The position numbers and the translations under genes are program-made. The notes below the pieces were generated by a model. It saw nothing but the letters and a program-made list of their open reading frames with translations. It made no database searches and had not been told where the DNA came from. Below, in pieces: positions 1 to 32,378 of a stretch of DNA of 32,378 nt. Source of the DNA: a virus; IMG/VR virus record IMGVR_UViG_3300035209_000033, positions 1-32,378 of that record; one strand, given 5' to 3'. How positions within the stretch are numbered: position 1 is the first letter of the stretch; every line of letters starts with the position of its first letter.

Positions 1-225
1 AGCGGCATCCCAAGCGGCACCCCAGTCCTCCGCCGTTTTTAGGGACCGATATTCAACACTGGCTTTTACCCCAAATGCCTCAAGAGCAACTTTTAAATTA
101 CTCTCTACTTTTTCTTTATCTAAATTAGCTTCCGGTTTAAACCACTTAATTGCTTTTATTCTTTCAATGTAGGCATCCAACTTATTTTCTACTTCCTTAG
201 GTAACTCTTGATTATATTTATTCAT
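1..225 (-). CDS. Unknown protein, 3' end cut by window edge
   Basis: An open frame runs from ATG at 225-223 off the left edge, giving 75 visible residues with no stop. It begins MNKYNQELPKEVENKLDAYI and ends in an Ala/Trp-rich stretch (AEDWGAAWDAA). The N-terminal half is charged and probably helical. I recognise no family. The frame stays open upstream of this ATG, so an earlier start inside the 255-512 gene cannot be excluded; the ATG is preferred because a weak GGA lies about 10 bases before it. It is the last gene visible in the replication-side operon. Function unknown. Confidence 0.55.
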   Translation of the reverse strand, partial: MNKYNQELPKEVENKLDAYIERIKAIKWFKPEANLDKEKVESNLKVALEAFGVKASVEYRSLKTAEDWGAAWDAA

Positions 226-254
226 TTCTTTTTCCGCAGTAGGTTGCGAGCCGT

Positions 255-512
255 TTAACTTTTTGATAATAATTGTAATGCTGCGATAAATTTCTTTAAA
301 TTAATTTTACTCATTGTCAGAAGGCCATCGTTTATAGGAATATCAGATTTTTCGGCTACGACCTGCCTATCCCCCATTGATAACTGCCGGAGGTTAAATT
401 TCGTTATTAAAAATTCAACATTATCGTCCGTCTTGTTTTCCATAAAAATGGTAAAAAGATTACTTGAATAAGAACTTTTAGGATTTGATTTTATTTCAAA
501 TTTGATTTTCAT
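255..512 (-). CDS. Small unknown protein, 85 aa
   Basis: ATG at 512 lies seven bases after the stop of the replication-type gene, so the two are probably cotranscribed. The protein is small and mixed-charge (begins MKIKFEIKSNPKSS) with alternating hydrophobic/polar stretches suggesting a beta-rich N-terminus and a helix near the C-terminus (MSKINLKKFIAALQLLSK). No catalytic motif, signal peptide or membrane segment is visible and I recognise no family. No Shine-Dalgarno precedes the ATG. Position next to a replication initiator suggests an early accessory protein, but that is inference from context only. Confidence 0.6.
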   Translation of the reverse strand: MKIKFEIKSNPKSSYSSNLFTIFMENKTDDNVEFLITKFNLRQLSMGDRQVVAEKSDIPINDGLLTMSKINLKKFIAALQLLSKS

Positions 513-518
513 TGTTTT

Positions 519-1280
519 TTAAAGTACCCCTAGTTTTATTAAATCCTTACGCATTTTATCCAACGTCTTCTTTCTTTTTTCCTGCACCTCGGGTGTATCT
601 ACTCCGGTAACTTCTAAATCGGGTAGTCTTGAAAAACTAATATTTTTTTTAACTGGTTCTCTTCTCTCGGGAAAATCTTTTTTAAGAGCAACCAATAAAA
701 ATGTTTTATAATTTTTCTTTACTCGACCATTTGTTTCACACCACGCCGCCAAGTCCTCTCCCTTTGAAATAATTGCTTTCTTTGAACAGTCAAAACGATT
801 GTAAAATATATCTAGGTCATCCTCCGGTATTTTTTTTAGATAGAGGGGGGAGTTTGTTACTTCTCTTCTCTTACTTAACTTACTTAACTTACGCACCCGC
901 TTGGTTGTCATTTGGTTGTCATTTGGTTGCATATTGTCGTCAGGTGGTGGCAAGTTACTGTCTTTTTTTCTATCCGCCCTTAAAATTTGGTACTTTTCCC
1001 AGTTTGGATGTTCGATAAAATAGTCATTGTTTTTTTTATACCAAGTTATAAGACCAGTTTTCACGATTTCTTTTATGTACCCTTTCATGTCGGAAACCAG
1101 GACCTCCGGATTGTATGGAAATATCTTTATTCTTAACCACTCAGAATCTCCTTTTAGACGGCCATCATCATCAGCAAGAACGATTAAAAAGACGTACACT
1201 TTTTGTGCCTTATCAGACATCAAAGCGTAACCTTTATTTTCTGCGAGTTGCGCATATATCATCCTCCTTTGATTTGCCAT
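519..1280 (-). CDS. Replisome organiser / replication initiation protein (winged-helix N-terminus)
   Basis: The 253-residue protein has an N-terminal winged-helix-like region (residues about 15-95: SDKAQKVYVFLIVLADDDG, then WLRIKIFPYNPE and a wing-like YKKNNDYFIEHPNWEKYQIL) typical of phage replisome organisers and DnaD/O-type initiators. A basic, proline- and asparagine-rich linker follows (about 100-140), then a C-terminal helical region (about 150-253). Such proteins bind the phage origin and recruit the host helicase. The linker DNA carries tandem short repeats (listed separately), as in lambda O, where origin iterons lie inside the gene. A TATAAT box and a 20-base palindrome lie upstream. 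No Shine-Dalgarno is seen. Call rests on the N-terminal pattern and context. Confidence 0.65.
   Translation of the reverse strand: MANQRRMIYAQLAENKGYALMSDKAQKVYVFLIVLADDDGRLKGDSEWLRIKIFPYNPEVLVSDMKGYIKEIVKTGLITWYKKNNDYFIEHPNWEKYQILRADRKKDSNLPPPDDNMQPNDNQMTTKRVRKLSKLSKRREVTNSPLYLKKIPEDDLDIFYNRFDCSKKAIISKGEDLAAWCETNGRVKKNYKTFLLVALKKDFPERREPVKKNISFSRLPDLEVTGVDTPEVQEKRKKTLDKMRKDLIKLGVL
870..933. repeat. Iteron-like tandem repeats inside the replication gene
   Basis: Two adjacent repeat tracts lie in the linker part of the initiator gene. CTTACTTAA occurs at 870-878 and 879-887 with a third partial copy at 888-892. Then TTGGTTGTCAT occurs at 901-911 and 912-922, with a degenerate copy TTGGTTGCATA at 923-933. 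The 9-base unit is in frame (Leu-Ser-Lys repeat), but the 11-base unit is not a multiple of three, so it repeats at DNA level rather than protein level. This is the arrangement of origin iterons within lambda-type O genes. Replication slippage is the alternative. Confidence 0.5.
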
Positions 1281-1323
1281 AACTTTAATTTTTTTCTATT
1301 CAGCACGATTCATTTTTTCCCGC

Positions 1324-1356
1324 ATTATAAGTGGGAGATCAGCTCGAGAACTGATC
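1324..1356 (-). promoter_or_regulatory. Candidate promoter with overlapping palindromic operator for the replication gene
   Basis: On the minus strand a perfect TATAAT (1329-1324) lies 43 bases before the ATG of the replication gene. Immediately upstream, at 1337-1356, is a palindrome with arms GATCAG and CTGATC around an 8-base centre containing CTCGAG. It covers about -20 to -39 relative to the expected start, where a repressor would block RNA polymerase. No good -35 hexamer is seen. A second imperfect dyad (CCCGC/GTGGG, 1320-1335) overlaps the -10 box. The bound regulator is unknown; the small HTH protein at 2004-2168 is one candidate by context. Confidence 0.4.
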
Positions 1357-1398
1357 AAATGAACCGCTGTGAATAGATATAATGCTTTAATAAATATC

Positions 1399-1548
1399 TT
1401 ATTTGCCTCGACTCCATGAACGAGAGATAAAAAACACTATCCAATTTATTGCAATAAAAACCATAAATAAAACAATCAAAATACTTACGATTGCAAAAAA
1501 TAATCCAACCGGCCCGAGAATAGAAATAATTTCTTTTAAAATTTCCAT
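1399..1548 (-). CDS. 49-residue single-span membrane protein downstream of a structured RNA element
   Basis: ATG at 1548-1546 opens a 49-codon frame ending TAA at 1401-1399. It starts MEILKEIISILGPVGLFFAI, continues with an unbroken hydrophobic helix (about residues 8-41, probably one long or two short segments) and ends in a basic tail (SRSWSRGK), so the C-terminus is likely cytoplasmic. A frame this hydrophobic with a positive tail is unlikely to be random. The ATG lies 12 bases after the end of the structured RNA element at 1561-1741. An in-frame TAA just upstream fixes this ATG as the start. No Shine-Dalgarno. Possible roles (superinfection exclusion, small holin or toxin-like peptide) cannot be separated from sequence. 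Confidence 0.6.
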   Translation of the reverse strand: MEILKEIISILGPVGLFFAIVSILIVLFMVFIAINWIVFFISRSWSRGK

Positions 1549-1560
1549 AAATTAGTATTG

Positions 1561-1741
1561 ATGTGCCTGTTTCCTCCGTCTATGGCTCTTATCTCACTTA
1601 GGAGGGAGCCGATTGTCTGGGGTTATGATTCACAGGGAGTCGATCCCCTGTCCAGGAGGATGTAATATTTGGGACACCCTAGTCTGGCCCGTACCTTACC
1701 TGCTCTTGCTCTACCATAGACAAGGGAGGGAATAAGCACAC
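1561..1741. ncRNA. 181-base structured RNA candidate of unknown class
   Basis: This is a GC-rich island in AT-rich surroundings, closed by a long helix. GTCTATGG (1578-1585) pairs perfectly with CCATAGAC (1714-1721). After a 3-base bulge the helix continues outwards (1561-1577 with 1725-1741), including CCTCC/GGAGG, two wobbles and few mismatches. Inside are ACAGGG/CCCTGT around a loop with TCGA (about 1631-1650), a GTCC/GGAC stem, and possible GGGCC/GGCTC and GGGT/ACCC helices on the minus strand. Strand is uncertain: inner stems slightly favour minus, the closing helix slightly favours plus. Minus would make it the leader of the 49-residue membrane gene. It does not fit tRNA, tmRNA or RNase P. 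The overall shape, a long rod with an internal bubble, recalls 6S RNA, but no sequence evidence supports that. Confidence 0.5.
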
Positions 1742-1781
1742 CAATATTTATTTTTTAATGTTCGTTCGACCGAACAAAAAC

Positions 1782-1808
1782 AAAAAAAGCACCCTTTCGA
1801 GTGCTTTT
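1782..1808 (-). terminator. Intrinsic terminator with GAAA tetraloop
   Basis: On the minus strand AGCACTC and GGGTGCT form a stem with one wobble around a GAAA tetraloop, extended by an A/T pairing and followed by seven T residues. It is a textbook rho-independent terminator. It ends transcripts coming from the recombinase/HTH side and insulates the structured RNA and replication genes. The opposite strand has only a short T tract. Confidence 0.8.
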
Positions 1809-1837
1809 CAAATTTGCTATTTTACCTCTTGCTCCAC

Positions 1838-1997
1838 TGTGGGGTCATTTTAACGTTTAGACCATTGTGGAGGCATAATAACTTATTTGTGAATACACTC
1901 GACTGACGAAGACTTTGATTGTGAATGTTCTATGAAGATATTATATAAATATCCCACCAACAAGACAATAGGCAAAAATAGGCTACCCTGTGGATAA
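1838..1997. other. Candidate replication origin: DnaA box, related boxes and AT-rich dyad
   Basis: The minus strand carries a perfect DnaA box TTATCCACA (1997-1989). Four weaker same-orientation relatives ending in CACA or CCACA follow: complement positions 920-928, 888-896, 866-874 and 838-846 within 1800-1930, written in full as 1920-1928, 1888-1896, 1866-1874 and 1838-1846. Between them is an AT-rich dyad, GATATT/AATATC around ATATA at 1937-1953, suitable for unwinding, and a direct repeat AATAGGC near 1968-1984. No gene is visible here. The location near the replication initiator fits an origin. Only the first box is a strict consensus match, so the cluster is suggestive only. Confidence 0.4.
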
Positions 1998-2003
1998 CTT
2001 TTT

Positions 2004-2168
2004 TTATAACCGACCAACAAGTTTACCGCCAGAACGCCTATATCTTACATGGGTAGTTTTAACATCCTCTTCCATCTCTTCCGCAATTTCCCGGAATTTT
2101 TTATGATATTTTTCCCGGAGAATTTTTACTTTTGTATCTTTTTCATAGTTTGGTTTTGGCCCCCTCAT
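2004..2168 (-). CDS. Small helix-turn-helix protein, 54 aa
   Basis: I place the start at ATG 2168 rather than at an upstream TTG, because a strong promoter (CTTTAT, 15 bases, GATAAT) ends nine bases before that ATG. The product begins MRGPKPNYEKDT and contains a helix-turn-helix-like core (ILREKYHKKFREIAEEM then EDVKTTHVRYRR) resembling sigma-70 region 4 or transposase/resolvase-type HTH. It is very basic. The gene follows the recombinase stop after a short gap but has its own promoter. It could be a repressor, recombination directionality factor or minimal sigma-like factor; sequence does not decide. A strong terminator follows about 200 bases downstream. Confidence 0.6.
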   Translation of the reverse strand: MRGPKPNYEKDTKVKILREKYHKKFREIAEEMEEDVKTTHVRYRRSGGKLVGRL

Positions 2169-2177
2169 GTCTAGAAT

Positions 2178-2204
2178 ATTATCATATTTCGCCAACAAAT
2201 AAAG
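2178..2204 (-). promoter_or_regulatory. Phage promoter C, leaderless type, for the HTH gene
   Basis: Minus strand: CTTTAT (2204-2199, within AAAACTTTATTT), 15-base spacer, GATAAT (2183-2178), then nine bases to ATG 2168. It shares a 12-base upstream block and the -10 box with the promoters at 6165-6192 and 9567-9594. Confidence 0.65.
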
Positions 2205-2207
2205 TTT

Positions 2208-3104
2208 TTATGCCGGACTGCAAACAAAATTATTTGTATAATTTCTAGCTGTTGCCTCCCTGGTCTGCGAAGCGGTGATCGCTGTGTAATGTTTCATAGT
2301 TGTCTTTGGGTCTTTATGTCGTAGAAATTCTTGCACGCTTTTTATATCTGTTTCGAGTAAAAGATTTGTACCACATGTTTTACGGATAATATGGTGAGCG
2401 CACTTCTTGGGTAGATTTAGGGGCTTTACTTTGGTTCGGATGTACCCTTTTGAGGAAGAAGGAAGAAGCCGACCACGCCCCGAGACAAAAAGCGCTGGAC
2501 AGTCGTCAGTTCTTTTTGAGAGATAAAATTTTATCCAGTATAAAGAATTTTCCGGACAAGTAGCTTCCTGTTCACTGCCGAATTTATCCCGAAAAGAAAA
2601 CTTGCCAGTTTCAAGATTTAAGTTCGCTTTGTCTATCGAGCACACTTCCCCGATACGCAAGGCGGTGCCCATCATAAACTCAATCAATGCCCGGGTCCGC
2701 ACGCCGGCAAGTGTCCCGAGATCAAAAGCATTTCGTACTCTCGTTAATTCTTCCGGTGTCAGATATTCAATTTTTTTATCGGGGACAAATGGGATTTTTA
2801 TTTTCCTATAATTAAACATCACGCGCTCCCCTCGCCTGGTCTCTGCATAATCGAGCAACTGGCGGAAATATAAAACCGACCTTTGCGCTCCAAACATCCC
2901 ATGCTTCACACCAGCTTCCCGGACTGCGACAATATCGTATTCTGTGAGCTGAGAGACTTCTTTTTCTCCGACCGACTGAAATATTGCCCCGGTCAAAAAT
3001 CTCTTTTTCTCATAGAGAGTCTTTGCCGTATTCCCCATATTTCTAAAACCTCCGAACGCCGCGCAATACATCAGATACCCATCAAACAATTCTTTTATTT
3101 TCAT
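2208..3104 (-). CDS. int: Tyrosine recombinase / integrase (298 aa)
   Basis: The full catalytic set is visible: Arg150 (TALRIGEV), His238 and Arg241 (HHIIRKT), His263 (LRHKD) and nucleophile Tyr273 (KHYTA). An N-terminal SAM-like core-binding region occupies about residues 1-105. It cuts and rejoins DNA at paired att or core sites through a 3'-phosphotyrosine. Length is typical of compact phage integrases and XerC/D. ATG 3104 is immediately preceded by an intrinsic terminator and a dyad-rich leader with no Shine-Dalgarno, so expression may depend on readthrough or antitermination. It is one of two tyrosine recombinases here and differs strongly from the one at 6197-7009. Which one integrates the phage and which resolves multimers or acts at another site is unknown. 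Confidence 0.9.
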   Translation of the reverse strand: MKIKELFDGYLMYCAAFGGFRNMGNTAKTLYEKKRFLTGAIFQSVGEKEVSQLTEYDIVAVREAGVKHGMFGAQRSVLYFRQLLDYAETRRGERVMFNYRKIKIPFVPDKKIEYLTPEELTRVRNAFDLGTLAGVRTRALIEFMMGTALRIGEVCSIDKANLNLETGKFSFRDKFGSEQEATCPENSLYWIKFYLSKRTDDCPALFVSGRGRLLPSSSKGYIRTKVKPLNLPKKCAHHIIRKTCGTNLLLETDIKSVQEFLRHKDPKTTMKHYTAITASQTREATARNYTNNFVCSPA

Positions 3105-3105
3105 A

Positions 3106-3138
3106 ATAAACGAAAACCCTCCGAGGCTAATCGGAGGG
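3106..3138 (-). terminator. Intrinsic terminator/attenuator directly before the recombinase ATG
   Basis: Minus strand: CCCTCCGA and TCGGAGGG form a perfect 8-bp stem around TTAGCC (3138-3117), followed by TTTTCGTTTATT. The T tract ends a few bases before the recombinase ATG at 3104. A terminator here separates the leader from its gene, which suggests attenuation or protection from upstream readthrough. Confidence 0.7.
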
Positions 3139-3359
3139 CTTGCGCGTATATTGCTATACTAAGCGGAAAACCGCCTATGTATATTATACTACAAGTCCAC
3201 TGTTTAGCCTTAGCCATCTATGGCGCAACCTTTCGGTCAGTGGTTTATATTAATTTATAACAAGAATGACACTATACTATTCTTGAAATTTGTCAATATA
3301 AAATTTCCATAACTAAAAATTGCGGGGGTTTCTAAAAAAATATTTCTAATAATAAAAAT

Positions 3360-3379
3360 ACCGCTCGACAAGCGGTTTT
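3360..3379. terminator. Bidirectional intrinsic terminator
   Basis: ACCGCT and AGCGGT form a 6-bp stem around CGACA. Plus strand continues TTTTAATC; minus strand continues ATTTTTATT. On the minus strand it would end transcripts from the zinc-ribbon gene. Confidence 0.55.
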
Positions 3380-3463
3380 AATCATTATATGAAATCAAAA
3401 AATAGAGATTTTTATTTTATCTAATAAACCTGTGTAGAATTTGTGCAGAACTTTTTAATTAGT

Positions 3464-3495
3464 AACGGCACAATTTTGGGGTTGTGCCGTTTTTT
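3464..3495 (+). terminator. Strong plus-strand intrinsic terminator
   Basis: AACGGCACAA and TTGTGCCGTT form a perfect 10-bp stem around an 8-base loop, followed on the plus strand by a run of six T residues. The minus strand has no T run. No plus-strand gene is visible upstream, so it implies a plus-strand transcript of unknown nature or insulation against antisense transcription. Confidence 0.7.
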
Positions 3496-3542
3496 ACCGG
3501 ATGGGAGCGCCGGCGCGCGATTTAGGTAGGAGAGAGGCGGAG

Positions 3543-3758
3543 TTAACTGCGAGGACGAGCGGAGATCTGCACGAGTGGCTGATTCTTCAAGTGAACGCAC
3601 TTGATTCGGCGGCAGTACCGTCTGACTTTCTGCTTACCGAATGTGGGCTTGTGAAGTTCGCACCAGTATAGAGTGCTGTTGAGAATGGGCATACTGCTCC
3701 TTGTATTGGTGAGATTCTTGATTGCGACAAACGTACGCTCTAATACTTTCTCCCTCAA
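3543..3758 (-). other. Overlapping +1 frame of the zinc-ribbon gene, possible frameshifted C-terminus
   Basis: This frame overlaps the 3634-3828 gene in the +1 register and continues 91 bases further, ending TAA at 3543. It has no good start of its own (TTG, no Shine-Dalgarno). Its peptide carries a second set of metal-type residues (WCELH followed by RRYCRRIKCVH), so joining the two frames would give a protein with CxxC...C then CxxH...CxxxC. This suggests a frameshift, either programmed, mutational or a sequencing error, somewhere between about 3710 and 3755. It could also be a chance open frame. Confidence 0.3.
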
Positions 3759-3828
3759 AGAGAAAGTGGAGTGTCTCCTTTAGGCAGACCTCGCAGAAAC
3801 GGAATGTGTGTCCGTAGTATTTCTCCAT
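3634..3828 (-). CDS. Small zinc-ribbon-like protein, 64 aa
   Basis: ATG 3828 has one of the few clear Shine-Dalgarno sequences in the window (AAGGAG four bases upstream), so translation start is well supported. The N-terminus (MEKYYGHTFRFCEVC) has a CxxC knuckle and a third Cys at YVC, the usual start of a zinc ribbon, but the fourth ligand is missing in this frame and the C-terminal third looks unstructured. The overlapping +1 frame supplies extra Cys/His, so the true product may be longer through a frameshift. A promoter-like CTTTAT/GATTAA pair (3885-3860) lies upstream. Function is unknown; small zinc ribbons in phages often bind nucleic acid or host polymerase. Confidence 0.5.
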   Translation of the reverse strand: MEKYYGHTFRFCEVCLKETLHFLFEGESIRAYVCRNQESHQYKEQYAHSQQHSILVRTSQAHIR

Positions 3829-3859
3829 ATTCTCCTTTGAAGGACTTATTTATTAAATT

Positions 3860-3885
3860 TTAATCCCCTCTTTTTTGAAATAAAG
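3860..3885 (-). promoter_or_regulatory. Promoter-like element D before the zinc-ribbon gene
   Basis: Minus strand: CTTTAT (3885-3880, within GACTTTATTT) directly after the stop of the 3886-4092 gene, then a 14-base spacer and GATTAA (3865-3860). The upstream box matches promoters A-C, the -10 is weaker. Predicted leader is about 25 bases and contains the Shine-Dalgarno. Confidence 0.4.
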
Positions 3886-4092
3886 TCAATCTGTTAATCC
3901 ATAGAATTTTTGACACTGCCAAAATAAATATCTTGTATCAGTTTGATTTCCGTGAATTTTATTTGCTTCTTCCGCTGAGGCTTTTATACAAAATTTCGTT
4001 ATGTGATATGGACGATATGAATACCAATAAAAAGCAATACCTGCTACTAAAATTATAAAAATAATCCACCAATACCTTTTTATTTTTTCCAT
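3886..4092 (-). CDS. Small membrane-anchored protein with conserved-looking Cys pair, 68 aa
   Basis: After a short basic start (MEKIKRY) a single transmembrane helix spans about residues 8-26 (WWIIFIILVAGIAFYWYSY), followed by an RP motif and a short outside domain with two Cys (FCIKASAEEA and FWQCQKFYGL). This one-helix, RP, C...C layout closely resembles small proteins common in Patescibacteria genomes; that is recall, not a search. In this lysis-distal position it might be a spanin-like, exclusion or envelope-stress protein. The two Cys could form a disulphide outside the membrane. ATG 4092 lies 22 bases after the SLT gene stop, without a good Shine-Dalgarno. Confidence 0.7.
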   Translation of the reverse strand: MEKIKRYWWIIFIILVAGIAFYWYSYRPYHITKFCIKASAEEANKIHGNQTDTRYLFWQCQKFYGLTD

Positions 4093-4114
4093 AGATATAT
4101 GCTACCACCCTAAA

Positions 4115-4564
4115 TTACAAACTGCAAATAACAGTAAAATGTTTTTTTAGCAGTTTTGAATAAAAAGAATATTCACCTCCATTGGTAATGGCCACGTAGG
4201 TACTCCAAGCCTTTCGATAATTTTCACCTTGAGAAAAACTCCACACCGCAAGTTTAATGTTGTCGTGGTAACTTTCATAATCCAACAGCTCGCCAAATTC
4301 TTTACTCCATTTTTCAAATGTTCCTTTATGAAATTGAAAAACAGAATAAGCTAGACCACCGTCTCCGGATAAATCTTTCTCATACTTGCTTTCACACTCT
4401 GCAACTTTTTTAAGAAGTTCCGGATCTTGGTTGTATATGGTAGCGTAATGTTCTATAAGTTCCGGGACCGAATATTCTTCTAACGGTCTTATATAGTTTT
4501 CAGGTTTTACACTGGATGTCGATAGGGATATTCCCAAAAACATTGTCGCCAATGTTGTTAACAT
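4115..4564 (-). CDS. Exported SLT-type lytic transglycosylase / lysozyme
   Basis: A short hydrophobic start (MLTTLATMFLGISLSTSS) looks like an export or anchor signal. The remaining 130 residues form a compact lysozyme-like domain: the catalytic Glu58 lies in AECESKYEKD, followed by GDGGLAYSVFQFHKGTF and a C-terminal KLAVWSFSQGENYRKAW helix. It would cleave the MurNAc-GlcNAc bond of peptidoglycan. The GDGGLA/FQFH pattern resembles SLT proteins of Patescibacteria. It sits right after the holin candidate and the papain-like endolysin, completing a three-gene lysis cassette. A GCCGG/CCGGC hairpin (about 4565-4589) ends directly before the ATG and no Shine-Dalgarno is seen. Confidence 0.8.
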   Translation of the reverse strand: MLTTLATMFLGISLSTSSVKPENYIRPLEEYSVPELIEHYATIYNQDPELLKKVAECESKYEKDLSGDGGLAYSVFQFHKGTFEKWSKEFGELLDYESYHDNIKLAVWSFSQGENYRKAWSTYVAITNGGEYSFYSKLLKKHFTVICSL

Positions 4565-4595
4565 AGTAGCCGGTTAAGCCGGCCGGACTATAAAA

Positions 4596-4787
4596 TTAAC
4601 TTGTCGACTCCGCCTTCGTACCCGTCAATTTGTCATAGAAAGCAAAAGCAACAAATCCTACTCCACCCAAGACTACTATCAACCAATCTGTAAAAGTTTT
4701 TGGTTGTGTAGAAACTATTAAAGTCTTCAAACCTGTTGCGACCACTCCCAATAACGATACATACCCAATTAAATCTGTTTTTGACAT
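4596..4787 (-). CDS. Holin candidate, two-span membrane protein, 63 aa
   Basis: Two hydrophobic helices (about residues 6-26, LIGYVSLLGVVATGLKTLIV, and 34-52, WLIVVLGGVGFVAFAFY) are joined by a short polar loop and followed by a charged tail ending KAESTS. Size, two-span topology and position between two cell-wall hydrolases fit a class II holin that permeabilises the inner membrane. No sequence motif proves it. ATG 4787 follows an AT-rich stretch; TAATAA seven bases upstream could be a leaderless -10 box. Confidence 0.65.
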   Translation of the reverse strand: MSKTDLIGYVSLLGVVATGLKTLIVSTQPKTFTDWLIVVLGGVGFVAFAFYDKLTGTKAESTS

Positions 4788-4828
4788 ATTTTTTTTATTA
4801 AACTAATAATCCAAAGCGGGAATATATG

Positions 4829-4865
4829 CCGGACACTAAATCAAATATTTTATTTTAGTGTCCGG
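4829..4865. other. 12-bp perfect inverted repeat over the endolysin stop codon
   Basis: CCGGACACTAAA (4829-4840) and TTTAGTGTCCGG (4854-4865) pair perfectly around a 13-base AT-rich loop. The stop codon of the endolysin (4838-4836) lies in one arm. No T tract follows on either strand, so it is not a standard terminator. It may stabilise or process mRNA between endolysin and holin, or be a protein-binding dyad. Confidence 0.55.
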
Positions 4866-6158
4866 AGATATATTTAAATATTGAGCCACAAATTCTGCAT
4901 AGTGGCGACTATTGTTTCCGTCCGAATCGGGAGCGTATACCGCATAAAATTGATATAAATCTCCGTTAGAATTATAAAGACTCGATTGCCCTGTGCATGC
5001 TTTAATAATAAGATTTCGCAAGGCGGTATATCCGTGTTCATAGGTATCAAATTTACAGAAGCCTTTATCATTGACTGCATATTGTTGATTTCTAAAACGC
5101 AAATTACCGGGATTATTTCTCTCGGGTTTTGCTCCCTCCATTTGTTTAATTGCCGCGCACCAGAGATCTAGTTTAGATGTTTTTCCATTTAATGACTCTC
5201 GCATCTTAGGACCGACAATACCGTCTACTATGAGCGAGTGCGCGGACTGATATATCATTACCGCCTGTTTGGTTCCGTCTCCAAAAATACCATCAGCTTT
5301 TATATTTAATCTCTCTTGAAGTTTCTGCACTTCATATCCACGCGAACCTTTACGTAAAGTATTTACAAAATAATAAGGTTGCTTTTTTGCATTGTCTAAA
5401 ATCTCTTGCGGAATATCCGTGAAAGCAATGATGTCAAAAATATTGTCGGCATAGTCAGACCAAAGCATTTCAAAATGTCCGGCTTTAGTGTTTGAATTTA
5501 TTATTCCGGCAATTCTTCCAATCCAGGATATACCCCAACTATTTTGTCCAATGATTATACCGGGAATTTTCCTGAAACCGTGCAGTACCACATAATGTCG
5601 TCCGATAGATTTTAATATTTTTGTGATAAATCCGATAAACCAATTTGCATCCACTCCGAAAGATGCCGTGATAGCTTTATTTTGATATATTGCCTGGCAA
5701 ATACTCTCATAATCAGCCGGTACGAAGGCATATCCACCCATCTTATGAGTCAAACGACTGGCATTGATAGTTTCTAAATTCCCAGTATTAAACGCATCTA
5801 CAGAGGCAATACCAGTGTTGCAGGCAATTTTTGCTCCTATAGTGGGATAGGTTCCGGCAATATCCGGTATACCGTCTATTTTCTTGCATTCGGCATAGAG
5901 ATCATCATCGGACAAATCAACAATTATTCCGTGCTGTTTAAAATACAATTCTGCAACCTTACTGATTCCAGCTGGTACGCATTTGGGTTTATTCTTTTGA
6001 TCTTCCACCGGTGGCATATCCGTTTCATATATATCTGGTAGAACTACTGGCGCTTGAAAAGAAGCAATGGAAATATTGCGAATATCAATAGGGCTTTCTT
6101 CAGCTCCTAGGGTATATTTAGGCCCGGGATGGAATAGATTTCTTAAGAAATTCCACAT
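4836..6158 (-). CDS. Modular endolysin: papain-like protease, peptidoglycan-binding domain, C-terminal NNPGNLRF domain
   Basis: Three modules are visible in 440 residues. Residues about 48-255 are a papain (C1) fold with oxyanion Gln54, catalytic Cys60 (KPKCVPAG), His188 (GRHYVVLHGF) and Asn206 (GQNSWG). Residues about 270-325 are a PG_binding_1 domain (KGSRGYEVQKLQ, DGIFGDGTKQAV, VDGIVGPK). Residues about 330-440 contain RNNPGNLRF and Y.HGYTALRNLI, a lysozyme-like/virion wall-hydrolase pattern. It probably binds peptidoglycan and cuts both peptide and glycan bonds. There is no signal peptide, so release would need the adjacent holin candidate; the start resembles MWNFLRNLF amphipathic helices. 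It is driven by leaderless promoter A. A papain domain in a phage lysis enzyme is unusual; it could instead process virion proteins. Confidence 0.8.
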   Translation of the reverse strand: MWNFLRNLFHPGPKYTLGAEESPIDIRNISIASFQAPVVLPDIYETDMPPVEDQKNKPKCVPAGISKVAELYFKQHGIIVDLSDDDLYAECKKIDGIPDIAGTYPTIGAKIACNTGIASVDAFNTGNLETINASRLTHKMGGYAFVPADYESICQAIYQNKAITASFGVDANWFIGFITKILKSIGRHYVVLHGFRKIPGIIIGQNSWGISWIGRIAGIINSNTKAGHFEMLWSDYADNIFDIIAFTDIPQEILDNAKKQPYYFVNTLRKGSRGYEVQKLQERLNIKADGIFGDGTKQAVMIYQSAHSLIVDGIVGPKMRESLNGKTSKLDLWCAAIKQMEGAKPERNNPGNLRFRNQQYAVNDKGFCKFDTYEHGYTALRNLIIKACTGQSSLYNSNGDLYQFYAVYAPDSDGNNSRHYAEFVAQYLNISPDTKIKYLI

Positions 6159-6164
6159 AGGCTA

Positions 6165-6192
6165 ATTATCCCACCTGTCAAGAAAAATAAAG
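6165..6192 (-). promoter_or_regulatory. Phage promoter A, leaderless type, for the lysis cassette
   Basis: Minus strand: CTTTAT (6192-6187, within AAAACTTTATTT), 16-base spacer, GATAAT (6170-6165), then only six bases to ATG 6158. Transcription would start at or next to the start codon, leaving no room for a Shine-Dalgarno. Confidence 0.7.
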
Positions 6193-6196
6193 TTTT

Positions 6197-7009
6197 CTAG
6201 ATGTAGCTTGGGACAAATTTTTGAAACTGATTTTTCTCAATAAATACAATAGAATTTATGTAGTGGAGGGTGGTTTCTACGAGACTATGCCGTAATTGTT
6301 GTTTTAAGGTCATAATGTTCGCGCCTCGCAATAAAAGATTCACGGAAAGTGAATGTCTCAATAAATGTGGATATACCCGCTTGGTAATTTCTGCCCGACG
6401 TGCCAGGACTTTAACTAATTTACGGATGTCACCAGTCGCCATATTGTGCTTTTTGACTAAAGTGGTGAAAAAAAATTCATCTTGTCCTCTTGGAAATGCC
6501 TCTAAATATTTCATCAAAATTTCCGTGCATTCCGGAGAGATCTCAGATAATCCATCTTTCAACCCCTTGCCTTTAATTATTCTAACCGCATTTTGCGTTG
6601 GCAGAAAATCACGAACTCGCAGAGAACACAATTCTAAATTTCTGATTCCACTATATGCCAAGAGTGTAACTATTGCTTTCTCCCTAATATTTTTTGCATT
6701 GAATATTAATTTTGTTACTTCCGCTTCAGTTAGAGTATTTTTGATAATTTGTTTTGGTTTTTTCTGTCGGCCTAAATGAAGCGGTCGGCCAAGAAATTCA
6801 GAGTAACGTTCAATTGCCAAAACACTATTGGTTTTATGGGCATAAGAATAAGAGGAAGTATAAAGCATGTACACATATCCCTTTATTTTCTCCTCGGTTG
6901 GTTCATAGCCAATGACCTTGGCCATTCTTTTTACCGAGCCAACATACCCTAAAATAGTAATCGCCTGCAAACCTTTCTCCACTACCAAAAACTGCTCGAA
7001 CTTTTCCAT
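6197..7009 (-). CDS. Second tyrosine recombinase (270 aa, XerC/D-like)
   Basis: Catalytic residues are all present: Arg123 (YSGIRNLEL), a beta-hairpin Lys near 146-151 (IKGKGLK), His215 and Arg218 (HLLRHS), His241 (LRHS) and nucleophile Tyr250 (LHYIN). Residues 1-85 form the core-binding SAM-like domain. The short length and lack of an arm-binding domain match Xer or simple phage integrases. It lies between fibre and lysis genes, far from the first recombinase. A 12-7-12 base dyad of the size of a recombinase core site lies 38-68 bases upstream. Possible jobs are integration, genome-multimer resolution or inversion/exchange of neighbouring fibre DNA; sequence alone does not decide. Confidence 0.9.
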   Translation of the reverse strand: MEKFEQFLVVEKGLQAITILGYVGSVKRMAKVIGYEPTEEKIKGYVYMLYTSSYSYAHKTNSVLAIERYSEFLGRPLHLGRQKKPKQIIKNTLTEAEVTKLIFNAKNIREKAIVTLLAYSGIRNLELCSLRVRDFLPTQNAVRIIKGKGLKDGLSEISPECTEILMKYLEAFPRGQDEFFFTTLVKKHNMATGDIRKLVKVLARRAEITKRVYPHLLRHSLSVNLLLRGANIMTLKQQLRHSLVETTLHYINSIVFIEKNQFQKFVPSYI

Positions 7010-7046
7010 AATTTTGTACGAAAAAATTACTTATAATAACGCGGAA

Positions 7047-7077
7047 GGGCGACACCAGTTCGTACCTGATGTCGCCC
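7047..7077. other. 12-bp inverted arms around a 7-base spacer, candidate recombinase core site
   Basis: Arms GGGCGACACCAG (7047-7058) and CTGATGTCGCCC (7066-7077) are inverted repeats with a single mismatch (a wobble on the minus strand), around TTCGTAC. This is the size of loxP/dif-type core sites, and it lies just upstream of a tyrosine recombinase. A second dyad, CTCCC/GGGAG (7087-7100), is adjacent. As RNA the minus strand forms a 12-bp hairpin but no T run follows directly, so a terminator is less likely; an mRNA processing or translation-control hairpin is the main alternative. Confidence 0.45.
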
Positions 7078-7120
7078 AAGTTGCCCCTCCCCGACGGGAG
7101 AACCGCTTATTTAGAGTATA

Positions 7121-7453
7121 TCAATTAATTCCTATTTTTTCTACTGGCAATTTTTTAATTAAAATTTGTCTTGCTTGTAATTTTTCTTCTTTCATTTGGG
7201 CAAGCGTATCGGCAATTTCTGCATTGTCGTCCGCTTCCTGTTGATTGAAAGCAAGTTGCTGAATATACATAACAATATTTCTACCGACACATTCTTCCGC
7301 TGATTCGGGATTATTTATCATTATATTGTCAGTTGGATCAGTTTCAGGGTCGGGTATTTGTTCTTCCCATCCGAAGTTTCTGGCCACTAAAGTTATAAAT
7401 GTAGAATCCGCATCTACCTGTAATTCTTTTATTTTTTCTGTTATTTTATCCAT
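7121..7453 (-). CDS. Unknown acidic protein after the fibre gene, 110 aa
   Basis: The 110-residue acidic protein begins MDKITEKIKELQVDADSTFI, has a Pro/Asp-rich middle (PDPETDPTDN), and ends in a helical segment (ADTLAQMKEEKLQARQILIKKL). It follows the signal-peptide fibre gene by 23 bases. Its position suggests a fibre-assembly chaperone or small fibre-associated protein, but no family motif is recognised. No membrane segment or Shine-Dalgarno is visible. Tandem hairpins lie after its stop. Confidence 0.65.
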   Translation of the reverse strand: MDKITEKIKELQVDADSTFITLVARNFGWEEQIPDPETDPTDNIMINNPESAEECVGRNIVMYIQQLAFNQQEADDNAEIADTLAQMKEEKLQARQILIKKLPVEKIGIN

Positions 7454-7476
7454 TTTATTTAATTAAAATAATAATA

Positions 7477-8865
7477 CTATAACTGTGTTATTGCATTTCT
7501 CGATAAATTCTCTATGGTATATTCCAATTTCTCAGTTGCGATCGTCGCCAAACTAGAATTTGCATTTAAGGAAATGGTAACCTTTCCGGTCCCTGCGGTG
7601 ATCGCCCAAGTTGTCGTCAATGTTCCACCCGAAAGATAAGTTACTGGACTAATAACTTCCGTGATGGTTCCGGCAATACTTCCGTTCTCATTGTGAGTTT
7701 CATATTTTACTTCGCCGACATAGGACTGGACTTTATGGTTTGTTGTATCAACAACATTTACAGAAAATTTAATTATTCCACCGCCCGCCGTATCTGTTCC
7801 GGTTGCCACTTCAAAAAGATTAGTTGCAGAATTGTTTGTCAGATTTACTTGGCTTGGAATTATTACTCGATCAGCCAAAGTGTTGTCAGCTGTAGCCGTA
7901 GATGCCGCGCGAGAAAGAGATGTCAGACGAATAGAGGAAAAGCCCATACCGGTTGAAAGTCCTGGTGAAAGGGTAAACATTCCCGAGTTTTTATCCGTAG
8001 CGGCCACTGTAGCCCCACCAGATTGCAGGGTGAGGTTGTTGCCTGCCGTATTAGCCGTAGTGTGCCTCTCCATCCATACAGTTCTAGCAGCATTACCCCC
8101 GAAACTTAGGATATTGGTTGGCGACGTAGTAGCTATCCCGACGTTGCCAGACCCTAGTATGGTCATTGCTGGAGTCAAGGTCTGCAAAGTTGAGCCAGTT
8201 GTCAGTGTTCTACCTGTTTGAAAGATGATAGAAGATGCCCCTGTGCCTTTGCCTAGTCCAGAGTTGAGAGTCAAATTACCTCCTGCCATATCTGCTGTGC
8301 CTGCCGTCACTGTTGATCCTGCGGAAATAGTCAATGCGCGCCCGACAACAGTATTTGCAGTTGAAGCAATATTGAAATTTCTGGCGGCAGTATTATCCCA
8401 CTGTAAATCTGCATTCATGGCGACACTTGCCAAATTATCAAGAGCAGGCGATGCTTTTCCATTCCAAGTCCCCTTTTCTGTGTCAGAAACGAACCGATAT
8501 GTCGCTGATTGAGTTACTTTTGACGGATCAAGCGAACTCGCACTCGTTAAGTATCCGGCTGATGCGTGATTTCCCCAGCCATAGGCTGTATTCCAATTTG
8601 CGGAATTGTTTGTTATCGAGGTACTCCAAGCAGATCCGGTTGAAAGCGGAATGCCGGCACCCGGGTAAGTCATAGCAGCTCCTGGACTATCAAATGTATA
8701 AGTAAGAGGCGAATTATTGGAAACTTTTAAATATTTTCCAACATCTCCGGCCGTAGCGGTTCCCTTTCCGGTTCCTCCTTGATTTGGAAAAAGAATTGTC
8801 GCTCCATAAACAGTACTACTAAAAAACAAGATTCCTAAAACAACTGTATAAATTATTTTTTTCAT
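7477..8865 (-). CDS. Fibre-like protein with N-terminal signal peptide
   Basis: The 462 residues start with a typical export signal (MKKIIYTVVLGILFF, cleavage likely after VYGA at about 22), then FPNQGGTGKGTATAGDVGKYL, the GGTGxG fibre motif, and WNTAYGWGNHASAGYL, a repeat seen in many phage fibre/tail-collar proteins. The middle (about 150-330) is Thr/Gly/Ala-rich beta structure with repeated SxGxGxGxSSI-like turns, and the C-terminus is beta-rich. It probably forms a trimeric receptor-binding or surface fibre. A Sec signal on a virion fibre is unexpected; it may be exported by the host to the cell surface, or the hydrophobic start may anchor it. It is cotranscribed with the collagen-like gene from promoter B. 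Confidence 0.65.
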   Translation of the reverse strand: MKKIIYTVVLGILFFSSTVYGATILFPNQGGTGKGTATAGDVGKYLKVSNNSPLTYTFDSPGAAMTYPGAGIPLSTGSAWSTSITNNSANWNTAYGWGNHASAGYLTSASSLDPSKVTQSATYRFVSDTEKGTWNGKASPALDNLASVAMNADLQWDNTAARNFNIASTANTVVGRALTISAGSTVTAGTADMAGGNLTLNSGLGKGTGASSIIFQTGRTLTTGSTLQTLTPAMTILGSGNVGIATTSPTNILSFGGNAARTVWMERHTTANTAGNNLTLQSGGATVAATDKNSGMFTLSPGLSTGMGFSSIRLTSLSRAASTATADNTLADRVIIPSQVNLTNNSATNLFEVATGTDTAGGGIIKFSVNVVDTTNHKVQSYVGEVKYETHNENGSIAGTITEVISPVTYLSGGTLTTTWAITAGTGKVTISLNANSSLATIATEKLEYTIENLSRNAITQL

Positions 8866-8870
8866 TTTTT

Positions 8871-9560
8871 TTAATTTATTCTATAATCTGCTAATAATAT
8901 TTCACCTACTTGCAAAGCATCATTAAGCGCAAAATTCTTTGGACCCGTTATTGTATAATCTTCAGTCACTCTTATTCTCGAACCCCCTTTATATAATTTT
9001 AGAGAACCTTTGGAGAAAATTCTTTTTACTGTGAAATTTATGCCATCTCCACTATCCTGTGGCGTTTCATCATCAATGAATTTAACTTGACTGGCTTTTG
9101 AATTGTGCACGCTTCCTTTCATATATCCGTCTTTTTCTGCCGGTTGATTATTTTTCTTGGATAACCCTTCCAATATTTTCGCCAGTCCATCAATAGCTTG
9201 AATTGATAATTTTTCACCAGGCAAAAGAGATTCCAATTTATCTCTTATTTGCTGCGCGGTTTCTGGTATGGCCACTTCTTTAACAATAGGTTTTTCTATT
9301 ACTTTTTCTAGTACCGGCACTTCTATTTTTGATGCAATTTCTTTTTTATCTTTTTGGGTTAAAACATAATTCTCCCCGGGATCTCCTTGCTCTCCTGGTA
9401 CTGGGTCTGGAATGAGGGGTTCTATTAAAGAAAGCAATTCTTCTTTAGTTGGAGAATCTCCTTTGTCTCCCTTTATAGTCAAAACTTCCACGCCCTCAAT
9501 TTTTATTTTTTGAGCTGGTGGTTCGGGAATCGGATCGGGTTTTTTGAAGGATTTTATCAT
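8871..9560 (-). CDS. Collagen-like and coiled fibre linker protein, 229 aa
   Basis: The protein has short collagen-type runs (KGDKGDS and PGEQGDPGEN), a KDKKEIASKI helix, a Val/Glu/Lys-rich repeated stretch (VLEKVIEKPIVKEVA), a helical EQ-type region, and a C-terminal beta domain (about 150-229: FTVKRIFSKGSLKLYKGGSRI). This is the build of a trimeric tail-fibre shaft plus tip. ATG 9560 is fixed by leaderless promoter B, whose -10 ends six bases upstream. It immediately follows the giant 1872-residue gene but starts a new transcription unit with the downstream fibre gene. Confidence 0.7.
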   Translation of the reverse strand: MIKSFKKPDPIPEPPAQKIKIEGVEVLTIKGDKGDSPTKEELLSLIEPLIPDPVPGEQGDPGENYVLTQKDKKEIASKIEVPVLEKVIEKPIVKEVAIPETAQQIRDKLESLLPGEKLSIQAIDGLAKILEGLSKKNNQPAEKDGYMKGSVHNSKASQVKFIDDETPQDSGDGINFTVKRIFSKGSLKLYKGGSRIRVTEDYTITGPKNFALNDALQVGEILLADYRIN

Positions 9561-9566
9561 ATGTTA

Positions 9567-9594
9567 ATTATCTCATTAGGCATAATAAATAAAG
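9567..9594 (-). promoter_or_regulatory. Phage promoter B, leaderless type, for the fibre genes
   Basis: Minus strand: CTTTAT (9594-9589, within AAAACTTTATTT), 16-base spacer, GATAAT (9572-9567), six bases to ATG 9560. The upstream box starts just after the stop of the 1872-residue gene. Same layout as promoters A and C. Confidence 0.7.
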
Positions 9595-9596
9595 TT

Positions 9597-12500
9597 TTAT
9601 TGTAATTTTTTAATGATTAATTTAAATGCTTTTTTATCCTCGTCAGTAAAATCTTTTACCAAAGCTAGAACCTCTGCCTTTTTTCCTTCCTTAATAAGTT
9701 GCTGGACTTTTTCGGCAATCGGAAGTAACCGTTGTTCGTTGGCGGTAGTGGTTTTTGTTTTTTCTCCACTTATAATATTTTTATATATGTCAATTTGATC
9801 TGGCGTAAAATCTTTTACCAGGGCAAGAATTTCATCTTTATGACCACCTTCCTTAATCAATTGTTGCACTTTGTCATAAATTTTTTGTACTGGTTCCTGC
9901 GCTATTTTATTTGCTTGGCTGTTTTTATCAAGCAAGTCATAAAATTTCCCCTGGTCTATTTTCGCCTGGGTAGTGAATTTAATCGGCAATTCACTGGCAA
10001 TAATAATTGATTGATAGAGAGGTTTCGGATTGTCTGTAAGTTGATTTATTAATTCCTTTACGTACGCATGGTTAAATTCCAGTCCGACATATTTGGCCAC
10101 CTTTTCTATTTTTACAGCGCGAAGATCGGTTGGCTGATAAATATTGTCTCCAAAATAATTTGTATTTGTGAGTACATCAACTCCAGTTTTTACCACCATA
10201 CTAAATACAGATCCATATTGTTCAAAGGCTTGGTTCACATCGCCGGCCAAAATTCCTTTTGTTCCTCCGATTATTGATCTGGGCATAGCTAGAAATCCGG
10301 GCATAAAAGGAAAATAGGCAATCTGTCCATTTGGCAGAGGAATCATTATATCTGCTTCATGTCCTTGTGGATTTTCCCATGTATAGTGTCCAGTTAATTT
10401 TTTATTTATTAAATTATATGCTCCAAAAGCAACCACTAGACCAGCCAAAAGATGTCGACTATATCGATACATTGGGTTTCTGATATTTGAATCCTGTTCA
10501 AAGAAATGATATTGATACTGCCATTTTTGCTCTTGTGATCTCTGACCTAATTTTTTTTCTTTTGGAACTAAAGTACGGGTTACCGGATTCATAGCTTTAG
10601 GAATATTTAAAAGCACATTGACTATACTTTCACGATATACTGGCGCAAAAAAAACAGCAGTTAATTTATCCTGGGTTAGTGCCGATCTGCCAAGATCCTC
10701 TGTGATACCCATAATCACCATTGTCATTCTAGTCGCTGTTACTTGCGCTAGTTCATCCGCCACTCCTTGTTTAATTAAATTAGTATAGGCGCCTTTGAAT
10801 ATCTGCACATTAAGCAGAGGCATAAAATTTTCGAAAGTCTTTTTTCCAAAAACATTATCCATTGATTGTCCAACTATTTCAAAGAAAGGAGAGTAAGAAG
10901 ATGGTTTTAGTGGTGATTGTTTTACTCCAGTCGCTAATTTCCCCCATTTGGTTTTTATAGTTTCGAAATTATCTTTTACCACTCCGGCCACGGTTCGAAA
11001 AGGAATCCCATTTCGCGCCATCATTTCTATATATTTATAATCATTTTGGAGAGATTTAACAGTAGCCTTGTCACTAGTGGAAATAATAAAATCCTTAAAT
11101 GTTTTTAAATTTCCCCGGGTTACTTCTTTCATAATCTGCCCGGCAGTGAAGAAGTTGACTGGTGTATATGGAATACCGGCCGAGAGCGCAATATTCTGGC
11201 CAAATCGGCTGGCTTCAGCTACTGCGGACATTATAGTATCAGTCATTCCCATATTCTCATGCCCGCGGAAAATACCATCTAGAAAGTTCCCTATCTTTGG
11301 GGATGCCCAATATCCTTTGATTCCTTGCGGACCGTATTTAATCGGTTGCCAAGTATTTGGAGCCGCTTGTTCCACCGCTATTTTTCCGGCATCTGAAAGG
11401 TCTTCAATAAAGGTTCGTGCGGCCGCAGTTCGCAGAAGGAGTTTTTCATAGTGTCCAAGAAGATCGGACATTTTTTGAAATCTTGGCGATAGTCCAAATT
11501 CTGCCGCTTCCTGGTATGTTTTAAACAGACGATTTTCAATAAAGAAAGGATTTAGTTTTAGGTGCATACTCTGATCCGGAGAAAGTTTCTTTCCTTCCAT
11601 ATACGCTTTAATTTCAGGTGGTGTCATTCCTTGTTTTTCTAAATATCTCTCCGAGGCGGCTTTTATCTGCGCATCAGTGTTCTCATAGACGTGCGGTAGG
11701 TATTTATCTTCATACCCTAACTCGTCGAAACCATTTTGGCGCGCGTATCTATATAAGTTATCGAATTTCTGCCTTATTTCCCATTGGAAAGGCGCTACAC
11801 CATCTTCAAATTGATAAAAGGCTTTAGCCCCTAGTTTATCAATCTCTGGCATTTGGTTGGCATATTTAAGTCCAACAATCTTCGCTTCATTCATTGTCCG
11901 GGAGAATTTTTCAAATATTTTCTGAGTCTCCGGATCAAGTGAAGATTTTGGATTAAGGGTATTTAATTTTCTGCCAGTATTCGGTTTTAGCCTTTCCGTT
12001 TCTAGTTTGGCTATTTTATCTTGTTTCTGCGCTTCGGCTTCATTTACTTTTTTCTGCGCCGCTTCAAGTTTCTTTCTTCTTGCTTCTATTGCAATATCTT
12101 TCTCATTTCTTAAAGTTTGTTTTGCTATTTCTTCCGGAGTTTGTAATGGAACAAGATTTTGTTCTAGGTCGTTTCTCATAGACACGAGAGTTTTTTCCAC
12201 ATCGCGCGTATTTTTATAATCCGCAATTACTTCTCGGAGAGTATCCGGGTTATCAAATTTACTGCTTAATTCTGGGTTACTATCAAAAGCATTCTCGGTG
12301 GTTCTAGTAATGAGAGCATTTTTTGCTTTTATTTTTTCTGCTTCAGCTGGAGTCTCGGCCAGGTTAGGATTTTTAAAGTCTTCAAATTGTCCAGTCCTTT
12401 GGTTGATAAAATCAAGAAGATTTTTTTCTGTCACTTTTTCTGTTACTTCTCCGGTTATTGGATCTTTGACTAACTTTTTTATTTTAATACCTTGGACCGC

Positions 12501-15215
12501 TGGATGCTCTTTTAATCGCTCGCGTACGTTCTCAAGTTGGGCTTTTACACCATCTAGTTTTGCCTGGTCTTGAGGCGCATACACTTTTTCTTTTGGTGGA
12601 GTTGGAACCTTTGACGGAGCATTTAATTTTTCCAAAGCAGTGTCTTGGTCTTTGGCACTTATCCAATCCCCTTTTTTGTTTTTATATTGGTAGACATCCG
12701 CATTACCCCGGCGGACTATTCTAATATCACCGTTGGTGATTGCCTGGTCTATTTTGGGTAGATTAGGGTCATTAATGGGTAGATTCTGATTTCTAGGACC
12801 AAACACTTCCCCTGCCTTAGCTCTCTCAGCGGCAAGATTAACCTGTTCTGATTTTGTGGGTTGTGTATTTTGAATAGGAGTAGTCTGTCTATATTCTGAA
12901 AAATGTTTATTTATTGCATTTTCTACAACCGGTTTTATTGCCTTATCAAAAATATCTTTATTCCAATATCCCTCTCGATCAAAATAACCTAACTGTCCTT
13001 TTTTAATGGCAACATATTCTTCAATCATCCTAGCTGTTACTTCTACATTGGATTTCCAATATTTTGCGCCACGAGTATAATATCCATTTACAAAACGATT
13101 AAAATCATTTTTTCTTGCATATAAAAATTCTGTATCAAAAAGTTTATTTTTTAATTTAAAATCCAAAGCATGGCCAAGTTCGTGAGCCATTGTAGTATTG
13201 ACTGTTTTTCTAACTTTTTTTCCATCAATAATTTCATCGAATGATTCAACCCCTCCAACAGAAATACTCACACTGTCTTTTCCTAGACGATAAAGACCAG
13301 CGGTCATCTTCATTAAAAATGGATTTTTCCCATTCAAGTGAACATAAACCCACCTTTCATTTTCAGCGAGTTTTTTCATATCAATACCCAATTCATTTGC
13401 GAAATCAATTACGCCGTTTTTGATCTCTGCTTTTTGTACATCTGTAATAGGCTTACCGTCCTGTCTTTTCATTCCGGCCCCAATTTTATCCATATCTTCA
13501 AAAACTATCCTTGAATCATCCGAACTAAAAGAAGTCCTCAGCCCTTTTTCATATCTCTCTCTATTATCAACAGCAGTTTGAAAAGACTTATCATAATCCA
13601 AAACAGCCTGGGGATATTTATATCCTTTGCTTATATCTTTTTTCACAAGGTCTTTATATTCAGTTTCTACTTTGCTTCTATAATTTTGTTCTTTTTCCGG
13701 AGTCCATTTTACCCGATCTGCTTTTTGTAAAAACTGATCTCTCATATCCGTTAAGCTTTTAGGATTAATTGCGTAACTTTTAAGACCGCTGTATTTGTAA
13801 AAATCATCTAGGAGTCCGGGATATTTTTTAAGATTTTCTTCGGTTCTAAGTGGAATTTTCTCTCCGTATTTCTGTATCAAGCCATTCAATCCGTCTACTG
13901 CTTTTAACCAGCTGGCGGAATTATTATTAGCCACTGTTTTTGCTTTTTCAATTAAAGAAGAAATACCCTGCTCTGGACTTAATTGTTGGTGCGCTACTCG
14001 ATCTGGCGCAATTCTTTTTGCTCCAACTGCTTTTGCTTCTGTTTGAACACTTATTTCTTGAGGTAATGTTTCTGGAACATTTTCTCCAAATCCCACTGGT
14101 TCACCTTTGATATTTATTCCCCCCGCTTCGGCGGTTCGTCTGTATCCGGGAAGTTCGTATTGTTTGTTTAAATTCGGGATTGTATGAAATGGTAAATTAT
14201 CTCCGAGTGAAGAAATTGGAGCCGTGAAAGCATCCGCTATTTTTCTCGCAAATTCTCCAAAGAAAGTAGGTTGAGGTTTTGGCATTCCATAATAACTGCC
14301 GACTGTGGCTACATCTCTCCCTAAGGCATCCATTTGCACGGTTACGCTTTTTGGTAGTGGTATTTTTTCTTTTATTGCAGACGTATATGGCTCCAATATT
14401 TGCCCAGCTTTTATATTTGCTTGTTTTATTACCAAATTTCTCGCTTGCTGTCCTTCTAAAATTTGCGCTTCAGTTGGGTTTATTTCCAGGTTGGAAAGAG
14501 CATCCAATTGCGCTCGGTTGAATCCTGTTTGTTTTAAAATATTGGTAGCAGTTTTTGTAAATGCTAGTCCTACATCTGCCACAGCCGTTGCCGGCATGAC
14601 CACATTAAAGAAAGCGGAGGACACTCCGTGCGCGAGGGATCTCGGATTCATAGAATCAGCCGATTTGTCCGCCGGAATACCGGAAGCAATATCCGCTTTT
14701 ACCCATTGATCTAGATAGTCCTGCCCCCAGGTTTGCAGTTCTTTTTGTCCTTCTTCTCCGCCGGCTCCGGTTAATCTTCCGGCATCGATGCCGAAGGGAG
14801 TCACAATTTTCTGATTTGGAAAAGCTACGGCCACTACTTTTGGAATAAGTCCGGCAAAAAATTCCGGTGTTCTATTAAAAATATTGAAAAGCATTTCCTC
14901 TGATTTCGTTCCTTGGGTTATTGTGGCTTCACTTGGCTTGGTGAAAGCCGGTTGAATCTGCACCGGTTGCTGTTTAAAGAAAAAATCAGAAACTTGCCTT
15001 ACTATATTTGTTTTAGGTTGCTCAAAAGATAATGGTTTATATTCTGGTGCATGGTATTCCGGCAAGTTTAATTTTTCCGCAATCGCTTGTGGAGTAAAAA
15101 AAGACAGGATTTTTGGCTTCAGCGGAGTAACAGAAAGTGGTGCGCCGGTTGGCGTAGGATAAAAAGGTGTTGGAATTGGTTCTCCGGTTTTAGTTGGGTA
15201 GAAAGGTGTTATCAT
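9597..15215 (-). CDS. Giant internal/ejection-type protein with zincin metallopeptidase motif, 1872 aa
   Basis: The protein begins with proline-rich FYPTxTG repeats. A metallopeptidase motif HELGH lies at about 678-682 (TMAHELGHALDF), preceded by a beta-rich region and followed by VEVTARMIEEYV, a likely third-ligand helix. This layout matches zincin domains in phage polyvalent proteins that are co-injected with DNA. Residues about 830-1130 are charged helical/coiled; about 1130-1300 is a folded region (KYLPHVYEN, LGHYEKLLLRTAAARTF); about 1585-1605 is hydrophobic (LLAGLVVAFGAYNLI). The C-terminus has two copies of a VQQLIKEG...LALVKDFT helical repeat. It is the largest gene, sits after the other tail/ejection genes, and is probably packaged in the particle. 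Alternative: a tape-measure-like protein, but it lacks long coiled-coil periodicity. Confidence 0.7.
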   Translation of the reverse strand: MITPFYPTKTGEPIPTPFYPTPTGAPLSVTPLKPKILSFFTPQAIAEKLNLPEYHAPEYKPLSFEQPKTNIVRQVSDFFFKQQPVQIQPAFTKPSEATITQGTKSEEMLFNIFNRTPEFFAGLIPKVVAVAFPNQKIVTPFGIDAGRLTGAGGEEGQKELQTWGQDYLDQWVKADIASGIPADKSADSMNPRSLAHGVSSAFFNVVMPATAVADVGLAFTKTATNILKQTGFNRAQLDALSNLEINPTEAQILEGQQARNLVIKQANIKAGQILEPYTSAIKEKIPLPKSVTVQMDALGRDVATVGSYYGMPKPQPTFFGEFARKIADAFTAPISSLGDNLPFHTIPNLNKQYELPGYRRTAEAGGINIKGEPVGFGENVPETLPQEISVQTEAKAVGAKRIAPDRVAHQQLSPEQGISSLIEKAKTVANNNSASWLKAVDGLNGLIQKYGEKIPLRTEENLKKYPGLLDDFYKYSGLKSYAINPKSLTDMRDQFLQKADRVKWTPEKEQNYRSKVETEYKDLVKKDISKGYKYPQAVLDYDKSFQTAVDNRERYEKGLRTSFSSDDSRIVFEDMDKIGAGMKRQDGKPITDVQKAEIKNGVIDFANELGIDMKKLAENERWVYVHLNGKNPFLMKMTAGLYRLGKDSVSISVGGVESFDEIIDGKKVRKTVNTTMAHELGHALDFKLKNKLFDTEFLYARKNDFNRFVNGYYTRGAKYWKSNVEVTARMIEEYVAIKKGQLGYFDREGYWNKDIFDKAIKPVVENAINKHFSEYRQTTPIQNTQPTKSEQVNLAAERAKAGEVFGPRNQNLPINDPNLPKIDQAITNGDIRIVRRGNADVYQYKNKKGDWISAKDQDTALEKLNAPSKVPTPPKEKVYAPQDQAKLDGVKAQLENVRERLKEHPAVQGIKIKKLVKDPITGEVTEKVTEKNLLDFINQRTGQFEDFKNPNLAETPAEAEKIKAKNALITRTTENAFDSNPELSSKFDNPDTLREVIADYKNTRDVEKTLVSMRNDLEQNLVPLQTPEEIAKQTLRNEKDIAIEARRKKLEAAQKKVNEAEAQKQDKIAKLETERLKPNTGRKLNTLNPKSSLDPETQKIFEKFSRTMNEAKIVGLKYANQMPEIDKLGAKAFYQFEDGVAPFQWEIRQKFDNLYRYARQNGFDELGYEDKYLPHVYENTDAQIKAASERYLEKQGMTPPEIKAYMEGKKLSPDQSMHLKLNPFFIENRLFKTYQEAAEFGLSPRFQKMSDLLGHYEKLLLRTAAARTFIEDLSDAGKIAVEQAAPNTWQPIKYGPQGIKGYWASPKIGNFLDGIFRGHENMGMTDTIMSAVAEASRFGQNIALSAGIPYTPVNFFTAGQIMKEVTRGNLKTFKDFIISTSDKATVKSLQNDYKYIEMMARNGIPFRTVAGVVKDNFETIKTKWGKLATGVKQSPLKPSSYSPFFEIVGQSMDNVFGKKTFENFMPLLNVQIFKGAYTNLIKQGVADELAQVTATRMTMVIMGITEDLGRSALTQDKLTAVFFAPVYRESIVNVLLNIPKAMNPVTRTLVPKEKKLGQRSQEQKWQYQYHFFEQDSNIRNPMYRYSRHLLAGLVVAFGAYNLINKKLTGHYTWENPQGHEADIMIPLPNGQIAYFPFMPGFLAMPRSIIGGTKGILAGDVNQAFEQYGSVFSMVVKTGVDVLTNTNYFGDNIYQPTDLRAVKIEKVAKYVGLEFNHAYVKELINQLTDNPKPLYQSIIIASELPIKFTTQAKIDQGKFYDLLDKNSQANKIAQEPVQKIYDKVQQLIKEGGHKDEILALVKDFTPDQIDIYKNIISGEKTKTTTANEQRLLPIAEKVQQLIKEGKKAEVLALVKDFTDEDKKAFKLIIKKLQ

Positions 15216-15219
15216 AATT

Positions 15220-17097
15220 TTATTTTCCGACTAGCCAATTAGGTAGTCCAGTTGCCGGATCTATTTCATTCTCCTTACTAACGGCGCTTGTTTCCACTGG
15301 GATGAAATTATTCCCTCCGTAGTCCACAGCCATGCCGGCTGCTTTGATGGCCGCATCCAGTTTTGTCACTCCAGCAGAACCGTATTGGTCAAAGATTTGC
15401 TGGCGGTAGTGTTGATAGACGGTTGGGTCAACTCCCCTCTGCTTGTTTTGAGTCATATGATTTTTCATATCTGTCACGGAGGTTACAATATCCTGGCCAA
15501 GATTTGCGTTTTTATCATTATTAGCCGGGGAACCATCGGGACCAAGCGTAATTAGAGAAGCGCTTATCACTCCAGTTGAAGGGTCTTTATAATAAACTGG
15601 CGCGACTCTATTTCCGCTGGCATCTGTGTAAGTAGATCCGATAGTTTGAAGTGTTTGCTCGTTCGTTGAATTTTCGAGAATAAATTTAACGAAACCACTC
15701 GGCAAGTTAGCCTGCGATTCCATTTTTGTGATAGTTGCCTGGGTTGATGGATCGAGAGTTGAATAATCTTTCCCTTTCAGCGCGGTCATTATGGTAGTGA
15801 TATTTGCCTTCGCATTATCTTGCGCTTTTTCCGCATCAGATTTTGCCGTATCTTCCACCCCTTTGGCCAGGTTGATTAAGTTTAATGCCTCTGTAAATTG
15901 AGTAGTATAATTTTGTTGAGCATTATTATAGTCCTGGCTCGCATACTGCATGAAAGTATTTATGACGGCATATTTTGTGTTGAGTTCATTGGCGACAGAA
16001 TTGCGTTGAAGAGTAAGCGCATTTTTTTGCGTTTCATAATTTATTTGGTCAGCACTTTTTCGGCGATTTATTTGGCTCATTCCTTCCACTCGGTTATTGT
16101 CTGTCTCCTGTAAGGCCGCATTGTCTGAGTCTAGTTTGGCAATCTGGGCATCGATAGTATTTAAATTAGTTTCCAGTGGATCTACGCCGAGCTCCGCGCG
16201 CTTAGATGCCAGTTGTTCAGTTAAAGTTGGAGCATTGTCCGTTGTGGTTTTTTCTGTGTTGAATGTATTTAAAAGACTCTCAATTAATTTAGTGGAAGCG
16301 GAAACATCGACATTGTCACCCAAACTATTTATCAAGGATTCTACATCCTTATCTTGCGCAGAATTAGCATCCGTATTTATTTGATTGATGGTCGCTGTTG
16401 GATCTGTCGCTCCAAGTGATGCTCCAGTTTTAGTGGTATCCGTACTATTAGAATTATTTTGTCCGGAAGTAATTGCTTTACCATTAGCGTCCAAATTTAC
16501 TACCATTGGAGAATTTCCAGATGATGCCGAGGTACCGGCCTTTTCAAGCGCGGCTTGTGTCTTTGGGCCTACAATTCCATCTACAGTCAACCCATTTGCT
16601 TGTTGGAAGGCCATAATAGCCGATTTAGTCTGTGGGCCGAAGATTCCATCAGCTGTGATACCTAGTTGTGCCTGGATAGCCTTTACGCTCGCATCCGGTG
16701 CCGTAGAAGTCCCTGTGCCTTGTTGAAGAGTGGTTGTAGAGGCTGTAGGGGTAGAAACTGCCGGGGTAGCAACCGGAGTAGCGACAGACGCGGAAACTGC
16801 AGGAGTTGCCACTGGCTTTGGCGTGGTGCCAGTATATGTTACGCCATTGAAAGTTACTGTTTGACCGACATAAAGAGGTTGACCATTGCTTGCGTTATAC
16901 GCTGCCGGCGTGGGAGAGGAAGAAACTGGCGCAGAAGAACCCGCGCTCACTTTTCCATTAGCGTCAGTATTTACGATCATCGGCGCAGAAACTGGTTTAG
17001 GAGTTGTACCAATGTAAGTGATGCCATCCTTAACGGTTGTTTCTCCCACATAAAGTGGTTTTCCTGTATTTGCATTGTATGCTGCTTGTGTTGCCAT
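15220..17097 (-). CDS. Probable ejection/internal virion protein with peptidoglycan-binding domain, 625 aa
   Basis: Two N-terminal repeats (residues 5-37 and 65-97: AAYNA..G.PLYVG.T...G.TY.GTTPKPV) precede a Ser/Thr/Pro/Ala-rich linker. A PG_binding_1 domain follows at about 137-188 (VKAIQAQLGITADGIFGPQT, VDGIVGPKT). The centre (about 300-440) is a long helical/coiled-coil section rich in Gln, Asn and Ala, and the C-terminus is a small mixed domain. It lies just upstream of the giant zincin protein with a 4-base gap. This suggests a second ejection protein that engages the cell wall during DNA entry, comparable in role to internal virion proteins of short-tailed phages. A tail-needle or tail-fibre role is possible. 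Confidence 0.65.
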   Translation of the reverse strand: MATQAAYNANTGKPLYVGETTVKDGITYIGTTPKPVSAPMIVNTDANGKVSAGSSAPVSSSPTPAAYNASNGQPLYVGQTVTFNGVTYTGTTPKPVATPAVSASVATPVATPAVSTPTASTTTLQQGTGTSTAPDASVKAIQAQLGITADGIFGPQTKSAIMAFQQANGLTVDGIVGPKTQAALEKAGTSASSGNSPMVVNLDANGKAITSGQNNSNSTDTTKTGASLGATDPTATINQINTDANSAQDKDVESLINSLGDNVDVSASTKLIESLLNTFNTEKTTTDNAPTLTEQLASKRAELGVDPLETNLNTIDAQIAKLDSDNAALQETDNNRVEGMSQINRRKSADQINYETQKNALTLQRNSVANELNTKYAVINTFMQYASQDYNNAQQNYTTQFTEALNLINLAKGVEDTAKSDAEKAQDNAKANITTIMTALKGKDYSTLDPSTQATITKMESQANLPSGFVKFILENSTNEQTLQTIGSTYTDASGNRVAPVYYKDPSTGVISASLITLGPDGSPANNDKNANLGQDIVTSVTDMKNHMTQNKQRGVDPTVYQHYRQQIFDQYGSAGVTKLDAAIKAAGMAVDYGGNNFIPVETSAVSKENEIDPATGLPNWLVGK

Positions 17098-17108
17098 ATT
17101 TTTGTGTG

Positions 17109-17426
17109 TTAATTAATAATGGTTGGTTTAATTGATTCTATTTTTGTTGGTAAAGGTATTTTCATTTCCACCCTGATGCTTCTATTTTGAAATTTTATTT
17201 CCGGCATAGTAATGATTGGCATTTCTCCTTTTTTAAGAGATTTATTAAATTTTGTAGTTGCTATCATTGTTTCTATTAGTGTGTCTTTTTGTAGTTGGGC
17301 TTCTTGCTCTATTAAAGTTTTATATTTTTCATAGTCATCATTGTTTGTTATTTTGTCTCCAAAAGCATCAAGTTGCTGGCTGATTTTTTCTAAATCTATT
17401 TCTTTTTTTGTTTTTTGTATTTTCAT
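17109..17426 (-). CDS. Small coiled-coil/beta protein in the tail operon, 105 aa
   Basis: The N-terminal 65 residues are helical and charged (KTKKEIDLEKISQQLDAF, YKTLIEQEAQLQKDTLIETM). The C-terminal 40 are hydrophobic-alternating beta with several prolines (MPIITMPEIKF, IRVEMKIPLP). It is short-spaced between a fibre-like gene (4 bases) and the 625-residue ejection protein gene (11 bases), so it belongs to the same late transcript. No family is recognised. A small tail accessory or assembly chaperone is a guess from position. Confidence 0.65.
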   Translation of the reverse strand: MKIQKTKKEIDLEKISQQLDAFGDKITNNDDYEKYKTLIEQEAQLQKDTLIETMIATTKFNKSLKKGEMPIITMPEIKFQNRSIRVEMKIPLPTKIESIKPTIIN

Positions 17427-17430
17427 AAAA

Positions 17431-18393
17431 TTATCCTATTACATTAAAATGGCAGAATAATCTGAAACCTGGCTTGCATACTATTCGGATTGTTACTTTG
17501 GTATCAGTCCAGGATAAAACATAGGCGTAGGCATTGAGGGTTGCAAAAGAAGCGGCATCTTTATCAGAAAGTAAAGTATTGTTTTGCCAAACAAGAGCTG
17601 TATCAAAAACCATTAAACTATTATTTGTCCAAGACAAAGAATTAACAGCTGAGGCATATGAAAAACTATTTCCAACAAGTAAATCTTTTCCCGTATCATC
17701 GTATTTTGATGTGACGTGTCCACCTCCATCTATTGTCACTGGTATTTGTGGATTTGGGTTTATAGCAAGATTAGAACCTGAAAAAAGATTATTAATATAA
17801 TTTACCGACAATCCAGAAACAACATTACTAACTGTCTTTACTTTAAATTTCATTCCTGTATTTACTCCCTGACTTCCATTTTGAGCAAAACCAGTGGAAA
17901 TTCCCAATTCTGTTTGTGCCGAATTAATCATAAATGCTTTTGCATCCACAGATCGTGGTTGAAACCATGTTGGTATTTCTAAATCTTTCGTTAAATCACT
18001 TCCACCGGCAGTATTGTCATTATCCCAGTCTCCTTGAGCAAACATTTTACTCATTGAAATTTGCTGTTTGCTTCCTATTCCGCCCCAATAGCCCCATAAA
18101 ACTTTATATGAGCCATTTAATGCGCACCACATCATTCCATCAGTGGCACTTGGTGTAGTCGTCACTCCAAAGAAAAATCCAGTGGCAGAAACAATCCCGG
18201 ACAAAATAAGATTCACTGCTTCAATAACTCCATCGGCAGATATTTTCCAGCCAATTACTCCCGAGACAAAATTATATGACTGCAGCGCGCGCTTAAATAC
18301 CTTAATTCCAATATTTTGAAAAGACTGGCGTAGTTGAGTATAGTCCATAGTTGGCGATGGCTCGGGTTGTGGTTGTGGTTCTACGTCGGGCAT
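17431..18393 (-). CDS. Fibre/receptor-binding-like structural protein, 320 aa
   Basis: A Pro/Gln/Glu N-terminal linker (EPQPQPEPSP) is followed by FKRALQSYNFVSGVIGWKI and a G/S/T-rich beta-structured body with aromatic residues, ending in a compact Cys-containing domain (VTIRIVCKPGFRLFCHFNV). It has the composition of a tail fibre or baseplate-like tip protein. Its ATG overlaps the stop of the upstream nozzle-like gene as TAATG (the A at 18393 is shared), so translation is coupled. No catalytic motif is visible. Confidence 0.55.
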   Translation of the reverse strand: MPDVEPQPQPEPSPTMDYTQLRQSFQNIGIKVFKRALQSYNFVSGVIGWKISADGVIEAVNLILSGIVSATGFFFGVTTTPSATDGMMWCALNGSYKVLWGYWGGIGSKQQISMSKMFAQGDWDNDNTAGGSDLTKDLEIPTWFQPRSVDAKAFMINSAQTELGISTGFAQNGSQGVNTGMKFKVKTVSNVVSGLSVNYINNLFSGSNLAINPNPQIPVTIDGGGHVTSKYDDTGKDLLVGNSFSYASAVNSLSWTNNSLMVFDTALVWQNNTLLSDKDAASFATLNAYAYVLSWTDTKVTIRIVCKPGFRLFCHFNVIG

Positions 18394-19838
18394 TATATTT
18401 CTATTCCGAGCGCTTCCATTACTGGCGCATCGTTGTTATGAACAATAAAGGCGACCTTTATTTGCAAACTTCCAATTTCTCCAAGACCTATATTTTCGGC
18501 ATAAACTTTGGCCGCATCCACGTCAGTCACTGAAGTCAGAGCACTATCATATGCCGTGCCATTCTTGCTAGTATAAAAATTGAATCCGGTGTTTGCTGGC
18601 AGAGAATCGTAATAGGCATCAATTTCTCTTAAAGTTTTTTGTGTTTCCCTTTGGTCTTGCGCTAATTTTACAGTTTCAAAATAAGCGGAAGCGTATTTAT
18701 TTGAATAATCAATTTTATCTACACCATAAGTTATTGAGGCTGGTACTGTGCTATCCTTCCAAGAAACAAGGATGTCAAAATCTAAAACGAGGACAGCGCC
18801 GATTTCGATAGCGGACATATTCCCGGAAGAAATAGGCCAGGAAAGATCTAGCACTTTCGGGTAGTCTTTTGAGTAGGACCCGAGTGTATAGACCCCTTGT
18901 AGGGCTGGATTGCCTGCTCCGTTTGAAAATCCAAAGATTGGTCTGCCTTGATAGTTTCCGACAGCTCCAGGATTGATTATTCCATATTGAGTATTAGAGA
19001 AATTTCCCGGTAATTTCTTGAATGGTTGGAGATTCGCGCCATCATAAAAATAAATATTTCCTGCGCGCCCGGCGTTTACATAGGTATAATTATCGTCTCG
19101 AATAAAAGCATTGATACCGACTTCTTCTATCGGATCGGATGTGTTCCAGGATGGGCTCACGCAGTCCCATCGTATGATTTGCGTTCGGTTTACTGTCGTT
19201 GCTACCGTCACTGTTCCAATCAATAAATCAATTTCAAATTCCGTCATTGTTTTTATAATCAGTCCATCAGTAATATCTAGCGCGTTATCGTTCCATCCCA
19301 CTCCTGGTGTTGCGGTTATTGTGTCATCGATAGAGGAAACTTGGTTACCATCTCCAATGAAGCAAGTTAGATCTTGAATAGCCATCGGATGATAGTTTTT
19401 ATTTGTTATAGAAAATGTTGCCCAGTTTAAAACCACATTTGCCCAAGAATCATCCGCATCAGCCACAGCGATTATATGCACCCTACTTTCTGTCGCCCAA
19501 ATAATAAAGCCGTTGTATTCTATGGCGCCGAGACATTTTACTTCACCAGCTCCAGCGGTGGTAGTATAAGCCAGGCTCCATGTTCCGTCAGATTTTCTCG
19601 CCCATATTTTTCCGCTTTCAGCTGAGAACCAAAATGAATATCCGTTAGAGCAAGCCACCCGGACTTTGCATAATTCGGTTACAGTCGCACCCGACTCTTT
19701 AGTCAGTTTTTGATGGACAGTAAGACTGCCGGGTTGGGAATGGCCATCGATGCCCACAGAACGGTAAAAGCTGCCAGCCACGCCGGACCATTTACTATTC
19801 GCTAACCCTTGAAATTGTCCATTAAAAATTAATGCCAT
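18393..19838 (-). CDS. Nozzle/propeller-like tail protein, 481 aa
   Basis: I use ATG 19838 (MALIFNGQFQGLANSKWSG); a longer frame would run back into the preceding gene, whose stop is one base upstream. The protein is almost entirely beta with repeated W/G blades (GYSFWFSAESGKIWARKSDG, EYNGFIIWATESRVHIIAV, FLIGDGNQ-type turns). It contains IKTMTEFEIDLLIGT, typical of beta-propeller tail nozzle or tail-hub proteins of short-tailed phages. It lies between the coiled-coil membrane protein and the fibre gene. A tail-tip nozzle closing the DNA channel is the likely role. The call rests on pattern and context; a siphovirus baseplate protein is less likely because there is no tail tube gene. Confidence 0.6.
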   Translation of the reverse strand: MALIFNGQFQGLANSKWSGVAGSFYRSVGIDGHSQPGSLTVHQKLTKESGATVTELCKVRVACSNGYSFWFSAESGKIWARKSDGTWSLAYTTTAGAGEVKCLGAIEYNGFIIWATESRVHIIAVADADDSWANVVLNWATFSITNKNYHPMAIQDLTCFIGDGNQVSSIDDTITATPGVGWNDNALDITDGLIIKTMTEFEIDLLIGTVTVATTVNRTQIIRWDCVSPSWNTSDPIEEVGINAFIRDDNYTYVNAGRAGNIYFYDGANLQPFKKLPGNFSNTQYGIINPGAVGNYQGRPIFGFSNGAGNPALQGVYTLGSYSKDYPKVLDLSWPISSGNMSAIEIGAVLVLDFDILVSWKDSTVPASITYGVDKIDYSNKYASAYFETVKLAQDQRETQKTLREIDAYYDSLPANTGFNFYTSKNGTAYDSALTSVTDVDAAKVYAENIGLGEIGSLQIKVAFIVHNNDAPVMEALGIEI

Positions 19839-19839
19839 T

Positions 19840-20148
19840 TTATTTTTGCAAAATATGAAAAATAATAAGCCCAATCATTGTCCCAACTGCTATTGAATAA
19901 AGCGTTAAAGTAAGCGTGTAATTTGAGGTTTTATTTTCTAGTTTTCTTGTTCTCACTTCCAAATCGTTATTTATTTTATTTTGAAGCACTTCCAAATCTT
20001 CCCTATTGGCTTTGTCTTGTTCAAGGTCATCAATTCTTTTTGAAGTGCCATCTTTTAAATCTTTGATGTCAACTTTTATTCCCTTAATCTGCTCGTGCAT
20101 TGTTATAAGCAAATCGTGGTCACTCATTTTTGATATATCGTTTTCCAT
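19840..20148 (-). CDS. Coiled-coil protein with C-terminal membrane anchor (XhlA-like), 102 aa
   Basis: Residues about 8-75 form a continuous heptad coiled coil (LLITMHEQIKGIKVDIKDL, KRIDDLEQDKANREDLEVLQ) and residues about 80-100 a single transmembrane helix (LTLTLYSIAVGTMIGLIIFHIL) with a short basic tail. This resembles the haemolysin XhlA family of phage lysis accessory proteins. Here it lies among tail genes rather than with the holin, so it may instead act at the membrane during DNA entry. The gap to the upstream gene is four bases; the stop is one base from the next ATG. Confidence 0.7.
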   Translation of the reverse strand: MENDISKMSDHDLLITMHEQIKGIKVDIKDLKDGTSKRIDDLEQDKANREDLEVLQNKINNDLEVRTRKLENKTSNYTLTLTLYSIAVGTMIGLIIFHILQK

Positions 20149-20152
20149 ATAT

Positions 20153-21865
20153 TTATATATTATTTAACGGTTCTTTTATAAAAGAGTTTCCCGACAGTCC
20201 CTCTTTAGTAAAAGAATTAGTTTGTAATCCTTCTTTGGAAAAAGTGTTTGTTTGCAAGGGTTCTTTGGTAAAAGAGTTATCTTGTAGGCTTTCCTTAGTG
20301 AATGAATTACTGTTTAGTCCTTCTTTATATCGGAATTTTGGAGTTTGATTGGGAGCCAATAAGGATAAATATGGTGAAGGAAAAAAAGCGTCCACGTTGC
20401 CTAGAAGGTGTTTGGGGGTGATTAAGGGTTGAGAAAATAAAATAGAAGCTGGAGAAAAATGCGCAAACATCTGGTATGTTGGAAAGAAAGTTGGTTGAGT
20501 TATTTTTAAAGCAATAGAAGAATAAATAGCATAAAATTTTCCTTCATTGCTAGCATTTATTAAAGGGATAGTAAGTTTTAAAGAAACAGGAGAGAAAGTT
20601 GCAGGCATTTGCAATTTTGCAGTAGTAGTTGGGTTTGTTATATGAATAGAAACAGGAGAGAAATTTACGATAAAAATATCATGGGTGGCGGTTATTGCAG
20701 GAACAGTTGCGCGCACTGGAACCGGAGAAAAGACGGCGGTTAAAGCAATTGCAAAACTTGCGACAATAGCGGGAATAGTGGCAAGTATAGATGAGGCAGA
20801 AAAGGAAGCAGTTTCTAGATCTGGAAGTGTATATGTAACTACTAGTTTTGGATCTCCGGAGGTTGGTGTTCCTCCTATTCCAGTAAAATCAGATTTAGAT
20901 GTATAAAAACTAAGAGAAGCAACTTGTTGTCCAGCCGCTGGATGATATGGAGCGGAATTAGCCACATCATAGTTTGCATTTCTTGCGCCAAATTTTGAAA
21001 TACCTGTTAAAGAAATATTACTTCTTCCTGCAGCGTTAAGAGTAAAATTATTATATCCGGTTGTTGTAAATCCAGCATAAGTAATCGGCGTATCACATAA
21101 GGCAGTTGAACCAACTTGAGTAAAATCACCAGTTACTAAACTTGAAGTGGAGGCAGGAGTAGAAGCATATATATTTATATTTGGAGTGGCAGGGTAAGTA
21201 AAACTATCAGATTTATTTGTTCCATATAAAGATAAAACAGCGGAAGAAATAACGGCAGAACTTGTTAATCCGGAAGTATCAAAACAAAAAATAGATCTCC
21301 CTATAGCTCTCCATGTGGAATTATTTGTTCCCGAAAGGACCAATACGGACATTCCAATACCACTATCGTCTTTATAAGTTCCAGCACCGTCTCTAACTCC
21401 TGCCCATGTTGAATTATCAGCATCTCGAATAAGATACCCATCAGTTGGATTATTAGTTCCAGTAGATCCTGGCCATTTTGTTAAAGTAGAAAATCCAAAA
21501 CTTAATTGCGGAGCAAGTTGGAAATGATCGGCTACAAACCAGTCCCAAATGTGCATTGCATACCATATAGGAAGTAAAATAAAGTAAAGTTTTTGAGCAT
21601 ATTTATTTTGACCAAAAAAATGTTCGGTATATTCATATTCTTTACCTATTTTAGTTTTTACAATTCTATTAAATTGAGCAACTGAATAGGGGGTTATTTT
21701 TGTAATTCTTTTTTTAGGGTCAAGATGGTGCCCCATTTTCTTAAACTGAAAAATATATTCACCTAAAAAAGAATTTGAAAGCCAAAGAAGTTTACTCTGA
21801 TGTTTTTGAAACCAGTGTTTATCAAAGACAACATTATTATTTTGTTCTTCTTTGGTTTTTGTCAT
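20153..21865 (-). CDS. Repeat-rich fibre-like protein with jelly-roll domain and C-terminal decapeptide repeats, 570 aa
   Basis: The N-terminal 115 residues form a basic attachment domain with a hydrophobic segment (LYFILLPIWYAMHIWDWFV, about 93-111). Residues about 120-350 look like a DNRLRE-type beta sandwich (RDADNSTWAGVRDGAG, SIFCFDTSGL, SAVLSLYGT, DPKLVVTYTLPD), a carbohydrate-binding-like fold. Residues about 355-500 contain several ~28-residue FSPVxxxxTxPxI repeats. The last 57 residues are six decapeptide repeats, consensus KEGLQTNSFT. The build suggests a surface-exposed adhesin or tail fibre. The stop overlaps AT-rich DNA before the coiled-coil gene. Confidence 0.55.
   Translation of the reverse strand: MTKTKEEQNNNVVFDKHWFQKHQSKLLWLSNSFLGEYIFQFKKMGHHLDPKKRITKITPYSVAQFNRIVKTKIGKEYEYTEHFFGQNKYAQKLYFILLPIWYAMHIWDWFVADHFQLAPQLSFGFSTLTKWPGSTGTNNPTDGYLIRDADNSTWAGVRDGAGTYKDDSGIGMSVLVLSGTNNSTWRAIGRSIFCFDTSGLTSSAVISSAVLSLYGTNKSDSFTYPATPNINIYASTPASTSSLVTGDFTQVGSTALCDTPITYAGFTTTGYNNFTLNAAGRSNISLTGISKFGARNANYDVANSAPYHPAAGQQVASLSFYTSKSDFTGIGGTPTSGDPKLVVTYTLPDLETASFSASSILATIPAIVASFAIALTAVFSPVPVRATVPAITATHDIFIVNFSPVSIHITNPTTTAKLQMPATFSPVSLKLTIPLINASNEGKFYAIYSSIALKITQPTFFPTYQMFAHFSPASILFSQPLITPKHLLGNVDAFFPSPYLSLLAPNQTPKFRYKEGLNSNSFTKESLQDNSFTKEPLQTNTFSKEGLQTNSFTKEGLSGNSFIKEPLNNI
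20156..20326 (-). repeat. 30-base tandem repeat encoding decapeptides
   Basis: Six in-frame 30-base units encode KE[G/S/P]L[Q/N]xN[S/T]F[T/S/I]. Coding third positions vary between units, so selection on the peptide is likely. Copy number could vary between strains. Confidence 0.8.
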
Positions 21866-21868
21866 ATT

Positions 21869-22318
21869 TTATCCCTGTGTTACTTGTAATAAATTCGTCG
21901 TGGAAGCCGGAACCGTCACTTGAGTTGCTTCTTTGGGAATGGCTGATGTAAATTCTATGAAGGCGATCGGTAGACAATTTGCATCTCCGCCGGCGACATA
22001 TTTATAGATTAGAATACCTTGATAATTTCTGCTGGCATCTCCACCCAAGCCGGCAAATACAATATTGTCCGCTTTAAAATCACCTCTATTGTCCGTATCG
22101 TTAGCAGTCACGACTGGAGTAGTCAAAGTCACATCCGCATAACCCGAAGCGTTTGAAGCATCTATGGTTGTATAACTCGTCAGATTAGTAATTGCATCTT
22201 CTTCCGTATCACAAGTAGTGTTAGTCATTACCAACCTTGCTTTAATTGTGTTTGTATCTAAATCAATCGCGCCATTAATTAAGTTCGCTTTTGCGCTATT
22301 TGGTATTTTTGAAGCCAT
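21869..22318 (-). CDS. Small beta-rich virion protein, 149 aa
   Basis: It begins MASKIPNSAKANLINGAIDLDTNTI, the AK..L..GAIDLDTDTIK signature of a widespread phage structural family, followed by a Thr/Asp-rich beta body (YADVTLTTPVVTANDTDNRG, DFKADNIVFAG) and IAFIEF near the end. The family is common in environmental phages, usually as a small structural or tail-surface protein; its exact role is not established to my knowledge. It lies between the adaptor and the large fibre gene, 18 bases after the former and 3 before the latter. Confidence 0.65.
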   Translation of the reverse strand: MASKIPNSAKANLINGAIDLDTNTIKARLVMTNTTCDTEEDAITNLTSYTTIDASNASGYADVTLTTPVVTANDTDNRGDFKADNIVFAGLGGDASRNYQGILIYKYVAGGDANCLPIAFIEFTSAIPKEATQVTVPASTTNLLQVTQG

Positions 22319-22336
22319 TTTTTTATAAGTTAATTT

Positions 22337-23062
22337 TTAATAATCCCAGCCATTGTGTCCCGTATCTTCAGCAGGAAGGCTGTTCCCTATAATCTCCCCC
22401 GATTCATCGGGACTAGCGATGGCATCTAGAGCGAGCTTAAGATCGTTTTCATAGTTGAGTTCATGACGAGAAAGTGTGACAGGTTTTGTTTGGCCACTTT
22501 TCCATTCAATGGATATTCGGCGGGCTAGGAGTTCGTGGAAGCCAATAGGAAAGCCGAAAGTGGTAATGGATGGATCGACAGACATATCCGTGCTCCCCGT
22601 AAGTGTTGTCCAGTCTGGCGGATAAGCATAGTAAAGAAAACGGCCACCACCGACTACGTTCGGAATAGTTCCGGAAAGAATAAAGACAGCTCGGCGGCGA
22701 ATGGTGTGCAAAAATTGTCTTTCATTGTTTCCGAAATTTTTGACTATCTCACTTTCGGTTTCCGATCCTTTATAGTCTTTGAGATAAGTGGAAGGAAATC
22801 TGGCAGAAGTTAAATCAAACTTCAATTCCAATTTGTGCATTCGGTCTATCATATCGTCCGGGAATTTATATTCCCGCTGGCCGGCCACCAAATCAAAGAC
22901 CACCGGGACTAGAAAATATCCGGCATTGCGCGCTACTATTTTAGAACAAATTTCATTCTTGAAAATGTTAGCCAGGCGTAATATTCTAGAATCGGGAAAA
23001 GTAGTGGAATTTGTTTTCGTTTTCTCCTCTCTTATTAAAGCTGTAAATTCTGTTAGGTTCAT
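22337..23062 (-). CDS. Head-tail adaptor/connector-like protein, 241 aa
   Basis: The helical N-terminus (TEFTALIREEKTKTNSTTF, SRILRLANIFKNEICSKIV) is followed by VPVVFDLVAGQREYKFPDDMIDRMHKLELKF, a beta-hairpin with the YxxPxDM-type motif seen in adaptor proteins that bind the portal of short-tailed phages. The C-terminal part is helical (GFHELLARRISIEWKSGQ) with a disordered acidic tail ending HNGWDY. The GLPxxFhexl-like C-terminal helix pattern is typical of this class. It would lock onto the portal ring and recruit the tail. Position between capsid and tail genes agrees. Confidence 0.65.
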   Translation of the reverse strand: MNLTEFTALIREEKTKTNSTTFPDSRILRLANIFKNEICSKIVARNAGYFLVPVVFDLVAGQREYKFPDDMIDRMHKLELKFDLTSARFPSTYLKDYKGSETESEIVKNFGNNERQFLHTIRRRAVFILSGTIPNVVGGGRFLYYAYPPDWTTLTGSTDMSVDPSITTFGFPIGFHELLARRISIEWKSGQTKPVTLSRHELNYENDLKLALDAIASPDESGEIIGNSLPAEDTGHNGWDY

Positions 23063-23068
23063 TGTGTT

Positions 23069-23584
23069 TTAACTAATTGCTGGCGGGAATAATGATTCGA
23101 CATTTCCGTCCGGACTAATAGGTCTCCAAAGAATGTAGTAATCCAAGTTTCCGGCTGTAATATCTGCCGAGGCGACTTTTTCGTCAATTGTAATCGTTCC
23201 CAGATGTCCGGCAGAGACAATATACGGACCAAGCACAGTGGAAAGAAGTTGCACACCAAGCGCGCAAGATGCCTGACTCCAAATTTTTCCAGCAGAAATA
23301 CTAGTTGCGTTTGCCAGTTGGGCGATGAGCGATGCTGTATTACCAGCAACCCCGACTTCCAAAGTGGCAGCACCGACTAGATCAACGGTACCAACAGCGA
23401 ATATTCGCGCTAAAACAACCCCTGTGACCTTAAATAGGGGGAGAACAGCCTTTGTGCCGTCTTTGTCTCCGCGAGTGTTATCTGTGCCTCCTGTGAATGC
23501 TCCAGGACTACATTTTAGAATGTTGAATGAATCTAAGGTAGTTTTTGATAATTCACTTAAATCTATATTTTTTATTTTTGGCAT
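23069..23584 (-). CDS. Unknown small structural protein, 171 aa
   Basis: The protein starts MPKIKNIDLSELSKTTLDSF and is then Gly/Ala/Thr/Val-rich beta (FKVTGVVLARIFAVGTVDL, TLEVGVAGNTASLIAQL), ending NLDYYILWRPISPDGNVESL. Composition and location between the beta-helix protein and the adaptor suggest a minor capsid, head-completion or decoration protein. No catalytic motif is visible. The 84-base gap before it holds two strong hairpins (23612-23629 and 23632-23654). It is followed by the adaptor gene after six bases. Confidence 0.6.
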   Translation of the reverse strand: MPKIKNIDLSELSKTTLDSFNILKCSPGAFTGGTDNTRGDKDGTKAVLPLFKVTGVVLARIFAVGTVDLVGAATLEVGVAGNTASLIAQLANATSISAGKIWSQASCALGVQLLSTVLGPYIVSAGHLGTITIDEKVASADITAGNLDYYILWRPISPDGNVESLFPPAIS

Positions 23585-23611
23585 AATATATTTTTTGATT
23601 AAATTTATAAT

Positions 23612-23654
23612 TGAAGCTTATTTGCTTCAGAGGAGAGCGGATTTCCCGCTCCCC
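23612..23654. promoter_or_regulatory. Tandem hairpins between the beta-helix gene and the next gene
   Basis: On the minus strand GGGGAGCGG/CCGCTCTCC (one wobble, loop GAAAT; 23654-23632) is followed after two bases by TGAAGC/GCTTCA (loop AAATAA; 23629-23612), then AATTATAAATTT. The second could be a weak terminator; together they may set mRNA levels between head and neck genes. Confidence 0.5.
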
Positions 23655-23668
23655 AAGAAACAAACGAG

Positions 23669-24664
23669 CTAGGCCGGTGCCGCGCCCTCCCAAGCATTAC
23701 TTGAGAACACAGGAGCTCCAGCAATAGACACATTCGCAGTGAGCGTATCGCAACCATTCGTACAGTTGTGAGTAGCCGGTCGGGTAAAACAAACTGAACC
23801 CTCATTGAAACCGGAAACTGATTGAATAGCGTTAGTAATAGCGATTGCCACATTAGTTGCGTTTTTGACAGCAATAAATGCTGGGTTGATAAATCTATTT
23901 AAGAATTTAGCGCCAGCAGTACTTAATACTTTCAAAAGCACAGCCCCGTTATTAGAAGACTGAACAACCCATTCACAATCGATAAATCGATTGCCCTTCG
24001 CGCCATCAGCGTTTCCGCCGGTGACGGTAGTTAGGGTCATTATGTTTCTAGCCGCAGAAGTTAAGAGCACATCGGTACCAAAGGAACAATTTATAAATGT
24101 TCCAGAATCTTCCCCGACGACTGCCTCGACGGCATCCGTGGAACCAAGATTATTTACCACACCAAAAAGGAAGGAACAGTTTTTATACAAATTTCCTTCG
24201 CCGCCAAACTCTACACAATGCAAAGCGTTGGCGTGAGTCGATGATTGAATAATCTTAAGATTTCTGAAAGAATTTCGAGTACCAGTAACTCGGAGTACAT
24301 AGGCAGAATCAACCACTCCGGCAAGTTCCAACTTGGTACCTTGCTGAACGAGACGGTCTCCTCCGTCCAAACCAATGACATTAATTCTACTCTTGCTCCA
24401 TATCCAACCAGTGGCTACAGAGTGAGTAGTCATTGCGCTCATAAAAATAGTATCTCCGCGATTTGAGGTACAAGCATCGTAAGCCTCTTTCAAGGTTAGG
24501 AATACTCGTTTCTTGCCATAACGTTGAACTATTTTTGCATAATCAGTATCCGAATCTTCAATCACGAAAAATACTTCTCCGGTAGTAAGAATACTAGCGC
24601 GAAGAACATCATCGTGGACTGCAACTCGGACCGCATCAGCTATTGTTGCTTCAAATTTAGCCAT
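23669..24664 (-). CDS. Right-handed beta-helix virion protein, 331 aa
   Basis: After a short N-terminal region (FVIEDSDTDYAKIVQ, FLTLKEAYDACTSNRGDTIF) the protein is a pectate-lyase-like beta helix: successive turns end in N/C/F ladders (NVIGLDGGDR, NSFRNLKIIQS, NLYKNCSFLFG, GTFINCSFGT, NRFIDCEWVV). It ends in a Cys-containing cap (CTNGCDTL). Proteins of this type next to the capsid gene are usually capsid-surface or spike proteins; enzymatic activity on glycans is possible but no catalytic residues are evident. Its leader has a 7-bp closed hairpin ending ten bases before the ATG. Confidence 0.7.
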   Translation of the reverse strand: MAKFEATIADAVRVAVHDDVLRASILTTGEVFFVIEDSDTDYAKIVQRYGKKRVFLTLKEAYDACTSNRGDTIFMSAMTTHSVATGWIWSKSRINVIGLDGGDRLVQQGTKLELAGVVDSAYVLRVTGTRNSFRNLKIIQSSTHANALHCVEFGGEGNLYKNCSFLFGVVNNLGSTDAVEAVVGEDSGTFINCSFGTDVLLTSAARNIMTLTTVTGGNADGAKGNRFIDCEWVVQSSNNGAVLLKVLSTAGAKFLNRFINPAFIAVKNATNVAIAITNAIQSVSGFNEGSVCFTRPATHNCTNGCDTLTANVSIAGAPVFSSNAWEGAAPA

Positions 24665-24673
24665 ACTTTTTGT

Positions 24674-24710
24674 CGCCTGTTTGTTAAGTGTGCGGATTCA
24701 CTGACAGGCG
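24674..24710 (-). promoter_or_regulatory. Leader hairpin of the beta-helix gene
   Basis: CGCCTGT (24674-24680) and ACAGGCG (24704-24710) pair perfectly; inside is AGTG/CACT. The closing stem ends ten bases before ATG 24664. No T tract follows, so mRNA stability or translation control is more likely than termination. Confidence 0.55.
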
Positions 24711-24738
24711 CGAATAGAAACGCCGCATTTTAATAATC

Positions 24739-25080
24739 CTAGTTGGAAGCTTGCCAGTATAATTGCTCACTGGTTACGCGGAGATCTGTATCATCTCCAA
24801 CAGTGAACCCGTTAGCGGAAACAGTGATTCCAAGAGAGGTAATCATTGAACGAGTACCGTCGATAGCGGTTTTAATCGCATATCCGGCAGTCATTCCTTC
24901 AAACCATTCCAACATCACATCTCCGGAAGCGTTGGTATTTACCACTTTCACATATCTTGGCTTGAAACCGGTTGTAATTACCATTGGGGTGCTTGCAATC
25001 GTTCCAGTGTCAATATATGCTCCGTGACAAATTTGAACTACACTTGCGGGATTTTTACTTTGAGTGCTTGTAATAGCCAC
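24739..25080 (-). CDS. Small capsid-associated/decoration protein, 113 aa, GTG start
   Basis: The start is GTG at 25080-25078, supported by GGAG eight bases upstream. The protein is a compact beta domain (VQICHGAYIDTGTIASTPMV, FKPRYVKVVNTNASGDVMLEW, GITVSANGFTVGDDTD, YWQASN) of a type often found beside capsid genes in environmental phages. A decoration or head-fibre role fits its place between the capsid gene and the beta-helix gene. Its Shine-Dalgarno lies inside a hairpin closing stem holding three CGAAAG repeats (25089-25128), so translation is probably regulated. Confidence 0.65.
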   Translation of the reverse strand: MAITSTQSKNPASVVQICHGAYIDTGTIASTPMVITTGFKPRYVKVVNTNASGDVMLEWFEGMTAGYAIKTAIDGTRSMITSLGITVSANGFTVGDDTDLRVTSEQLYWQASN

Positions 25081-25088
25081 TTTATTTT

Positions 25089-25128
25089 CTCCAATACTTT
25101 CGTTCCTTTCGGACTTTCGTCATTGGAG
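25089..25128 (-). promoter_or_regulatory. Triple-CGAAAG leader structure sequestering a Shine-Dalgarno
   Basis: On the minus strand CTCCAAT (25128-25122) pairs perfectly with ATTGGAG (25095-25089). The second arm contains the GGAG Shine-Dalgarno of the downstream GTG-start gene. Between the arms CGAAAG occurs three times (25119-25114, 25111-25106, 25102-25097), allowing GAC-GAAA-GTC, C-GAAA-G and AC-GAAA-GT mini-hairpins or a single GTCC/GGAC stem. It looks like a translational operator. Confidence 0.55.
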
Positions 25129-25159
25129 TGTTAAGAAAACTTAATAATAAAACTACAGA

Positions 25160-25663
25160 CTACTCCGCTTTTTCCTCTCCAGCTCGAAACTGGTTGAGAG
25201 CGGTGATGGTCTGATTATTTGCGGCTTTAATATCGTCAGAGACCTGTTTAGGGACCGTGACATATTGATTGACTGGAAAATCTAAACGATAACCATTTGC
25301 GCCCCAGGAATAAGGGACTTTCGGACTGGAGCCTTGCTCAAGCGGAATTAGAATCTCAACTCTCCTTTGAGAGAGCAGATGCGCTTTCATCCTCTCGGCC
25401 TTGCTTCCCTTATCTGGATCAGTCAACACTCCGCCAACTTGCGGAACATTATTGACCTTTTTGTACTGATATTTTTGGAGGTAATCTACTTCCTCGGGGC
25501 TTTCGTCGACTTCCCCATCGGTTGAAGAAATGCGTTCAGGCTTAGGAGAATCTTCCGATTCTTCTTCCTCTTTAGGAACATCAGTATCCTCCACCTCTTC
25601 GGTGGATTCTTTGCCAGTAGGTTTTACTGGCTTTCTCTCTAACTTTTTTGGTACTTTAGCCAT
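25160..25663 (-). CDS. Capsid-adjacent acidic-linker protein, 167 aa
   Basis: ATG 25663 (MAKVPKKLERKPVKPTG) is chosen over an upstream TTG that lies in a repeat/hairpin. Residues about 15-70 form an acidic, Glu/Ser/Pro-rich disordered linker. The C-terminal 90 residues are a folded domain (RVEILIPLEQGSSPKVPYSW, GANGYRLDFPVNQYVTVPKQ) with a final amphipathic helix (NQTITALNQF). This C-terminal pattern recurs next to N4-gp56-type capsid genes in uncultured phages; its role is not established, perhaps capsid stabilisation. No Shine-Dalgarno. A 29-base sequence in its leader is repeated in frame within the gene. Confidence 0.6.
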   Translation of the reverse strand: MAKVPKKLERKPVKPTGKESTEEVEDTDVPKEEEESEDSPKPERISSTDGEVDESPEEVDYLQKYQYKKVNNVPQVGGVLTDPDKGSKAERMKAHLLSQRRVEILIPLEQGSSPKVPYSWGANGYRLDFPVNQYVTVPKQVSDDIKAANNQTITALNQFRAGEEKAE

Positions 25664-25697
25664 AATTTTGGATTCTTTGCCAGTAGGTTTTACTGGC
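25603..25697. repeat. 29-base direct repeat with internal hairpin, one copy in leader and one in gene
   Basis: The 29 bases at 25603-25631 recur exactly at 25669-25697, 66 bases apart (22 codons, in frame). Each copy contains the inverted repeat GCCAGTA/TACTGGC around GGTTT. In the gene it encodes PVKPTGKES; in the leader the same frame is open but precedes the ATG. The leader copy forms a hairpin 16-34 bases before the ATG. Confidence 0.85.
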
Positions 25698-25716
25698 AAT
25701 TACTAATAATTAATTA

Positions 25717-26667
25717 CTAAGGAGTTACGCCGTGTTCGATTGCAACACCAAAATTGGAGTTCAAAACTTTCGCTACAAAAGTTGCAATCCAACCACTGGT
25801 CTTTCTTTGGTGAAGAGGATCATATGTACCTCCGCCTTGTTCAACATAGTTGTTCAAGGCCTTGCCGGCGACTCGGGTAATACCGTAATAGTCTTGCCCC
25901 ATAATCAAAGTCTTGTGGACCGTGGTTAAGGAACTTACTACGGAGTATCCGTTAGTCGTCATGAGGAAACGAACATCATCCATTGCGCCAACTTCCCCTT
26001 CCATAACATTGCCATTACTTGCGTACTCTTCCACCGGAATCCAGCCGACTTCATTTTTCAAATCAAACAAAGTCATGTGGTCAATAATACCGATATAAGC
26101 GGCATTAATCGGAGAAGAATTGAAACCGGAAGAAGGATTTACAATCTTCGTCAGTTTCTTTGCATCGTTACCCTGAAGTGTGCGAACCGCTTCGCGAACT
26201 TCATCGCGAGTAAGCGTCATCGAGGCGGTCACAGTTGCGGTAGAAACAGCGCTCGAAGCGTATTGGTGGGAAGCGCCAGCGATCATAACATCGCGCGCAA
26301 CCTGATCAAGAGAATTACCAGCTTGCTGGCCCAACTTATCAGCCGTTTCTTTAAGGAACGGATCAAAGGTGGCAAATTCAATGACATCAGAAAAAGTAAC
26401 AAAGTCTCCATACTGCGCACAGGTAGCGGAAATATCGGTAATTGAGAGAGAACTCCCGTTTGGAGTAACACCCTCGGTTAGAGGAGTAGTGGCCGCTGCC
26501 AGTAATCCATATCGACGAAACTTCACAACCATACCGTTACCTTGCGGAATATCTTTCACTTGCGCGAACCTTAGATGTAACAGAAGCGGTGTCGCAGCCT
26601 GAAGCATCACACGGTTGTAATAACCGTTGAGCCCGGGCGTAATGACACTTGTGTCCATGTCAGCCAT
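25717..26667 (-). CDS. Major capsid protein, N4-gp56 family
   Basis: The 316-residue protein shows the N4-gp56 family pattern: an N-terminal helix (NGYYNRVMLQAATPLLLHLRF), VKFRRYGLLAAATTPLTEGV, a QYGDFVTFSDVIEF segment, and the helix LGQQAGNSLDQVARDVMIAG. The rest forms the HK97-type P and A domains (AAYIGIIDHMTLFDLKNEV; VRFLMTTNGYSVV). It polymerises into the icosahedral shell around the scaffold. It follows the scaffold gene by 82 bases, a spacing that carries a 13-base element also present before the scaffold gene. No Shine-Dalgarno is visible although this should be the most highly expressed gene. Confidence 0.9.
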   Translation of the reverse strand: MADMDTSVITPGLNGYYNRVMLQAATPLLLHLRFAQVKDIPQGNGMVVKFRRYGLLAAATTPLTEGVTPNGSSLSITDISATCAQYGDFVTFSDVIEFATFDPFLKETADKLGQQAGNSLDQVARDVMIAGASHQYASSAVSTATVTASMTLTRDEVREAVRTLQGNDAKKLTKIVNPSSGFNSSPINAAYIGIIDHMTLFDLKNEVGWIPVEEYASNGNVMEGEVGAMDDVRFLMTTNGYSVVSSLTTVHKTLIMGQDYYGITRVAGKALNNYVEQGGGTYDPLHQRKTSGWIATFVAKVLNSNFGVAIEHGVTP

Positions 26668-26696
26668 AACATTTTTGCGTATTGTTTATATGTTAA

Positions 26697-26721
26697 AAAA
26701 CAATTTCACAACTCGCCATTT
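26697..26721. repeat. Shared element before the capsid gene (pairs with 27556-27578)
   Basis: AAAACAATTTCAC (26697-26709) is repeated directly at 27566-27578. CTCGCCATTT (26712-26721) is repeated inverted as AAATGGCGAG at 27556-27565. The two composite elements flank the scaffold gene, one before the scaffold and one before the capsid gene. Confidence 0.6.
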
Positions 26722-26749
26722 AGAAAACTTTATAATCCGTGGCGGTATT

Positions 26750-27481
26750 TTACTTTTTTGAGAATCTTCCCCTTTCAAGTTCGCTATCGAATTTCTTGAA
26801 ATCCTCATCAGACATTTCGGATATTTCATCAGCGGAAGGGAAATCTCCGACTGTTCCCTTATCAATTATTTGTCTGCCTCCACTCTTATGCTGAGCGGCA
26901 TCCAGGTCTGCGGCCTTTTTCCTTTTAGCGCCGAGAGCCTGCGCGGCAGTCCAAGCTAAGTGATGGTAGATAACAGTGGGCGATACTCCCTTGTAGGCAT
27001 CGTGGGCCATATAGGCCTTAATGTGATTGGTATATTTGGCGGCATCAGGCTCGGCTTTCACCAAAGACTGAAATTCCGCTTCATCCGCATCACTCGCGAG
27101 CTTACCAAGAAGGGGAGCTATCGTTTTTTGGACAATCTTTTCGACATGTTCGTCTGTCGGGCCTTCATCCTCCTCCTCTTCCTCGGGAGCAACATAACCC
27201 TCATCCCCTTCTTTCAGTTTGGATTCCAGTTTTTTTATCTTCTCGTTTTTGCGAGCGATAATCTGCTGAGAATTAAACTTACGGGTTGGGATTTCCGGAG
27301 GTTTGACTGGGTCGATAGTGTCGTTAAACACTTCTTCTTCGTCTTCCTTTTTTTCGTCTTTCTTTTCAGTGCCGGCGTCAGCACCCTTACCATCACCTGC
27401 CGGGGCAACATAATCAGGATTTTTACCTCCATCATCGTTGTATTCCTCGGTCGGAGCAGCGTTTTTGATTTCTTCAGCCAT
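26750..27481 (-). CDS. Capsid scaffolding protein
   Basis: The 243 residues start with an acidic disordered section (about 1-105, with DDGGKNPDYVAP and long Glu runs), then a helical core (EHVEKIVQKTIAPLLGKLAS, EAEFQSLVKAEPDAAKYTNH, YHHLAWTAAQALGAKRKKAA), and end in a short charged tail (KKFDSELERGRFSKK) that resembles capsid-binding helices of scaffolds. Position directly upstream of the major capsid gene is classic. It would guide shell assembly and then leave or be degraded; no protease domain is fused to it. TATATA six bases before the ATG and a TTGATA further up could form a leaderless-type promoter. Confidence 0.8.
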   Translation of the reverse strand: MAEEIKNAAPTEEYNDDGGKNPDYVAPAGDGKGADAGTEKKDEKKEDEEEVFNDTIDPVKPPEIPTRKFNSQQIIARKNEKIKKLESKLKEGDEGYVAPEEEEEDEGPTDEHVEKIVQKTIAPLLGKLASDADEAEFQSLVKAEPDAAKYTNHIKAYMAHDAYKGVSPTVIYHHLAWTAAQALGAKRKKAADLDAAQHKSGGRQIIDKGTVGDFPSADEISEMSDEDFKKFDSELERGRFSKK

Positions 27482-27487
27482 AAGATT

Positions 27488-27520
27488 TATATAATCACAG
27501 GGAAACTATCAATTCCCCTG
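27488..27520 (-). promoter_or_regulatory. Candidate promoter plus hairpin before the scaffold gene
   Basis: TATATA (27493-27488) lies six bases before ATG 27481, the geometry of promoters A and B. TTGATA upstream (13-15 bases, depending on the -10 register) may be the -35. It lies in the loop of a CAGGG/CCCTG hairpin (27498-27520), so folding and promoter overlap. No CTTTAT box, so the class differs. Confidence 0.4.
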
Positions 27521-27548
27521 GACAGTTATTTTTTAAGACAAACATAGC

Positions 27549-27663
27549 GAAATTGAAATGGCGAGAAAACAATTTCACTAGACGGATAATGTTGAGCCGG
27601 TTAGGACTCAAGGCAGGTGGTATGGCAGCAAACCCACCACCTATCTTGAATCCTCACTGGTTC
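27549..27663. ncRNA. Structured intergenic leader: 70-base hairpin plus second stem-loop
   Basis: Arms at 27594-27612 and 27645-27663 (GAGCCGGTTAGGACTCAAG and CTTGAATCCTCACTGGTTC) pair at 15 of 19 positions, with wobbles covering some of the rest on either strand. Inside, after a 2x2 loop, AGGTGGT (27615-27621) pairs with ACCACCT (27636-27642) around a 14-base loop. A second hairpin GAAATTG/CAATTTC spans 27549-27576 and contains the element shared with the capsid leader. No T tract follows, so these are more likely RNA-processing or translation elements than terminators. Confidence 0.5.
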
Positions 27664-27696
27664 CTAAAGCGGAATATTTAATTGTGAATGATCTAT

Positions 27697-28005
27697 CTAT
27701 TCTTCTTTGTCGTATGGATCAAAATTCTGTCTTTCGGTTACGGGTTTGGTCAGCCAGGAAATAATATTGTCGGGGGTTTTTATCAGAGTATCGATGAGTT
27801 GTTTTTTGGCCTTGAATAATTCGTTGTAAATTTTATAAAGCTCCGGACTCAATTCTTTTAAATCTTCACTGTCTTGCTTTTTTTGGATGTCTTCCTTGCT
27901 CTCTTCTAGGGCATCTATAATGATTCGCCAAAATTCCGTTTGCTTCCCTTGTTTCAGGATTTCTATTTTAGAAGGATCGCTTGCTGTTGTGAGTTTCTTT
28001 TTCAT
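27697..28005 (-). CDS. Helical protein following the portal gene, 102 aa
   Basis: ATG 28005 overlaps the portal stop as ATGA, so it is translationally coupled to portal. The protein is all-helical and charged (KQTEFWRIIIDALEESKEDI, SPELYKIYNELFKAKKQLID) with the motif TPDNIISWL near the C-terminus. Small proteins with this pattern, including the KTPDxIIxWL-like end, occur next to portal genes in many uncultured phages; I know no assigned role. A portal-assembly or head-accessory function is inferred from coupling. A 215-base structured gap follows. Confidence 0.7.
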   Translation of the reverse strand: MKKKLTTASDPSKIEILKQGKQTEFWRIIIDALEESKEDIQKKQDSEDLKELSPELYKIYNELFKAKKQLIDTLIKTPDNIISWLTKPVTERQNFDPYDKEE

Positions 28006-29945
28006 TTGGTCATATTGGCAAACTCGGGTTGCGGAGTTGGTGTATCTCCGGACACAGGCGCGCCTTTAACTTGTAATGGCTGTTTAGGTGGGAATAATGC
28101 TGGGTTATCTCTTTTGACTAGCATTAATCTTTTATGAGCGAGAATGTGGGCGAGGCTCCAGGCGTTTTGATTCGCTTTAGAATGAATATCAATATGGGTT
28201 AGGTGGTCATCAGTCACAGAAACTTTTGCCGTCTTTTTATTATTAAGTAGAATGTTTTCATCCTCGGCTTGCAGTTCATCAACTGTCGGCGGAAAAAGAA
28301 GACTTATCTCTTCTTTAGTTTTTCCACTTAATTTTGCCAGGTCTTTTAAAAGCACTCGCCTATTTATATCCGGGTCTTGGATGGCTAGAGTCGCATAGGT
28401 TGTTGCTCCCTGTAGTTTCTGTTGTCTTTTTCCTTCAGTAATAATTTTTGATTCTATTTTTACATCGGGGTCAACAGTGGATATTAAATTTTCTCTAGTG
28501 AGTTCTCGCCAGATTGGAGCTGATGCACCTTGAATGCGAACAACCTTTTGATCAATATCGTTTTTAAAATGTTTTTTATAGAGCACATACCATAGAAGCC
28601 AAAATGCTTTCTCACTCCAGCCGTATATTTTTGCAGACATTGAGAATCTAGTATCACCACCGGCAGCCGCTAATTGCTGTTCACCGAGAGTTCTTTGTTT
28701 TTGGCTTTGAATCCCCTGCCTCATTTCCGTTGCTGCGGTTGCGCGCTGAGCCGAAACATCAAGCACATCCATAATAAGAGAAGCGTAAGCATGAGCGGTT
28801 GATTTTTGCACCGGACCCAAAGCATTATTTATATCTCCATCCACTCCAACAAATTTATTTATGCGGAAATTTAAATCATTTTTATTTTTAATTTTCGTCT
28901 GGTCAAAAAGATAAGTTGGAGTAACTTCAGACTTTGCCGATTCCATAGCAATGTTTAAAAGAGTTGCTCGGGCTCGTTGTTTATCTTCCGTTAGATCAGG
29001 AATTGACACTCCATCCCAGTTGGCGGCCATTGGGTATAAAGTACGGTCAAGTAAAGGCCACTTACCGTTATAATCCATCTTCATTAAGCGCACGAGAACG
29101 CTACGCGAGTTTCCAAGCGTTACCAAGTACTTCTGACCTTTGATGGTGGTAAACCAGTTTAAAAGGCGAAATTCGTAGTTTTCATACTTTCCTAGTGATT
29201 CTTCCCTGGAAGTAAAATTTTCCGTTCCGGAGGCTGTTTGGTGAGCTGCTCGGAGTTCGTCCAATAAATCTTCCGGTGATTCTTTTCCCTTTTTTAGGGC
29301 GCCAATATTAAAATATCCGGGTAAATCTTTGAGTTCGTAATATGTTGCGCCTACTTCCCATCCACCGAAACGCATCGCTCCCTTTCCAGTGAGTCCGGTT
29401 CCATTTACGGAAGTCGCTCGAGGATCTCGTATAAAAGTGGAAGCATCTAGGTTCTCTGGACTCGGGCACATCTTGCCTTCGTCTCGGTTGAAATCCATCA
29501 TCAATAAAAGTCCACGGCCAAAAAATTCAGCATCCCAGTTCCAGTAATAGTCGAGCTCTGCTTTCTGCATTACATCATAATCAAATTCAGTTACTGCATT
29601 TAGGTTGTCTTCCACGTCTTCATCTCCCCGGCCACCTCGGCCCTCCCAGTTTGAAATTAATCGATCATCGTATAGCGAAGCGTGCACAGTATTAAAAGTG
29701 GTGAACATCAAACCATCGCCAACTGCCTTATCGTCTCGCATTTGATTGTTATAAAGTTTTAGGCGCGCCAGATTCTTTTTGCGTTTGGCCATGTTGTAGG
29801 GATTGGCAACATTAAATTCATTCTGCACTTGGCGGATTATTGCTTCTTGGGTCTTGGCATCGATGACGTCAGTTACAATATCATCGGATTCCACGACTTC
29901 CCTGGTAATGTCAGCGTATTTAATTTTTGGTTTGGTGTCTGCCAT
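28002..29945 (-). CDS. Portal protein, 647 aa
   Basis: The protein has the portal layout: a helical N-terminus (IRQVQNEFNVANPYNMAKRK), wing segments (MFTTFNTVHASLYDDRLISN), an aspartate-rich DEDVEDNLNAVTEFDYDVMQ helix, then YYWNWDAEFFGRGLLLMMDF and conserved DPRATSVNG. A stem/clip region follows, and a crown-like C-terminal part with helices (EEISLLFPPTVDELQAEDEN) and a disordered Pro-rich tail. Length fits P22/podovirus-type portals, which form the dodecameric DNA channel. It follows a 153-residue gene by two bases and overlaps the next gene by four. Confidence 0.8.
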   Translation of the reverse strand: MADTKPKIKYADITREVVESDDIVTDVIDAKTQEAIIRQVQNEFNVANPYNMAKRKKNLARLKLYNNQMRDDKAVGDGLMFTTFNTVHASLYDDRLISNWEGRGGRGDEDVEDNLNAVTEFDYDVMQKAELDYYWNWDAEFFGRGLLLMMDFNRDEGKMCPSPENLDASTFIRDPRATSVNGTGLTGKGAMRFGGWEVGATYYELKDLPGYFNIGALKKGKESPEDLLDELRAAHQTASGTENFTSREESLGKYENYEFRLLNWFTTIKGQKYLVTLGNSRSVLVRLMKMDYNGKWPLLDRTLYPMAANWDGVSIPDLTEDKQRARATLLNIAMESAKSEVTPTYLFDQTKIKNKNDLNFRINKFVGVDGDINNALGPVQKSTAHAYASLIMDVLDVSAQRATAATEMRQGIQSQKQRTLGEQQLAAAGGDTRFSMSAKIYGWSEKAFWLLWYVLYKKHFKNDIDQKVVRIQGASAPIWRELTRENLISTVDPDVKIESKIITEGKRQQKLQGATTYATLAIQDPDINRRVLLKDLAKLSGKTKEEISLLFPPTVDELQAEDENILLNNKKTAKVSVTDDHLTHIDIHSKANQNAWSLAHILAHKRLMLVKRDNPALFPPKQPLQVKGAPVSGDTPTPQPEFANMTK

Positions 29946-29947
29946 AT

Positions 29948-30409
29948 TTATTTTACAAACTGCATCGGCGACAAAATTCCTATCTCATGAAAAGGTTTTT
30001 TGCCTTCCTCTATTGGGACCGAAACACCATGAAAAACACAACGGTAAACCATATAGTTATTTTCTTCGGTGACTTGCCAAATACATTCCTTGTTTTTTGG
30101 TAAAGCAAGAGTTTCTTTTTTATCCTCTTTTCTCTGTTTATTTTCAATTTCTATTAGCGCATCGATGGTAGTCATCGCTCCGGAGAGAATAATCTGCTCG
30201 GCCGCTTCCATTTCTTCTTTGGTGTATGGAATGGGAATCAAGTGGAGTTTGTATTTGATAATATTCAAGAGACTGCGCGGAACAAAAATATGATATTGAA
30301 ATATTTCCCCTTTTTTATTGGCAAACAAGTATTGAAAAACGTTGTTAAATTGCATGACGTGAATCATGTAAACTCCATACTGCATTTTTCTTAATACTCT
30401 TATTTTCAT
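29948..30409 (-). CDS. Unknown protein upstream of portal, 153 aa
   Basis: The N-terminus (MKIRVLRKMQYGVYMIHVMQ) and FQYHIFVPRSLLNIIKYKL are amphipathic and beta/alpha mixed; the middle has YTKEEMEAAEQIILSGAMTT and the C-terminus includes a Cys pair in IWQVTEENNYMVYRCVFHGV. I recall similar proteins upstream of portals in uncultured phages thought to infect Patescibacteria, but know no function. ATG 30409 overlaps the stop of the 52-residue gene (ATGA), so expression is coupled. Its stop is two bases from the portal ATG. Confidence 0.7.
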   Translation of the reverse strand: MKIRVLRKMQYGVYMIHVMQFNNVFQYLFANKKGEIFQYHIFVPRSLLNIIKYKLHLIPIPYTKEEMEAAEQIILSGAMTTIDALIEIENKQRKEDKKETLALPKNKECIWQVTEENNYMVYRCVFHGVSVPIEEGKKPFHEIGILSPMQFVK

Positions 30410-30564
30410 TTAAGTTTTAAACTATTTTTTAATACTAATCCGTTAAGGTAATGGCGAGGATTTCTAGGGAATCTGCGCGTCTCTATTTTCGCGATAGTAT
30501 TATTCTCTTTAGAAGAGAAAAGATTTTTAAAGAATTGAATTATTGATTTTATTATTTTCATCAT
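30406..30564 (-). CDS. 52-residue basic protein with amphipathic N-terminal helix
   Basis: ATG ATG at 30564-30559 opens a 52-codon frame ending TGA at 30408-30406, overlapping the next ATG as ATGA. It fills the gap between the 30576-30866 gene and the 153-residue gene exactly. The peptide has an amphipathic start (MMKIIKSIIQFFKNLFSSKE) similar in style to the endolysin N-terminus, followed by a very basic stretch (KIETRRFPRNPRHYLNGL). The exact fit between neighbours and stop-start coupling support a real gene. It could bind membrane or nucleic acid; function unknown. Confidence 0.55.
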   Translation of the reverse strand: MMKIIKSIIQFFKNLFSSKENNTIAKIETRRFPRNPRHYLNGLVLKNSLKLK

Positions 30565-30575
30565 ATAAATTATTA

Positions 30576-30866
30576 TTAGCGATTAAATTCTCCCGACTTA
30601 GCTTTACGACTCATCTCTTTCATCTTGGCATCTTCAATTTTCATGGCGTTTACAGTTGGACCCATAATAGTGCTAGCAACTTTTGTTGCCAGTTTGCCTG
30701 CATTTTTAACCGTATCAGCAACCATTCCGCCAATCATTTGAAATGGAGTTGGCGCTTTTGGATGATACATACCCTCTTTTCCTGTCTGAGCTGCGCCGTG
30801 AAATATCATTGCATTAGGATCTGTTGATTTCGTCATTCTTGTCTTCGTTATCATTTGACCGCTCAT
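30576..30866 (-). CDS. Unknown basic Met/Lys-rich protein, 96 aa
   Basis: I choose ATG 30866 (MSGQMITKTRMTKSTDPNAM); the longer frame starts at TTG inside a terminator hairpin. The protein has an NAMIFHGAAQTGKEGMYH segment, then a small hydrophobic/Gly-Ala stretch (FQMIGGMVADTVKNAGKLAT, about 45-65), and a charged Met-rich C-terminal helix (AMKIEDAKMKEMSRKAKS). It may associate with membrane or with the head. No family is recognised. No Shine-Dalgarno precedes the ATG. Promoter-like element E and a terminator-like hairpin lie upstream. Confidence 0.55.
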   Translation of the reverse strand: MSGQMITKTRMTKSTDPNAMIFHGAAQTGKEGMYHPKAPTPFQMIGGMVADTVKNAGKLATKVASTIMGPTVNAMKIEDAKMKEMSRKAKSGEFNR

Positions 30867-30890
30867 AGATTTTTTAAAATTAGTTTTTAA

Positions 30891-30919
30891 ATAAAAATCC
30901 GCCTTGACCAAAGCGGATT
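30891..30919 (-). terminator. Intrinsic terminator just inside the transcript from promoter E
   Basis: Minus strand: AATCCGC (30919-30913) and GCGGATT (30902-30896) form a 7-bp stem around a 10-base loop, followed by TTTATTT. It begins about six bases after the predicted start of promoter E, so it may attenuate the downstream gene or release a very short RNA. Confidence 0.6.
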
Positions 30920-30931
30920 ATGTGCAAACTA

Positions 30932-30959
30932 ATTTTACTGCCTATTTAAAAAAATAAAG
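30932..30959 (-). promoter_or_regulatory. Promoter-like element E
   Basis: Minus strand: CTTTAT (30959-30954, within GACTTTATTT), 16-base spacer, TAAAAT (30937-30932). The same upstream box and spacing as promoters A and B, but here the gene is about 65 bases downstream, behind a terminator-like hairpin. Confidence 0.5.
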
Positions 30960-31008
30960 TCAGATTGAGAAGGGTGTGGAAAACTTAAAAATTATTAAAA
31001 AATAAACC

Positions 31009-31479
31009 CTATTTAGATAGACTTGCCGCCATATTCCAAGCAAGATGTAAAATTACAGGCACAGATAAGGCGAGTATATAATAAATAATTTTTAGAAATA
31101 AATATTTTGTTTTCTTAGCTAAGTAGAAAAAATATCCCATGATAAGTCCAAGCACAATATGAACCCAAACAATGATTATATTTTTATCTGTAAAATCTTT
31201 GCGATTTATAAAATAGACAAGTTGCTCCATAAAGCCGAAACCTAGTCCAATAAATGGAACTGCGGAAGAAGTGAAGTAGACAAATCGTATCAGTAGAAAT
31301 GCAGCAGTAAATTTCAAAATCTCTTCAATCCAGGGACCGTATGTTGTTGCACTGTAGGGTAATGATAATTTGTCATTAGAAAAATAAAAATGGTACATTA
31401 AAATAATAATACAGGTCAAACTTATTCCAACACATAGAGACACTGCCACTTGCAACCAATTCTTTTTTAACATAAGCAT
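31009..31479 (-). CDS. PrsW-like intramembrane metalloprotease, 156 aa
   Basis: The protein has about five membrane helices and the PrsW-type motif set: E52-E53-x-x-K56 (PWIEEILKF), E85 in GLGFGFMEQLVYF, H107 (VWVHIVLGLIMGYFF) and H145...N149 (ILHLAWNM). Together these can form the metal site of glutamic/zinc intramembrane proteases of the PrsW/CPBP superfamily. It is shorter than typical PrsW, a minimal core. It lies between terL and the head genes with its own leaderless-type -10 (TATAAT, six bases before ATG). It may cleave a host anti-sigma factor, bacteriocin-type peptide or receptor, or act in immunity. Catalysis is inferred from motifs. Confidence 0.75.
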   Translation of the reverse strand: MLMLKKNWLQVAVSLCVGISLTCIIILMYHFYFSNDKLSLPYSATTYGPWIEEILKFTAAFLLIRFVYFTSSAVPFIGLGFGFMEQLVYFINRKDFTDKNIIIVWVHIVLGLIMGYFFYLAKKTKYLFLKIIYYILALSVPVILHLAWNMAASLSK

Positions 31480-31485
31480 AAATAA

Positions 31486-31491
31486 ATTATA
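31486..31491 (-). promoter_or_regulatory. TATAAT box, leaderless geometry, before the PrsW-like gene
   Basis: A perfect TATAAT (31491-31486) starts four bases after the terL stop and ends six bases before ATG 31479. ACTTT occurs further upstream but with a shorter spacing than in promoters A-C. Confidence 0.45.
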
Positions 31492-31494
31492 TTA

Positions 31495-32378
31495 CTAATA
31501 AGGATCAAAGTCATGGTCAGCGATGTCGGTAGTACCGGTACTCTTGGCCAACGGAGTATTTTTCATTCGGAGTTGGTAGGGAATATGTTTAGGTTCGTGA
31601 AGCATTAAACGATGCAGATTTTCGGGCTGATGGTCGTTCTTATCTTTTGGTCTGCCGGATTTTTCTTTATCGTCCGCGGCGTTGCCTTTATATTCAGCCC
31701 AGACGTATTCTTCCAGCTGTTTGATAGTTGTTCGGCAGGTGTCAAAAATAAATAGTTCGGGTTCTTTTACAAACTTGCCGGCTTTTATTTCATAATCAAA
31801 AGCATCTTCCACTCGCTTGATTCCAGCCATTAAATTCTTACTGCCTTTGATCCATCGTCCGCCAAGTTCTTCTAGTTGGGTTCCTACACTCTTTTCTTTT
31901 TTATGTTGGTCGTCGTTGAAAGCGGAAGGGTCAATTATTCTGTCTTCAATTCTGAAATGTAAATTGGTTTCAAGTTCAACCATTCGTGTATAGAGAGTTT
32001 TAATAGTTCCTTCGGTTACAAGTTCAGCGGAAACTATTTTAGTACCTCGACTGTTTACGGATAAATACATCACATGATCAGCTACTCTTGGATGCGGATC
32101 AAGCGCTTTGTATGTTGTCCAGTCTTTTTCATTCAAGATAAATGGTTTTATTACATGCACCTTGCGGTTAAATCTCTTGTGGACTCTGCCCAGTAAGTGG
32201 CCGAATTTCCCAAATATGCGGGCTTCTTTTTCATCTTCCGGCATAGCATCAGCCATTCTTTGAATTGCTTTATGGTCTAGTATTCCCCGGACTCCATGTA
32301 TTTTACAGGCATCTTCCGCCTCCGCTTCCACATAATTTGAATAGCCGGATTCCGCGTGTTCGTCCATCCAGTCTTTTA
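31495..32378 (-). CDS. terL: Terminase large subunit, C-terminal part (start outside window)
   Basis: The frame is open to the right edge (codons for K-D-W precede the first Met at 32367), so the N-terminal ATPase is missing. The visible 293 residues include the linker (PEDEKEARIFGKFGHLLGRV, typical of the TerL junction) and the RNase H-like nuclease domain. Three acidic sites are visible: ALDPHPR, RIIDPSAF and the KDKNDHQPENLHRL segment. TerL docks on the portal, pumps DNA into the capsid by ATP hydrolysis and cuts the concatemer. The gene ends TAG at 31497-31495 and is followed directly by the PrsW-like gene. Confidence 0.85.
   Translation of the reverse strand, partial: KDWMDEHAESGYSNYVEAEAEDACKIHGVRGILDHKAIQRMADAMPEDEKEARIFGKFGHLLGRVHKRFNRKVHVIKPFILNEKDWTTYKALDPHPRVADHVMYLSVNSRGTKIVSAELVTEGTIKTLYTRMVELETNLHFRIEDRIIDPSAFNDDQHKKEKSVGTQLEELGGRWIKGSKNLMAGIKRVEDAFDYEIKAGKFVKEPELFIFDTCRTTIKQLEEYVWAEYKGNAADDKEKSGRPKDKNDHQPENLHRLMLHEPKHIPYQLRMKNTPLAKSTGTTDIADHDFDPY

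Follow-up and report, generated by a model that had tools for sequence, protein, structure and literature searches.

In bacteria, leaderless genes of the TA-led type are marked by TANNNT some 12 bp ahead of the start codon (Zheng et al. 2011, PMC3160421), and a word search of that article returns no mention of candidate phyla. The middle promoters of phage T4 work by sigma appropriation: the host -10 is kept, and the MotA box (WWWTGCTTtA), centred at -30 and 12±1 bp from the -10, stands in for the -35 (PMC2988021). The stoperators of Cluster A mycobacteriophages are asymmetric sites with one predominant orientation and with motifs specific to each phage (PMC6550527).

Here we describe a set of promoter-like sites in an incomplete IMG/VR phage contig of 32,378 bases (hereafter the window, meaning the whole stretch of DNA that was analysed), and compare them with these systems. 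As in TA-led genes, the -10 element in this phage family ends six bases before the ATG, the Shine-Dalgarno sequence is absent, and the signal peaks at a single distance; unlike TA-led genes, the signal belongs to a phage family linked to Patescibacteria and is paired, in the window, with a box specific to the phage where the -35 would lie. The likeness to T4 middle promoters lies in the retained host -10 and the phage-specific replacement of the -35, and the MotA box also has a CTTTA core. The CTTTAT of the window, however, lies 15-17 bp from the -10, and because this is about 4 bases off the MotA spacing we do not class these sites as MotA promoters; no relatives of MotA or AsiA were found among the annotated proteins of the window, an incomplete contig with many unmatched proteins. 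The general plan, a -35 replaced by a repeated phage-specific box together with a host-like -10, was found at 5/5 sites in the window and at 4/4 in its nearest relative, the sister phage G002. Stoperators share with these boxes the asymmetric, oriented sites and phage-specific letters, but every box in the two phages is followed by a -10, which makes the sites promoter-like rather than promoter-free.

The phage and its likely host

Nearly every gene of the window lies on the minus strand. The contig encodes a terminase fragment, a portal and an adaptor of the SU10 type, the major head protein, tail and fibre proteins and a PG-binding endolysin, as well as two tyrosine recombinases and a replication-initiation-like gene. 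When viral contigs were scanned with a portal profile, 141 relatives were confirmed and 80 of them retained; seven MAG contigs also carry relatives. Because five of these seven bear a Patescibacteria label (Parcubacteria, Kerfeldbacteria, Nealsonbacteria, Gracilibacteria and one further), the host is likely a member of the Patescibacteria, tiny bacteria that are mostly uncultured; the remaining two are labelled Verrucomicrobiota and Bacteroidia, and MAG host labels can err. Searches for sister phages returned only G002 with integrase 1 and zero additional box carriers with integrase 2. An Rfam search gave no match.

Five box promoters in the window

The five sites and the genes behind them are listed in Table 1, together with two -10-like hexamers at which the CTTTAT box is absent. 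The initial annotation had reported three CTTTAT-N15/16-GATAAT sites, and their positions, their minus-strand orientation and their distances to the ATG (9, 6 and 6 bases) proved exact; AAAACTTTATTT is present at each of them (sites 1, 3 and 4). Two more sites, given as 3860-3885 and 30932-30959, do carry the same box, but their -10 elements had been called weaker, and TAAAAT at N17 and N16 is better than that description; the site at 30932 is missing from the output of a promoter consensus scan. For the hexamers at 31486 and 27488 the six-base geometry held; neither has a CTTTAT box, and the second is a weak match that possibly arose by chance. At the -35 position the box promoters read ACTTTA/CTTTAT, and the canonical sigma-70 TTGACA was not found there.

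Table 1. Promoter-like sites of the window and the features associated with them
Feature	Coordinates	Strand	Remarks
Box promoter 1	2178..2204	-	CTTTAT-N15-GATAAT; ATG (2168) 9 bases past the -10; predicted leader about 3 nt
54-aa helix-turn-helix (HTH) protein gene	2004..2168	-	Behind box promoter 1; candidate box-binding factor
Box promoter 2	3857..3885	-	CTTTAT-N17-TAAAAT; then a 28-base leader with Shine-Dalgarno AAAGGAG
64-aa gene with Shine-Dalgarno	3634..3828	-	Behind box promoter 2; no Pfam match
Box promoter 3	6165..6192	-	CTTTAT-N16-GATAAT; ATG (6158) 6 bases past the -10
Endolysin-like lysis protein (PG_binding_1)	4836..6158	-	Behind box promoter 3; predicted leaderless
Box promoter 4	9567..9594	-	CTTTAT-N16-GATAAT; ATG (9560) 6 bases past the -10
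Fibre-like protein	8871..9560	-	Behind box promoter 4; predicted leaderless
Box promoter 5	30932..30959	-	CTTTAT-N16-TAAAAT; precedes the portal/capsid unit; not leaderless
Terminator-like hairpin, T-rich tail	30896..30919	-	Directly downstream of box promoter 5
TATAAT without CTTTAT box	31486..31491	-	6 bases before ATG 31479 (PrsW-like gene)
TATATA without CTTTAT box	27488..27493	-	6 bases before ATG 27481

Box promoter 3 takes up the entire 38-base gap after integrase 2, and box promoter 4 a gap of 36 bases, so that each gap would be promoter and translation start signal in one. Box promoter 5 has a leader of at least 20 bases, and the hairpin downstream of it is also present in the relative G001. 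The fibre-like protein has a homologue in the relative G007 with a sub-threshold match to collagen repeats.

The box is non-random and oriented

The comparison with shuffled sequence that had been specified beforehand came out in favour of the motif: the window holds three copies of CTTTAT-N15/16-GATAAT against 0.05 expected, and none of 100 shuffles reached three. When the box is written as ACTTTATTT, all five of its intergenic copies on the coding strand are followed by [GT]A[TA]AAT after 15-17 bases (0.004 expected from noncoding shuffles), and the same combination has no intergenic copy on the opposite strand. An unbiased search for 8-mers shared by different intergenic regions and lying 20-27 bases ahead of a hexamer that resembles a -10 has CTTTATTT as its top result; this 8-mer occurs in 5 of the 17 regions, as against a maximum of three in 1000 simulations. 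By chance, a -10 would fall in a comparable interval at 1.6-1.9% of noncoding positions. As judged from its sequence, then, this is one repeated phage promoter class, with a repeated box, a fixed -10 spacing and a bias towards one strand and towards gaps.

Other origins of the repeats were considered. A terminator tail as the source of CTTTATTT is countered by the fixed -10 spacing at 5/5 sites (the flanks of sites 1-4 were judged by eye). Neither duplication of a segment nor a recombination site adjoining the integrases fits copies that have only the two boxes in common and whose spacers vary in sequence and length. The CTAAGTCC repeats of the relative G004, a candidate third box, turned out to be longer repeated leaders.

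A variant box in the sister phage

G002 is the nearest relative (integrase 1 is 80% identical and the portal 74%), and under the same unbiased rule it yields a box of its own, GGGTTTATT, in four copies, every one of them in a gap and in the coding-strand orientation. They are followed by the -10 boxes TATCAT, TATAAT, TATAAT and TAAAAT, at a distance from the box about 2 bases greater than in the window. Two of the four stand at places corresponding to sites of the window. The counterpart of site 1 reads GTTTAT-N17-TATCAT-N6-ATG and lies between integrase 1 and a small HTH gene; the other, after the terminase gene (14436), approximates the neighbourhood of site 5, and an 86-aa ORF begins 8 bases past its -10. 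G001 also has a promoter at the place corresponding to site 5. Because sites in the two phages correspond, we take their place and plan to have been retained and the box letters to have been altered. G002 lacks the endolysin promoter (site 3) at the equivalent position, and the gene after integrase 2 is a different one in G007; within the family, the box was found in only these two phages.

Leaderless geometry across the phage family

The distance between -10 and start codon was examined at 711 starts with at least 25 noncoding bases upstream, taken as ORF calls from 82 related phage contigs that are not fully independent. [TG]A[TA]AAT peaks six bases before the ATG (32 occurrences against a background of 2.9, or 30 against 2.8 with the window left out), and exact TATAAT stands there at 23 starts, compared with about one at each other position. 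A control of the same shape, ATNNNT, has no peak at 6-8 bases, and AT-rich unrelated viral contigs show no six-base TATAAT peak (1 vs 0.88). Starts with the six-base geometry carry an SD-like 4-mer in 1 of 38 cases, as against 111 of the 673 others. The early remark that Shine-Dalgarno sequences are scarce holds for the family as a whole, at 0.10-0.16 of starts compared with 0.39 in unrelated viral contigs. The geometry is commonest at gaps of 30-40 bases (14/77). A gap of that length has just enough space for a promoter.

Upstream of several six-base starts (L283, L299, L301, L271 and G001), TTGAC(A/G/T) lies a further 17-18 bases away. Among Patescibacteria genomes, TTGACA-N16..18-TATAAT-N6-ATG occurs in 126 of 380, as against 57 of 380 when N6 is replaced by N10 (Fisher p ~6e-9); among the bacterial genomes, the order of G021 shows the six-base signal, and in that of G018 it is not clear. 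The counts from the 82 phage contigs support leaderless geometry as a common feature of the phage family. A literature search, with most subscription journals outside its coverage, found nothing on leaderless genes in Patescibacteria.

In sigma-70-type initiation, transcription starts about 7 bases after the -10. A -10 that ends six bases before an ATG would thus place the RNA start at the start codon or within 1-2 bases of it, and the mRNA would be leaderless. On this geometry two of the five box promoters are predicted to be exactly leaderless, one to have a 3-nt leader, and two to have real leaders. The proposal that the mRNAs begin at the start codon is supported, as a prediction from sequence, for the lysis and fibre genes and nearly so for the HTH gene, but not for sites 2 and 5, in view of the 28-base leader with its Shine-Dalgarno sequence at the former and the terminator-like hairpin at the latter.

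A candidate box-reading protein

The 54-aa protein behind box promoter 1 is predicted to be a tri-helical HTH (AF2, pLDDT 80). The top Foldseek matches are mostly ECF sigma region 4 (probability 0.97-1.00, with every E above 0.5 and short matches), among them E. coli sigmaE (PDB 2h27; TMq 0.71, rmsd 1.1, 40 columns). VIA-align places a DeoR/SorC-type HTH first, above sigma region 4, and the NCBIfam SigX model matches with E=0.042. The predicted fold thus resembles ECF sigma region 4 in Foldseek, but in VIA-align other HTH families match equally well or better, and unlike an ECF sigma the protein is free-standing and without region 2. The -35 element of sigmaE is GGAACTT, with which the AACTTT of the box shares letters.

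The sister phages differ in box and HTH alike, and the HTH is 35% identical to its 45-aa homologue in G002, as against 80% for the neighbouring integrase. Because of this divergence, and because a box promoter precedes the HTH gene in both phages, the protein is a candidate for the factor that reads the box; the incomplete contig may omit the true factor, and the protein may just as well act as an excisionase or as a repressor. A more specific version, which we hold to be doubtful, is that the minimal free-standing HTH, 54 aa long in the window and 45 aa in G002, acts as a detached sigma region 4 that replaces the -35 contact of host RNA polymerase on late promoters, is expressed from a box promoter of its own and changes together with the box between sisters, the lysis and fibre mRNAs being leaderless.

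Discussion

The reading that we consider probable is a phage promoter class in which a host-type -10 is combined with a lineage-specific box in place of the -35, a phage factor takes part, and some of the mRNAs are leaderless. In this class the -10 ([GT]A[TA]AAT) would be retained, the usual TTGACA would be exchanged for (A/G)ACTTTATTT in the window and for GGGTTTATT in G002, and the box would probably be read by a phage-encoded factor. The genes that it precedes (lysis, fibre, small HTH, the 64-aa gene and the portal/capsid unit) suggest that it is a late class.

If the boxes were instead ordinary sigma-70 promoters of a host lineage whose own -35 preference is CTTTAT-like, no phage factor would be needed, and the host-like -10 boxes, the promoter-like spacing and a host placed only at the level of a likely phylum are all compatible with this. 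Yet the full motif is at chance level in 120 Patescibacteria genomes from two orders, which led us to reject the box as a host promoter; in the 82 related phage contigs the hexamer with the strongest enrichment at the -35 position is TTGACA, TTGACA-TATAAT promoters are present in the phylum, and the box letters differ in G002, so that this explanation appears quite improbable. Nor is the box a promoter motif of phages at large: across 2.9 million viral contigs the motif matched 90 stretches, and among the 80 loci read, 68 lay in ORFs and 0 had a start 6-9 bases later. The initial annotation had left the choice between a host-specific and a phage-specific sigma preference undecided; the genome counts speak against the former, and the latter is supported because the nearest relative carries a variant box of its own.

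A lysogeny-repressor operator, or a roadblock such as the stoperators of Cluster A mycobacteriophages, would account for an asymmetric box of 9-12 bases that occurs in a single orientation, lies between genes, differs in its letters between sisters and adjoins an HTH gene behind the integrase, features that recall the predominant orientation and phage-specific motifs of stoperators. We regard this as unlikely: a -10 follows the box at 9/9 sites, where about 2% would be expected and a pure roadblock needs none, and the promoters lack TTGACA, with the box itself in the -35 position. An operator may still overlap the -35. That the -10/ATG geometry is a product of chance in AT-rich gaps, or that the mRNAs have leaders with an unrecognised non-SD signal, is highly improbable. 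Noncoding DNA is indeed AT-rich, and some other A/T words also become more frequent near starts, but the peak stands at one exact distance, and both the ATNNNT control and the unrelated AT-rich contigs are without it.

Few Patescibacteria grow in culture, and for this reason the start signals of transcription and translation have hardly been mapped in them or in their phages. If the proposed reading is true, a -10 six bases before an ATG would offer a simple rule for correcting gene starts in this phage family, the family would provide evidence of common leaderless expression, and the sister phages with their different boxes would form a pair in which to seek the matching DNA-binding factor.

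A putative RNA pseudoknot in the integrase leader

The 5' leader of integrase 2, a tyrosine recombinase gene, possibly folds into an RNA pseudoknot in five phages: that of the window, its nearest relative G002, and the related G007, L327 and L330. A hairpin of 10-16 bp carries a loop of 6-7 nt, whose pairing partner lies 6-9 nt upstream of the ATG, and both stems are kept between phages although the letters differ. Shuffled sequences seldom reproduce this fold (0-3 of 100); it is absent in the related L331, and a search of Rfam gave no match. Integrase 2 sits within the lysis/fibre region and is one of two different tyrosine recombinases carried by this single phage.

Locations of features in the window and in related phages
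Feature	Location	Strand	Remark
Tyrosine recombinase	window 2208-3104	minus	
Tyrosine recombinase (integrase 2)	window 6197-7009	minus	
Putative RNA pseudoknot	window 7010-7120	minus	5' leader of integrase 2
PrsW-family intramembrane protease-like gene	window 31009-31479	minus	between terminase and portal
Terminator-like hairpin	window 30896-30919	minus	directly 3' of promoter before portal/capsid unit
G001 counterpart of hairpin	L040:11046-11071		
Peptide deformylase gene (G002)	L031:10873-11343		
KhpA/KhpB-type KH protein gene (G002)	L031:10585-10854		
TTATCCACA, example copies	G002 14424; G001 11132; G007 17323; window 1997		

DnaA-box words and promoter-proximal hairpins

The DnaA-box consensus TTATCCACA is enriched in the noncoding DNA of the phage family, with 25 noncoding and 7 coding copies; permuted words give 2-3 noncoding copies. 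In G001 and G002, copies lie immediately upstream of the promoter that follows the terminase gene. A peptide deformylase, matched in Pfam at E=1.6e-12, is also encoded by G002, as is a KH protein of the KhpA/KhpB type (E=1.1e-15).

The ATG of the PrsW-family protease-like gene is preceded by TATAAT at six bases. The terminator-like hairpin that follows the portal/capsid promoter is conserved between the window and G001, with a weaker one in G007. This plan is similar to that of a late promoter of the lambda type that has an early terminator, and by that analogy antitermination may possibly operate here.
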